From contig NC_090116.1 in NCBI RefSeq assembly GCF_023973825.1, forward strand, positions 558,001 to 622,000: DNA of 64,000 nucleotides, read 5' to 3'. The notes under the pieces were generated by a model. The model saw only the letters and a list, made by a program, of their open reading frames with translations, was not told the DNA's origin and ran no database searches. Every line of letters begins with the position of its first letter. The first letter of the stretch is position 1. Both the position numbers and the translations under genes were made by a program. Shown in pieces: positions 1-64,000 of the stretch. Source of the stretch: Plasmodium brasilianum (taxonomy: Eukaryota > Apicomplexa > Aconoidasida > Haemosporida > Plasmodiidae).

Positions 1-604
1 AAATAAAACGAAATAAAATAAAAATACAAATAAAACGAAATAAAAATAAAATATAATAAAATAAAAGGAATGAAAACCGTAAGGTTGTAGTTATTATATA
101 TACTTTAATTTTTATGCAAAATAGTGGTTTACTTATACTCAAAGGAGTGAAATCAAATAAATTAGCAAATGTAACATTAGTCGCAAATTTAAATAAATAG
201 TAAACATGTCGATAAATAAAAATGTCCTATTTTCCAGAAAACTCCTCCATCAAATTTACAAAAATAAATAATATGCATTAAATTTTTAGCTAGCTGGAAA
301 AAGAAAAAAGAAATTTATATTTTTATGTATATTTTTAATTACTTTTATATCTATATTCAAAGAACAAATTGGAAAAAGGGATAAAATAAAGAAAATTAAA
401 TTTACGGATAAAATTAAAATAATAAAAAAAAAGGAAAAAAAAAAAAAAAAAAAAAGAGCATTAATTTTCCCACCATTATGTGTAATAAGTTTACGTTGAA
501 GTGTATATATATTATGTGTATACTTATATATAGGAGCACGTTCACATGTTCATGTAATTGTATATGCACATTTCGTCAAAATGATTTTGACTTTTTAAAG
601 GCGT
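1..604. other. intergenic, no gene seen
   Basis: AT-rich spacer downstream of the actin-like gene. The first 60 bases are degenerate copies of an aaataaaacg-type unit, and a poly(A) run lies near 430-455. I see no open frame with coding character on either strand. Confidence 0.6.
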
Positions 605-2522
605 CTATAGAACGTTGGCCCACATCAAGAGCTTTTGCATGACCTGATTTTTAGCTAATGTATAATATTCCTGTCTAGTTACCCATTTTTTTTTATTGAA
701 GTAGAGGATTTTTCCATATTTTTTACAGCCCAAATAAGAGGCAATGTCTGACATTCTCATATGTTTTATGTAAATTTTTGTGTTTTCACTATAATTTTTA
801 AGTCTTAAGATGTGCTTCATTTCCTTGTGGAGTCTTTCACGTATATTGATACAATTAGATACTCCTCCAACTAACACTATGTTATTTAAGATTTGTTTTC
901 TTAAGTCCATAGGACAAGAACAAACAGATTCAAATACTAAATGACTTAATGATATTATATTTTGTTTATAAAAATTTCCTGGCAAATGTGCTAAAAATTC
1001 AGGCTGAAAATAAATTTCATGACATAATACTTCTGCCTTAGGATCTATATATAAATTAGTATATGGAATTTTATATGGCTTATTTAACCCATTGCAATCT
1101 GTAGCTATTTTTATGTTTCTATCTATGTTAAGACTTACATAACTATTTAATTCTTTATAATTCTGAACTAGTATATAGTCAATATAATTATCGTTTATTT
1201 TTACAAAATTGGAAATGTATTTACTTATTAAGTGTCCACCAATTTCGCTATTTCTTGCACTCTCTAGAAATGCACCATGGTTTTCTGCAATGGGGGTAAT
1301 TCTGCTTCCGTTTTCCCCCAAGTCGATAACAATGGCTTTCGCACGCCAAAACGATGAAAATAAAATAAAGAATAAAGATAAGATAAAATAAAGAATAAAA
1401 ATAAGTTAAAATAAAGAATAAAAATAAGATAAAATAAAGAATAAAAATAAGATAAAATAAAGAATAAAAATAAGATAAAATAAAGAATAAAAATAAGATA
1501 AAATAATAAAAAAAAGAAGCATTACTGGTGTATATGTGTCTATACTCATAAAGCCACGCACAAACGATATATTAATAATATAACTGACAACTGCTAATTT
1601 ACATGAATGAAAAATCGTCTAATTTATAACACCTGTCTTAAGTCCATAATAGTAAGCAGCTGCGAGGGAGTTGTAAATAAAAGATATGGAAATGAAGTTA
1701 TGGTTCTTGAATGCCCAATTTAACAAATTTGATATATATAATTTTTCAACCGCTTCGGGAATTGCGACAAGTAAACTGTAGTCGCTTGTACTTATATTTA
1801 GTTGCTGTTAAGGGAAAAATAAGTATATAGGTAATTAAATAAGCGAATAAATAAGTAAATAAATAAACAAGTGAATAAATAAAGAGTTATATAATTAAAT
1901 ATTTAAATAAACAAAATGCTCAAGATGCCTTCCGAGAGATAAAACACACAGACACTTCTTACATGCATATATATACATAAAGGGCGTTCAGTTCAACCAT
2001 GAACCACAACTTTCGCAAAAAAAAAAAAAAAAAAAAAGCATGTAACTGCAAATGTACATATATATATATATATATGCCGTTCGTACCTTTATGAGATGGT
2101 TATATAATTCCAATAAATGAGCGAAATCGTTATTGCTCAAAGGATGGCGAGGGTCAGCAAATGTCATTTTCATACTTACTAATTCGCTGTCTAAACAATA
2201 ATTGTAATTAATTGCACATATATTAGAAATTGACCAATGATGTATACACATATATGCACATTTCGTTAACTTGCAAACTAGTGAATATATTACTCTTCAT
2301 GTGCCATTTGCCATTAGTTATTAGTAATTTTTCATTTGTTAGATATTATCCTTTTTTCTTTTTCTTTTTCGTATGTAATTCGTATGGCTGGTTGTTTATA
2401 AACCTTTACAGATATCCGGCGTTTTCTCTTTTTCTTTATCTGATTTAGCGCCTCCATATTTTATTAACATGTAGTCTTCGACAGCATCTACACCGAACTG
2501 AGTTTTAAAAGCAACCACACAG

Positions 2523-2564
<42 letters not shown>

Positions 2565-2917
2565 CCACATGTTCACATGTATGATTGTACGTGTACACAT
2601 AGAATAAAAATAATAATTTTTCATATCAATCGGTAAAAACTAATAATTATATGTATTTTTTACATGCATTTTTTTTTTATACTTTTACAACTCTCGAGTT
2701 TGCTAGTTCTTTTCTGTAAAAAATTGTTTCAATAATAATGCATCTCAATAAAATGGATAAATCATTGAAAATACGTTAAGGCATACTCTAAATATAAACA
2801 AGGTATTTGAAGTGTAGGCAGGTCGTCGTTCGCAAATCCAATTTTTATCATCCTGTTCACAAGTATAGGTAATGGATATATATGTATACACGTAGGTACG
2901 TATATATAAACAAATGA

Positions 2918-2949
<32 letters not shown>

Positions 2950-3198
2950 TTCCTAGTATAAACTAACCACACAAATCTAAAACTCATATGAATATGCAAA
3001 GAAAAAAAAATATCCACAAGGGGGAAGGAATTTTTTTCTTTTTAAAGAATTTTGGTCGGTGTTCATCAGAATGCGCACAAGTTTGTCACTTTCTTCCCTG
3101 TCTACTTGTTTATTTATTTATTTTTATTTTTTTTTTTTTATGAACCATGTGCCCGGATCCAAAATTATGACAGGAATATCATCTTCTTCAAGTTCCAT
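605..3198 (-). CDS. actin-like / actin-related protein, seven exons, 414 aa
   Basis: Actin-fold ATPase-family protein; the exact subfamily (ARP or apicomplexan ALP) is not resolved. I assembled exons from in-phase GT..AG junctions: 3146-3198, 2787-2852, 2689-2713, 2404-2497, 2087-2190, 1633-1804 and 605-1335. They sum to 1245 nt with all phases matching. Sequence evidence: the N-terminus gives ILDPGTWMIKIGFANDD, the actin phosphate-1 loop (normally DNGSG..KAGFAGDD) with the usual G-S-G altered. The middle gives LLVAIPEAVEKLYI, the position of actin LLTEAP. Next comes AIVIDLGENGSRITPIAENH, the phosphate-2 loop, and then NIVLVGGVSNCINIRERL, the adenosine-binding motif. The length is close to actin (375) plus an insertion, GGAKSDKEKEKTPD. 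Exon 3 is only 25 nt. The changed nucleotide loops suggest a non-polymerising ARP. Splice junctions are predicted, not observed. Confidence 0.82.
1360..1506. repeat. 23-bp minisatellite in an intron of the actin-like gene
   Basis: About six copies of a unit of the form ataaaataaagaataaaaataag lie inside the intron between 1336 and 1632. The copies are nearly identical, with one gttaaa variant. Confidence 0.75.
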
Positions 3199-4328
3199 TT
3201 TTTCAATTTTTTAATTAAAAAAAAAAAATAGTTTAACACCTTTAGCACAACATTCAAATTGTGGTTTTGTTAAAAATTAAAAGTGTTTGAAAAGGCTAGA
3301 GAATACGTTCTTATAAAATATAACAGGATTAACAGCTAATTATAGTGGACACATTTTTTCAGCATTAATTCGTACATATATATATATATATATATACATG
3401 CCCCTACTGTGCCGTTCTTTCTTTTTTTTTTTTTTTTTGCTCCTCTTAAGAAATACAGGAGAATTTAATAATACATATGTCAATATGTGCTTTTTTAAAT
3501 ATAAAAAAAAACGCAAAAAGAACGAAAAAAAAAAAAAAAAAGCGGCATTAATTTAAAATATATAAATAGTAAAAGACAAAACAATATGCACAAATTAAAA
3601 AATTACACGTGTGCTAATAAACAAATTAGAGTTAAAAACTTTTATCACAAATACAATGCTTATTAATGCAAGAGTATTTTTTTTTTTTTTTTTGGATAGA
3701 AATTAAAAAAAAAAAAAAATTCTTTTGTAAAATTTTGAAAATTATATACTTTGCGCTTAAGAGAAGTGCATTAAAAATTTGATCTTCCCAATGAATGGAC
3801 ATTATTATATATATATATATGCGCCTTATGGACTTTTTTTTTTTTTTTTTCTTTTTTATTTCATTATAAACAAATTAATTATAATTTTTTTTACTTCATT
3901 TTAAACAACAAATGAATTATATATTTTTTGAATTTCATTTTAAACAACGAATGAATTATATTTTTTTTGAATTTCATTTTTATATATCATTAGAATAAAT
4001 TCTTCATGCTTGTACAAATCGTTTTAACTTTTCTCCTACATATGAGAAGATAAAGTATCATTTAAGGTTCGCATGATTTACTTTGTTCATCTCTGGAGGA
4101 AATGATGTAAGATTAGTCTACTAACAGTGAAGTTAAACATATAGGACTGTACATATATATATGTACGTACCTATAACTGGCAAGCTTCTTCATTTTCATC
4201 AGCATACTAATATCCTATGGACAGAGGGTGGGGAAGATACATATAGTTCGCTTTCCTTCCAACACTAACATCACCTTCTGATCTTTTAAGGAGCAGTTTA
4301 TATAACTACCCCCCACCATTTATACAGT
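3199..4328. other. intergenic, low complexity
   Basis: Spacer between two minus-strand genes. It holds the upstream region of the actin-like gene and the downstream region of the next gene. There are (TA)n tracts near 3378-3400 and 3806-3820, several poly(A)/poly(T) runs, and three imperfect copies of a tttcattttaaacaacgaatgaattata-type unit near 3885-3985. No gene seen. Confidence 0.55.
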
Positions 4329-6008
4329 CTAATGCACATTTTGTTTCTTATTCTCTTGGGACTTGAAAATACTCCTATTTACATTTTGATGCTTTACAAA
4401 ATAAGTCAAAAATTTCATAGCATCTTTAAATTTAATTTTTCCTATTTCTATATCAGAAAAATGAGAATCAATATTTCGCATATTTAAGTATACCATAATT
4501 GCAGCAATAAGAACTCTAAAATAGTCAATAATATTTAACATAAGATATATAAAATTTGAATATTTGCTATCCATATATTTGTCTGCAAGCAGTAGTCTAT
4601 ACATATTGTCTGAAAAAAGGGATTCTACTAAATTACGCGGGTTCTGATCCTCTATATTATTCTTTAAATAAAATGAACGTAATCTTGTTCTCATATTATC
4701 TTCATGTATTTTAAGTTATATATATATATCTTCTAATTTCTGTTCACCTTGTTGTTCATGACGTGTTGACTTTAGATGAATATTGAAAAGATTTAACGTT
4801 TTATTTAGTATATCTACATAGTAATCAAAAAATAGAGAATACGAAAACAAAGCAGGTTCATTAAATAATTTTTCTTTATTTCCATAATCAAAAAACAATT
4901 TTAAATATTCATTCAAATCTTTGATATAATCTTTGATATCTCCATGAATCTGTTTTAAATATTCATTTATCTTCTTCCTTTCTGCAGTAGCATTATTATT
5001 AGTGCTTTTATAATTCTTTTCATTTAAATTATTTACTAAATTTGTAGCCATATAATTTAAATAAAAACAGCATGATAGATCTAAACAAGTACACATAGAA
5101 TCAAACTATTTGTACGAAGTATAATATATATCATTCATACTTATGGGTTCTGTTTGCATTATATTTTCTACTAAACCTTGTTTATCTAATTGTAAATATA
5201 AAGGTAGCGATTCAAAGCTTAGCTGTAATGCATCTTGCTTTTGTAATATTTCATGTAAAAAAAATAAAAATGTATAAACAATGCGATGATATGCATAATA
5301 ATATTTTTCAATCTTATTCTCATTTAATGGATTCATTTTGTTGTCAATCTCTATAAATTCTTCATAAGAATGTGTAAAATTATTTTCACATATATCCGAT
5401 ATACTTTTGGAAAGCTCTTTAAAGCACTTAAGATAATCTTTCGTTAATTTTTTAGACATATTAACTATATCAATTTTTTCCTTATAAAATAATGTTGATA
5501 ATCCAAATAAATGAGAGGATACTTTATCATAGTCTGTTTTGTTATAATCCATGTTACTACTGTCAGAAATACTAGAAATACTAGCGCAACTACTTGCCTT
5601 AGATAATGTACCTTTCGATTTTAATATTTCTTTTTTCTCTTTACAGTTACATGCACAATGTTTATCATTATTTTTATAATATACCAAATTCTTACCACTT
5701 GTTATAGTACGAATATAATGTTTCTTATAACTCTTCTTATCATAGTCATGACTAGTTGTATTTATTATATGGAACTTTTCTTTATTATTATCTTTTTTTT
5801 TATTTGTTTTTGTATATGCACGGGAATTGTTCATTTTTATTTTTGCGTCAGATTTTAATTTGTAGTCCTTTCCTCCTAAGGCATTATAAAATTTTATAAT
5901 ACCTAAACATAAATTACAATTTTTATAATATTCATCATTTGATGAATCCCTATTCTCTTGCTTCTTCTCAACTTTATTATCAAACCTTATTTTTTTTTTT
6001 ATGGTCAT
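4329..6008 (-). CDS. conserved-looking protein of unknown function, three exons, 507 aa
   Basis: I do not recognise the family. Exons 5141-6008, 4748-5080 and 4329-4651 join in phase through introns of 60 and 96 nt with GT..AG ends, giving 1524 nt. The N-terminal third is Lys/Asn-rich with a Cys pair cluster (HCACNCKEKK) and a Ser-rich stretch. The middle and C-terminal parts are helical and richer in hydrophobics, for example MYRLLLADKYMDSKYSNFIY. Simple open-frame reading would stop at 4716 in a (TA)n tract, but that stop falls inside the proposed second intron. The start at 6008 is uncertain. A frame containing MNSAGESGG begins at 6081 and would join this one if the 11-base A run near 5990-6000 were one base shorter. 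Confidence 0.6.
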
Positions 6009-6270
6009 TTAGTGTACTCTTGGTCGATACACTGCAACCTGTTACTACGCCATTTCCTCCACTTTCACCTGCACTGTTCATACATTTCGCTTCTTCGCTG
6101 TTGAACAATTCGATTTTACTTTTGATTTCTTTTCGTTATGTGATTTGTCAGAATGCAGTTCTGCCAGTATTCTGGAGGAGCTACAAATCGAGCGGTTGGG
6201 AAAGAATCAAAGGGGAAAAAAAAAAAATATATGTATATAAATACATATATATTATATACACATGTATATA

Positions 6271-6380
6271 TTTATGTACATACGTATACATTTATGTACA
6301 TACGTATACATTTATGTACATACGTATACATTTATGTACATACGTATACATTTATGTACATACGTATACATTTATGTACA
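6271..6380. repeat. 20-bp minisatellite
   Basis: Five perfect tandem copies of tacgtatacatttatgtaca from 6281, with a partial copy before them. The array lies upstream of the three-exon minus-strand gene. Open frames through it (Tyr/Ile/His/Thr strings) are repeat translations, not genes. Confidence 0.9.
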
Positions 6381-8683
6381 GCCATATACATTTATTACAA
6401 ACGTCCACAAATAACTACGCATGAAGAACAACATTGTAAGTAGCACTAGCGTAATCTCCTTTTTATAAAGGATTTTTTTTATATTCACTCAATGTTTATT
6501 CGTTCGTTCGTTTGTTTATCTGTTTTTTGATGATTCAATTTATTATTATTTTTTTAAATTACTTGTTTTGTGCCAATGATTCAAGCGCACAGGTTGAATG
6601 AAGGTTTGTAGCTTGTTTAAAGATGTAAAATGAATATAAATAAAAGGAGAATATTAAAAGGACGATTACCTTTTTAATCATCCTTAAAAAGATAAATTTA
6701 AAGTTTGGAATAAGGGGCTTTCATCTAAATGCATAAGACTGAAACTTACTGTATATGCATATTTTTGCGTATATTCATATATTTTTTTGTTTGCTTGAAT
6801 TTGCACGTACATGTACAAATACATACTTATACCCATATGCACATATATATATATATAAATATATGCAGGAAGTATTGGTGCATATGATTGTCTACAATAT
6901 CCCTTTGATAAATGACGGCATATATGTATACTTATTAAAAATTAAAAAACGAGACCTTATTAAAAACATGTAAAATTATGTTTATTATGATTATATTATT
7001 TTTAGCTTCTCTCTTCCTTTCTTCGCTCTATTTTTTCTTGTTCTCTTTACTATTTAATAGTATATATATATATATATATATATACGTTTTAGTATTAAAA
7101 TGTAAAAAGAAAGTAGACGTTAGAGTCTTAATAAAAATGTGCTAAAAATATGTATATACAAATATGGACAAAATAATAAGAATAAAATACACAACTTGAA
7201 AAAAAAAAAAAAAAATATAATAAAATAACTCTCAGCAAAGATTAAAAATTCATAATTATTTTTAACCCTTAAAAAAATTATAACAATGAAATAATGGAAG
7301 CAGATGGTATACTAATTAAAATCATAAATTGTTAAAAGTTCATATAATGAAGGCATAAATTTTAATATATTATTAAAATGATGGGTATAAAAATGCAGCA
7401 TAAATAATAGCGGTAGAAAATGTCCATTTAATAGGATATAATATTATACATAAATATGTATGAAAAAAAAAAATTGATCAGAAAAACAAATAAATAAAAT
7501 ATTTACTATACTCATTTACTGTTCCTTATATTTGAAATATTAGATAGATGTCCAAAGGTGTTATTACCCCAATACTAAAAGAGTAAATTATCTTTCTTAC
7601 ATTCAAAATAACGTAATTAAATGTAAATACGCCAAACGTTAATTTAATTAAGCATATATATAATAAAATATTTTAACTAAGATATTATATTATATATTAT
7701 TAATTTATATGTAAACATTTATAAGTATTTATAATTAAACATATGGGGAATTATTCTAATAACTTTTTAAATTAAAAATATTTAGTAAATATTATGTACT
7801 TCTTTTAGTTTTTATATATTTTATGCAGTTTTACATAATTTTTGTGGTTTTACCTATATAAATGAATATCTATCTATATGCACGAACTACAAAAAAAAAA
7901 AAAAAAATTAATTGTAAAGTAATTTTTGCAACCCACTACCTCGTAAAAATTTTCAGTTATATAGCAAGGGTTCTGTAAAGAAAAAAAGGATAATACTATA
8001 TATATAATAAGGAAAACAAACAAAAAATATTTTGTTAACCAATTTTACATGAATACTTTTTTATATAAGAAAAAAAAAAAAAAAAAATTTTAGATATAAT
8101 GCACGAAAAAAAAAATAAATTATTCAATAAGGTAAAATATACATTTTTATTAGAAAGTATTTGAAATATTAGAAACATTAGAAAATATATTAGCAAAAAT
8201 TGGAAAAAAATTGGAACAGTAGAAAAACTATAAAAATAATTTAAAACTAATTCATGGGTGAATTGTTTTTCCCCCACCTCTATTTTACTTCTCGTAGGAG
8301 GTTAAAATTTTCTAAGGCAATTGTAGACCATTGCAATTTTATTATAAAAAAGAATTCTCTTTTTATTTTTAAAATAATATACTTACATATATTTATATGT
8401 ATACATGTATATATAATATTATATATATATGATGCTAGCTCCTTTTAACTATTTTTTAATAGTACATTATTGTGCATATATACATATATATATGTATATT
8501 TACACGTGTATGTAACTATAGAAAACTGTTTGTGTTAATAGAGAATACACTCTTTATTCTGCGTTTTACTGTGAACCATTAAAACTACATATATATATAT
8601 ATCTTTATCAATAACAGGATAAATTATATAAATTCCTTATATAGGAGAGAATAAAATATTATTTACAATAGTATTATAAATGA
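6381..8683. other. 2.3 kb spacer without a supported gene
   Basis: Very AT-rich DNA between the minus-strand gene and tRNA-Ser, with a (TA)n tract near 7060-7083. Open frames here are short and built of Tyr/Ile/Phe/Lys runs. I found no convincing exon or RNA gene. Confidence 0.5.
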
Positions 8684-8765
8684 GACAGTGTGTCCGAGTG
8701 GTTAAGGAGTCAGACTAGAAATCTGGTAGGCTTTGCCTGCGCAGGTTCGAATCCTGCCGCTGTCG
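8684..8765 (+). tRNA. tRNA-Ser (anticodon AGA)
   Basis: All cloverleaf parts are visible. The acceptor stem is GACAGTG/CGCTGTC. The A-box region is TGTCCGAGTGG. The anticodon stem-loop TCAGA-CTAGAAA-TCTGG has AGA at positions 34-36. The variable arm is long and typical of class II Ser tRNA. The T arm is GCAGG-TTCGAAT-CCTGC, with discriminator G. There is no intron. A TTTT follows at about 8773, which could end RNA polymerase III transcription. It reads UCU (and UCC/UCA by inosine wobble). Confidence 0.97.
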
Positions 8766-9248
8766 AAAATAAGTTTTCCACTTTTGAATATTAATATTAT
8801 TTTAATATTATTGATATTAAAATAGGAAACCATTTTATAGTTGTTTTAAATGGTTTAATTTTTTCAAAATTAAAAAGAATACTTTAATTATTTAAAAAAT
8901 AAAAAAAATAAACATTAAAATGTGTAATGCACGAAAATGCTATATATGCATAAAGATTTATTACATATTTATGTGCACTTGTACGTAAATTCGAAAAATT
9001 TATTTTCCAAATTTTTGCTACGTTTTGCTGCGTATATATAAGGGAGGAATATATATAATTATATACTGTATGTATAAGAACAGTTATATTATTGAATTAT
9101 ATCTGTTGCTATCCCGTTTCTTTAAAAAATTAAATTATTTAACTAAGAGGAAATGATTTACCTTTTATAGTAAGTCTTTTGATTATTTTATTTTTCCAAA
9201 TAATATGCGTACTTACGCTTACATATATAGATAAATATTTAATTATAG

Positions 9249-9280
<32 letters not shown>

Positions 9281-10149
9281 TCTATTTACGTATTTATAAT
9301 ATGTATTCGTAGAATTAAGGAATGGAAAAATTATATCTTAGCTCTTAGGTTAAATTCTGTGTAAACAAAAGAACTACAAAAATAACTTCGTACAACTTTG
9401 CCGAAATATTAGATAAACACGGTCTCTCTCTCTTTTTCTTTTTTTTATAAAATCTTTTATAAATTTGTCGTTAGATCACGTAGAATTGACAATTTGTGCC
9501 TAATTTAATTCTGTATAACTTCTTTATGCATTCTCATCGTTTAAAATGGCATTAATTAATCATACATTATATATAATACGTTGAGCGAAAAATAAAAATT
9601 TCCTATCGTTATATTTTGCTTAATTTATTGCAGGTTAATATAAATAGCTGCTCATGTAAAAAGAGACCTAAACCATAGAAGTATGTAATGAATTGAGGGA
9701 ACTACATACAACGAAAAATTTATTTCAAATTTTTATCAAATCTTCCTCTGTTCGCTCAATAATTATACCAAGCACCATTGTAATGTAAATGAATGAAAGT
9801 CAATGCATAAATGAATTTATATTTACGTATATATATTATATGTATGAATAAATAAATAATATATACCTTTTTAAATTCTTGCTACAAAGAAAGAGGGCTC
9901 TCCCCTCTTAATTTTTTTCCTAAAAATGTTATTATTATTATGCATTAATAATAATTGAATTTAAAATAATTTGATTATAACGAACTACATATATATATAT
10001 ATATTAAACATATATAAAAGCTATGATTTCTTTTAATATTAATATTTATAGTTAACACAAAATTATTTGTGTTTTCTCTATATTAAATAAATTTAAGATA
10101 CAGAAGGCATAAATACTACAAACACATTTATTATTATTCCCACTTCAAC
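8766..10149. other. spacer between the two tRNA genes
   Basis: About 1.4 kb of AT-rich DNA with a (TA)n tract near 9247-9278 and no coding frame that looks real. Confidence 0.55.
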
Positions 10150-10222
10150 TGATCCATGTGGGTTTCGAACCCACGACCTTCGGTACATAAGACCGACGCT
10201 CTAACCACTGAGCTAATGGATC
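10150..10222 (-). tRNA. tRNA-Ile (anticodon UAU)
   Basis: On the minus strand: acceptor GATCCAT/ATGGATC with discriminator A; D arm GCTC..GAGC; anticodon arm TCGGT-CTTATGT-ACCGA with TAT at 34-36; T arm GTGGG-TTCGAAA-CCCAC. No intron. It decodes AUA, a frequent Ile codon in this AT-rich genome, so it should be a heavily used isoacceptor. This is the nuclear, cytosolic tRNA and is unrelated to the organellar substrate of TilS encoded later in the window. Confidence 0.95.
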
Positions 10223-11692
10223 TCATGATATTAAGTTTTCTTCTTATCTAAAAATGTCGTTAATTTGAATCCTGTTTATACTTGCCTTTAATTCATTCTA
10301 AAAGAGAGGGAAAAAAACTGTCAAAAAATAGATTTAAATATAATTAAATAAAATAAAATACAGCGCGAAATGGATAAAATAGAGTTAAATTAAGTATAGT
10401 AAAATAAAAATAGAAATGGCATTAAAAGTGAAAGATAATTTGCAGAGGTTTTTCTTTTTTCAAATTTTACTCTTTTGGTACAATTTATTATCCTTTTAAA
10501 AAAAAAAAATAATTTTGGGGTATTTCTTAACGTTCTGTTTTGCGTTAAATTTAGCTCCTTTCTCGTATTTTTCGATACACTTTTTGTATTTTTCTTCAAA
10601 ATTACACATATTAAGCTGTACAATTATATACATTATATATGTACATATATCTACATACACATATATATGTACATATATCTACATATACATATATATGTAC
10701 GTATATCTACATATACATATATATGTACGTATATCTACATATACATATATATGTACGTATATCTACATATACATATATATGTACGTATATCTACATATAC
10801 ATATATATGTACGTATGTTCATGTTGCTATTAAGGACATGGGCTTTTTCATTATAAGTCACTTTCATAACTTTTTTTTTTTTTTTTTTTAAAGAATTTTT
10901 ATTTCAAAAATTTTAAAGCAGTTATACGAAATGTTAGTTATGTAGGATACCATCCAAATGAAAATTTCTCTAAAGAAAGAAAACTAATAAAACAAAGCCT
11001 TCAATAATCATAAATCATACATAAAAATATATAATCGCATTGCTATAACATTACAGTAACATTACAATAACATCACAACGACATTACATTTACATGTGTG
11101 CATAGTATACGATGTCGATATGAAATACTAGCACTTTTATTATAAACAAGGGAGAAAGGATATAAACTGTGTACACAACACTCCTATATAAAATTAAAAG
11201 GGGATATCATACAAAAGGATTGTATAAAATGTATAAATTAAAAATGTACTTTTATTATTAAGTGTCTTTAATGGAGACAAAAATAAATGTTTCTCCTTTT
11301 GTACGTAGCAATAACAAAAAAAAAAAAAAAAAAAAGAAAAGGAAAGGAAATAACGAAGGTTAAAATAAATGAAGGGGAAAATAAAAAGTAATCAGTAAAG
11401 AATAAATAAATGGGCTTACGGAATAGGGAATTAAAAATGAAGGACGAAAAATGATACATCACAGCTGCAAAATAATAAATATTACGTAAAAAACTGTACG
11501 TACAAAATCGTACGCGAAAAAATGTAACTGCAAAATTAAAGTGGGTATACGATAAAAAGTACGATACAAAATGACGAATGAACAACACATTTCATTCTTC
11601 CTTATTTATTCCAAATCAAATTTCAAATGCAATTTTCCTTATCCTACTTATTAAAATTTGTTTTATTATATGTCCTGACTTCCTCATATGTT
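10223..11692. other. spacer with minisatellite
   Basis: AT-rich DNA containing the 28-bp array described separately. Poly(T) at 10869-10889 and poly(A) at about 11317-11335 are present. No supported gene. Confidence 0.5.
10639..10815. repeat. 28-bp minisatellite
   Basis: Six to seven tandem copies with 28-bp period. Each unit starts atgtacgtatatctacatat. The first two copies carry atgtacatat in place of atgtacgtat. Reading frames through it are spurious. Confidence 0.88.
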
Positions 11693-12008
11693 TCACAATT
11701 TGCTAAAACATAAATATTTCGATTTTCTTCCTCTATCAATAATAGAATTCATGGGCCTATTAAATTTTTTAAGGCAGAAAATTTTATTCTGAAAAGGAAA
11801 AAAAAACGTGTACATTTATTTGCTCATCATGTGTACTTTCTCTATGTAATGATTGAAAATATAAAAAGTATGTGCTCAAATATGTAGCAAACATGTACGC
11901 ACATATATACGTAAATATACACGCACATACACACAAACATACATACATACATGTGGCCTTATGCAACGTTTTACAACAGTGCGAGTGCAGGGCAATGTGC
12001 TCATACAT
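11693..12008 (-). CDS. candidate small two-exon gene (tentative)
   Basis: Possible exon 2 is 11693-11788. It follows a very strong acceptor (ttttttttccttttcag) and reads NKIFCLKKFNRPMNSIID and onward to a stop, 31 residues. Possible exon 1 begins with ATG at 12008 and reads MYEHIALHSHCCKTLHKAT. It is unusually GC-rich for this spacer and ends in a gtatgtatgt series offering donors in every phase near 11945. I do not recognise the product. An overlapping frame (11639 to about 11745, EENRNIYVLANCETYEEV) is also open and would need the ttgatag acceptor, so the true reading is undecided. It lies tail-to-tail-free, just downstream of the PPM phosphatase on the same strand. Confidence 0.3.
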
Positions 12009-12129
12009 CAGTCAAGCTCATAAACATGAGCACACTTGCTCGTGCGAAGTGCTAAATAGTCTATTTTATTTGCCTCTTTTTTTTTTTTTTTTTTTTTTCT
12101 TCACTTCTTTTCTTTTGTCGCTTCTGGTA

Positions 12130-15100
12130 TTACCTCCTCCTGACACGTCCCGCCTGACCCGCATACAAATTTGCGTTTTCATTAGCTCTTGTTTTTTTCT
12201 TTGATTCGGGGTTTTGAAATGTTATAACGACAACTGATAGGTTGTCTAAGGACTTTCTCTTATACGCTAGTTGACATAGCGCTTCTGCAGCGACATCTGG
12301 ACTTGTACTTTCGACCAAAGACGTACGAACTGTATTAACTGCTTCCTGAGAAGTCATAACATCGAAAATCCCATCACAACAAATTATTAAAAATTCATCA
12401 TCATCAGTTAATTTGATTTGAAATAAATCTGGTTCACAAACTAATCCTTTTAATTTTTCTTTCGTCTTTTTGTCAAATGAACCAAAGCCTCTACATACTC
12501 CTAGACAACCTCCTAGGTAACCTTCATCATCTAATATACCTCCTGATTTTATAATACGCTCTTCTTCTTTTTTATTTGCACTTGCTCTATGATCTACTGT
12601 TACTACAACAGCCCTACCATTCTTGCTTAAAACACTTCTACTATCACCTATATTTGCAATATATAACACATTCTTAAATATGATACTAACACAAGCAGTA
12701 CTACCACTCGAAAAATTCGAATGATTATCTTCTTCATTATTAATAGTCTTTTTACATAAATGTTCATCCATAGACTCAAAAGCGTATTTTAGTGAATTAC
12801 ATATACCATTACCTTTTATAAAATACGAATAAACGTGTACATGCAATAATTTTTTTATAATATTTACTGCTTTCTCCCCATTATGACCATCATATATAGC
12901 ACAGTACATATAGTATGGGGGGGAGGTCTCTGCATTCTGCACTTTATACAGCATATCGTAGTATTCTTTGTCAAACAGTTCATCAATAGAGTTATTATTG
13001 TTACTGTTACCACTATTACTGCCACAAGTAGCACTACGATTCGTGCTCCCATTTTTACTTGTGTTCAAATTTCTATCGTTATTGTTTATATTACTCTCAT
13101 TAACTACCTCCCTGTATTCTTTGTTTATAAAATCGTTTATATTTTCTATAGTTATCACTCGGTCCTCATTATATGTTCTGTTTCCTTTGGACGTAAAAAA
13201 TCCTGACTTGAAATTGGTAAATGTTTCATTTTCGTTACTCTTTCCGTCCTTTTCATAAATTTTACATGATCTGCTATTCATACTGTTAATACTACTAAAA
13301 TTGCAATTGTCCTTAGTACTATACAAGTCCCTTCTATAATCTGTGCTTTGCTTTATATGAACATTTTTATCATCTTTTATTATATGCTCGTTTTGACTAA
13401 AGCACACTGTTTCCTCCTCTTTAGTAAAACTCATTGACTTACTACTTAAATAATCTATCTCTGTATTCTTTTTCTCTTCAATGTGTACATCTGTATGTTT
13501 ACTTTCTCCTATTTGATTACCTCTTTCTGATGATATATATACATTCTTCTCATAACTTACACTGTTGCTAATAAATGGTTTATCCCCTTCAGGTACTGCT
13601 GATATATGTATATCACCACTTCTTCTTTTTGCATTTACATAGACCATTTCGTTTTCCATCTTATGGTAAGAATATTCGTAATTCATAATTTCCCTATCGT
13701 GTGTCTTATCAAATGTAAAATGGTCCTCCTCAACCTCATTTGTTTTGCATACATTTCTGTAATAGGTCTCTTTTTTATTTATTTCTAAACCATCTTTTGA
13801 AAAACTATTTCTTTTTATGTCCTCGTTGCTATTTTTTTCGTTAATTGTATATGCGAAACTGCTATTATATTTTTCACTATTAACGGGGTAATATATTTGG
13901 GGATCCTCTGCATTTACACTATACTGTTTTTTCACATTGTTAGATTTTTCCTCTTCCTCCTTCTCTTTTTCTTCCGCTTTCTCCTCCTTTTCTTCCGTTT
14001 TCTCCTCCTTTTCTTCCGCTTTCTCCTCTTTTTCTTCCGCTTTCTCCTCCTTTTCTTCCGTTTTCTCCTCCTTTTCTTCCGCTTTCTCCTCTTTTTCTTC
14101 CGCTTTCTCCTCTTTCTCCCCTTTCTCTTTCGCTTTCTCCTTCTCTTTTTCTTCCATTTTCTCTTCTGATTCTTTTTCCTCTTCTCTCTTATTTCCATTA
14201 TTTTTCAAATAATTACCATATCTATCATACTCCAAACTAACGTACCTACACTCACTGCGTACATTACAATCGCTATGATAACTATAATTTTTCCATACTG
14301 TCGCAACGTTATTTCTGTTTCCACTGATACTACGAGTAAAGTGTGCGGGTGTGTCTAGACTTCCTCTATCTATGCTTAAACTGTATCCCTTGTCACGACC
14401 GCGTATCGTCGTGCAGCTACTTTCATCATTATTGTCCACATCGTTGTTATAACTGATGCTATTACAGTTATTATAGTCCACATTACTGGTGTAGTTACTT
14501 CTACCATTATACAATGTGTTGAACTTATGCGTCCTCAAGATATAATCCCCTTGTGAATACATCAGCTGCTTGTCGTTTTTACTTTCCACAACATAGATGC
14601 CATTTTTCGCGTGAACATGCTTATCGCTACAGTCGTCCGAATATCTACCAATTACATGTGCATCATTTTTTAAATCTTTAATATTGATGAGAAAATTTAA
14701 AAAGTATGTTCTACTATTAGGAGATGATACTATATTATTTGTGTAAAGATTAGAATTACTTACGTCTAAATTATATATAGATAATTCTATATAATTGTAA
14801 TTGCACTTTTTGTACTCCTCCCAAAAATTTTCCTTGAAAAATATGGAAACACCTATATACAATATTTCATATTCCTTGTCAAATATTATTGGCACAATAT
14901 AAAATTCATACTGCTTATTTTTAAAATTTGCATAATAATCTAACGTTGATATGAAATTTATCTTTTTCTTTTTCTTGTATTTAAAATCCTTGCACAGGTC
15001 TACATCTTTTTCATTATTTATGAAACATTTTAATTCATAATTGTTTAGTTGTTCTATTATATCATATATCTTTCCATATACATAAATCGAGTTATCATTT

Positions 15101-15132
15101 TCTATATTATCGTGTGTTTTTTTCATATGCAA
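12130..15132 (-). CDS. PPM1: PPM/PP2C-type Ser/Thr protein phosphatase, 1000 aa
   Basis: Metal-dependent protein phosphatase. The catalytic domain fills roughly residues 640-975 and shows the ordered PPM motifs: SKGNRTYNEDR (about 645-655), AIYDGHNGEK (about 744), SGSTACVSI, NIGDSRSVL, VTVDHRAS, RGFGSFDKK, LVCEPDLFQ, IICCDGIFDV (about 920) and DNLSVVVI (about 966). The Asp residues that bind Mn/Mg (DGH, DG, DN) are present, so it should be active. The N-terminal about 640 residues are not catalytic. They include a folded-looking start with aromatic strands, an Asn/Ser-rich region, and Glu/Lys heptad-like repeats (EEKAEEKEEKTEEKEEK-type, residues about 325-392). Intronless. Family assignment is firm. 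The symbol PPM1 rests on remembered synteny with RRP4 and is less sure. Confidence 0.93.
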   Translation of the reverse strand: MHMKKTHDNIENDNSIYVYGKIYDIIEQLNNYELKCFINNEKDVDLCKDFKYKKKKKINFISTLDYYANFKNKQYEFYIVPIIFDKEYEILYIGVSIFFKENFWEEYKKCNYNYIELSIYNLDVSNSNLYTNNIVSSPNSRTYFLNFLINIKDLKNDAHVIGRYSDDCSDKHVHAKNGIYVVESKNDKQLMYSQGDYILRTHKFNTLYNGRSNYTSNVDYNNCNSISYNNDVDNNDESSCTTIRGRDKGYSLSIDRGSLDTPAHFTRSISGNRNNVATVWKNYSYHSDCNVRSECRYVSLEYDRYGNYLKNNGNKREEEKESEEKMEEKEKEKAKEKGEKEEKAEEKEEKAEEKEEKTEEKEEKAEEKEEKAEEKEEKTEEKEEKAEEKEKEEEEKSNNVKKQYSVNAEDPQIYYPVNSEKYNSSFAYTINEKNSNEDIKRNSFSKDGLEINKKETYYRNVCKTNEVEEDHFTFDKTHDREIMNYEYSYHKMENEMVYVNAKRRSGDIHISAVPEGDKPFISNSVSYEKNVYISSERGNQIGESKHTDVHIEEKKNTEIDYLSSKSMSFTKEEETVCFSQNEHIIKDDKNVHIKQSTDYRRDLYSTKDNCNFSSINSMNSRSCKIYEKDGKSNENETFTNFKSGFFTSKGNRTYNEDRVITIENINDFINKEYREVVNESNINNNDRNLNTSKNGSTNRSATCGSNSGNSNNNNSIDELFDKEYYDMLYKVQNAETSPPYYMYCAIYDGHNGEKAVNIIKKLLHVHVYSYFIKGNGICNSLKYAFESMDEHLCKKTINNEEDNHSNFSSGSTACVSIIFKNVLYIANIGDSRSVLSKNGRAVVVTVDHRASANKKEEERIIKSGGILDDEGYLGGCLGVCRGFGSFDKKTKEKLKGLVCEPDLFQIKLTDDDEFLIICCDGIFDVMTSQEAVNTVRTSLVESTSPDVAAEALCQLAYKRKSLDNLSVVVITFQNPESKKKTRANENANLYAGQAGRVRRR
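13955..14155. repeat. coding Glu/Lys repeat in the phosphatase gene
   Basis: A tandem unit of about 21 bp (ctccttttcttccgctttct on +) encodes repeated KAEEKEE/KTEEKEE heptads. The antisense frames of this tract are long Phe/Leu- or Arg/Lys-rich shadows and were discarded. Confidence 0.85.
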
Positions 15133-16854
15133 ATTTAATTTATTTTTTTAAAAAAGAAAAATGATTATTATGAAAAAAGGAGGAGGAGACACAAAAGAAT
15201 ATACATGCTCATTCGTATGTATATTTGTTCATATATATTTATATTTACTCACATGGAGCTTATTCGTATGTACATTTTTACTGTGTTCATTCATATATAT
15301 ATATATATATATATATCGATTTATTTATTTACGTAAATAGATTCTGTAATAAATAATACAAATATAAAAATGCATTTCGTAAATTTCGCTCATTTCAAGT
15401 GTTTATGCATCCATTTTTACAGTTAAAAACAATCTACACGTTAAACAGATATTGCCAGTTAAACTAATATTACGAATTCGCAGAGTATATGTGTACATAT
15501 ATACATAAACAAAGGCACGTACATACATATATATATATATTTATATATTTATATATTTATATATTTATATTTATTTACTTGTTTATTTTTATGCATCCAT
15601 ATGTACCTACGCTTTAAAAGAGTACGTGTGCCACGTTTATACATGCTAAAAGTATGCATTATATGTGTATTTATTCGTATACTTAAATGTTCCATATGCT
15701 ATTCATATATACACATAAACTTAAGTACCCCATATGGCTATAAATGATTTTGGGGTTTTTTGATGCGTAAAATAGTTTGAAAGAGAAATGGAAAATACTT
15801 TTACTACACGTAAAAAAGAAACATAATTAAAATAAAAATTATATACAATAAAATGAAGTAAATTACGTGATGTAAATAAATGGACGCAAATTATGCTAAG
15901 TAAAAATTAAGAAAAAGGAATGGAAATAAAATGTACACGTAAAAAGGATATGTGAAAATAAAATTTTTACCAAAAAAAAGGAATTAAAATAAGATTTACT
16001 TGTTCAAAAACGTATATTTGTCAAATTTTTATTTCTAAAAAAAAAAAAAAAAAATTTATATATATATATAATATATATATTATACATATAATATATATAT
16101 ATATATATACATATATACATATATATATGCATATAGCTGTTAAAATACCCATATTTTTTACGTAAAAACCTAATTTTAATTAAATGATTGTGTACCTTAT
16201 AGATAAAAATAAAATTTTCTTTTTTTTTATTTATACATAAATGTATAAGCAAAAATTAAAATTTACAAAAGGTCGAGTGAAAAAAGGCAAGCAAAATCGG
16301 GGTGCCCGCTTATTTTTCTTTTTATCTTATATTCAAATGTACACATTTCGCACTTAAATAATTACATAATTAGATAATTGAAATGTGTACATGTATGTAT
16401 ATATGTAAGTAAAGCCCTAAATACCCAAGTACATAGACTCGTGAATACATATACATACAACTTACCGGATGAGTGATATAATATTTCCAACGCATCCAAC
16501 AGTTGCTAAGTAAAATTTTTGTTATACATATATATATTTGTACACATATGTGCACGTGTGTACATACATGTGCATATCTGTTTATATATATATATATATA
16601 TATATTGCATATCGTATGCACATATATTTTTCCTGCCTTCTTTCTTTTTAGCGCCCCCTTAAATTTTTTTTTTTTTTTTTTTTTTTTTTGCTAAAAAAAG
16701 AGATTTAAATTTTTAAGGGTTTTAATAGCTGCCAAATGAGGTCGCTGTTCTGGTGAATTTATTTAAAATTGACTATCGAGAAAAATCATATTTATATATG
16801 TTAATATAAGTTGCCTCGTTTTAAAAACATTGCACAATAACCTGTACGTGGGTT

Positions 16855-16893
<39 letters not shown>

Positions 16894-18339
16894 ACCCATA
16901 TATATACACATACATATGCGTACATGCAGCTAAATACGCGCTTACGTTTCCCTGTGCTTAAACATTTTTACGAATGACAACATTCTCGTGTGTAGAAGTA
17001 TTTTATAAAAATATGGTTATGCCCTTATAAAAATATATACTGCAAATGCTTAAAAATTATTCCACAAATAATATAACTTTAACAAATACTTTATTTTATT
17101 TTTATAAAATATCATTTTTTATGCACAATATTTGAGGGGTAACTAAAACTTCATTTTGCGTATGCTGTTATAAATTATACCACCAAAAAATAAATTTACC
17201 TTTTTTTGCTCAAGTATGAAAAAGAACGAAAAAAAAAAAAAGAAAAAAAAAGGACAAAAGGACAAAATAATAAGCTCATACATATGTTTATTTTGCACAG
17301 TTATGACTTGTACATGCCTTTTTGTGGCAAAAATTAAACGGATTACAATATCTCTATATGAGAAATAATCTTTACACTAATTAGGTTATTTAGAATTTTC
17401 TTTTATTGATAAATGCAAAGTCCAAATTACGAAGAAATATTCTTCGCATATGTTAACACCCTTTTTAAGAGCTCATTTCTCTTTGTTCTTGAGGCAAACG
17501 TAACATTTGCTATAAAAATGTTTTTTCAGAAATTTTTTTTCCTCCTCAAATTCTTCTTATCAGCTGTTGAGTAAAAACGAGCAAAAGGACTTAAACGCCG
17601 GATCTTTATTTTATTTTTTTTTATTTTATTATTTATTTTATTTTATTTTATTTCTTCTATATTAATTTTTTTTTTTTTTTTTCTTTCCTCGCATATAATA
17701 GTTTAATGAAAGGGCTCTACAAAAAATAAGATAAAAACGGGAAAAATGCTTTAAAAAGGCTAGATTTTTAAAACAAAATTACTTCTTTTCCCAGTTCTAT
17801 AGAAGTACAAATTGTAGTATTTTAAATACTTTAAATATGCAAAATGAAAGTCTTGAGTGTTTAGCTGCCATTTTACTGCTTTTAAAAAAGATAACATTTT
17901 TTTTTTTTTTTTTTTTTTCCTATGTAGCATTGCTTCTTAACATTTTAAGGTTTAAATATATATGCATATATATATATAATGTATAAAAGTGCTACTTTTG
18001 TGAAGCCTCTTTAAAGTTATTTAGTAAGAGGATTGGCGCATATAAAAAAATCTGTAAGTTGTGTTACATATAGGATATATTACTAAGCAGGTTATAAAAT
18101 AGCCGAGAGAGAAACGAAATATACAGAGGGTAAAAAGGAAAAGGTTGCTCTACCCCAACATTATTTATACGGTTATTGCGTAAATAGGTATATTTATAAA
18201 ACACGTGAGTAGTACGTACGTGCTCTTGTTCGTTACGCTTCTTCCACACGTGTCTGGCTTATACCTGTGTTCTTGAGTCCCAAAAAAGGGCTTTCAAACA
18301 AACACGGCTTGGTACAAAAGGTTCATTGTTTTATCCCCA
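15133..18339. other. 3.2 kb head-to-head spacer with possible small minus-strand exons
   Basis: This separates the divergently transcribed phosphatase and RRP4 genes, so it holds both promoters. It contains (TA)n tracts (about 15296-15316, 16090-16110, 16857-16890) and long T runs. On the minus strand, 16466-16505 is flanked by a good acceptor (acttag) and a consensus donor (GTAAGT), and a frame reads QLLDALEILYHSS. Near 17560 there is an open stretch reading RRLSPFARFYSTADKKNLRR, and a T-rich acceptor followed by NKNLTNIRF and a stop lies at about 16010-16040. I cannot join these into one gene. Confidence 0.35.
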
Positions 18340-19320
18340 ATGGATATGCGTATAACTACTCCATACGACGAAGAACTGGAAGATATAGAAGAATTCAACA
18401 ACTGGATGCAAGCCCGTGAAATGCTTAAACATAATAAGTCATATTTAAATAAAAATGTTGATAGTGCTTGTCCGAATATTAAAAAGTTGGTATTACCAGG
18501 GGAAGCAGTGTTAAGTAAGGAAGATAAAGGTCGTTTTTTAAAAGGTAGTGGGTTATATGAAGAGAATGAAAATTTTTATGCATGTATATTAGGTACAGTA
18601 AACTATATAAACAAATTAGTGTATGTTGAACCATTAAGAGGAAAATATACAGGAGCAGTAGGAGATCTATTAGTGGGTAAAATAAAAGATATAAATAATG
18701 ACAAATGGGTGGTTGAAATAGGTTCATATTGTAGAGCTTTATTATCTATTTCTCAAACAAATATTAGCTTATTTAGTCAAAGAATAAGATTATATAATGA
18801 TGTTATAAATATGATTAATATATATAAGCCTAATGATATTATAGCATGTGAAGTACAAAGAATTTTAAATGATGGTTGTATTATTTTACATACTAGATCA
18901 TCTATCTATGGTAAATTAACTAATGGAGTTTTAATCACTGTCCCACAAACTCTAATACAAAATCAAAAGAAACATATTTTTGTGTTTTCATGTAATGTTC
19001 AAATTATCCTAGGTATGAATGGTTATATATGGATTTCATCTCCTCTAAAAAAGTCAAAGGATACTAACCCCAATAGTATTGATGAAGATATTGAAGGGAA
19101 CAAATTTGAAGAAGTTGATGATAATACTAGAAAAAATATTAGTATCATTAGTAATATTATTAAATTACTAGCAAAGTATCATATTAATATTAATTATGAT
19201 ATTATTACTAAAATATATATGCAATACACCACCAATAAAAACAATACCACCAGCTATATTTTAAAACCTTATGTGTCTGATTCGTACCTATTCAATTATA
19301 TTGATAAGTTTATTAAATGA
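18340..19320 (+). CDS. RRP4: exosome complex RNA-binding subunit RRP4, 326 aa
   Basis: Cap subunit of the RNA exosome, which guides RNA to the 3'-5' nuclease core in nucleus and cytoplasm. Three-part architecture is visible. An N-terminal domain has KLVLPGEAV (the family's ..v.PGe.. strand). An S1 domain spans roughly residues 70-145 (ACILGTVNYINKLVYVEPL, YTGAVGDLLVGKIKDI, WVVEIGSYCRALLSIS). A KH domain spans about 190-235 and ends in ILGMNGYIWIS, the Rrp4 form of the KH G-x-N-G-x-I/W motif. The length fits the family (about 290-360). An Asn/Ile-rich C-terminal tail is present. Intronless, with the start just upstream of MDMRITTPYDEEL. It is divergently arranged with the phosphatase gene. Confidence 0.95.
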   Translation: MDMRITTPYDEELEDIEEFNNWMQAREMLKHNKSYLNKNVDSACPNIKKLVLPGEAVLSKEDKGRFLKGSGLYEENENFYACILGTVNYINKLVYVEPLRGKYTGAVGDLLVGKIKDINNDKWVVEIGSYCRALLSISQTNISLFSQRIRLYNDVINMINIYKPNDIIACEVQRILNDGCIILHTRSSIYGKLTNGVLITVPQTLIQNQKKHIFVFSCNVQIILGMNGYIWISSPLKKSKDTNPNSIDEDIEGNKFEEVDDNTRKNISIISNIIKLLAKYHININYDIITKIYMQYTTNKNNTTSYILKPYVSDSYLFNYIDKFIK

Positions 19321-20316
19321 GCCCACTGCAATTCAATTTTGTGGGGTAAAATGGGTAAAATGGCTTATCATTTGGTGTATACGCTATTTATTTATTTTTT
19401 TCGGTAAAAATTACAACAACATGCCGTAGGACGAAGGTGTGAGACATTCATCTATGCGTAACGTTATCTTAATTTTTTACAATCTTACTATCCTACTGTT
19501 TTGTTATTTTGTTATTTTACTATTTTTTTATTTTACTATTTTTTTATTTTACTATTTTTTTATTTTACTATTTTTTAATTTTACTATTTTTTAATTTTTT
19601 TTTTTTTTTTGGATGACCAGTTTATCTTCCCATAAGCAAGCCATTGAATTGTGTTTATATCTTTAAATGTTACCCCTTTCAATTTAAGGTAATTTTTTTT
19701 GTCGTTTAAGTGGATTTGCCAAATGTAAGTAAAAAGTTAACATCTCATAAACGGGGGACTAAACGGATGGATATGTACGTATGTATATATATATGTAAGT
19801 ATTTATGCTTATGTATGTATGCATATGTATACATGGGTTTATGGGCACCATGTAAATAATGGAATTAAAAGGCCGTTTTTCAAATTATTGATACCTATGC
19901 TAACGCACACACACGTGAAGTGAAATGCAAGACTGTATCGTTATCATACATGTGTACAACTGCATATATGAATGCGTCAGATCATCGTAAAGTCTTTTTT
20001 TTTTTTTTTTCTTGTTATTTGGTTATATCGTTACTTTATTTTTTATTTTATTTTATTTTTTTTTTTCCCTTTAATTTCAAATTCTAAATGGCTTCCATCT
20101 GTAGATGAAAAAGAAATACGGTAAGTGTGAAATTGGAAAAATTGTTTAAATAAGCAAAATTAGCAATTATATGTACATAATTTTTTTTTTTTTTTATTCT
20201 CCACTCATATGCCCTCTTCTTTTCTTCTGTTCTTTCTTCTTTTTAACTCATTATGCATGCTTGGGACCCTTGAAAAGAGTGCTTTTATTTTATGAACTTA
20301 ATTTTTCTTCTTATGT
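19321..20316. other. intergenic
   Basis: Convergent spacer between RRP4 and the coiled-coil gene. T-rich tandem units (ttttactattttttta) occur near 19510-19590. A minus-strand acceptor-like site (tttttcatctacag, about 20100) precedes a short open stretch GSHLEFEIKGKKK. No complete gene could be built. Confidence 0.45.
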
Positions 20317-20955
20317 TTAAGTCTTCTTCATATTTAAGACAACAGTTTGCATTTTATTTTTCAAAATTTCATGATTTTTTCTACTACTTTTTAAATGAAG
20401 CTGCAAATATTTTCTGTCTTTTTTAAATTTTTCCATTTCTTTATGCATTTTATCTTTATCATTCACCAATTTGTGGTACTTCTTACTATTCTGATCAACG
20501 TTTTCTTTCATTATATTTATTCTGGATTTCATATAATTTATATCATTATCAATAATTTCTTGAGCTTTGGACATTTTATGTTTATTCTTTTTTAAAATTG
20601 ATATCCTACTTTTATATGCATTATTCTTATTAATTTCAGACGCTATATTATCCTCAAGATAAGAATTTTCTTCATCAAATTGTTTAATATTTTTTTCTAA
20701 TTTTTTTAATTCTTTATTACCATCTGATAATTCTTTGTTTAGCTTTTTTGTCATAGCTTCTAGTTGTTTTATTCTATGGATAGAATTTATAATGCCTTCT
20801 CTATTCTTTTTTAACTTTAGCGATATAAAATTTGTGTAATTGTTCATATTAACAGATACTTCCTTTACATCTTTTAAATTAATTGAATCTATTTTGTTTA
20901 TTATTTCATTTTCCGATACGTTTTGTCTCATCTTTTTTTTCTCTGTTACATTCAT
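20317..20955 (-). CDS. coiled-coil protein of unknown function, 212 aa
   Basis: I chose the ATG at 20955 (MNVTEKKKMRQNV). The frame stays open up to 21054, but that extension is a Phe-rich translation of a poly(T)-type tract and is unlikely to be protein. From about residue 50 almost the whole chain is charged helix with heptad character (IHRIKQLEAMTKKLNKELSD, KELKKLEKNIKQFDEENSYL), so it probably forms a long coiled coil. No catalytic motif, signal peptide or membrane segment is seen. The function is unknown; a cytoskeletal or centriolar/kinetochore role is possible but unsupported. Confidence 0.7.
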   Translation of the reverse strand: MNVTEKKKMRQNVSENEIINKIDSINLKDVKEVSVNMNNYTNFISLKLKKNREGIINSIHRIKQLEAMTKKLNKELSDGNKELKKLEKNIKQFDEENSYLEDNIASEINKNNAYKSRISILKKNKHKMSKAQEIIDNDINYMKSRINIMKENVDQNSKKYHKLVNDKDKMHKEMEKFKKDRKYLQLHLKSSRKNHEILKNKMQTVVLNMKKT

Positions 20956-21570
20956 CTTAAATGAACGGATGTAAGGATATAGAAGGAATGATTTTATCAA
21001 GTAGCTAATAGTGCAAGGGAATGCATATAAAAAAAAAAAAAAAAAAAAATACACTATAGGCAGTGATTAATTCAATCAAGTTGATACTACTTATTGACAA
21101 AGGGGGGGAACACTGCACCTTTGTTCATTACTCAGGTGCAAACATATATCTGTACGGGTGTGTGTGGGCATATATGTACATGTACGGATATATAAATGTT
21201 TGTATATAAATGTATATGAGAATATACGAACTTGCGAACACACGGCGATTAAGAGAAAAGTCCAGCTTTATTTTTTAAACAGAAATTACATTTTGTAAGG
21301 AGCCATAAAATTAGCAGTAAAAGTCGTAAAAACAAAAACAACAACAAAAGAAAACGTGGTGAACAAATGAACGAATAAAAATGCATGTACAATGCATATA
21401 ACAATATGTCTAATGAGAAGGTCTTTAAACAATTCCTTATAAAAACACAATACTTTTTTTAACAAAAAAAAAAGGGAATAATATACTTTTTTATAAGACT
21501 TAACTTTTTAATTAGAACAAATGGACAACGTTTAATTATGTACACGCATATACAAATGTGTACGTATTTT

Positions 21571-21765
21571 AATATGAATTGAAATTATAATATGAATTGA
21601 AATTATAATATGAATTGAAATTATAATATGAATTGAAATTATAATATGAATTGAATTATAATATGAATTGAAGTTATAATATGAATTGAAGTTATAATAT
21701 GAATTGAAATTATAATATGAATTAAAGTTATAATATGAATTAAAGTTTTAATTTGAATTTGTATT
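21571..21765. repeat. 18-bp minisatellite
   Basis: About ten tandem copies of aatatgaattgaaattat. Later copies drift to gaattgaagttat and gaattaaagttat, and one copy lacks a base. Confidence 0.9.
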
Positions 21766-23344
21766 AAAATTATAAATTTTTTTTTTTTTTTTTACAGCTT
21801 TTTAGACATATGCATACGAATTTTTAAAAATACCCAAATGATGGATATATATTTGTACGTATAAAAAAAAGGGGTACAAAATTATAAGCTCATAAGCTAC
21901 CTTTACATGTGCTTATTTTTTTTCGTTACATTTTTTTTTTTCTTTTGTGTGCATAAGACAAAGAACGAAAAAAAAAACAACAAAAATGAAAAAAAAAAAA
22001 AAAAAAAAAAAAAAACAAAAAATGGAAAAAAAAACAACAAAAATGAAAAAAAAAAAAACACAAAATGACCTTTATTAGGTAAACCAGTTAACAATTTGCA
22101 CCTTGCCCATTGAATACTGACTCAAGAATAATTTGAGAAAAAGGTATGTTGCATTTGAATTAGTGCAGACATTTCTGCTTATTATGTGTTACGCGTTATG
22201 CGTTATATGTTAAGTGTTATGGTAAGTGTGCTATGTATTATGTTTTATGAGTTATAGTTAGTTATATATCACTTAATTGTGCTTTTACCTGCGATGTTAC
22301 GCCATAGACATTGTAGCATTCAGCCAAAGGATGTTACACATTTTTTATATGCCCTTTTACCAATATATTAAAGGAACAACGTTATACTTGGTAATGTGTG
22401 TACATGCTGTTATTTTTCTTATCTTTATCTCTAACTTCTGTCTCTATCTTTTTTTTATTTCATGTACCTATGGCATCTCACGCAGTTTTGTATACTATAT
22501 ATGAACACCCCAAATACATTAATCCTTTTAAATATTACGCTTTACAGTTTATTTTGTAATCCGTGTAAGCACTTATTAAAAGAACGTAATTTATTTTTCA
22601 CATGAAGATTTTAAATCTTTCGCTTGATTTTTTAAAATAAATAAAACGAAAAAAAATGGGAAAGAGAAACTTCCAGTTTTGTCAAACTTCTTCTCTCCAG
22701 TTATAGTTTATTCATATTATGTTGCAATAATGTTTTTTTTTTTTTTTTTTTTCCTTTTTTCTCTTTTATATTTCACCTATTATATTCTATCCTTTATGTT
22801 TTATGCATAACATTTATCCATTAACATTTCGAATTATATTTTTTTTTTTTTTTTTTTTAAATATTATGCCAAACATAATATTAATACGCGCGTGTGCGAA
22901 GCGAGTACATATATTCGCTTAATACCTTTACCTACATTTTGAAATAGTTCAGTTCCATTTTTACAAATAAACACGATGCGTGTGATACTTAGAAATTTTG
23001 AAATTAAATTGACTTTTATTTTGGCACATGGTTAATTAAATCAATGTGCCGGTTATATGATTTTTTTTATTTTTCAAAAATTACACAAGTGAACACGGAT
23101 GAAATGTTATACATAAGCACATACGCACATACGTACACACGTGCATACGTACATACATATATGCATATATACATATGTACATATATGTGTACGTATATAT
23201 AATGCAAAAGTGAGAAATATCCAACCAAAAGGAAAAAAACTACTTATTTAATATCATCTTAATATTTTCTTTTTCATTTTCCTCGCCTATTACACTTTCA
23301 CATATTTTTACGAGTTAATTTTGCGTTTATTCCTTTTTTTGAGT

Positions 23345-23480
23345 TAATTACTTTTTTTACGTTTTTTGCGTTTTTTGCGTTTTTTGCATTTTTTACTTTT
23401 TTTACCTTTTTTGCGTTTTTTGCATTTTTTACTTTTTTTACCTTTTTTGCGTTTTTTACTATTTTTGCTTTTTTCGCAAT
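23345..23480. repeat. T-rich degenerate tandem repeat
   Basis: Repeated gcgttttttgcg / gcattttttactttttttacc blocks of about 10 to 40 bp order lie in the upstream region of FES1. Confidence 0.6.
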
Positions 23481-23879
23481 TTTTTTTTTTTTTTGTTTTT
23501 TTTAATTTAGAAAATTAATTTGAATTTTTTTAATCATTTCGCTATTTTTTATTATTAATCATACCTACAGAGGATAACTCGCTTAAGAGGGATCATTATA
23601 TGCATATTGTTTTGGTTAAAAGGAAGAACTTTTATAATTATGCACGTAAATTCGTTAATGCAAGTGTTAATGCGTGTACGTGTGTGCCAATATATTTGTA
23701 TGTATATGTATATCTGTATGTGAATATCTGTGTTTGTATGGACGCGTACCAGTGGCACTGCCTTAACATTTTCCCATTCCCGTGCAGTTAAACTACTTTC
23801 AAATTAGCAAAAAAAAAAAAAAAAAAAAAAATATATATGTACATATATATATATATATATAAAACTGGGAACGTATAAT

Positions 23880-25740
23880 ATGGTAAACATAAACTGGCCG
23901 GGGCTACTCAAGTGGTCTACGAAATATGCAGGTAATTTTTAATCATGTATATGGACATTTCTCTATTTTTGTGAATTAAATAAGAGCATAAATGTGTTGA
24001 ACAGTGAAAGTGAGATGCTGTCGTTTGTTGAGTAATTATGTTTACATGGTATCTACTCAATATATCTATGTAATATATCTACTCAATATATCTATGTAAT
24101 ATATCTACTCAATATATCTATGTAATATATCTACTCAATATATCTATGTAATATATCTACTCAATATATCTACGTAACGTATTCAATTCATACGTGTACG
24201 TACCGATGTTGTACTTACGTAGAATGATGAATATTCACGTGCTGACGAATGAACATATAGACGTGCTTCGATGTATGCTCCCTGAATAGACATACGCGTA
24301 CCTTTTTATTTTATTATATTTTATTTTATTTTTCCTAAAATTGCAGACGGTACGATAGATACAAACAAACGGTTAAGTAAGGAGGACATTGAATTTTTGC
24401 AAGGTGCAATAAAGGACGCATTAAGTCAAATAGAAGACCCATACGAAGCAATAAATGAAGCAGTTCGAAATTTTGAAAATAAAGATGAAGGTATAATATT
24501 AGCATCAGCTAAAATTGTAGAAAGATTAGTGGATGAATATCCTGAAGTAGCTAGAAATTTAGACAAAATTAAAGCAGTAGATCCATTATTAAAATTATTA
24601 GATAATAATAATAATCATATTTTAGAATCAGTATTACAAATATTTTCTTTAGCTTTATCAAATAATCCAGAATTACAAGATTCGGTATTTAAAAAAAATG
24701 CTTTAAAAAAATTATTAATAAAATTGCAGGAGTCGCAAAAAACAGTTATTGATAAAAAATTAATTACAGCTATTTCAGCTTTAATAAGACATCATGATGA
24801 AGCAGAAAATAAATTTATTGACTATGGAGGTATTGGTTTCTTAGTGTATGGTATGCAAACTAATATATACAAATATCAAGAAAAATCAGCACTTCTTTTA
24901 AAACATTTAATTCATCAAAATAAAATTACTTTTGAGTTATTTCTTAAAAATGAAATTATGAAAGGACTTATATGTTTAGCTAATAATAAAAATATTGATG
25001 AAACAGGTATACAATATGGGGAAACTACAGCAGAACTATTTTTAGCTTTAATGCAAAACCACAGACACAAATTAGCAAAAGCAGGTTACTTACATAATTT
25101 AAAAAAATTAATTGAAGATAGACTAGTATATCTGCGCGTTGTTCAAAACAGTGCCTCCTACGATGTGTCTCATGAGATTGAGTTATTTAATGACTGCCTT
25201 AAGTTAACGAAGTAAGTCCTCGACAAATGTCTCGCCTGTGGGCGAACTGCTGCACATTCTTGTAAACATACACACGTACATATATGTATGTATATGCATA
25301 TACATATATATACACATACATATATATACACATACATATATATACACATACATATATATACACATACATATATATACACATACATATATATACACATACA
25401 TATATATACACATACATATATATACACATACATATATATACACATACATATATATACACATACATATATATACACATACATATATATACACATACATATA
25501 TATACACATACATATATATACACATACATATATATACACATACATATATATGTATTTACGGAACTGTCGAAGTCAGCGTGCATTAACTGAGAAAGATCGA
25601 AGAGCTAGGGATATCTTGCACGAAAAAAATAAACATGCTTTTGTAATTATTTCATTTTTTCTTTTTTCTTATCTAGTTGGCCTGGAGTTAAGCCGCCAAA
25701 AAAAACTGACGAAAATAATTTTAGCATTGCTGATAGGTAA
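23880..25740 (+). CDS. FES1: Hsp70 nucleotide-exchange factor FES1/HspBP1 family, three exons, 326 aa
   Basis: Armadillo-repeat cochaperone that releases ADP from Hsp70. Exons 23880-23931, 24347-25211 and 25677-25740 join in phase (52+865+64 = 981 nt). Exon 1 gives [17 protein letters not shown], the Fes1 N-terminal amphipathic signature, and runs into [20 protein letters not shown]. The body ([56 protein letters not shown]) is the helical-repeat domain seen across HspBP1/Fes1. If exon 2 simply continued it would stop at 25215, but GTAAGT at 25212 and a strong T-rich acceptor at 25676 add exon 3 ([20 protein letters not shown] plus one residue). Exon 3's composition is clearly coding. Both introns are largely minisatellite. 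Probably cytosolic. Confidence 0.88.
24053..24182. repeat. 26-bp minisatellite in FES1 intron 1
   Basis: Five tandem copies with exact 26-bp period, each unit containing ctactcaatatatctatg. The last copy reads tctacgtaac. Confidence 0.92.
25302..25550. repeat. 16-bp minisatellite in FES1 intron 2
   Basis: About fifteen near-perfect copies of tacacatacatatata. All six frames are open through it (Tyr/Ile/His/Thr or Met/Cys/Val/Tyr strings), which produces several long spurious open frames. Confidence 0.95.
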
Positions 25741-25862
25741 CAGCAGCAGAAGAAGCAGTAGTAGCGGCAGTGTAAGAAGCGTAATAGCAGTGGAAGAAGC
25801 GTAATAGCAGTGGAAGAAGCGTAGTAGCAGTGGAAGAAGCGTAGTAGCAGTGGAAGACGTAA
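25741..25862. repeat. 20-bp repeat just after the FES1 stop codon
   Basis: About five copies of an agcagtggaagaagcgtagt-type unit lie in the presumed 3' UTR. They are much richer in G/C than the surroundings, so they may derive from or resemble coding Ser/Gly repeats. Confidence 0.75.
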
Positions 25863-26632
25863 CCCATGTATCGAGTCTCCCCGCGTAAAAAAGAGACCAT
25901 CAGAACAGAATCCTTTTTTTTAATTAAAATGTTGTTAACTAAGAAAAACATCATCCGGATGGTATGAGATGAGGGATGAAAAAATAAATCATTGAGCAAA
26001 ATGTTTGTGTTTATTAAACGTCTCCTTCGTTTTGTTTTTAATTAAGATACTCAAAACTGTAACGTGTAGAATGAACTCGTAAATGAGTAAATGTGATCAT
26101 GTAAAAGATGATAAAGATAAAGGAGAACAACAAGGCAAAAAAAGAGGGACATGAAAAAAATGATTAAAAGTATAAAAAAGGACAACTTTTTTTTCTCAAA
26201 TTAACACAAAAAAAAGAAAAGTAAAACAAAATGCTACTATTTGAAAAGGCATAACAAAAAAAAAAAAAAAAAAGAAAAAGAAAGAAAAATAAAAAGAAAA
26301 AGAAATATAAAGAAAAAGAAAAAGAAATATAAAGAAAAAGAAAAAGAAATATAAAGAAAAAGAAATATAAAGAAAAAGAAAAAGAAATATAAAGAAAAAG
26401 AAATATAAAGAAAAAGAAATAAAAAGAAAAAGAAATAAAAAGAAAAAGAAAAAGAATTAAAAAGAAAAAGAAAAAGAAATAAAAAGGATGCAGAAAGAAC
26501 CACGATCGAAACAGATAGCAGAATATCAATTAGGATGTCTATAAAAAACATCAATCAAACTGCTTACCAAACCGAGAACAAAACGGTCAACAAAACTGCT
26601 AACTAAACCGCTAACATGCAAAGCATGTGCAC
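25863..26632. other. intergenic, purine-rich tract
   Basis: Convergent spacer between FES1 and the GTPase gene. The segment 26260-26485 is almost pure A/G on the + strand (aaagaaatataaagaaaaag units). Open frames on the other strand are Phe/Ser/Leu translations of it. No gene. Confidence 0.65.
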
Positions 26633-28933
26633 TCACCAGCCTACATATTTGTCACTCTGCTGGCGCACGAACTCCCGGGATACACGGAGTGTTATCGACC
26701 TTCTGTTGAAGTAGAGGGGATAATTGAGGGTAAGCCTGCCAAGATAATTTTTCCTAAAGTCAGTTACTAACCGCATTGAGGCTTGGTTTATATCATTGTG
26801 AAATCTATCTCTTGCTAACTTTTGAATGAAATGGTAAGGAGAAAATTTGCCTTCACAATTTACGCATTCTGTAAAGTTAATTTGGTATCTTTTTATAATT
26901 TTTTGCAAGTCTATATATTCATTATCATATAGATAGGCATTATACAAATTTTGCATTAAAACTTCAGCAATATTATATATATCATACATTTTAGGGGATA
27001 TATGATTACATAGAGCTAAAAGATAGATATTATTTTCTACGTGCATGTAACTGTTATAATTTTTAATATTAACTACATTATCAATTGAATAATCATTTGA
27101 ATTGTTACAATTATAAATTTTTTCTAAAATCATATTATTTTTATTATATTGTTTTTCTCTCAACTTGTATAAATTTTGTGATAGAATACCCGGAGTGTCT
27201 ATAAGTTCATATTTTTTTGTAGCATACATATTAATATTAGTAGTTAATCCTGGGTGATCATAAGATTTCGTTTTTTTAAGTTCTAATATACGATTAATTA
27301 AAGCTGATTTACCTACATTAGGTAAACCTAAAAAAATGCATTTGACTTTATAATTGTATAAACCTTTTTTTTTCTTACTTTCAATTATATGTTGACATAA
27401 TCTATTAATTAGTTTTTTTAAAACAATAATTTCTTTTTTTCCATTTTTAGCATCTACAAATATTACTGCACTCTTTTTCATTTGATTCATCATATATTCT
27501 TTATTAATATTTTTATTAAACTTCTTATCATACCAATATAATTTACGTCGGTAGTAATTCCCCCATTCTTCATTACCTTTCAGAGAAGACCTATCACAAT
27601 TTGTGTATACGATAATCTTTGGTTTATTTGTATGAATATCGAACATATTAAGAGCATACAAATCATCAAATACAAAAGGAATGATACCATTCCTTACTTC
27701 TATAATTATATCACTCATTTTTATATACTCAGGTATTTTTGTAATTACACGTTTCATAAATTTTGGGAACCAGTGTACTTTAACTCTACCACATAATATA
27801 TCTTCATTTAAATTACCTGTTATGATATTTTCATTTTTATAATGTAAACAACTTTTTACATTTTCTTTAAATAATTGTAATGCTGAAATATTATTTTTTG
27901 AAAATAATTTTTTTCCTTCTTCTTCATCATCTGATATGAGATCTTCTTTTGTTATTTTATCCTTTTCCTCTTTTATATCCAGTAATAATTTGGCACTCTC
28001 TATTTTCGTATTCGCAAACATTTGTTCACTAAATGTGCTGCATTTTCTTGCCTGTGCATAATTTTTTTCAGGTTTAAAAAAATTTACATTTTCTATGAGT
28101 GGATCTCCATTAGAACTGCTGCTGTTTTTTCCCTGTATGAGCTTGCCTAATTGAGGGTATTCATTTGCCCCTTCATCGGCATCTTCCCCTCTATCAGCAT
28201 TTGCATCTCCATCCGCATTTCCATCAGCATCTCTAATATCGCCTATATCCCCACTGCTCCTTTCTTCCGATTTCCCCTCCCCCATGGCGATGTGCCCCTC
28301 ACCGGTGCTGCTATCCCCCTTTTTGTAAAAATTTCTCATACTTTTCAGTATGACAGACCTCTCTTTCAATTTGTTTATCATATAACTATATTGTGTAAAT
28401 AAAAAATTGTTAATATTTTCTTTCATGAGAAAAGTTATTTTAAGGTTTTCATGAACTTTCTGACTTACGTTATTATCCTCTTCTTCCTCTTTTATCAGTT
28501 TTTTATATTCATCTTTATAGCTCTTTCGCAATATTTTTCTAATTTCTTCTTTGTAAGTACTAACATTTTCTTTAAGTATTTTTAATTTTTCTGCTTCTAA
28601 TTTAGTATAATTTTCTTCAGCCTTTTTATTGAAATATTCATCAAAGGTTGAAATGTCTTCTTCATCTACTATATCCTTTTGCCCTTTTCCTACTTCATTA
28701 TTGTATTTACTGTTCATATAATATTTGGAAAGAATTGTCCTTCGACAGTTATTCGACTTACTTAAAAAAAATTTTTTTTTTAATATTCCTTTTCCTTTCA
28801 TGTGTCCTCTTATCAAATTATGCCTTCCCGTGTTACTCGTTTTTATGTTTTTACTTTTGCCGTACGTTTTTAGACGAATACACAACATAGCATTTGTTAT
28901 ACTTATCAGAAGAAGGAAATATTTAAGGTGCAT
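26633..28933 (-). CDS. RbgA/YlqF-type circularly permuted GTPase, probably organellar, 766 aa
   Basis: Ribosome-assembly GTPase of the YlqF/RbgA (MTG1) family, which acts on the large ribosomal subunit. Motifs occur in permuted order. The permuted GTPase domain opens with MSDIIIEVRNGIIPF (the family's DvvieV.DARiP). G4 is at about 444 (VYTNCDRSS). G1 is at about 536 (GLPNVGKSALINRI), then G2 (HPGLTTN) and G3 at about 577 (DTPGIL). The C-terminal helical domain carries ARDRFHNDINQASMRLVTDF. The G4 motif is TNCD instead of NKxD. The N-terminus MHLKYFLLLISITNAMLC looks like a signal peptide, followed by a basic stretch, the pattern of an apicoplast leader; a mitochondrial location cannot be excluded. 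An acidic low-complexity insertion (about 220-260, DADGNADGDANADRGED) separates leader and GTPase. Intronless. Confidence 0.88.
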   Translation of the reverse strand: MHLKYFLLLISITNAMLCIRLKTYGKSKNIKTSNTGRHNLIRGHMKGKGILKKKFFLSKSNNCRRTILSKYYMNSKYNNEVGKGQKDIVDEEDISTFDEYFNKKAEENYTKLEAEKLKILKENVSTYKEEIRKILRKSYKDEYKKLIKEEEEDNNVSQKVHENLKITFLMKENINNFLFTQYSYMINKLKERSVILKSMRNFYKKGDSSTGEGHIAMGEGKSEERSSGDIGDIRDADGNADGDANADRGEDADEGANEYPQLGKLIQGKNSSSSNGDPLIENVNFFKPEKNYAQARKCSTFSEQMFANTKIESAKLLLDIKEEKDKITKEDLISDDEEEGKKLFSKNNISALQLFKENVKSCLHYKNENIITGNLNEDILCGRVKVHWFPKFMKRVITKIPEYIKMSDIIIEVRNGIIPFVFDDLYALNMFDIHTNKPKIIVYTNCDRSSLKGNEEWGNYYRRKLYWYDKKFNKNINKEYMMNQMKKSAVIFVDAKNGKKEIIVLKKLINRLCQHIIESKKKKGLYNYKVKCIFLGLPNVGKSALINRILELKKTKSYDHPGLTTNINMYATKKYELIDTPGILSQNLYKLREKQYNKNNMILEKIYNCNNSNDYSIDNVVNIKNYNSYMHVENNIYLLALCNHISPKMYDIYNIAEVLMQNLYNAYLYDNEYIDLQKIIKRYQINFTECVNCEGKFSPYHFIQKLARDRFHNDINQASMRLVTDFRKNYLGRLTLNYPLYFNRRSITLRVSREFVRQQSDKYVGW

Positions 28934-29548
28934 TTTTAGTATAACTTTTTTGTGTATTGTAACCTCTAGACAAGAGCTGTTTCCTTTTGCTTCGTGTGAA
29001 CGTATGCTTCCGCACAGTTACACCCACACAGTTGCACCCATACGGATACACCTACACACACGCATGCACACGTGCTATCTCCTTAACCAAAATGAAATGT
29101 ATCTATTTCACATGGACACTGTTTACATGCAGTTTCACTGAGTATACAGATTTTCCCCCAGTTTGGTTTGACTATATATAATTTTCTTGTTTCTTTCAAA
29201 ATAAATTCAACAGTCTCACAATGATGTAACAAAATGATACTATAATATTTGAGTTACGAAGAGGGGACCCTTTTTTTTAAAGCTATAATCTTAGCAATAA
29301 ACCGAGGTGTGCTTTAAACACATACGTACATGCACACATGCACATATGCACATATGCACACATACACGTATATGCACATGTACACACGCATAATATACCT
29401 CTCTTTTTGCGACGCTAAAAGGCCCCCTTTCTTTGATGCAAGAAGTGGAGAGGACATTCCCTAAAGCAGGATACCTGGGTAAACTTCTTTCTTCGCATAT
29501 TTATGCATTATTCCTTTTATACGTGTTTAAAAAGATCTACTTTTTGTG

Positions 29549-29708
29549 TTTTATGTTTTGCGATTTACATTTTATGTTTTGCGATTTACATTTTATGTTT
29601 TGTTATTTACATTTTATGTTTTGTTATTTACATTTTATGTTTTGTTATTTACATTTTATGTTTTGTTATTTACATTTTATGTTTTGTTATTTACATTTTA
29701 TGTTTTGA
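29549..29708. repeat. 21-bp minisatellite
   Basis: About seven to eight copies of ttttatgttttgttatttaca. The first two copies have gcgattt in place of gttattt. The three forward frames read as repeated FMFCYLH-type strings and are not genes. Confidence 0.92.
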
Positions 29709-30884
29709 GTATTACGCTTTGCTTTTTATTCTGCTCTTTTTTTTTTTTTTTTTTTTTTAAAAGAAAAGATAAAGTTAATTCATTTGAGCTACAACGAAAT
29801 ATTCATTTTTGCCTTTAAAAGGATTTTTATTTAATGTGCGATGACGACGATATATTTTTCAGTTTGTACGAGAATTAGGATTTTTGTTTTGTTTTCATTT
29901 TTTTTTTTCAGTCATTAGAAATTTATTTTATTTGTTTCCATGTCGCTTCCTATTTTATTACTTTATTTTATTATTTTATTCTGTTATTATTTCATTTTAT
30001 TTTTTTATTATCTTATTTTGCTTATATCTACTCCTTTCATGGAAGCAATCTCTCCGCACAGTAAAATGAAAAACTTTTTTTTCTTTTTTTTTTTTTTGTT
30101 GTAAGTTCCTTTTAATATATTGCTATCGAAGGGAAAATTGCTTAGTACTTAAAGGTATGTTTTCCTTTTTTTTTTCTCCCTTTTTTTTCCTTTTTGTTTT
30201 TGCCCTTTTTGTTCTTATTGCTTATTACAAGAAAGTTTATTCCTTACTATCGCATATTTGCCAATTATAAATGCATTTCTGAAACGCTCAAAATGCGTTT
30301 AATTAATGAATACCCTTTTTTTACCCTTCTCTATAATTATAAATCTGACAGTACGATTCAGCACAATGCAGTACAAAATACGCCTCAATGCGGAATAGTA
30401 CTGTTCAATACTGTACACACTATACAATAAAAAAAAAAAAAAAAAAATTTAAGAGTGCTTAACCTTTTTAAAATAAAAAAACGGAGAATACATTATTAAT
30501 AATATAAATAATAATTACATAAAAAATTTCGTATGGAAGGAATATACCACAGATTTTTTTTCCTTAGCATTCCTTCTCAGAGTTAGCAGTGGGAATTGTT
30601 TCAATTACCCATTATGCTCGTCTACATTTTTACACATCACACAAACAAATTTATACGAACAGTTGTTATCTCTTTGTTTTGTATTTTTCTTTAGTTTACT
30701 TAGACAGTTTTATATGAAATACAGAAATTTAGTTTACCAGCTGTTCAAATTTACTTCGCGCGGGTTTTTGGACATTTTGTGTGTGCACTTGTTCGGAGTG
30801 TACATAAGCATTTACATATGTATGTTCCTTTGCTACCATTATTTAATACTGCATTGTATTGTGTTATACTACACTATACTATAT

Positions 30885-31015
30885 TACTTTATTTTATTAT
30901 TTATTATTTATTATTTTATTTTATTATTTATTATTTTATTATTTATTATTTTATTTTATTTTATTATTTATTATTTTATTTTATTATTTATTATTTTATT
31001 TTATTAATTATTATT
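30885..31015. repeat. T/A simple repeat (ttattattta-type)
   Basis: Alternating attattttattttattattt blocks of irregular length. Pure low complexity. Confidence 0.75.
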
Positions 31016-31374
31016 TGTTTTTTTTTATATTACATCATTTAACATTACATCACAGTATATCGTATTATATTGTGTAAAAAATAAAGACATTGAAATTTTG
31101 TTCACATGCATTTATTATGCATACATTGTTTTTATTTCCTTTCTCGTTTATGCCCTTTTTACTCAAATATACTTTTACGTATGTTTGACAAAATCAGTAG
31201 AACTACAATTCATGAGTTATACTGAAAAATGTATTCCTTTTCATTTTTGCAAATAAAAAAAAAAAAAAAAAAATTATTCAGCCATAAGAAATAAATACAT
31301 ATATATAATACATTGCACTGTTTACGCAAAAATTTAATACGTATGTAAAAAAAAAAAAAAATCATACAAAACAA

Positions 31375-31556
31375 CGAAATAATGAAATAACGAAATAATG
31401 ATATAACGAAATAATGATATAACGAAATAACGATATAACGAAATAATGATATAACGAAATAATGATATAACGAAATAAGGAAATAACGAAATAAGGAAAT
31501 AACGAAATAAGGAAATAACAAAATATGATATAACGAAATAATGATATAACAAAATA
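31375..31556. repeat. degenerate 15-16 bp minisatellite
   Basis: Interleaved units gaaataacgaaataa, tgatataac and gaaataaggaaataac are repeated about twelve times, followed by poly(A). Confidence 0.8.
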
Positions 31557-32074
31557 CTACTTTTTCTTTTTTCTACGAAAAATTTGTTTTGAAGAATTAA
31601 AAAAAAAAAAAAAAAAAAAAAAATTGAAATATAAAAGGAGAAATTAGCAATATGCTAAGTGTATTTACTCCATTTTACACTCTTTCGATAATTTTGTGTA
31701 TTTTAAGGGATGAAAGGCAACAGTGAAAAACGAAAGAAAAAAGTGAAATCAAAGTGACAGCAAAAAGCGACAGCAAAGAATTAACGCGAAATATTACGCC
31801 AAAATTAATATAATTCAAGTTTACCCGTTCACCATTTATTTTATTTTATTTTATTTATTTTTTATTATTTTTTATTTTTTTATATTTCGCCTGTGTACAG
31901 TTATATTGCATATGTATGCATGTGCTAACACATAAATGCACACAAACATATGTTATACGTACATTCAAACGCTATTATATGATTATGTACCATCATAGAC
32001 ATCACACCATGCATACCTAAAGGGCTTAATATTTAATGCCCGCATTTTTACACCCCTCTACTAAGTCTTTTCCT

Positions 32075-32196
32075 TACTACACATATGACAAATACTACAC
32101 ATATGACAAATACTACACATATGACAAATACTACACATATGACAAATACTGCACATATGTTAAATACTGCACATATGTTAAATACTACACATATTT
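32075..32196. repeat. 18-bp minisatellite upstream of the Asn-rich gene
   Basis: Seven copies: four of tactacacatatgacaaa and then tactgcacatatgttaaa variants. The array ends about 35 bases before the start codon of the downstream gene, separated by a T run, so it lies in its 5' UTR. Confidence 0.9.
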
Positions 32197-32228
32197 GAGA
32201 TATTCTCTTTTTTTTTTTTTTTTTGTAA

Positions 32229-35200
32229 ATGGAAAATAACTTATTTACACAGAGCTTATATTTTAAAGGATTCAACAAAAAAAAAATAAATTATTCAAAC
32301 GTGAATGAAAACACAAAATTTGCAAGTTCAGACAAGTATAATTTGAATATATCTAAGTCAGTGACACCCATGAAAAATATGAACGAAGACAGCAATTTGC
32401 GTACATTGAATGCACAAAATTTAAACTCACACTTAAATGCTACATATCAATCCTTAAAAAATATGAATAATGAAAATGATTATGTAGTTAATGCACTAAC
32501 AAAACCACTAAATTTTAGTACTATGCATGGAAATTCGTCTTATCAAAGTAATAATTTGTCATTTATAAATAACAATAATATGAATGGTAATTTAAGTAAT
32601 AACAATTTAAATAGCACTTATAATTTTAGCCAAAATGCAATATCAAACCAAATGAATGATATCAATAATTTAAATAATAATGTATATAGAGATATAAAAA
32701 GTTTAGACAAAGTAGACCTTAACAGCTTGAATATAAACTCATTCAGTAATAGCAGAAATATAAATATGAAGAATAATGACTACATGTTAACAGGTGCTCA
32801 TCAAAAGTTCAGTTACGTAAATAGTAAGGAAATTAATACTGATGACAAATTGGGGCGTGATAAAATTAGTCATAGTAAAGTTAATGGTATCAGTGTCAAT
32901 CAAGCCAATGTCAGCCGCGCCAATATCAACAGCTCCATTCTCAACAATAACAAAATAAACAATAACAAAATTAATATTAACAATTGCAGTGCCGATCTTA
33001 AAGATGATTGCTTGAATGCGTACAGCATAAACCTGAACGCAGGAAATATAGCATCACTCGGTAATAATAATGTGAGTAGTAGTACCTACGAAGTTAGTAA
33101 TCATGTTAACAACAATTTGAAAGAAAGCATGTATAATAGCATGTATAACCATGCCAATCAGAGCAATGCTAATATGAATAGTATAAATTTTAATAATATA
33201 AAAAACAATTTAAGCAATTTTATGAATCCCAGGATGTTGATTGGAAGGAATGTACCAAGAAGCAATTTTAACAATGATCTCATGGTTACAAATTCTTTAA
33301 TCAATAAAATGGAAGATGCTGTAAATAGTAGTAATAACATCGGCAGTGGTAACGTCATTAGTAGCAGCGGTAATAATAAAGGCACCAGCTTGAAGCTGTT
33401 TGACAGTAACTTGAACAAACTGAAAGAAACAGAAACTGCATCTAGCATTGTTAACACTCAGCTTAGTCATAATATTTCCCTAAATTCTTTTGCGAATACT
33501 TTAAACAGTCACCCTAGTAATAACAATAATAGTAACCATACTGGAAGTGGTATTAATAGCAGCAGCTGCAACCAGTTCGGTAATTTGAACAATAAACTGA
33601 GCGCATATAACATTTCTCTTGCTCCTAATGCTAACATTGTAGGTAGTAACAGTGTCTTAAAGAATGTATTAAACAACACGGTCAATAACAAAATGAACAT
33701 TCCCACCATACATGTTCAGGGAGGAGGAAACCTCACTACTTTTAATAAAAATATTATGAACAGTTCATCCATTATGAATAGTAATACTAATAATAATACC
33801 AGTAATAATAATACCAGTAATAATAATAATGATAATAATAATAATAATATCACGGCGGATTCAATTATGAATCAGTTTGCAAGCGTGAATAGTAGTAGAG
33901 GCAATGTAAATAATTTAAGTAGTGATATTAACTTGGCCTCTTTCTCTAACTTGCCAAATAATACAAATATAGCAAATATGTCAAACATGACCAATATGGT
34001 CAGTATACCCAATTTGAATAAATCGAATAGCAATTTTTTGAATTTGACTCGAACGACAAAAGGGATCAGTGACAGCAACTACTTAAACGTAAGGGCAGAT
34101 GTAAATAATTATAATTTTATGAATGATAAGGAAAATATAAAAGATTTCAATAGTATAAACGATACTAATAAAAATAGTATACTTAATAAAGCTCCTTCAA
34201 ATATAAACAGTATAAGTTTGTTTAACAACAACATTAATTTACTAAAAAAAAACATCACTGGAATGGAAGGCCCGGGGGGGATGAGTGGAGCAGTAGGCAT
34301 GAACAACATGAACAGCATAAACAGCATGAACAGCATGAACAACATGAACAACATGAACAGCATGAACAACATGAACAACATGAACAACCTGAACAACCTG
34401 AACAACCTGAACAACCTGAACAACCTGAACAACCTGAACAACATGGGTGGCATAAATTATATGAACAGCTACAAGGGACTGGGTACGTTTAAAGGGGAGA
34501 AGGAATTGAAGTTAAACGAATCTAACATTGCAGACATAGGTAAAGATATTGTAATTAACAAAAACAGGCATGTTGATAGTATTGTGCTTAAAAATAATAT
34601 GATCCATAATAATATTAGTACTGATAATTATGAAAACTTATTAAAACAATTATGTACACCTATAAAAAATAGGTCAGCAAATAATAACATCGAAAATTTT
34701 AATGATGCCATAAATTTAGAAGAACTTAATAATGAAAATAATAATATATCTGTTAATGAAAACGTGGCAACTTCTGGGAATTCCATGTTGAACAGTATTA
34801 CAGTGGTTAGAAATGGGGATGATGAATTGTCCTTTTTGGCAAAGAAGAGCAACAGTAATGGAAATGTTAATAACAGCGGAAGCAATGACGTAGTTAACAA
34901 TAGTGAGCTTCTCCTCCTTAACAACACAGAGGGGAACTTTAACCCATACATGCAAAGGGAATGGAGTAACAGCAGTAGCAATAGAAATAGTAATAATATA
35001 TACGAACTGAAGAAGTTGAATTTGTTCGCTGAGAGTAAAAAAAGAGACAAAGAAAACAAACATGAAAATAAATTAAACAAAATGAAAAAGTGCAGAACTA
35101 AAGTATTCTTTTATATAAATCCGAAATATATTATTGAACCGTTAAAAAGAAAGATATACCAAAATATGTCTGTTTATATTGAAAATTTAATAAGTGATGT

Positions 35201-36359
35201 TAAAGCAATAGAAAATAAAAACAGAGCAGAAATTTTAACAGACTTACATAACACACCTTGGTTTTGCATGATTTTTGATTTTGATGGAATTAGCAAATTG
35301 CTCAATGTGTTCAATAAGTATTTAATTTATTCTGATTCATTGATCATTCCGGATACCCTCATACCGAATAAGCTGGATGGGGACAAAGCAACTACCGCAT
35401 CTGTTGATGCTACCACTGGAAGGAATCATGACGAAGAGAAGAGTATCATAAGTAATGAAAATGGGCAGATGGAGCAGACCGGGCAGATAGAACAGAACGG
35501 GCAGATGGAGCAGAACGGGCAGATAGAACAGAACGGGCAGATAGAACAGAACGGGCAGATAGAACAGAACGGACAAATCGAGCAGAACGAGCAGAATGGT
35601 CAAAATTGCCAAAATGGTCAAAGTGCATACATGCAAAACTTTAATTACTTCTTTGAAAAGAGCGACAAGTTGGACGTGTTAAAAAGAAAGATATTCGAAT
35701 ACGAAAATAATATAATAGAGAATGTGGAAAAGTTAAACTACTTAAAAGAGCTGTGCATTTCTTTAAAGGAGCAAGTTAATATAAAAAAGAAAAAACTAAT
35801 ATTGTTAATAGAAAAAGCAAAATTAAAGAATTATACTTATAAGAGTAAAGATTTACAGACCATCCTTGATATTGAAAAAAGCTGCTTAACAAAAGGAGAT
35901 CAGTTAAGTCTAAATAATGAATATTATAATATATTTAAAAAAATTAATGAAGGCTTGAATTATTTAAAAAAATATTCAAATATAATAATATCAAACCAGA
36001 TCATACATAATGAAATATTAAATAATGATGACAGTATTAATTATTGCAAATCCACTATATCAACTGAAGATTTGAGTTGTGAACATAATTTGAATGAAGA
36101 AGACGAGGAGGATGATGATTATGATGATGAAGGTATTAGTAATATGCATGTATCACCAAACAATCAGAAAAATAAAAGAAAACATGTAAACACAAATGAA
36201 GAGCATTTGTTAAAAAAGAACAATGCATTAGAAAAGGTAGACGACCATATAGATAAAGAAGTACATAAAAAAAGAAAAACCATAAACCAAATAAAAAATC
36301 TGCAGTGGGAAAGAGAGGATAACGAAGAATGGGTCGATGAGTTTTTGGAGGATTTTTAA
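32229..36359 (+). CDS. asparagine-rich protein of unknown function, 1376 aa
   Basis: Unrecognised. Residues 1 to about 930 are Asn/Ser-rich low complexity with little conserved structure. At 692-739 the chain is a Met/Leu-alternating tripeptide repeat (MNNMNSMNNMNNMNNLNNLN). The folded part is at the C-terminus. A block starting CRTKVFFYINPKYIIEPLKR and including HNTPWFCMIFDFDGISKLLN is interrupted by a Glu/Gln/Asn hexapeptide repeat (GQIEQN, about 1078-1125). A coiled-coil-like segment (LKRKIFEYENNIIENVEKLN) follows, then an acidic run (EEDEEDDDYDDEG), a basic KNKRKH cluster that could be a nuclear signal, and an acidic tail EEWVDEFLEDF. A nuclear protein is plausible. Single exon. Confidence 0.85.
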   Translation: MENNLFTQSLYFKGFNKKKINYSNVNENTKFASSDKYNLNISKSVTPMKNMNEDSNLRTLNAQNLNSHLNATYQSLKNMNNENDYVVNALTKPLNFSTMHGNSSYQSNNLSFINNNNMNGNLSNNNLNSTYNFSQNAISNQMNDINNLNNNVYRDIKSLDKVDLNSLNINSFSNSRNINMKNNDYMLTGAHQKFSYVNSKEINTDDKLGRDKISHSKVNGISVNQANVSRANINSSILNNNKINNNKININNCSADLKDDCLNAYSINLNAGNIASLGNNNVSSSTYEVSNHVNNNLKESMYNSMYNHANQSNANMNSINFNNIKNNLSNFMNPRMLIGRNVPRSNFNNDLMVTNSLINKMEDAVNSSNNIGSGNVISSSGNNKGTSLKLFDSNLNKLKETETASSIVNTQLSHNISLNSFANTLNSHPSNNNNSNHTGSGINSSSCNQFGNLNNKLSAYNISLAPNANIVGSNSVLKNVLNNTVNNKMNIPTIHVQGGGNLTTFNKNIMNSSSIMNSNTNNNTSNNNTSNNNNDNNNNNITADSIMNQFASVNSSRGNVNNLSSDINLASFSNLPNNTNIANMSNMTNMVSIPNLNKSNSNFLNLTRTTKGISDSNYLNVRADVNNYNFMNDKENIKDFNSINDTNKNSILNKAPSNINSISLFNNNINLLKKNITGMEGPGGMSGAVGMNNMNSINSMNSMNNMNNMNSMNNMNNMNNLNNLNNLNNLNNLNNLNNMGGINYMNSYKGLGTFKGEKELKLNESNIADIGKDIVINKNRHVDSIVLKNNMIHNNISTDNYENLLKQLCTPIKNRSANNNIENFNDAINLEELNNENNNISVNENVATSGNSMLNSITVVRNGDDELSFLAKKSNSNGNVNNSGSNDVVNNSELLLLNNTEGNFNPYMQREWSNSSSNRNSNNIYELKKLNLFAESKKRDKENKHENKLNKMKKCRTKVFFYINPKYIIEPLKRKIYQNMSVYIENLISDVKAIENKNRAEILTDLHNTPWFCMIFDFDGISKLLNVFNKYLIYSDSLIIPDTLIPNKLDGDKATTASVDATTGRNHDEEKSIISNENGQMEQTGQIEQNGQMEQNGQIEQNGQIEQNGQIEQNGQIEQNEQNGQNCQNGQSAYMQNFNYFFEKSDKLDVLKRKIFEYENNIIENVEKLNYLKELCISLKEQVNIKKKKLILLIEKAKLKNYTYKSKDLQTILDIEKSCLTKGDQLSLNNEYYNIFKKINEGLNYLKKYSNIIISNQIIHNEILNNDDSINYCKSTISTEDLSCEHNLNEEDEEDDDYDDEGISNMHVSPNNQKNKRKHVNTNEEHLLKKNNALEKVDDHIDKEVHKKRKTINQIKNLQWEREDNEEWVDEFLEDF

Positions 36360-37426
36360 AACATTCTCCAGAAGAGGCAAATGTGGAATATTATATAAGA
36401 CCACATATCAGATATCACGCAAAAAGAGATATGAACAGTCCATGGTTTATGATTATAAAATATTTTTTCATTTTTTCATTCTTTTTTTTTTTTAGTAGTA
36501 TTTGTTACATATTAAAATAATTTTCACCAAGTGTGTAGTTATTACTACCATCCTTCTATCGTTCTTCCACTAAAAGAAGGCGATGGATGTCCTCTTATAA
36601 GTTAAAGAACTATCCATTAAATCTTAAACAGTAAACAATAAATTTGTGTGTCTCACTTTGTTTTATCTGTTTAACTATTTAGCTGCGTTAGTCCATACCT
36701 TCTTCGTATCCCTGCGCAAACAATCTTACAGTTTTTTATCCATTCTTATCTTTTTTTTTATCTTTTCCTATCTCTTCTTTTTTTTTATCTTTTCCTATCT
36801 CTTCTTTTTTTTTATATTTTCCTATCTCTTCTTTTTTTTTATCTTTTCCTATCTCTTCTTTTTTTTTATCTTTACCTGTCTCTTCTTTTTTTTTATATTT
36901 TCCTATCTCTTCTTTTTTTTTATCTTTACCTATCTCTTCTTTTTTTTTATATTTTCCTATCTCTTTTTTTTTTTTTTATCTTTACCTATCTCTTTTTTTT
37001 TTTTTTTCTGTGTGTATTTCATAACGAATACTGTGTGCGCAAATTATTACGCGAGCAAACAAAAGAAGGAAAATGCTTTAATTTTCGTTTGCACATGTGT
37101 ACACACATATGCACCTGTATGTACACATATGTGCATGCTTGTTTTTATTTTTGTTTTATGGTGGGGATGGAAAAAAGAAAAAAAATTAAATATAAATAAA
37201 TACATAAATAAACACTTAAATAAATATACATGAATAATGTACGTACAGATAAATACACATAAATAAAGGTATCCATAAATAAACGACAATTTTTCTACAT
37301 TATTAAGATAATATTTATAAAACTTAAGAACGTTAAAAAATAATAAATACATAAGCATACAAGAATAAAAAAAGGAAAAAACAAAAATAAGAATAATTAT
37401 TTTAAATGACGAACTCTTCAAGATAC
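36360..37426. other. intergenic, T-rich array
   Basis: Downstream of the Asn-rich gene. It contains the 27-bp array and simple (taaa)n stretches near 37185-37290. No independent gene is supported apart from the candidate just to the right. Confidence 0.5.
36750..37010. repeat. 27-bp pyrimidine-rich minisatellite
   Basis: About nine copies of a tatctcttctttttttttat + ctttacc or attttcc unit. The last two copies have the ctcttct replaced by longer T runs. Confidence 0.9.
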
Positions 37427-37656
37427 CTCCACTTATAGCAGTGCTCATTCGAAGCAATGGTAACGTTTGCAAAATTGCATAAATAAAAGAACCTTCTCGC
37501 TGTATATACTTGTCGATTTTACTCTTTCCAGCACTTAATTTTGTAAAAATAAAAAAAAAAAAAAGAAAGAAGTAGAAGTGAAGTATAGAGAAGAGACCTT
37601 GTTCTCACCTCTTTATCGGTCAAGCGTGTACATGTTACTAATACATGTACAGGCGG
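37427..37656 (-). CDS. candidate internal exons of a small spliced gene (tentative)
   Basis: Two exons in phase on the minus strand. 37609-37656 lies after ..gttatag and before GTGAGA and reads PPVHVLVTCTRLTDKE. 37427-37523 lies after ..ctggaaag and before GTATCT and reads SKIDKYIQREGSFIYAILQT and then LPLLRMSTAISG. The 85-nt intron between them has a very strong pyrimidine tract on this strand, and the intron after 37427 has another. Ends of the gene are not found: upstream exons would overlap the 3' end of the MAD1-like gene. Product unknown. Confidence 0.3.
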
Positions 37657-37803
37657 CTATAACTCCAACTTTTGGTAGATCAGACAAAAAGGTGAAAAAT
37701 GAAGTTGCTTGTTTTAGAGGTACGAAATGAGACCCAAACTTCCACGGTAATTGTAACGGACGAGGGAAAAACGCAAATCTCACGCACAGTCCTCGACAAT
37801 TTC

Positions 37804-40755
37804 TTATATTTTGAACAACATTCCTTTATGGTTTTTGCTCAGATTATTGTTATACTGACATTTTATATTATTATATTCTTCTATACATGATAGAGATAAA
37901 AGAATTGGGTATGTATTTATTTTATTTATGTATCTTTTCCATTCAACATTTTCATTCCACTTAATACTATAATACCCGTGCAATAGTAAATTATATTTGC
38001 ATCCTTTCATTATTGTAGATATGTTGATGTTCGTATTTTGGAGGTTTGACTTTTCTATAACTGCGTTAGTGTTGATTTCGTTTCTCTCGTTGAATAGTCC
38101 ATCGTAGAAGTTCTCCTTGTCTTGGTCCCCACTTCTTTCTCTTTCCTTCTGCACCTCCGATTCGTCATCCACTTCGGCTTCTACTCTATCAACTATCCCA
38201 GCTTCTATGCTGTTACCTACCCCGGATTCTATGCTGTTACCTATCCCAGCTTCTATGCTGTTACCTATCCCAGCTTCTATGCTGTTACCTATCCCAGCTT
38301 CTATGCTGTTACCTATCCCAGCTTCTATGCTGTTACCTATCCCAGCTTCTATGCTGTTACCTATCCCAGCTTCTATGCTGTTACCTACCCCGGATTCTAT
38401 GCTGTTACCTACCCCTGATTCTATGCTGTTACCTACCCCGGATTCTACTTGTTCACCTACCCCATCCTTTACATCATCAAATTTATGTGTGTCTGTTTCG
38501 GCGGCCAGCTCGACCTTCATTTTTTTCAAACTCCGATAACCCTCGTTCTGGGGATGGTAAGACCTCTTTTCATTTGCGCATTTGCTTTTTATGAATATAA
38601 ATTTCCCATCGTGCGTCGAAAATAAGGAAGTCAGAATGAAGAAGACCTCCTCATTACTGTGTTCAACTTGTACATCCCATCCCAAAAGATAAAGGAATGC
38701 TTCTCTATAGCTCTTTATTTGGCTAGTATAATAAATTTTAATAACTTCAATTTTGGACTTTAAATATAAAATTTCATTTCTCATATTTGTTAATTCTATT
38801 TCGTCCATGGATTTTAAACTTTCGATATCTCTGTAGAGAACACTTATATCATCCTTATTACAATAATGACTATGATTACTACTAACACTATTATTACTAT
38901 TATTATTATTGTATAAGTCTGTGGAAAGAGCTTTATTACCTTTACTCTCCTTATTGTTCATTTTATTGTCAAACTGCACCTTTTTTATTGTTTCTTTCAA
39001 GTCTCTTATGACAGTATCATTTTTCTCATTATCTTCACGCCATTGGTTTTTCACATGTGTTAAATCATTTTCTAAATATACAATTTTGTTTTTATAATTC
39101 TCTACTTCTTCTTTAAGATATATTATTTCCTTCTTATGAAACTGCAATTCTTCTGCAAACATTTCTGCATTTTTTTGTTTTAAATAAAAACTTTCGTACT
39201 CACTTTTATATTTCTTCATATTTTCATTTAATTCTTCTATTAATTTTTCCTTCTCTTGATTGTCTTTTTTTATCATGTCGTATTTGGTTTTGTAGTCTGT
39301 CAGAAGCTTCTCAAAATTTGCGCCCTCTAATTTTATACTATCAAATGTTGTACTCCCAAATTTTGAACTCTCAAAATTTTTACTCCCCGCTTCCTTCGCA
39401 TTAGCATCAGCGTCTTCATCACCATCAGCACAAGCAGTATTACTATCATCACCTCCATCGTCTTTTTCATTACCACCTCTTTGAAGCTGCATTTCGGACT
39501 CAGAACACGCCTCCCTATTCAAACCCTCCCCTTGTTTTTCTGCCTTTCCCTGGTTTCGTTGGACCGTGTTACTGTTACCCTTGCCCCTATCATGGACACC
39601 CTTTGCCTTGTTCAACTCGTACAAATAATCTCTTTTAAGCAATTCATACTTTTTTTCTAAAAACCTAATTTTGTTTTTCAAAATTCTTAGCTCTAAATTC
39701 TTATCCTCACTATTTTGTTTTTCTATTTCTATATCAATTGACAACTTTTTGTATTTCACTTCTAAGTCTGTCTTTGTAAAATTAACTTGATTGTACTTAT
39801 TATATATATCATTCAAGCTTTTTTTTAAATTCTCAATATTTATGGCTTTATCATTTATATACAATTTGGAAAACTTCATCCATTCGTTTAGTTGCTCTGT
39901 TAGTTTATTATTCTCTATTTGATGATTTAAAATACTGTTTTTCAGTTCTTTAATATTTTCGAATCTTTCTTTATCTCTATATTTGAATATTTCTAATTCT
40001 TTTATTTTGCTTTCCAATATATCAATTTTGCTTTCTAATAATGGAATTTTTTTACATTTCTCTTTATACTGAGAACATAAAACAATCATGCTTTTATACT
40101 GTTGTCTTTCCTTGGATGTTATTTCATCATTTTTTTTTAAAATTTCTATATTTTCTTTTAATTTTTTTATTTCTAATTTATATTTTAATACTTCATCATC
40201 CGTTATATTATCTAACAGATTATTATTTATTATACTTTTTTCTCCTTTTAAATATATACGAAATTCGTCAATTTTATTATTTAGCTTATCTACTGTTACA
40301 TCCTTTTCTTTTATTTTTTCTTTTAAATTTTCATTTTCATATTTACACATATTTAAATTTTTATAACATTCGTTTAGTTTTTCCTCCAAGTTTTTGCACT
40401 TGTCCTTGTTCTCTTTTTTTAAATTTACTAGTTTTTCTTCTAGAACGAATGTGAACTCCTTCAACTTTTTGTAGTTTTTTTCAATTACCATCCTTTTACC
40501 AAATTCTTGTTTTAATTTTCTTGAAATATCTTCTCCTTCGATACTACTACTCTCCTTATTGTTGTTCTTGTCATCACTGTCGCATTCTTGTTTATTTACA
40601 GTTATGTTTCTCTTCAAAAGATCGTTTTCTTCTTTAAGCTTTTTACACTCATTCTTAAAAAGTGCAGCCAGTTTTCTCAATTTCAAAATTTCTTCATCTT
40701 TACTTTTGTCTTGTGTTTCGTTGTTACTTTTCATTCTGACATCAAAATTGGACAA
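37804..40755 (-). CDS. MAD1: divergent spindle-checkpoint protein MAD1, 983 aa
   Basis: Kinetochore/nuclear-pore coiled-coil protein that, in model organisms, recruits MAD2. Residues 1 to about 670 are almost continuous coiled coil (LFKNECKKLKEENDLLKRNI, VLEEKLVNLKKENKDKCKNL), broken by an Asp/Ala-rich insertion. The diagnostic part is the C-terminus. IKSYREAFLYLLGWDVQVEH followed by FFILTSLFSTHDGKFIFIKS (about 678-722) matches the MAD1 RWD-like domain (fREa.y.LlGy.id....y.ltSlya....d.L.F). The last strand and helices, SIKWNENVEWKRYINKI then YPILLSLSCIEEYN (about 940-970), match its end. About 200 residues are inserted between the two halves and include ten GNSIEAGI-type octapeptides. Assignment is by motif, so moderately sure. 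Intronless as read. Confidence 0.75.
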   Translation of the reverse strand: MSNFDVRMKSNNETQDKSKDEEILKLRKLAALFKNECKKLKEENDLLKRNITVNKQECDSDDKNNNKESSSIEGEDISRKLKQEFGKRMVIEKNYKKLKEFTFVLEEKLVNLKKENKDKCKNLEEKLNECYKNLNMCKYENENLKEKIKEKDVTVDKLNNKIDEFRIYLKGEKSIINNNLLDNITDDEVLKYKLEIKKLKENIEILKKNDEITSKERQQYKSMIVLCSQYKEKCKKIPLLESKIDILESKIKELEIFKYRDKERFENIKELKNSILNHQIENNKLTEQLNEWMKFSKLYINDKAINIENLKKSLNDIYNKYNQVNFTKTDLEVKYKKLSIDIEIEKQNSEDKNLELRILKNKIRFLEKKYELLKRDYLYELNKAKGVHDRGKGNSNTVQRNQGKAEKQGEGLNREACSESEMQLQRGGNEKDDGGDDSNTACADGDEDADANAKEAGSKNFESSKFGSTTFDSIKLEGANFEKLLTDYKTKYDMIKKDNQEKEKLIEELNENMKKYKSEYESFYLKQKNAEMFAEELQFHKKEIIYLKEEVENYKNKIVYLENDLTHVKNQWREDNEKNDTVIRDLKETIKKVQFDNKMNNKESKGNKALSTDLYNNNNSNNSVSSNHSHYCNKDDISVLYRDIESLKSMDEIELTNMRNEILYLKSKIEVIKIYYTSQIKSYREAFLYLLGWDVQVEHSNEEVFFILTSLFSTHDGKFIFIKSKCANEKRSYHPQNEGYRSLKKMKVELAAETDTHKFDDVKDGVGEQVESGVGNSIESGVGNSIESGVGNSIEAGIGNSIEAGIGNSIEAGIGNSIEAGIGNSIEAGIGNSIEAGIGNSIESGVGNSIEAGIVDRVEAEVDDESEVQKERERSGDQDKENFYDGLFNERNEINTNAVIEKSNLQNTNINISTIMKGCKYNLLLHGYYSIKWNENVEWKRYINKINTYPILLSLSCIEEYNNIKCQYNNNLSKNHKGMLFKI
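38193..38446. repeat. 24-bp coding repeat in the MAD1-like gene
   Basis: About ten copies of cctatcccagcttctatgct plus gtta on the + strand, encoding GNSIEAGI or GNSIESGV on the minus strand. The near-identity of the central copies suggests recent expansion. Confidence 0.93.
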
Positions 40756-40832
40756 CGACTAGCCAAAGAAGGGGATCAAGGTCGCATTCGTACAAAGCGC
40801 ATACGTACACTTGATCATACATACATACGTAA

Positions 40833-40892
<60 letters not shown>

Positions 40893-41008
40893 TTATTTAT
40901 TTATATATATGAATGTATCTTTGTCCTTATGTATGTATGTCTACATATATGCAAATGTACGCACAAATATGAGAATTGCTACAAAAAGCTAATCATGAGC
41001 ACAAACAG

Positions 41009-41039
<31 letters not shown>

Positions 41040-41192
41040 ATAATAATAATAATAATAATAATAATCGTACAAAATGGAATGCTATGTATACAGTAGCACA
41101 TACATTACATACCGTAAATCTGGTAAAAATAAAACAAAGTGCTATAATTTTAAAAAAAAACTACACATAAAAACATAAGTGCAGCAACATAC

Positions 41193-41225
<33 letters not shown>

Positions 41226-42054
41226 GTGATGAGCTTGTCGCGAATTAAAATATACCCATTATTATCTTTTAAAACGGAGAAAGAATTGCTATTTCCATAA
41301 TTTCTTTTTTTTTTTTTTTTTTTTTTTTCTTTTTTTTTTCCTTTCTACATGATTAAATAAACATTTAAAATTTAAAACGAAAACAATTTTGGCAAATGAA
41401 GAATTTGTTTCTTCTGTTTTCTACTGGCTTACGCAGGCACGTGTGTATTAACGTACTCATGTATGTATTATGTGTATACGTAGAATATTTTTATATACGT
41501 ACGGAAACATATATATGTACATATACAAACGTATGTACGTATATAAATATATGTACGTACTTGTAGGAACATGTTCATCATGACATAGCAAATGTTTATA
41601 ACTTCTTTTTAAATAACATATGTTAAAAAGGGTACAATAATTATGAGGTTTGTTTTGCTTTCTTTTTTGTTTTTTGTTTTTTGTTTTTTCTTTTTTTTTT
41701 TTGTTTTTTTTTTTTTTTGTTTTTTTTTTTTCCTCATTAGTATTTATTTTCAGTTTCCCAAATTGTCGAAATGCGGCTATCAATGTGCTTGTCGTTGAAA
41801 TGAAGAATAAAAATATACGAATGAAATGATGTAAGAACTATGAGCAGAATTACCAGTAAGGAAAGGTAAGAATGCTAATCAAATCGGAAAAATAGAGTGC
41901 TTACATATATGGACATGTATTATATTGACATGTATTATATGTACATGTTTATGTAAACATGTGCATTTGTCAGTGTTTGGCTAAAACTGTACTTCTCTTC
42001 CTTGTTCACTTAACCTTTAATGGCCTAACTTTGGAATTAAAACTTGCGCGAACT
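40756..42054. other. spacer with a possible plus-strand terminal exon
   Basis: Contains (TA)n at 40837-40888 and 41195-41225, poly(A) then (TAA)n at about 41010-41064, and long T runs. A convincing Plasmodium-type intron (donor at 41648, acceptor at 41753 after about 90 bases of T) leads to a frame FPNCRNAAINVLVVEMKNKN with a stop at 41827-41829. The upstream exon is not found. Confidence 0.4.
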
Positions 42055-42338
42055 TCAAGCATTCTGTGCAATTTTTTTTTTTTCGTACTTGCCGCATGCT
42101 GTTGCAGTTATTGTTAATGCAACTGAAGGAGGCAAAGAACAGAAGAAAAAATAAAAAAAAAAAGGGAAAAACATTGCAAAAACATAGCAAACAAACAATT
42201 AACAAAAATATAATAAAAAATAGCTTCTTCAAAAAGTTAAGTATTACTTTTATTCATTTTTTACGTTTTTGTCCAATGCAAAAAGAAACAGGGAAAGGAA
42301 GATCCACCTTGCCCCTTTAAAAAATGTTGAGAGCACAT
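42055..42338 (-). CDS. candidate two-exon microprotein, about 32 aa (tentative)
   Basis: 42308-42338 reads MCSQHFLKGQ and ends at a GTGGAT donor. A 185-nt intron finishes in a textbook acceptor (ttctgttctttgcctccttcag). 42055-42122 then reads VALTITATACGKYEKKKIAQ and NA before the stop. The phases match. The middle is hydrophobic enough for one membrane segment. The upstream frame is open beyond the Met, so the start is uncertain, and a second frame in exon 2 (NSMRQVRKKKNCTECLKFAQ) is also open. No family recognised. Confidence 0.25.
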
Positions 42339-42672
42339 GGAACTTTTAGCTTGAGGATGAATGGCAGCATGTACAGAACATTCAGATTTTACATATGTAT
42401 GTACGTATATGTGTTCGCTTGCCTTTTTGTTTGTTTTTCTTTTTTTCATATAATGTTGTACGACAATTATTTATTATCAGCTCTCCCCTCGTGAGACCAT
42501 AAACTGGTATCATTCAAAATATAATGAAAATATTAAAACGTACAACCCCACTTTTGCCATATTTTAATATAAAATAAACTGTAAAAAGTTTGTATCTTTG
42601 CAAATAAATATTGTGGAGCATGTTACACAGAAAAAAAAAAAAAAAAAAAAGATAAAATAAAATAAAATAAAA

Positions 42673-42673
42673 C

Positions 42674-42741
<68 letters not shown>
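42673..42741. repeat. (TAA)n microsatellite
   Basis: About 23 uninterrupted units. The opposite frame is a poly-Tyr shadow. Confidence 0.95.
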
Positions 42742-42745
<4 letters not shown>

Positions 42746-44130
42746 CGTCAGTGAAGGGGAACATATAATATGCCCATAAATTCTTACGGAATAAAATAAA
42801 ACGTTTACACTAAATTAGTTTCAAAAAGATAAATCACAGTGAAAAATTTTAAATAAAAATGTGTGGACACTTTTTGTCAAGTATGTGTAATATTGGTTAT
42901 ACACTACGACTTATACACTTTTTATGATGCCGTAAAAGGGATATGGATTTAACTACAGCGTGTAGCCGAAATGGCATATGTGTAGTTGCTATTACGACAT
43001 ACACGTAATGTGTGCGCATACACATATGTGTATATGAGATATATGCAAAAATAACGAAAAAATAGCAAAACAACAAAATAGCAAAACAACAAAATAGAAA
43101 AATGCCAAAATAACAAAGCAGAAAAATACCAAAATAGCAAAACAGTAAAATACCATTTTGTCCCCCTCGAGGATCCCATAATAGTTTAACTTATATATTT
43201 TTTTTTTTTTTTTTTTTTGCACCAAATAGAGAAATATGTAGTACACCTCGGAAAAAAAAAAAAAAAAAATCATTTCACTTTTTCTTCTATAAAATGTACC
43301 ATTTTTGAGTTTAACATTCCTCGTCTTTGTATTTTCGCTTATATACTTGAGTATGTAAAAATGCGTATACATATGTGCGTTGCATTCCTCCTGTACACAT
43401 TCACGTTACACCTTATATATGCAAGTATTAAAAATACGGAAGTATGCATTTTTTTTTTTTTTTTTTTTTTAAAGCTGTAAATAAAATACTTGTTTACAAA
43501 ATGAGCAAGCTCAGACAACTTTTAATATTTTTAAATCATTTACAATACAACAAAACATACGTAGCATTTTTGTCTTGTTAGTTTTTTAAAAATCAAACCG
43601 TTTGTTCATGATAAAAATTTATCATAATATTGGACAAGATTGTAAAATTTACATCATTTTGATAGAGGCAAAGCTACGGCTTTAAATACGTAACAGCTAT
43701 GTTTCTACTAATTTGTCCATTAACATAACTTACAATAATTCAGAAACTTTTAACAAGTTTTAGTATACAATATTAAGAGGGAAAACCACGGTCTTTTTTT
43801 TTTTTTTCTTCTTTCTTCTTTTTTCTTTCTTTTTTTATTTAATTATTTTTTTTTATCACTTGTTTATTTATATCGTTTTCTTAACCTATCAGACAGTACT
43901 TTTTTTTCAATCGTTTTAAAGAAGTTTGACAATCCTTTTAATCGCCTTTGTTTTACTAAATAGTTTTATTTGAAAGCTACTATTTGGAACAGTGTTTTTG
44001 ACACTTATTGTATTTTCAAATAAATTTTTTTTTTTATATTTGTGCGTGTTACTGTTTTTCCGTCTTGTTCTATCTTGTCCTGGCGTGCCTTATATTGTCT
44101 TGTCTTATCTTATCTTTCCTTAACTTGTCT

Positions 44131-44200
44131 TACCTAATCCTACCTAATCCTACCTAATCCTACCTAATCCTACCTAATCTTACCTAATCTTACCTAGTCT
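44131..44200. repeat. 10-bp minisatellite tacctaatcc
   Basis: Seven tandem units (four to five tacctaatcc, then tacctaatct and tacctagtct), about 130 bases upstream of the ApiAP2 start and probably in its 5' UTR. Confidence 0.9.
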
Positions 44201-44327
44201 TTTTCTTTTCCTCTTTTTTGTATTTTCGTTTCTGCATCTTTTCTATTTTAACCTACGTGGTTACTTCCTCCTCCGTGTAAAGATATTTCTACATTTTCAC
44301 TGCATCAGTACAGTCGTTTTTGCAAAA

Positions 44328-47300
44328 TTGCACAAACTGGAAATGGATAAACACTCGTTGGGGTATGAGCATGCTGACCATAGGGGAAGTTCCAAATATG
44401 TAAGTAACGAAAATGTATCACTCATTAGTGGAGTGAACACAAGGGTGTGCAGCACAAGAAGCAGCGGTAGCAAAAGCGGAAGCAGTAGTAGCAGCTGCAT
44501 TGTCGTTGATGGGACTGTCTTCAAAAATCATAATGAGCGAGAAACTGAGTTTATCCGCTCCTTCGTCCATCCGGTTTATCAATGCGATGGAAAAGACGTC
44601 CAATATGATAACGGTAAAATGGAAGAAGATAAGGGAAAAAACACTAACTACAATCATAACAGCTCTCATGGGATATGCAACACGATCGATATATGCAGCA
44701 CACGTGGTATATATAACAAACATGACTTGGGTGAAGCTCGAGCCGTAGCAGAGAGTGATAATAATAGTTCTATTCCTCATTCTCGTAAGCCTGAAGAAGA
44801 CCACAAATCAACAAACAACTTTGAAAATGTAGAAGTGAGTACGAATGAAAAACTTAGCTACTTTCCAGTTAACGCTAATGATGTAAGGGAAAAGGATAAG
44901 GATAAGGAAAAAAGGAGGAACGGATCAGATGACTATATACCCAACCCACCATGTAACAGTACATCGAACAATGAGGATACAAGTAATAACTGTGCTGACA
45001 AGAGTAATAGAAAAGTAGACCAACCGGAATGTAGAAACAAATCCAATTTTGTCATTATTAAAAAACTATGTTCTCCCTTAACAAATGTAGATAGAGACAT
45101 AATGGTACAAAATAAATATACGATAGATATGAATGATCAAGAGGGTGATAACTTATCTATGTTGAGTAATAATGAATGTGGGAAAAACAATTCAACGTAT
45201 GAAAATTGTTATAATTTTAATTCTAATAATACATCGGATGCTCCATCTGACAATAATCAAGGGAGTAAAAATGTAGTTGACTCGTTTTCAATGATTTTAA
45301 ACCCTCAGAATGATATAACAGAACATGATGAAACCCACTGTAGCAATTCTACAACAACAACAGCTGCTACTACTACTACTGCTACTACTACTACTACTGC
45401 TACGGCTACTACTACTGATACGGCTACTGCTACTGCTACGGCTACTACTACTGCTACGGCTACTACTACTGCTACGGCTGCTACCACGTCTTTCTCTTCC
45501 TACAGTAATATAGATAAAAACGAGACACGCCAAATAAGCAGTCTCGAAACAGTCAGCTGCTTAAGTGACAAATGCTATTCCAATCGTATCAAAAGTGAAA
45601 TGATACAAAAAGATGAAAAATGCTGTGAAAGGAATACTCTAAGTGAAGACTTGTATAACTTAAGCTGTAAGAACTATGGAACATCTAACGAAAACAATCA
45701 TAGTAATGAATATATTAACAATTTTTACAAAAGTGAGATCACCTCAAGGGCTTGTATTGACAGCGATCATAATGATAAGGTGGAATATCAATTTAGGGAA
45801 AAGGAAACATTGAATAACAATGGCAGCAATATCAGTAATGATAGTAGGAGCAATAATGAAAGTTGGCAGGACATTACACATAATAATAAATTAATAAATG
45901 AGCTCAATTTGTTTGAAGCCAAAAAAGGGTATAATACATCAAAAAATAGTAGCTTTCTAAGAAACGATGTAAATCAGGAGAGACCTAACTTCCTTTCGAA
46001 AAGTAATAAGGAAGAAAATTTTCAAGAGTATGCTACTGAGGAGGATCTATCAAAAGAGAGGAACCACCGCATAGCAGTGAAAAAGGAATATACCATAGAC
46101 ATGGGAAAAGAGAGATCTCAAATTATAAATTTTGGGGAGAAAAACGATAAGTTAAATCTCGAAAAGAATGACAAGCAGTTAAATTTTGAAGAGAAAGACT
46201 TATGCATGCATTGTACAGATGATACCAACAACGGAAAGGGTATAAAAACTGAATTCAGAAAAACATGTGTACATAAAATACAAGCTTTAAAAGATGTAAA
46301 AGTGCACGGACACACATACACACCTGAAGATGTGTTAACTAACAGTGTTTGCCAAGGTGGAGTTAACAATACGAATAGTGGATATAGCAATGACGATAAA
46401 CCGATTAAGATTGTTTCTTATTTGAATAAGACGGGTAATAGGAATGAGCTTATGTTACTAAACTTATGTAATGTTAATGATGCACACACTAAGAGTGGGA
46501 ATAATGGATATCATAGTGGATATTATAGTGGCGATCAAAGTGGATGTATTAATGGACATCATAGTGATTCCCACAGTAACAGTGATAAACACGTGAATCA
46601 TTTCTTACCAAACGATGACGAGTACTATGGAAATGCGAATGCTAACAACTCAAACACACAGGGGGATTCAAGTGGAAATTTCCCTCAGAGAGGAAGGAAA
46701 AAGTACAAGAGAAAAATAAAGCTCGAAATGGTCAAAAAATGCAAAGCCGCAAAAGTTAAGGAAGAGAAAAAAGAAAACACAGAAGATGAAGCAGACAGGG
46801 CTAACAGATCCAATGAAAGGGCATTAAAGAAAAACGTTAAAAAGGAAGAGAAAGAAAAAGCAATGAAAAAGAAAAAGAAGAAAATTCCAGGAAGAATATA
46901 CAAAGTCATTGTGAGGGGTAAGGAATGTTGGAGGGCGGAATGGCTTGTCCGAAAAAATGGCGCAGAAGGAATTAACGTAGATACCCAAAATTGTATTACC
47001 CCCAATTTGAACAGAGAAAAAGAAGTGGGCTTCCATTCACAGTACAACAATAGCATGAAGGATGATTATAGTGAAAATAATAAAGATAACAAAAACAATT
47101 TTACTAAAAAAAGCAAGCAATTTTCTGTGTCAGTATATGGTTATGAAAATGCTAAGTTATTTGCGTTGTTTGAACTTATTAAATATAATTCAGTACCGGA
47201 CAGGTTAATGGAAGAAGCAAATATATGCATTCATAACATAAAAAAAAATTTACTAAATCCTAAGAGTTCATCTTATAAGCCTTTTAGTGGTCAGTTCTTG

Positions 47301-48632
47301 CATTTTCTTTTGACTGATGAGAAAAATGAATGTTCTTCATTATTTTATAAAAAACTGGAGGAAAACATTAATCAGAATTTTAGTAAGTACACTGATGCTG
47401 CTTCTAGTCGTGATAATAAAGGGGACGAGTCCCTCAATGGTAGTAACGTTTACCGATGTAATGACAGTAATAATGTACACTGCTTCAGATACAACGATAG
47501 TAACAACGTTCATCGTTTCCTAGACAGTGATAGCAATAACGTACGCCACTTCGGATGCAATGACAGTAATAATTCTTACCGCTTCGAACATAATGATAGT
47601 AATAATATTTACCAGTACCATAGGGATTCTTATCTGAATGCTAAGGAGAAGAAGGAAAGCTCTGACCAGTCAGCATTTTTCTATGATGGAAATAATTTCA
47701 GTAGCAACGTTAATTATAGCAATAGATGTAACCCCTCATACAATACAAACAATCCATCAATCCATAATTTAAACAATTTAGTTTATAATATAAACTCGTA
47801 TGACTTAAATTCTAGGCATCTAGCTAATGCTTCTATGATAGACAGAAATGCGTTCATGAATTTTTCTAGAAATTCTAATCCTAATTATAAAATTGAACAA
47901 AGAAGAGATATTCTATACAATAACATCAGCAGTAATGCCAGCAAATATATAATTAATGGTAGCAATAATGATAACAGTAATGATAACAGTAATGATAACA
48001 GTAATGATAACAGTAATGATAACAATAATGATAACAATAATGATAACAATAATGATAACAATAATGATAACAATAATGATAACAATAATGATAACAATAA
48101 TGATAACAATAATGATAACAATAATGATAACATTACTGATAGCAGTACTCATAACACTACTAGTAACAGTAATGCTAATAATACCTGTCCATACAGAAAC
48201 AGCTTCTTCCGTGAAGCGTTAAACGGATTGAAGAGTAAGCAGAGTAACGCGAGTTACAGTTCAGGCTTTATGTATGACACTGGTAATTCCAGAGATACAG
48301 CTACAATTATGAGATGCGGTACGTCCACAAACCCTTCCCTGCATACTTCCTTGGACATATGCACTACTAGCATTGACACCTCTAGCAATGGCAACACCTG
48401 TATGAACAGCCACTGTGATATAAGACGTGCTGCAGATAACCTACAAAGAAATTCCATACTGTACAGAACGTTTTTGAATTCGAATACTCACAACATGCAT
48501 AATGAAATTGCCAAAATGAATCCTAACTATTCAACAAAAATTCAGAATCATAACAATATCATGTTTAACCATAACCTTAGCTTTAACCCTATAAATTGCA
48601 GTGGTCGTAACCTCCATAGCGTAAATACTTAG
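44328..48632 (+). CDS. ApiAP2-type DNA-binding protein, 1434 aa
   Basis: Apicomplexan AP2-family transcription factor, identified by one AP2-like domain at about 854-955. The first part is PGRIYKVIVRGKECWRAEWL. The second part, KSKQFSVSVYGYENAKLFAL followed by FELIKY, matches the ..W.a.....gk.k.kkFsv.kyGfe.Ak..A...r pattern of ApiAP2 domains. The two halves are separated by about 55 residues of Asn/Asp-rich insertion, where the canonical domain has only a short loop. A basic stretch just before it (KKKKKKIPGR, plus earlier RGRKKYKRKIKLEMVKKCKA) should give nuclear localisation. The remainder is low complexity: Thr/Ala from (ACT)n at about 338-388, DSNNVHRF-type repeats at about 1040-1090, and NSND/NNND tetrapeptides at 1211-1268. 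The start could be Met-1 or Met-6. Target genes cannot be inferred. Confidence 0.82.
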   Translation: MHKLEMDKHSLGYEHADHRGSSKYVSNENVSLISGVNTRVCSTRSSGSKSGSSSSSCIVVDGTVFKNHNERETEFIRSFVHPVYQCDGKDVQYDNGKMEEDKGKNTNYNHNSSHGICNTIDICSTRGIYNKHDLGEARAVAESDNNSSIPHSRKPEEDHKSTNNFENVEVSTNEKLSYFPVNANDVREKDKDKEKRRNGSDDYIPNPPCNSTSNNEDTSNNCADKSNRKVDQPECRNKSNFVIIKKLCSPLTNVDRDIMVQNKYTIDMNDQEGDNLSMLSNNECGKNNSTYENCYNFNSNNTSDAPSDNNQGSKNVVDSFSMILNPQNDITEHDETHCSNSTTTTAATTTTATTTTTATATTTDTATATATATTTATATTTATAATTSFSSYSNIDKNETRQISSLETVSCLSDKCYSNRIKSEMIQKDEKCCERNTLSEDLYNLSCKNYGTSNENNHSNEYINNFYKSEITSRACIDSDHNDKVEYQFREKETLNNNGSNISNDSRSNNESWQDITHNNKLINELNLFEAKKGYNTSKNSSFLRNDVNQERPNFLSKSNKEENFQEYATEEDLSKERNHRIAVKKEYTIDMGKERSQIINFGEKNDKLNLEKNDKQLNFEEKDLCMHCTDDTNNGKGIKTEFRKTCVHKIQALKDVKVHGHTYTPEDVLTNSVCQGGVNNTNSGYSNDDKPIKIVSYLNKTGNRNELMLLNLCNVNDAHTKSGNNGYHSGYYSGDQSGCINGHHSDSHSNSDKHVNHFLPNDDEYYGNANANNSNTQGDSSGNFPQRGRKKYKRKIKLEMVKKCKAAKVKEEKKENTEDEADRANRSNERALKKNVKKEEKEKAMKKKKKKIPGRIYKVIVRGKECWRAEWLVRKNGAEGINVDTQNCITPNLNREKEVGFHSQYNNSMKDDYSENNKDNKNNFTKKSKQFSVSVYGYENAKLFALFELIKYNSVPDRLMEEANICIHNIKKNLLNPKSSSYKPFSGQFLHFLLTDEKNECSSLFYKKLEENINQNFSKYTDAASSRDNKGDESLNGSNVYRCNDSNNVHCFRYNDSNNVHRFLDSDSNNVRHFGCNDSNNSYRFEHNDSNNIYQYHRDSYLNAKEKKESSDQSAFFYDGNNFSSNVNYSNRCNPSYNTNNPSIHNLNNLVYNINSYDLNSRHLANASMIDRNAFMNFSRNSNPNYKIEQRRDILYNNISSNASKYIINGSNNDNSNDNSNDNSNDNSNDNNNDNNNDNNNDNNNDNNNDNNNDNNNDNNNDNNNDNITDSSTHNTTSNSNANNTCPYRNSFFREALNGLKSKQSNASYSSGFMYDTGNSRDTATIMRCGTSTNPSLHTSLDICTTSIDTSSNGNTCMNSHCDIRRAADNLQRNSILYRTFLNSNTHNMHNEIAKMNPNYSTKIQNHNNIMFNHNLSFNPINCSGRNLHSVNT
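45340..45490. repeat. (ACT/GCT)n trinucleotide tract in the ApiAP2 gene
   Basis: Encodes a Thr/Ala string. Antisense frames are Ser- or Val-rich shadows. Confidence 0.85.
47960..48135. repeat. 12-bp coding repeat (aatgataacagt / aatgataacaat)
   Basis: About fourteen tandem units encode NDNS then NDNN tetrapeptides near the ApiAP2 C-terminus. Confidence 0.92.
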
Positions 48633-48670
48633 AACATTAGCAAAAAAGCCCTACGCTCATGCATACATAC

Positions 48671-49050
48671 GGGCATATGCCTATACATACGGGCATATAC
48701 CTATACATACGGGCATATACCTAAACATACGGGCATATACCTAAACATACGGGCATATACCTATACGTACGGGCATATACCTAAACATACGGGCATATAC
48801 CTATACATACGGGCATATACCTAAACATACGGGCATATACCTGTACGTACGGGCATATACCTAAACATACGGGCATATACCTATACGTACGGGCATATAC
48901 CTATACGTACGGGCATATACCTAAACATACGGGCATATACCTAAACATACGGGCATATGCCTATACATACGGGCATATGCCTATACATACGGGCATATAC
49001 CTAAACATACGTGCATATACCTAAACATACGTGCATATACCTAAACATAC
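48671..49050. repeat. 20-bp minisatellite, 19 copies
   Basis: Perfectly phased units gggcatatacctaaacatac, with variants at three positions (atac/atgc, ctaa/ctat/ctgt, aacatac/acgtac). The last two units start gtgcatat. It begins about 40 bases after the ApiAP2 stop codon, so it is in or near its 3' UTR. It is not CRISPR, because there are no unique spacers. Confidence 0.97.
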
Positions 49051-49486
49051 GTGCATGCATATACACACACACGCGGACATATATACCCATACACGAGAGG
49101 ACACTTTTACACTAATTGCTCCGCTATAAGAAAATCGGAGCATTTTTCCATTATGCTAGAGATAAAGGAATGTCTCCCAAAAAACAGAATTATTTGAAAC
49201 GAAACATCATAGGAATAAATTTGTTCCTTGTTAGAATTTATGTAACACGTTTAATAACGAAAAATTCAACAACTCTAAATAAATCCATTCATCGAGTATA
49301 CTTATCACTACGTTCGTATTAAAATGATGCAAAAACTGTTATATAAAAGTATGACATAAATGTTGATAGATTTTTTTTTTTTTTTTTTTTTTTAAAAAAA
49401 AATATACACCAAAAAAATAATAAACACAATGGGAAGCTGTCCAGCTTTTAAAAGGTTTATAATAACGTGTTCACACTCGCACGTAC

Positions 49487-49533
<47 letters not shown>

Positions 49534-49824
49534 TATTTACATGTATAGGTATTCGTGTACACATATGTTCACGAATACAAAAAAAGGATAAAAACACTGC
49601 CTTTTGAACTGCTCATTTGTCCCTCCACTGTGCGTCTAACCATTTACATGCCTACCTATTTAATACCTACGTAATACCTGAATAAGCTCCTCTTGCACAC
49701 TACTCCACTCCACTACTTTCATAAGCGTATGTTTACTTCTTACTTCAAAACGGAAGAGCACAGCTTGTATATACTTGTTACAAATACCCACTCTTACATG
49801 AGTGCCTCCCCCTTTTGCGCAGCG
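49051..49824. other. convergent intergenic
   Basis: Between the ApiAP2 array and the next minus-strand gene. Poly(T)/poly(A) lie at 49371-49402 and (TA)n at 49488-49528. The 68-residue open frame at 49116 has no recognisable feature and is probably chance. Confidence 0.5.
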
Positions 49825-50430
49825 CTAAAAGAGACCATAATTTATTTTAGCAATGTACAATTCCAAGTGCTCATAATCTTTTTGTTTATTTTTTAAACGT
49901 TCCGAGAGTACATTTCCAAAAATTATTGCCTGTTCATATTTTCCTGGAATTTTAATGTGTTCAAGATTATTTAAAGCTGAAAAAACATGATCATTGAAAA
50001 TTTCAATTCGTTTAACAATGTTCTTAAAATCTTCACTTTTTTTATATTTCGCGTGAAAGGTTGAAAGTAAATTTTTATTTTCTTTTATTTTGTCCACAGA
50101 ATCATCTACACTAATATTGTTAGTGATTGTATTCACATCCTGGACATTGTTATATGGATTTCGAGGTATCGTATGAACAGGTAAGCACGATAAATTATAA
50201 AAAGTACTACTTAAATTATTAATTGACTGTATTAAATTTACACAGTAGGATTTCATATCATTTATAAATTTGGCATATGGTAAATTATTTCTTAATTCAA
50301 AATTTTCTCTCATTGAAACGTTAGTTATATATAATATATTCGCCAATTTATTTGCAATGTTGTTAATGTTTATTTCCAACGGCTCGTTTATTGAATCCTC
50401 CTCTTTTTTGCCTTCACTCGGCACAAACAT
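49825..50430 (-). CDS. protein of unknown function, 201 aa
   Basis: Single-exon gene starting MFVPSEGKKEEDSINEP. Mainly helical, with Leu/Ile spacing (INNIANKLANILYITNVSMR, SYCVNLIQSINNLSSTFYNL), a Pro/Asn-rich linker (SCLPVHTIPRNPYNNVQDVN) and a C-terminal helical part (SEDFKNIVKRIEIFNDHVFS, KNKQKDYEHLELYIAKINYG). No signal peptide, membrane segment or catalytic motif. The size and helical character resemble small subunits of larger complexes such as Mediator, but I cannot show homology. Confidence 0.75.
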   Translation of the reverse strand: MFVPSEGKKEEDSINEPLEININNIANKLANILYITNVSMRENFELRNNLPYAKFINDMKSYCVNLIQSINNLSSTFYNLSCLPVHTIPRNPYNNVQDVNTITNNISVDDSVDKIKENKNLLSTFHAKYKKSEDFKNIVKRIEIFNDHVFSALNNLEHIKIPGKYEQAIIFGNVLSERLKNKQKDYEHLELYIAKINYGLF

Positions 50431-50945
50431 TTCGAGCGATAAATAAAAGAAGGGAAAATAGAAGGGACGGGAAAAAAGATGAACAGCTTTAACGTACTAA
50501 CTTCAGAGTATGCTTATTGTGAGCATTCTAATCAATTGCGCGATGATCGAACATTCACCAAGAGGAATGAGAGTCATTTGTTATAATTGTTACATGTTAT
50601 ATGTATAAGTACATATATATATGCACTAGCATTACGTTTTTTCAAAATGTGGAAAGAGGAAGAAGAAATACAAAAAAAAAAAAAAAAAAAAAAAAAGTAC
50701 ACATATATATACACGTATACATTAACATATGCATATACATATGCATGTACATATGCATGTACTTATTCATGTACATATATGTAAAAACGCTTATCGCCCT
50801 GCCCAGGCAAAGTGTTACGCTTAAGCTGCCTTCCCGCAGTGATAAAATTAAATTGACTTTATTAACAAACTTTCGGATAAAAAAACGAACAGAATAATAT
50901 TCAAATAAAGGTAAAAAAATACAAAAACGAATGGCACTTGTAATA

Positions 50946-50982
<37 letters not shown>

Positions 50983-51176
50983 GGGATGTTTCAAATTAGT
51001 AAGAAGCGTTTAATGGAGCGAAATGTAGTAGAATAAGTGGAAAGATTTAAGAGAAAGCAAAAGGAAGACGCTCATTTGTATGTAAGAATAATAGAGAAAC
51101 AAACGATGAATCAATATAAATACGATATTATTGCGTCATAATTGGTATGGATATATGACGAATGGACAGTAGATGG
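50431..51176. other. intergenic
   Basis: Between the 201-residue gene and the 3' end of TilS. Contains A runs at about 50671-50697 and 50959-50984 and no supported gene. Confidence 0.6.
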
Positions 51177-54100
51177 TTAGAGGGGGGCCATCTGAAATCG
51201 AATGCTATAGACGAAATATTTTTTAATGCTTTCCTTTTGAATTACTTGTCTCAAAGAAAAATTTTCATTTTTTATTTCATGAAATAGAAAGAAAAAAAGT
51301 ATATTATTTTTTGTTTTAAAATTAGAAATATGGACGACTGGTAAACAATATTTATATATGTAAGGTATGCTACGATTTGTTAAAAATTTTGTGGCCTTAA
51401 TATTTTTTTTTTCATAATAAACGTAATCCTCTTTTTTTAAATAGCGAATATGTATGTGAAACTTCTCTTTCTTTTTTTTTTTTCTCTTTCGAATGAATAA
51501 GTAGGTATGTTTTTTTTTTTTTTTTTTTTTTTTTTTTGTATCTCTGCCTTTGCATTAATAATATCTTTTCTATATATACGGGTAATCGTTGCTGATATGT
51601 TATCATGAATATATATAATGGAACTTTTCTGTCTAATTTCATGTGGTACATTTTTTTTTTCCATGTTTCCCTCTACATCTTCCTTCTCTTTACTGGGAAT
51701 GTTAATAATCCGGAAAAAATTATTATTAACGAGAATTTTATTTCGGGCGTTTAGATCTATAGTTATGAATTTCTGCTTCATGTCATTCTTTCGATTCAAT
51801 TGCGTCTGCTGTGGAGTTGCGTATATCACAGTTTGCATATCCTCACTATTGCTCTTCTTTGCGAAATGCTCGTTTTGTTTTAACTTATATTCGTTATTCA
51901 TATTGACACCATCTTTACACATTTGAGCATGCCCATATAAATAATTCTGGCGTACAAATAAAAACAGCGTATTGTAAACCCGTTCAATGTGCCTATAACT
52001 AAAAGAGCCACTTGCATACTTTTTTACGATATTATATAGTATTTCCATTTGAATAAATTTTGAAGGTAAAAGTAAAAACTCAAGAAAGTTAAAAATTTTT
52101 AAATAAACATTATTTTGATACATGATTTTATTGATTGTAATTAAATCGTTTCTTGTTTTTTCTAAAAAGAAGGAGTCATACAAACTATTCTGCATTTTTG
52201 TATACTCATTAATAAAGATATTATCTCCAGTAGTACTTCTACTTACAGAATCGTAATATTTATTTTTTAGGTATGCATTAAATATGTTATTATGATAATG
52301 CACATGTTCTTCTAAATTCTTTGCTTGAGATACCAAATTTTTTATTCGCTTATCTAAAGAGGGGTACATGTACACATGGCACCCTCTCATTTCGGAATTT
52401 TTGTCAGATACATTTACGTTGTTATTCATGCTGCTCGAGCTATTCATGCTGCTCGAACTATTCATGCTGCTCGAGCTATTCATGCTGCTCGTGCAATTCA
52501 CGTTATTCACGTTATGATCTCCATTTATGTTCATTTTTTTTTTTTTTTCTCTTCACTATATCTTTGATCAGACGCAGATAATATCGTATCGTTGTTCATA
52601 TAAAGAGATGAAAAAGTAGGCGTACTACCATCAACGCTTGGTGAAAAGGTGTCTAATCTACTTTTCACACCCCCTTTATCCTTTAATACGAAAGATATGT
52701 TCGGTATTACAACATGTCTAAGAAAATTTCTTGAAATATGAATCTTTTCATTTGATCGATCGAACATCCAACTTTTATTTATAGATCTCATGTAGTTAAA
52801 AAGGCTTATTTTATTTAATTTAACAAAAGGTCTGTATAAGAAACAGTTTTTAAAATATGTTAGGTATGTTATACCCCTTATATTTTTAATAAATATTCCT
52901 CTAAAAAATTGAAACAACACAGTTTCATTGCTATCATTTTTATGATGACCTATAAATACTAGAGATTTAATTTTTTTCAAAACATTCCAAATAGTACTGT
53001 CTAAGGAATGAAAATTCTTCTCATTCATACTTTGGCTTCTTAACAATATGTTCATAATATTTTTCTTACAACTAATCCTTATGTATGTGTCTATAGCTGA
53101 CGTGTACTTTTTGTACGTATAGTTGTGCCTTATGCCCAATGTACAGGGGAGGGCATTCACCATTTGGAAAATCCTTCCCCTCACTCGGTCACCCACCACT
53201 TGACCAGCCATCCCTTCTACAGATTTAACCATCTCTTTTGCCACTTCTACCGCTTCATCATCCGAACCACTCTTCTCCTCTTTGCATATCTGCCTGGTTA
53301 GCTCCACATACGAATTCCTTCGCCAGGTCCTTGCTAACAGTAAAAAATTGTTCATATTTTTATTAACGCCCTGACTTTCATTTTTCTTCCTCATCTTCCT
53401 CAAACTACTACTTGTTAATATTTTCGTTCTAAATTTCAAATTGTAAATCTTGCAAATATTTTTTAAAAATTTCCTTTCTGTCTTGCATTCATCTCTTGTC
53501 TTATGATTGCAATAAAGAACAGTAATGTTTTTTAAAATGGAGGCAAAAAAATGAACATGCTCAGATTTATTTCTGTAAATTAATTTGCTAATATCTACAT
53601 GAGTGTAGGTATATGCACTGTTTATTCTGTTCATTAAAGATGTATAACTGTCGCTATCTTTGTGTGCATACGTTATTATAATTTTGTAAATAACAAAAAG
53701 GAAGGAATAAAGAAGACACAGTGAATCTACACCTGCACTTACACTGAATAGTAAATTTTTTTTATTTTTTAAAAATGAAAAAAAATATTTGTTCCTCAGT
53801 GTGCACAACCAGTAGGCTTCCACGAGTTGTATCTCTTCTTGGTTTTCTACGTTTATTCCCTGTATTAAGTCCTTGCGCGGGGTAGCAAACGCAGAACCGT
53901 CATCTGTGCTGCCAACATTGTCAACACTACCAACACTGCCAACATTGCCAACATTGCCAACACTGCCAACACTGCTAACACTGCTAATCCTTGGACTTAT
54001 CAAACTGCTGTAGTTTATTTTCAATTCCTCTAGCTCCTTCGTCTTTTCGTCATTTTCATCATTTATTAATGAGCAAATATTTTTCAGAAAAAGTTTTCTT

Positions 54101-54399
54101 CGTATATCCCTCCTTTCCCCCCTTTCACTATCATCATCGTCTTCCTTTCCTGTGCATTCATGTTTGGTTAACAGCGTTTTTCTTTTTCCCCTTTCATCTA
54201 TTTGTCCCAACACAATATCGTTAATCTGTTTCTCTATTTTTAAATTAACATTCTTATTAAGTCGTTTTCTTTTTATGCTATCAAAATGTACTCTTAAAAA
54301 GTTTAAGTCTATTTTTGGTGCATTTTTTAAATATATACATTTTGTTAAGTACTCATGACAAATAATATATAAGATGTATAAAAGTAAAACGAGATGCAT
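51177..54399 (-). CDS. TilS: tRNA(Ile)-lysidine synthase TilS, one gene with two apparent homopolymer frameshifts
   Basis: ATP-dependent enzyme that converts C34 of tRNA-Ile(CAU) to lysidine so that it reads AUA; in Plasmodium the substrate is the apicoplast tRNA. The frame runs 54399-52531, then continues in another frame from 52534, then in a third to the stop at 51177-51179 (about 1075 aa in all). Domains follow bacterial order. An N-terminal leader MHLVLLLYILYIICHEYL looks like a signal peptide. The PP-loop is LLFSVSAGVDSLCLLYSF (about 218), where SGGxDS has become SAGVDS. Then come YCNHKTRDECKTE, IGHHKNDSNETVLFQFFRG (about 483), and DRSNEKIHISRNFLRHVVIP. The second part has the linker helix (YPSLDKRIKNLVSQAKNLEE) and LPSKFIQMEILYNIVKKYAS. 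The third gives the C-terminal tRNA-binding motif NIKATKFLTNRSIPYIYKYC followed by LPVVHIS (bacterial kkl..e..iP...R...Pvv). Both breaks sit in poly(A) runs. Confidence 0.9.
51510..51537. other. 28-base homopolymer with apparent frameshift in TilS
   Basis: T28 on + (A28 in the gene). Upstream the frame reads INAKAEIQ then Lys codons. The TilS C-terminal domain frame (HTYLFIRKRKK..) is reached only if the run has 29 (or 26) bases. Confidence 0.8.
52534..52548. other. 15-base homopolymer with apparent frameshift in TilS
   Basis: T15 on +. The first TilS frame ends SDQRYSEEKKKKK with TGA overlapping the ATG of the following frame. One extra A would fuse the two frames without loss. Confidence 0.78.
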
Positions 54400-54962
54400 T
54401 AATTATTTCATAATAACATTTTGCATCTTTTTTTCTCTTTCTTTTGTAGTCGATATTGCTACATAATATCCTCATAGCCTTCCACGTTTTTCATTATCAG
54501 AGAAACAAATGGAAGGAGTATTTTTTGCTTAAAGGATTTACAAAAAGGTAAAAAAAAAAAAAAAAAAAATCACTACTAAATTAATACATCAATAAATTTA
54601 TACACTAATGTGTTAATACGCTGATATATTAATACGCTGATATTTAATACACTAATATATTAATACGCTGATATTTAATACACTAATATATTAATACGCC
54701 GATATATTAATACGCCGATATATTAATACGCTGATATTTAATACACTAATATATTAATACACTAATAAATTAATACATTATTAAAAGGACACAAATGCAC
54801 AAATTACTCGGCTCAAAATAAACCTAAATATGCACAAAGTGTTGAATGTTCTACGTATTTCGGCTTGGGCTTTCCCTCAACTGAATTGAAGTTTTAGAGA
54901 GAAGGCTACTTATACTCTTTGCCAAGAATACATACATATATGCATACAGCATACCTACAGCG

Positions 54963-55002
<40 letters not shown>

Positions 55003-55206
55003 ACATATTTCCACGTCCTTGACACAATTTTATTTTTTCGAAAAACAAAAAAAAAAGGAAAATATATATTAAAAAGATTACCTAAAAAAATATAAAAATT
55101 TGCAAAGGGTAATGAACTCCCTAAAACGAAACATCGTCTCCCACCATTTTGTTCTGAGTACATTTTTTATGTTTTCTTCATTTAAGCAAAAGTTGAAGAA
55201 TTTATT

Positions 55207-55239
<33 letters not shown>

Positions 55240-55695
55240 ACAAATTTGTACAGGATATATATTGTGCCATATTGTACATGTAAATAGTATACCGTTCGTA
55301 CTGTATTACGTTACAAGCGTATGAACATACATACGCATATATACATATATGTTGGTGCATATGTAACTCCTTTGCTGACCCCTTTTTGAATATGAAACAA
55401 GTTCGTACTCCCGTAAAAAGCAAAAGTTTAAGTTTCTTTTCTCGGGGGAAAAATGCAAAATTACAAATTATGCTTAACCAGCGGATGAAGAATAAAAAAA
55501 GCCTATAACGAAGAGATTTTTTTATTTTTTATTTTTTTTTTTTTTTTTGGGGGGAGGAGTATGTGTTTGGGTTAACCCCAAAGAGGAAGGTATTTCTACA
55601 AAAGAAATGTACATGTGTACTGTAAATACCTCACTGTTACAACAAGCCTAGTTAATTACATTAGTATAGAAGGGTGAACAGGTGAAAGTGCGAAA
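54400..55695. other. head-to-head spacer between TilS and the TBP-like gene
   Basis: Contains a degenerate array of ttaatacgctgatat / acactaatatat units at about 54595-54785, (TA)n at 54965-54998, and T runs at 55203-55237 and 55535-55548. It holds promoters for both genes. No coding exon seen. Confidence 0.55.
54595..54785. repeat. degenerate minisatellite of taatacgctgatat units
   Basis: About twelve alternating 12-15 base units (atattaatacgctgat, atttaatacactaat) with point variation. Confidence 0.75.
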
Positions 55696-58199
55696 ATGCA
55701 GCACGGATGGAATAATAAAAGGGATAAAAGAGGCGAACTGTTTTTCGACCAGAACAGCGGTAACAGTTTTATTCATTGTGACATGATAAAATGTATGCAC
55801 GAAAAAGGAAAGGAAAAATTAAAGAAATTTTTAAAAGCTAATGATAATTTAATATACGATGATGTGTTTCATTTGAATATATACATAAAGAACATATGGG
55901 TTTCAATGAACCTAAGATGTAAATTTTCCATATATGATTTAATTTTAATCGCAAGGTCTTTTAAAAATACCGAAATAATATATGATGATACAGGTTTTAA
56001 TGCAAATATTGAAGAGTCTTTTTTTAAAGGGGATGGTGAAGATGAAGGTGAAAATGAAGATGAAGATAAAAATGATGTAGAAAAAAAAAAAAAAAGAAAA
56101 AAAAAAAAAATTTATTTTTCATTTATTTTCATAATTATAAAATTCGAAAAAATGTGGTAAAAATATTTTTTCAAAATCCATATGTTGTTTGTTTTATTCA
56201 TAAAAATGGGTCGATACATATACATGGTGCACTTACATTGAGGAAAATGTTATTAATATTAATAAAAGTAGTTAAAAAATTGAAATATAAAACATTCTGG
56301 ATGTATTTAAATGGTAAGATTAACCGTACCCATATTGACAATTCTTATCCTAGATTTGGTGAAGATCTACATAGGAGGGTGGACTCTAGACGAAATGACT
56401 CCCCTATCTGTTATGATTTTACACCTGTCTTAAATGATGAATGTTTAAGAGATGAACATGCACATGGTCAGGTAAATATCGCCTGCAATGTATTGCCCAT
56501 CGCTAAAAACGCGAATGCTGAATTAAGGTATTTTCGAGATTGTGGTCAAGGATGTAGTGAGCACATATTGGGAGAAAAGGCAAATTTGGAAAAGAGGGAT
56601 GATGCGGGAGAAAAAGAAGTGGAAGAAATGGAAGAAGTGGAAGAAATGGAAGAAATGGAAGACGTGGAAGAAGTGGAAGACATGGAAGAGCAGGGAGAAA
56701 ACACCCCAATGATCAGCAATTTCACGGATGATGATTCACAGCTGAGCGCTGGTTTGAGTACGGACGACCTAAGAGCAATTAATTCGTCTGTAACAAACAG
56801 CATGAACGCGAAAGAAGCAATTATTTTTTGCGAAAATGTTATTGAAGAAGTTAAGTCGAAATTAAAAAATTATGAGAGCGAATTTTGCGTGAAAGGACCA
56901 CCACCACGAAAAGAAGAAAATGAGGTGGAAGAAAAAGACGATGAAGACGAAGAAAAAAGCATAAAATTGTTGAAGGATAATAATAATCGCACAAACACAA
57001 ATACATGCAATATTTTTGGTGTTGTTATAAGAACTGATGAAAATGATGAAAACGTTGAAAACGATGAAAATGATGAAAATGATGAAAACGATGAAAATGA
57101 TGAAAATGATGAAAATGATGAAAATGATGAAAATTGTAAAAATGGTAAAAATGGTAAAAGTGGTAAATATGGTAAAAATGGTAAATATGGTAAAAATGGT
57201 AAAAATGGTAAAAATGGTAAAAATGGTAAAAATTATAAAATTATCAAAAATTGCAAAAATTGCAAAAATATGAACAGTGCAGGAATTGCAAAAAATGCCA
57301 AAAAAAGCCCCAATAAAAAATTTCCGTTAAAATTTTTAAAAAAGTACGACGAGCCGTTAAATAAAGACTCAAATCGGAACGATCTGTTCTCATATTCAAG
57401 TGAAAATGAACGATTAAATTATTACAATTATGGTATGTGCGTCAGTCCTAACAATCTTGACAATCTTAACAATGCTTTTTCAAATGAGATAAGCCAAAAA
57501 AAAAAAGACGTAAAAAGCTGTAAAGATACCCCATCAAATGAGTCTAATTTTCATCAAAATTGTGAGCATAATATCGATGACATAATAATAACCCCATCTA
57601 ATAGCACAAATTATATATCAAAACATTCAAAAAAAAAGAATATACATGTATATGATAAAAATGTATACTCCATGAAAGTACAAAAAATAAATTTGAGTGA
57701 GGAGAGTCCCTCTCGCGCAAAACAGTTATTTTTTCAAAATAATAATAAAAAGGTGTTTAACAAAAAGCATATATATAAATTTGACACCTATCATAAATGG
57801 AAATATATTATTCGAGATGATATCATTTTTGATATGAATTATTTTTATATTAAACAATTTGTGTGTGTATTTAAAATTAAATTAAAATATTTTGATATAA
57901 TGAAATTTTATAAATATAACGAATTTAAAAATATACTAACTGATATTAATAACATTATATATATAAAAATAGATCAAAATCTTATAAATAAATTAATTGA
58001 ACAAGCCAATTTAGAAAACTTGGTTAAAAATAATTCCATTTATAATTACAAAGGAAATAACCAAAATTCTGTTAGGACTGTTTTATTGTTTAGTTCGGGG
58101 AATGTTGTTATTTATGCCTGTAAGAACAGGCGCGAAGTTTTGTGTGTGTCCAGGTTTATTATTAACACACTTAGGAGAAACAATAACTTAGTGATGTGA
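55696..58199 (+). CDS. TATA-binding-protein-like (TBP-fold) protein, about 830 aa, one homopolymer frameshift
   Basis: Two open frames (55696-56160, then a frame open from upstream of 56154 to 58199) together carry a TBP saddle. First half-repeat: HLNIYIKNIWVSMNLRCKFS followed by IYDLILIARSFKNTEI corresponds to TBP ..lqNiv..vnL.ckldl..ia..arn.ey. After an Asp/Glu/Lys insertion and the frame change, VVKIFFQNPYVVCFIHKNGS and IHIHGALTLRKMLLILIKVV correspond to ..r...p..t.liF.sGk.v.tGa.s...s..a..k. Then an insertion of roughly 430 residues (acidic and Asn repeats, NDEN and KNGK units). Second half: DMNYFYIKQFVCVFKIKLKY .. VRTVLLFSSGNVVIYACKNR. The family call rests on both half-repeats. It is far from canonical TBP in sequence and so is a TBP-like factor, not the general TBP. 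Probably nuclear. The first frame ends at TAA at 56158-56160. Confidence 0.72.
56081..56110. other. A15-G-A14 tract with apparent frameshift in the TBP-like gene
   Basis: The first frame runs through this tract into IYFSFIFIIIKFEKMW and a stop. One additional A in either run would lead directly into NLFFIYFHNYKIRKNVVKIF, the continuation of the first TBP half-repeat. Confidence 0.75.
57030..57255. repeat. coding repeats NDE and KNG in the TBP-like gene
   Basis: About eleven 9-bp gatgaaaat units (DEN) run directly into about twelve 9-bp aatggtaaa units (NGK), giving an abrupt acidic-to-basic switch in the insertion. Confidence 0.88.
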
Positions 58200-59374
58200 T
58201 TATGTACTAAGTATAATTACGTAATGCTACAGTGTTCCTTTTTTTTTTTTCATGTGTGGGGATGTGTGCTTGTGTGTAACGTTTTCCCTTTTTCAATGTT
58301 TTTCCTTCCATTTTTTTTGTTTTTTGTTTGTCCATTTTGACAGTATAGTGTGTGTTGATCTTTTCAAATTTTTTCAAATTTTACCCCCTTCGTTTACGTT
58401 TCGTTCTGTTTCGCTTTGTTTTGTTTAGGTCGATTATTTTTTTTTTATTTTAATATATATTTATATTTTTATCGTTTTATTTTTATTTTTATTTTTGTTT
58501 TATTTTTGTTTTTGTTTTATTTTTGTTTTATTTTTGTTTTTGTTTTATTTTTATTTTAATATATATTTATATTTTTATCGTTTTATTTTTATTTTTATTT
58601 TTATTTTTGTTTTATTTTTATTTTTTTTCGTTTGTTTCTCCAACGTGTTTTTACGTATTACTTTTCCTTAACCCCTCATCTTGTACATTTGACCCTATTT
58701 GTTATTGCCGATATATACTGCTTTAAAGTTGCTGTGGTAACGAATTTAAAAAAAAAAAAAAAATTTACCCACATAAGACATATCAGAAGAAAACATAATA
58801 AAGCAAAACAGAACAAAAAGAAGGAAAACAAAATGTCCATTTTAACACAACTAACAAACGAATAGAAAAAATATTCACGTACTCACTTTTTTCATTTTTA
58901 TATCTATTATGTGGTATTTTCCTTCTTTTTAATATGCATATTAGAACTTTCGATACAGCTTAATATGTGTGTATACGTATGTTCAAGCCCTTAAGGAAAT
59001 ATATATAAACACTGTTTACAAAAACTGGCTCAGTGGTGATTAATAATTTAAAAAGGATAAAATGAATTATTCATTTGAGCATGATAAATTATTTAACGTA
59101 ACTAGCTAATAATTTTTTTCCGAACAAAAAAAAAAAAAAAAAAAAAAAAATGAAATGATATGAAATGATATGAAGTAAAATAAAATAAAATGAAATAAAA
59201 AAAAAAAAATAAAATAAAGAGATAATAAAATAAAGAAATACTAAAATAACTAAAAAATAAAATAAAGAGATAATAAAATAATAAAACAATGAAACGCAAA
59301 TAAATAACGGACAGATGAACGAAAGGAAAAAGCTGGTCAAAACAACGGTAAAAGGATTAAATCTCTGCAAAATG
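58200..59374. other. convergent intergenic
   Basis: T-rich simple repeats (gttttatttttgttttta) at 58480-58625, and A-rich taaaataaagagataataaa units with a poly(A) at 59126-59150. No gene. Confidence 0.6.
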
Positions 59375-62300
59375 TTATAATAAATATTTCTGAATTGGAA
59401 AATATAAAGGACATTTTTTTATAAATGTTTTTTTGCATTTTTCTCCCTTTGTATATTCGTCCATCATTCTTGAATTTTCTTCTAAAATAGTTCGATTTAC
59501 TCGAGTATGCCCCAAAGAAATGCCGCTTCCATTGTAGGATTCGGTAGACGTGGACTCCTTTCCATTATATATTACGTTATTTGACGAATTGCTCATTGAT
59601 CTGCTCATTGAACTTCTCGTAGAACTTCCTCCCGCATAACATTTGTGGTTTAATTCGTTAATTCTGGACTTGTACCCTTTGTAAGACGGCAGTGCAGACA
59701 TTAACACACTCTTGGATTTTGCATGAAATTTTATGTACACGTCAGGCGCATTCAGAACTTGAAGTCTCGCAGCCATGGATTTTGTTATATAAAAATTTTC
59801 AAAATAGCCAAAAGAATAAATGATATTTTTAATTAAACTTGGTACTTGCCATTTTTCAAATTTAAAATTTTCGTTTTTTTCACAATAAAAACCTAGTAAT
59901 GATCTGTACATCAATTCACATGAACATAATAAATGATTATGTTTATGCCATTCAACATGTCTTATCTGAGAATTATAAAAAAAATTGAACGTTTCCCCTT
60001 TGTCTATATTATCACCATAATTTTGTAGTTCTTCATTACATAATTTAATTTGTTCCCCCTCCAAATTGTAATCATAATTATTGTCTTCTTTCTTAACCTT
60101 TATTAAATTATTTGTTATATAATTGCTCTTTTGTAAGCTATTCTCACTCACATTTTTATTGCGTCTTTTATACTTCAACAAAGTATATAACAAATTGTTC
60201 TCCTTATATATATAATTTAAATAATTCTTACTTATGCTACTAATAATAATATTATTTTTATACAAAATAAATAAATAATGTCCCTCTAATTCGTTTAATA
60301 ATAATAAGCTTCTTCCTTGCATAGCTTTTGTTGTAGCAATGTTTGTCCTTAAAATATATTCATCAATACTTGCACACACACCTATCTGTATTACTAAGTC
60401 TACATTATCTATTTCAATTCCTTGGCATACCATAGAGGTAGAAAATAAAATTTTTTTTTTTTTTTTCTGAATTGTTAAAATTATTCAATGTATATATTTT
60501 TTTATCCAAGCTCAATTTGCTGTGTAGGCAGGAAATTAACATATCTTTCAATTGTTCATATTCTTTTTGATATATTGTATTGTTTTCTCCTCCTTTTTCA
60601 TAACAAAATTCTTCTTCATCCTGAAGTTTATATTCATTTTGTTCATTTAAACAGTCCGATTGAATTTCACTTTGTTCACTGCTTTTGCTACAATTAGCAT
60701 AAATCTCCTCGCTAAAGTAACAAAATGCATCTTTTCCTTTACCTAAATCGTTTACTTCCTTTTTGGAATTTTCGATTGACGAATTAGGTAAGACATGATC
60801 AATGGAAACAAAAGGATCAGAAGAAACAGAAAAATTTACATTTTCCTTATCATAATAATGGGATATAAAAAATAAATTTTTTTTTTTTAACGAATTATTC
60901 AATTTTAAATAAAGTAAAAATATGTACCCCTTAAATATATAATGCTTAAAAATGACATAAAAAAATTGTACCATTTTAACTGTTGGCATAAAAATAACAA
61001 TATTTATATTATCATTTGATAAAAGCTCTTTACAAATTATATTGAATAATATTAAAGCAAGTTTGTCCGATTCGTATATTAAATATTCTTGTTTTAAAAA
61101 TATGTGCGTAGGTATATTTTTCCCTTTATTTTCTTCATATTTCACACAGTTCTTACTATAAACTGTGTAATTATTATAATCACTATTATTTAATTTTAAT
61201 TTTTTTATTTTTTCATCATTTTGAGTACCTCTATATATGAATTCTTCCGTAATCTCTTCCGTAATCTCTTCCGTCCGTCTTTTTATTTTTCTTTTAGTAT
61301 TTATTTTACTGTTATTTTCATCCATCAGTTCGTTTCTTTTATCGCACAAGTTTAAATTATTTTTCTCATTTACACTGTGTTCGGTGTTACTGTTTTTTCC
61401 CTTTCCATCAGGTGCGTCATTCCCTAAATGCTCTTTGATTTGTTCACCTTGCCCAATATCAACCTTGGTACTACAGCTGCTGTTACTGATGTTGCCGCTA
61501 CGGCTGCTATTGATGCTAATGCTCTTATTACCGCTTTTGTGCCCCGCCAAAAAATCATTTTGAAAGTCCAGTTGCTTATCAGATGAACTGCCTACAGAGC
61601 TGTTCACTATATACGAGTTAAACGCGTTGACGTTTTGATAAAATGTCGTAGCGTCTTTGCAATGCCAGAGTTTTCCCAAATCGTCGCAGTTCAATATGTT
61701 ATGTCTATACATAGTTATCAACTTAGCATTAAGCTCGTGGTGCAACTGGAAAAGGCGGCTGTTTTTATTTTTACTAATATAATTAATGTAGTTTAATTTT
61801 TCATTTGAATTAAAATTGATTATGTTCATGAGAGCAGCTGCATGAAAAATATTGCTGTCATAAATACAATTGTCAACAAAATTTAAATGCACATAATTTA
61901 ATCGTAAAAATCTATATGCTAAATGCTTTAAAAAATTATTAACAAGACATGTTAATAAAATTGTCTGATGTCCTTTAGGTAAAACGTTTTTTATAATTAA
62001 AATATTTTTAAGATAGTTTGGATTTAAAAGAAAATAAGCTTCATCAATAATTAATGTATCACATAAAAAAAACATTCTTGAAAAATTTGTTGAAAACTTG
62101 ATATGATTTATAAAAGATACAGGTGTTGTTACAATTACATGTGGCTTTTTTTTTTTTAATTCATTAATTTCGTCTTGCATGTTCATATATTTTCTTCCAT
62201 GTATATAATGACATATGATATTACATGGATGGTACATAATTAATTTTTTAATAATTGCATAAGTTTGTTCAACTAAAATTATATTTGGACAAACAACAAG

Positions 62301-63320
62301 CGCAAGAACATAATTTTCTTTTATTATTGTACAATTTCTTTTCAAATTATTTATTTGGACTATTATTTTATGTAAAAGTGGTATACAATAAGCTAGCGTT
62401 TTTCCAGTACCTTTAAATGAATGAACTAGGACATCAAAATTCTTTAAAAAAAATGGGAATAAACAATATTGAACAGTAGTAACATATTTCATGCGAAAAT
62501 TTTTTTCTAGACTTAACTTAATAAATGAATCAATGTTCATATGGTTTACCTCATTATAATGCAAAACTGCTTTATCGTAATGTGTACTACATTTATCTGT
62601 AGTGGTGCATAATGCGTCTGGCGCGTATTTATCATAGTTGTTGTGAATGAAAATTCCTTTTTGAACAGCTTCCCTATTACAATATATGTGCGTTTTTTCC
62701 TCTTTTTTATCATAAATTATTAATTTTCTATTTTTAATGATGAATGTGTTATCTTCAGATGAACAAAAAAAAAAATTATTACCTATTATCTGTTCCGCTT
62801 TCATTTCATTATTTCCTATACTATCATTCATTTTTTTTAACGCTTCAATTTTATCTAAGCAATTATTATAATTACTTTGAAAAGAATAGTGTGCGAGGAA
62901 GAAGTCATAAAAATAGTATGGCACGTATTCCCTGTTCGATGACGTTAGTATATGTACATCCGCTTTGAGTTTTTTCAATTTTGTTAAGCATAATGCATTT
63001 AAATCGTTCATATTGTCATATATTATTTTTTTTCCCCCATTAACAAACTCTGCTAAATAGTTTTCCTCGGCTTCGCTCTTCGACTCTTTCTCCTTGACAT
63101 TGTTCGTGATAGGGGTAGTAGTGCCTGCCGCAGCGGTTATAGCAGCGGTGATAGAACCAGACATCGGAGTACCTACAGTAACCGCAGTAGCAGCCACATC
63201 AGTAGCAACAGTCCTAAAAAAACAGCTGCTCCTACCACTTTCTACGCTCAGTGAAATTTTAACATTTTGGAAAATTCGACAAAGTTTTACTAAATTTTTT
63301 ACATTTTCCACTGACACCAT
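59375..63320 (-). CDS. divergent DEAD-box RNA helicase, about 1310 aa, one homopolymer frameshift
   Basis: Two open frames (63320-60414 and 60433-59375) form one protein. RecA domain 1 (first frame): Q-motif region MKYVTTVQYCLFPFFLKNFD, motif I VHSFKGTGKTLAY (about 300), motif Ia VVCPNIILVEQTY, VTTPVSFI for TPGR, motif II IIDEAYFLL (about 423; DEAY, not DEAD), and LLTCLVN where SAT is expected. RecA domain 2 spans the break: NIVIFMPTVKMVQFFYVIFK, then ILFSTSMVCQGIEIDNVDLV in the second frame (normal TDvaaRGiD). Motif VI is degenerate: YILRTNIATTKAMQGRSLLL replaces HRiGRtgR. Nucleotide binding looks possible, but helicase activity is doubtful. Large Asn/Ser insertions lie between the domains. 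The N-terminus contains a basic/aliphatic stretch that might target an organelle, but this is uncertain. Confidence 0.85.
60451..60466. other. 16-base homopolymer with apparent frameshift in the helicase gene
   Basis: T16 on +. The first frame reads NNSE, Lys codons, NFIFYLYGMPRN and a stop. The second frame over the same bases reads ILFSTSMVCQGIEID, helicase motif V. A run of 15 (or 18) would connect them. Confidence 0.8.
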
Positions 63321-63325
63321 TTATT

Positions 63326-63360
<35 letters not shown>

Positions 63361-63683
63361 CGAGCACTTTCAGTCATGTGAATTGCATGGAAGGGGAAAA
63401 CACGAATGTGAAGTGTTTACCCATTTAAGGGGCAAAAAAAAAAAAAAAAAAATATAAAAAAAAATATAAAAAGAATAGAATAACGTAAAACAAAATGAAG
63501 TACAGCAAAACAAAACCTCGCAAACTGTGCTGCTTAATTTATATCCCAAAGGACAAGAGAAGGCAACTAATAAACGCACATATTTCTGACCACGTCATGT
63601 TTATTTTTAATGATAAATAAAAAAATACGCGCAGTTAAAGTTAGCTTAATGTTATTATTATTACTATTTTTATTTTATAATAG
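63321..63683. other. intergenic upstream of the helicase gene
   Basis: A 30-base-class T run at about 63330-63358 directly before the start codon, and A runs at 63434-63470. No gene. Confidence 0.6.
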
Positions 63684-63809
63684 TTAAAGCTGCGTATACT
63701 TATCTACATGTACTTTAGTGCAATGGTGACAGATGATCCCGGAAGCGAAGGAGGTCCTTGAATTTCGATGTATTAAACATTTTTCATTTTTGATGAGCCT
63801 CCCAATAAT
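63684..63809 (-). CDS. candidate terminal exon of a gene continuing past the window edge (tentative)
   Basis: After about 100 bases of pyrimidine-rich sequence ending ..tatttttgtgag, the minus strand has a 126-nt open stretch in phase 0. It reads IIGRLIKNEKCLIHRNSRTS and then FASGIICHHCTKVHVDKYTQ and one residue before the stop. Its G/C content is well above the surroundings and it contains a C-x2-C pair. Upstream exons would lie beyond 64000. Two other frames are partly open, so the reading is tentative. Confidence 0.35.
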   Translation of the reverse strand: MIGRLIKNEKCLIHRNSRTSFASGIICHHCTKVHVDKYTQL

Positions 63810-63835
63810 CTCACAAAAATAGCGAAAAAGGCAAA

Positions 63836-63910
63836 AAAAAAAAAAAAGAAAAAAAATGAAAAAAAGAAAAAAAATGAAAAAAAGAAAAAAAGTGAAAAAA
63901 AGAAAAAATA
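63836..63910. repeat. A/G simple tandem repeat (aaaaaaagaaaaaaaatg)
   Basis: About four to five units of 15-18 bases. On the minus strand this is the pyrimidine tract in front of the candidate exon. Confidence 0.7.
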
Positions 63911-64000
63911 TTTTTGTTTCAGTTCCTTTTAGCTTTAGTTTCAATTTCAAACTACGCGCCCTACTGTTCCATTTTTTTATAATTTTTGAAAAGTAATAAA

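Follow-up and report, generated by a model that had tools for sequence, protein, structure and literature searches.

A putative third TBP-family protein of Plasmodium with widely separated half-repeats and a rebuilt concave face

Analysis of a 64,000-nucleotide stretch of Plasmodium brasilianum DNA (hereafter the window) indicated that positions 55696-58199 of its plus strand probably encode both halves of a TATA-binding protein (TBP) saddle, carried by two overlapping ORFs in different frames. We propose, with a probability of roughly 0.6, that this TBP-like gene specifies a third TBP-family protein of Plasmodium, specific to the genus, whose saddle would lack the canonical TATA grip and which would serve as a scaffold in alternative initiation. 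The components of this proposal are not equally firm: as judged from the sequence, homology to TBP is very probable, while the predicted role in transcription, that of a scaffold acting in the nucleus within an alternative initiation complex, is an even bet. The features of the gene are as follows.

55678-56160, plus strand: first ORF (ATG at 55696; 154 aa from ATG to stop), carrying the N-terminal segment and the first part of the TBP N-half
55741..55872, plus strand: conserved N-terminal segment (FFDQNS...IYDDVFH) preceding the saddle, with a counterpart kept in 18 aligned orthologues
55873..56004, plus strand: first part of the N-half, LNIYIKNIWVSMNLRCKFSIYDLILIARSFKNTEIIYDD, with Trp where yeast TBP has Val71
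56029..56108, plus strand: insertion in the stirrup region of the N-half, acidic and then lysine-rich, containing the frame break in an A-run
56076..58199, plus strand: second ORF, carrying the remainder of the N-half, the long insert and the C-half (Pfam TBP match on 56109-58196)
56109..56303, plus strand: remaining part of the N-half, FIYFHNYKIRKNVVKIFFQNPYVVCFIHKNGSIHIHG...KYKTFW, matching positions 40-82 of the TBP N-half profile
56199..56225, plus strand: HKNGSIHIH, with three His codons (56199, 56217 and 56223) at the places of yeast Phe116, Val122 and Thr124
56307..57827, plus strand: 507-residue low-complexity insert separating the halves and containing EVEEME-like (acidic), DEN and NGK repeats
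56817..56873, plus strand: island within the insert, AIIFCENVIEEVKSKLKNY, with Cys-Glu invariant in 21 orthologues
57762..57827, plus strand: conserved segment directly preceding the C-half, KKHIYKFDTYHKWKYIIRDDII
57828..58196, plus strand: TBP C-half, keeping the equivalents of Phe207 and Leu205

The peptides from which an earlier note on this DNA had read a TBP saddle are all present in the region and on the strand given there, NIWVSMNLRCKFSIYDLILI in the ORF at 55678-56160 and VVCFIHKNGSIHIHGALTLR and VRTVLLFSSGNVVIYACKNR in that at 56076-58199. The note had also described a first half broken by a charged insertion, which corresponds to the acidic and lysine-rich stretch at 56029..56108; the insertion between the halves, put there at roughly 430 residues, measured 507. 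In the 21 orthologues described below, the motifs flanking the N-half insertion lie 27-34 residues apart. The C-half has an insertion of its own, a helix-and-loop of 35 residues placed ahead of the last strand pair, whose length is nearly constant (the window and 20 of the 21 orthologues have 35 residues here, the remaining orthologue 36). The island within the long insert forms a helix in a low-confidence model, and with its invariant Cys-Glu it is possibly a binding motif.

A region search with the last 132 residues of the protein (single sequence, E ≤ 0.01, 199 candidates) identified 21 orthologous proteins, all from Plasmodium and representing 18 named taxa besides the species of the window, among them P. 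falciparum, P. vivax, P. knowlesi and P. berghei as well as two parasites of birds, P. gallinaceum and P. relictum. A search with the orthologue profile (E ≤ 1), which scored the 7999 candidates sharing most words, returned the identical 21 proteins, and thus neither search found relatives outside Plasmodium; distant or much longer orthologues of Toxoplasma or the piroplasms could escape both, since a match depends on having 5-residue words in common with the query and a length within a set window. The identity of five other orthologues to a P. falciparum sequence is 66-80% in the N-half and 56-70% in the C-half, and 19-30% in the insert, which comprises 197-463 residues in the 21 orthologues versus 507 in the window. 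In the names as far as listed, the proteins are described as "hypothetical", as "uncharacterized" or as "conserved Plasmodium protein, unknown function", and one of the 21 carries a precomputed TBP domain.

The Pfam TBP model (PF00352) matched the second ORF with an E-value of 4.4e-5 (23.7 bits, cut-off 22.9) and one orthologue (P0001) with 24.8 bits. TBP was the sole family matched by all 21 orthologues (best E-value 1.9e-5), when matches were counted at E ≤ 10 and not at the Pfam cut-off. The NCBIfam TBP models gave E-values of 0.0016 for the window ORF, 0.079 for P0001 and 0.031 for P0006, all far under their cut-off, and did not match the P. falciparum sequence P0017. In a search of the entire genome (31.4 Mb, 43 contigs) with the Pfam TBP model at E ≤ 0.001, the TBP-like gene was absent from the list; because it was itself missed, this search could have missed further genes as well. 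The profile of the orthologous family matched an archaeal TBP at an E-value of 0.049. One Halobacteriales archaeon (YIM A00010) encodes a divergent second TBP (301-792; 28% identical to the query over the best segment) in addition to an ordinary TBP. Several other matches were rejected: that of the family profile to huntingtin was driven by the low-complexity insert, and those to the Pfam DnaA, ETRAMP, collagen and VCX models and to NCBIfam collagen-like adhesins were weak or repeat-driven. Sequence searches of the PDB with the two window ORFs gave weak unrelated or low-complexity matches and no TBP.

Separate profiles of the two TBP half-repeats were built from an alignment of 120 TBPs (a wider set adds archaeal TBPs), leaving out sequences that cover less than 40% of a half, and were used to rank the 282 window ORFs of at least 60 aa, the two ORF pieces of the gene being searched separately. 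With the C-half profile the second ORF ranked top (positions 9-86, 16.3 bits, E-value 9.4e-5), the next ORF of the 282 reaching 4.7 bits. With the N-half profile of the wider set the first ORF ranked top (positions 3-40, 8.8 bits, E-value 0.02, 282 ORFs), and the continuation was found in the second ORF (positions 40-82, 5.2 bits, E-value 0.26, 282 ORFs), so that the pieces are collinear across the frame break. The best of the 282 ORFs outside the gene scored 0.8 bits with this profile, which also cross-matched the C-half of the second ORF at 7.9 bits.

Profile-profile comparison with hhalign, from which three further P. falciparum sequences (P0014-P0016) were excluded, as they were from both structure predictions, gave a probability of 93.6% over 33 columns for the C-half against the TBP C-half (at most 4.8% in 100 column shuffles) and of 49.9% over 82 columns for the N-half against the TBP N-half (at most 9.1% in 100 column shuffles). 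The N-half did not match the TBP C-half (0.6%); with the narrower, eukaryote-only TBP set it reached 9.8% against its own counterpart, the best of 40 shuffles giving 7.0%. The earlier expectation that both halves would match TBP with high probability was thus borne out for the C-half; the N-half fell short of it, while exceeding all 100 shuffles. Kinship of the C-half to the TBP C-half, as read from these profiles, is firm, and that of the N-half to the TBP N-half is probable, helped by the collinearity of its pieces. The weakness of the N-half on its own is what could be cited for the view that a biased, AT-rich protein resembles TBP by chance. This explanation is hardly credible, given that the resemblance was reproduced neither by the 100 column shuffles of each half nor by the other ORFs among the 282 of the window, and that TBP was matched by 21 of 21 orthologues.

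A model of the C-half built without TBP sequences placed TBP in the top 33 rows of a VIA-align comparison, with modest confidence. An AF2 model of a whole orthologue and the Foldseek search made with it were uninformative; neither the N-half nor the complete saddle was modelled reliably. The C-half arrangement is shared by the TBP-like folds of CENP-N and RdgC (Foldseek, VIA-align). The protein might also be a descendant of the TBP fold working outside transcription, i.e. a centromere or recombination protein of the CENP-N/CENP-L or RdgC type that binds DNA or nucleosomes. We regard this as quite unlikely; CENP-N and RdgC differ in having lower Z-scores than the TBP rows 1-33, and no sequence match to them was seen with the 21 orthologues.

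The frame of the TBP-like gene switches within an A-run of the charged stretch, in agreement with the earlier placing of a break at 56081-56110. The genes on either side of it are the following.

52531..54402, minus strand: divergent neighbour, PP-loop protein (Pfam PF01171, E-value 5.9e-22)
59375..63320, minus strand: convergent neighbour, DEAD-box helicase in two overlapping frames (59375-60484 and 60414-63320) meeting at an A-run

The break is probably a homopolymer error of the assembly, because the adjoining helicase is split likewise at an A-run and such breaks recur. It could instead be real, which would make the copy in the window a decayed gene of P. brasilianum. The two ORFs do lie in different frames, and none of the 21 orthologues is named as a P. 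malariae or P. brasilianum protein, though the database holds a P. brasilianum TBP; the position of the break in an A-run, shared with the helicase, and the two ORFs, which are otherwise open and resemble their orthologues, nevertheless make a pseudogene unlikely. Elsewhere in the window, two long plus-strand ORFs in different frames (24286-25215 and 25208-25804) overlap by 8 bases, which could mean two separate genes, an intron or a further frame break.

By its family, the PP-loop neighbour is likely to be the counterpart of PF3D7_0411200, the P. falciparum lysidine synthetase, which is annotated as a PP-loop protein (PMC12069591, available excerpt), and PF3D7_0411400 is among the RNA helicases listed in the available part of PMC4630921. 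Provided that gene order is conserved, PF3D7_0411300 would be the orthologue of the TBP-like gene in P. falciparum.

The protein family was placed on yeast TBP through shared motifs, and 12 positions of the concave face, presumably DNA-touching residues, were compared; Phe99 and Phe190 lie outside this set, having no aligned place. In all 21 orthologues, the places of Val71, Leu114 and Phe116 are occupied by Trp, Phe and His, those of Val122 and Thr124 by His and His, and those of Asn159 and Thr215 by Gln and Tyr, while the equivalents of Val161, Leu205 and Phe207 are retained. The varying places are those of Asn69 (15/21) and Val213 (13/21). Thus 10 of the 12 face positions are invariant, whereas over the core this holds for 101 of 241 (hypergeometric P 0.0035, a value that is indicative only, because the sequences are related). 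All 21 orthologues, and none of the 120 TBPs, contain the motif FIHKNGSxHxHG. Conversely, the stirrup motifs YNPxx[FIVLYM] and EP[EDQ][LQYS]F, found in 117 and 95 of the 120 TBPs, respectively, are absent from all 21 orthologues. On this alignment, the concave face is conserved yet chemically rebuilt, which speaks for binding of something other than TATA DNA or for a different grip on DNA.

One alternative is a TBP-like factor that still sits on promoter DNA, using the retained face of the C-half (Phe207, Leu205, Val161) together with a changed N-half, and which, with a different sequence preference, serves a single RNA polymerase or life stage. We consider it rather unlikely. The C-half face is indeed partly retained in 21 of 21 orthologues, and the canonical TBP of this genome is also off consensus, with Ile after YNPSK; use at a particular stage has a precedent in the gametocyte-preferential expression of PF14_0267 (PMC2821373, available excerpt). 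On the other hand, the place of Phe116 is taken by His in all 21 proteins and none of the 21 has a stirrup motif.

The reading that we favour, a scaffold without the canonical grip, would begin with a complete two-half TBP as the ancestor. The two halves may fold back together over the looped-out insert to form one saddle. With Trp, Phe and three His on the face of the N-half and neither stirrup motif retained, this saddle would no longer clamp TATA DNA canonically. Loss of the clamp would in turn point to a scaffold whose conserved new face holds something else, be it a protein partner, RNA or non-TATA DNA. Such a nuclear TBP-like scaffold might serve an alternative initiation complex of the parasite. 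A narrower version, in which the protein would found a third class of TBP with its His3/Trp/Phe face gripping a metal-dependent, RNA or protein ligand and would take the position of TBP in an alternative initiation complex, for example the TAF1/BDP5 complex, is a long shot.

Orthologues of the gene are already annotated in Plasmodium as conserved or hypothetical proteins of unknown function, so the note's description of it as undescribed does not hold for the gene; it stands for the kinship to TBP, which was not found in the open-access full texts searched. The name PF3D7_0411300 and PFD0560w, our guess at its older form, do not occur in the literature searched (open-access full texts, without supplements). 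The available part of a paper that names the P. falciparum TBP PFE0305w lists TBP alone, whereas those of PMC2821373 and PMC7145593 each give TBP and one further homologue. In the excerpts available, a domain-discovery paper names other TFIID domains and not that of the TBP-like gene, and the gene goes unmentioned in two further papers, which deal with the GCN5 complex and with polymerase occupancy. According to the accessible part of the 2019 study (PMC7145593), Plasmodium has two TBP homologues, and there was no evidence of interaction of the TAF1/BDP5 complex with either of them. The basal transcription machinery of Plasmodium is unusual, and a third TBP-family protein would offer itself directly as the piece that is missing, making the question testable with one tagged gene.

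Separate TBP and TBP-like genes, for which the earlier note had suggested a check, are both present in the genome: the canonical TBP at C6:290767-291294, and a second TBP-like gene at C13:1296403-1296513 (Pfam E-value 3.4e-13). The idea of a non-canonical paralogue agrees with what was found, the gene in the window being seen only in this genus by the searches above, split between its halves and distinct from both. The C13 gene retains both YNPREF and IFSNGKIICTG, and its N-half is interrupted by about 125 inserted residues; the open frame stops before the C-half is complete, perhaps because of an intron. Its counterpart is probably PF14_0267 (taken to be PF3D7_1428800), the known Plasmodium TBP-like gene expressed preferentially in gametocytes (PMC2821373, available excerpt).

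The product of the TBP-like gene shares with canonical TBP the order of the half-repeats, each being closest to its own counterpart, and the strand-turn-strand FxSG[KN]xV of the C-half. It differs in that its halves are split by 197-507 residues, that the places of Phe116, Val122, Thr124 and Val71 hold His, His, His and Trp and the stirrup motifs are gone, and that its relatives were found in Plasmodium only. The P. falciparum TBP, PFE0305w, is presumably PF3D7_0506200. The canonical TBP of this genome has YNPSKI where yeast has YNPKRF, i.e. Ile in place of Phe99, one of the intercalating Phe residues; Plasmodium TBP thus itself departs from yeast at this position. The PF14_0267 type, represented here by the C13 gene, is likewise a TBP-family paralogue with a charged insertion, but this insertion lies inside the N-half and not between the halves, and its YNPxxF and IFSNGK hairpin are absent from the TBP-like gene. 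Metazoan TLP/TRF2 and kinetoplastid TRF4 are compact paralogues of TBP in which the surface that contacts TATA is said to be partly lost. The compact, contiguous core of about 180 residues typical of the TBP family is absent from the 21 orthologues and from the gene in the window, and, to our knowledge, few TBP relatives would have a concave face as heavily remodelled as that of these proteins.
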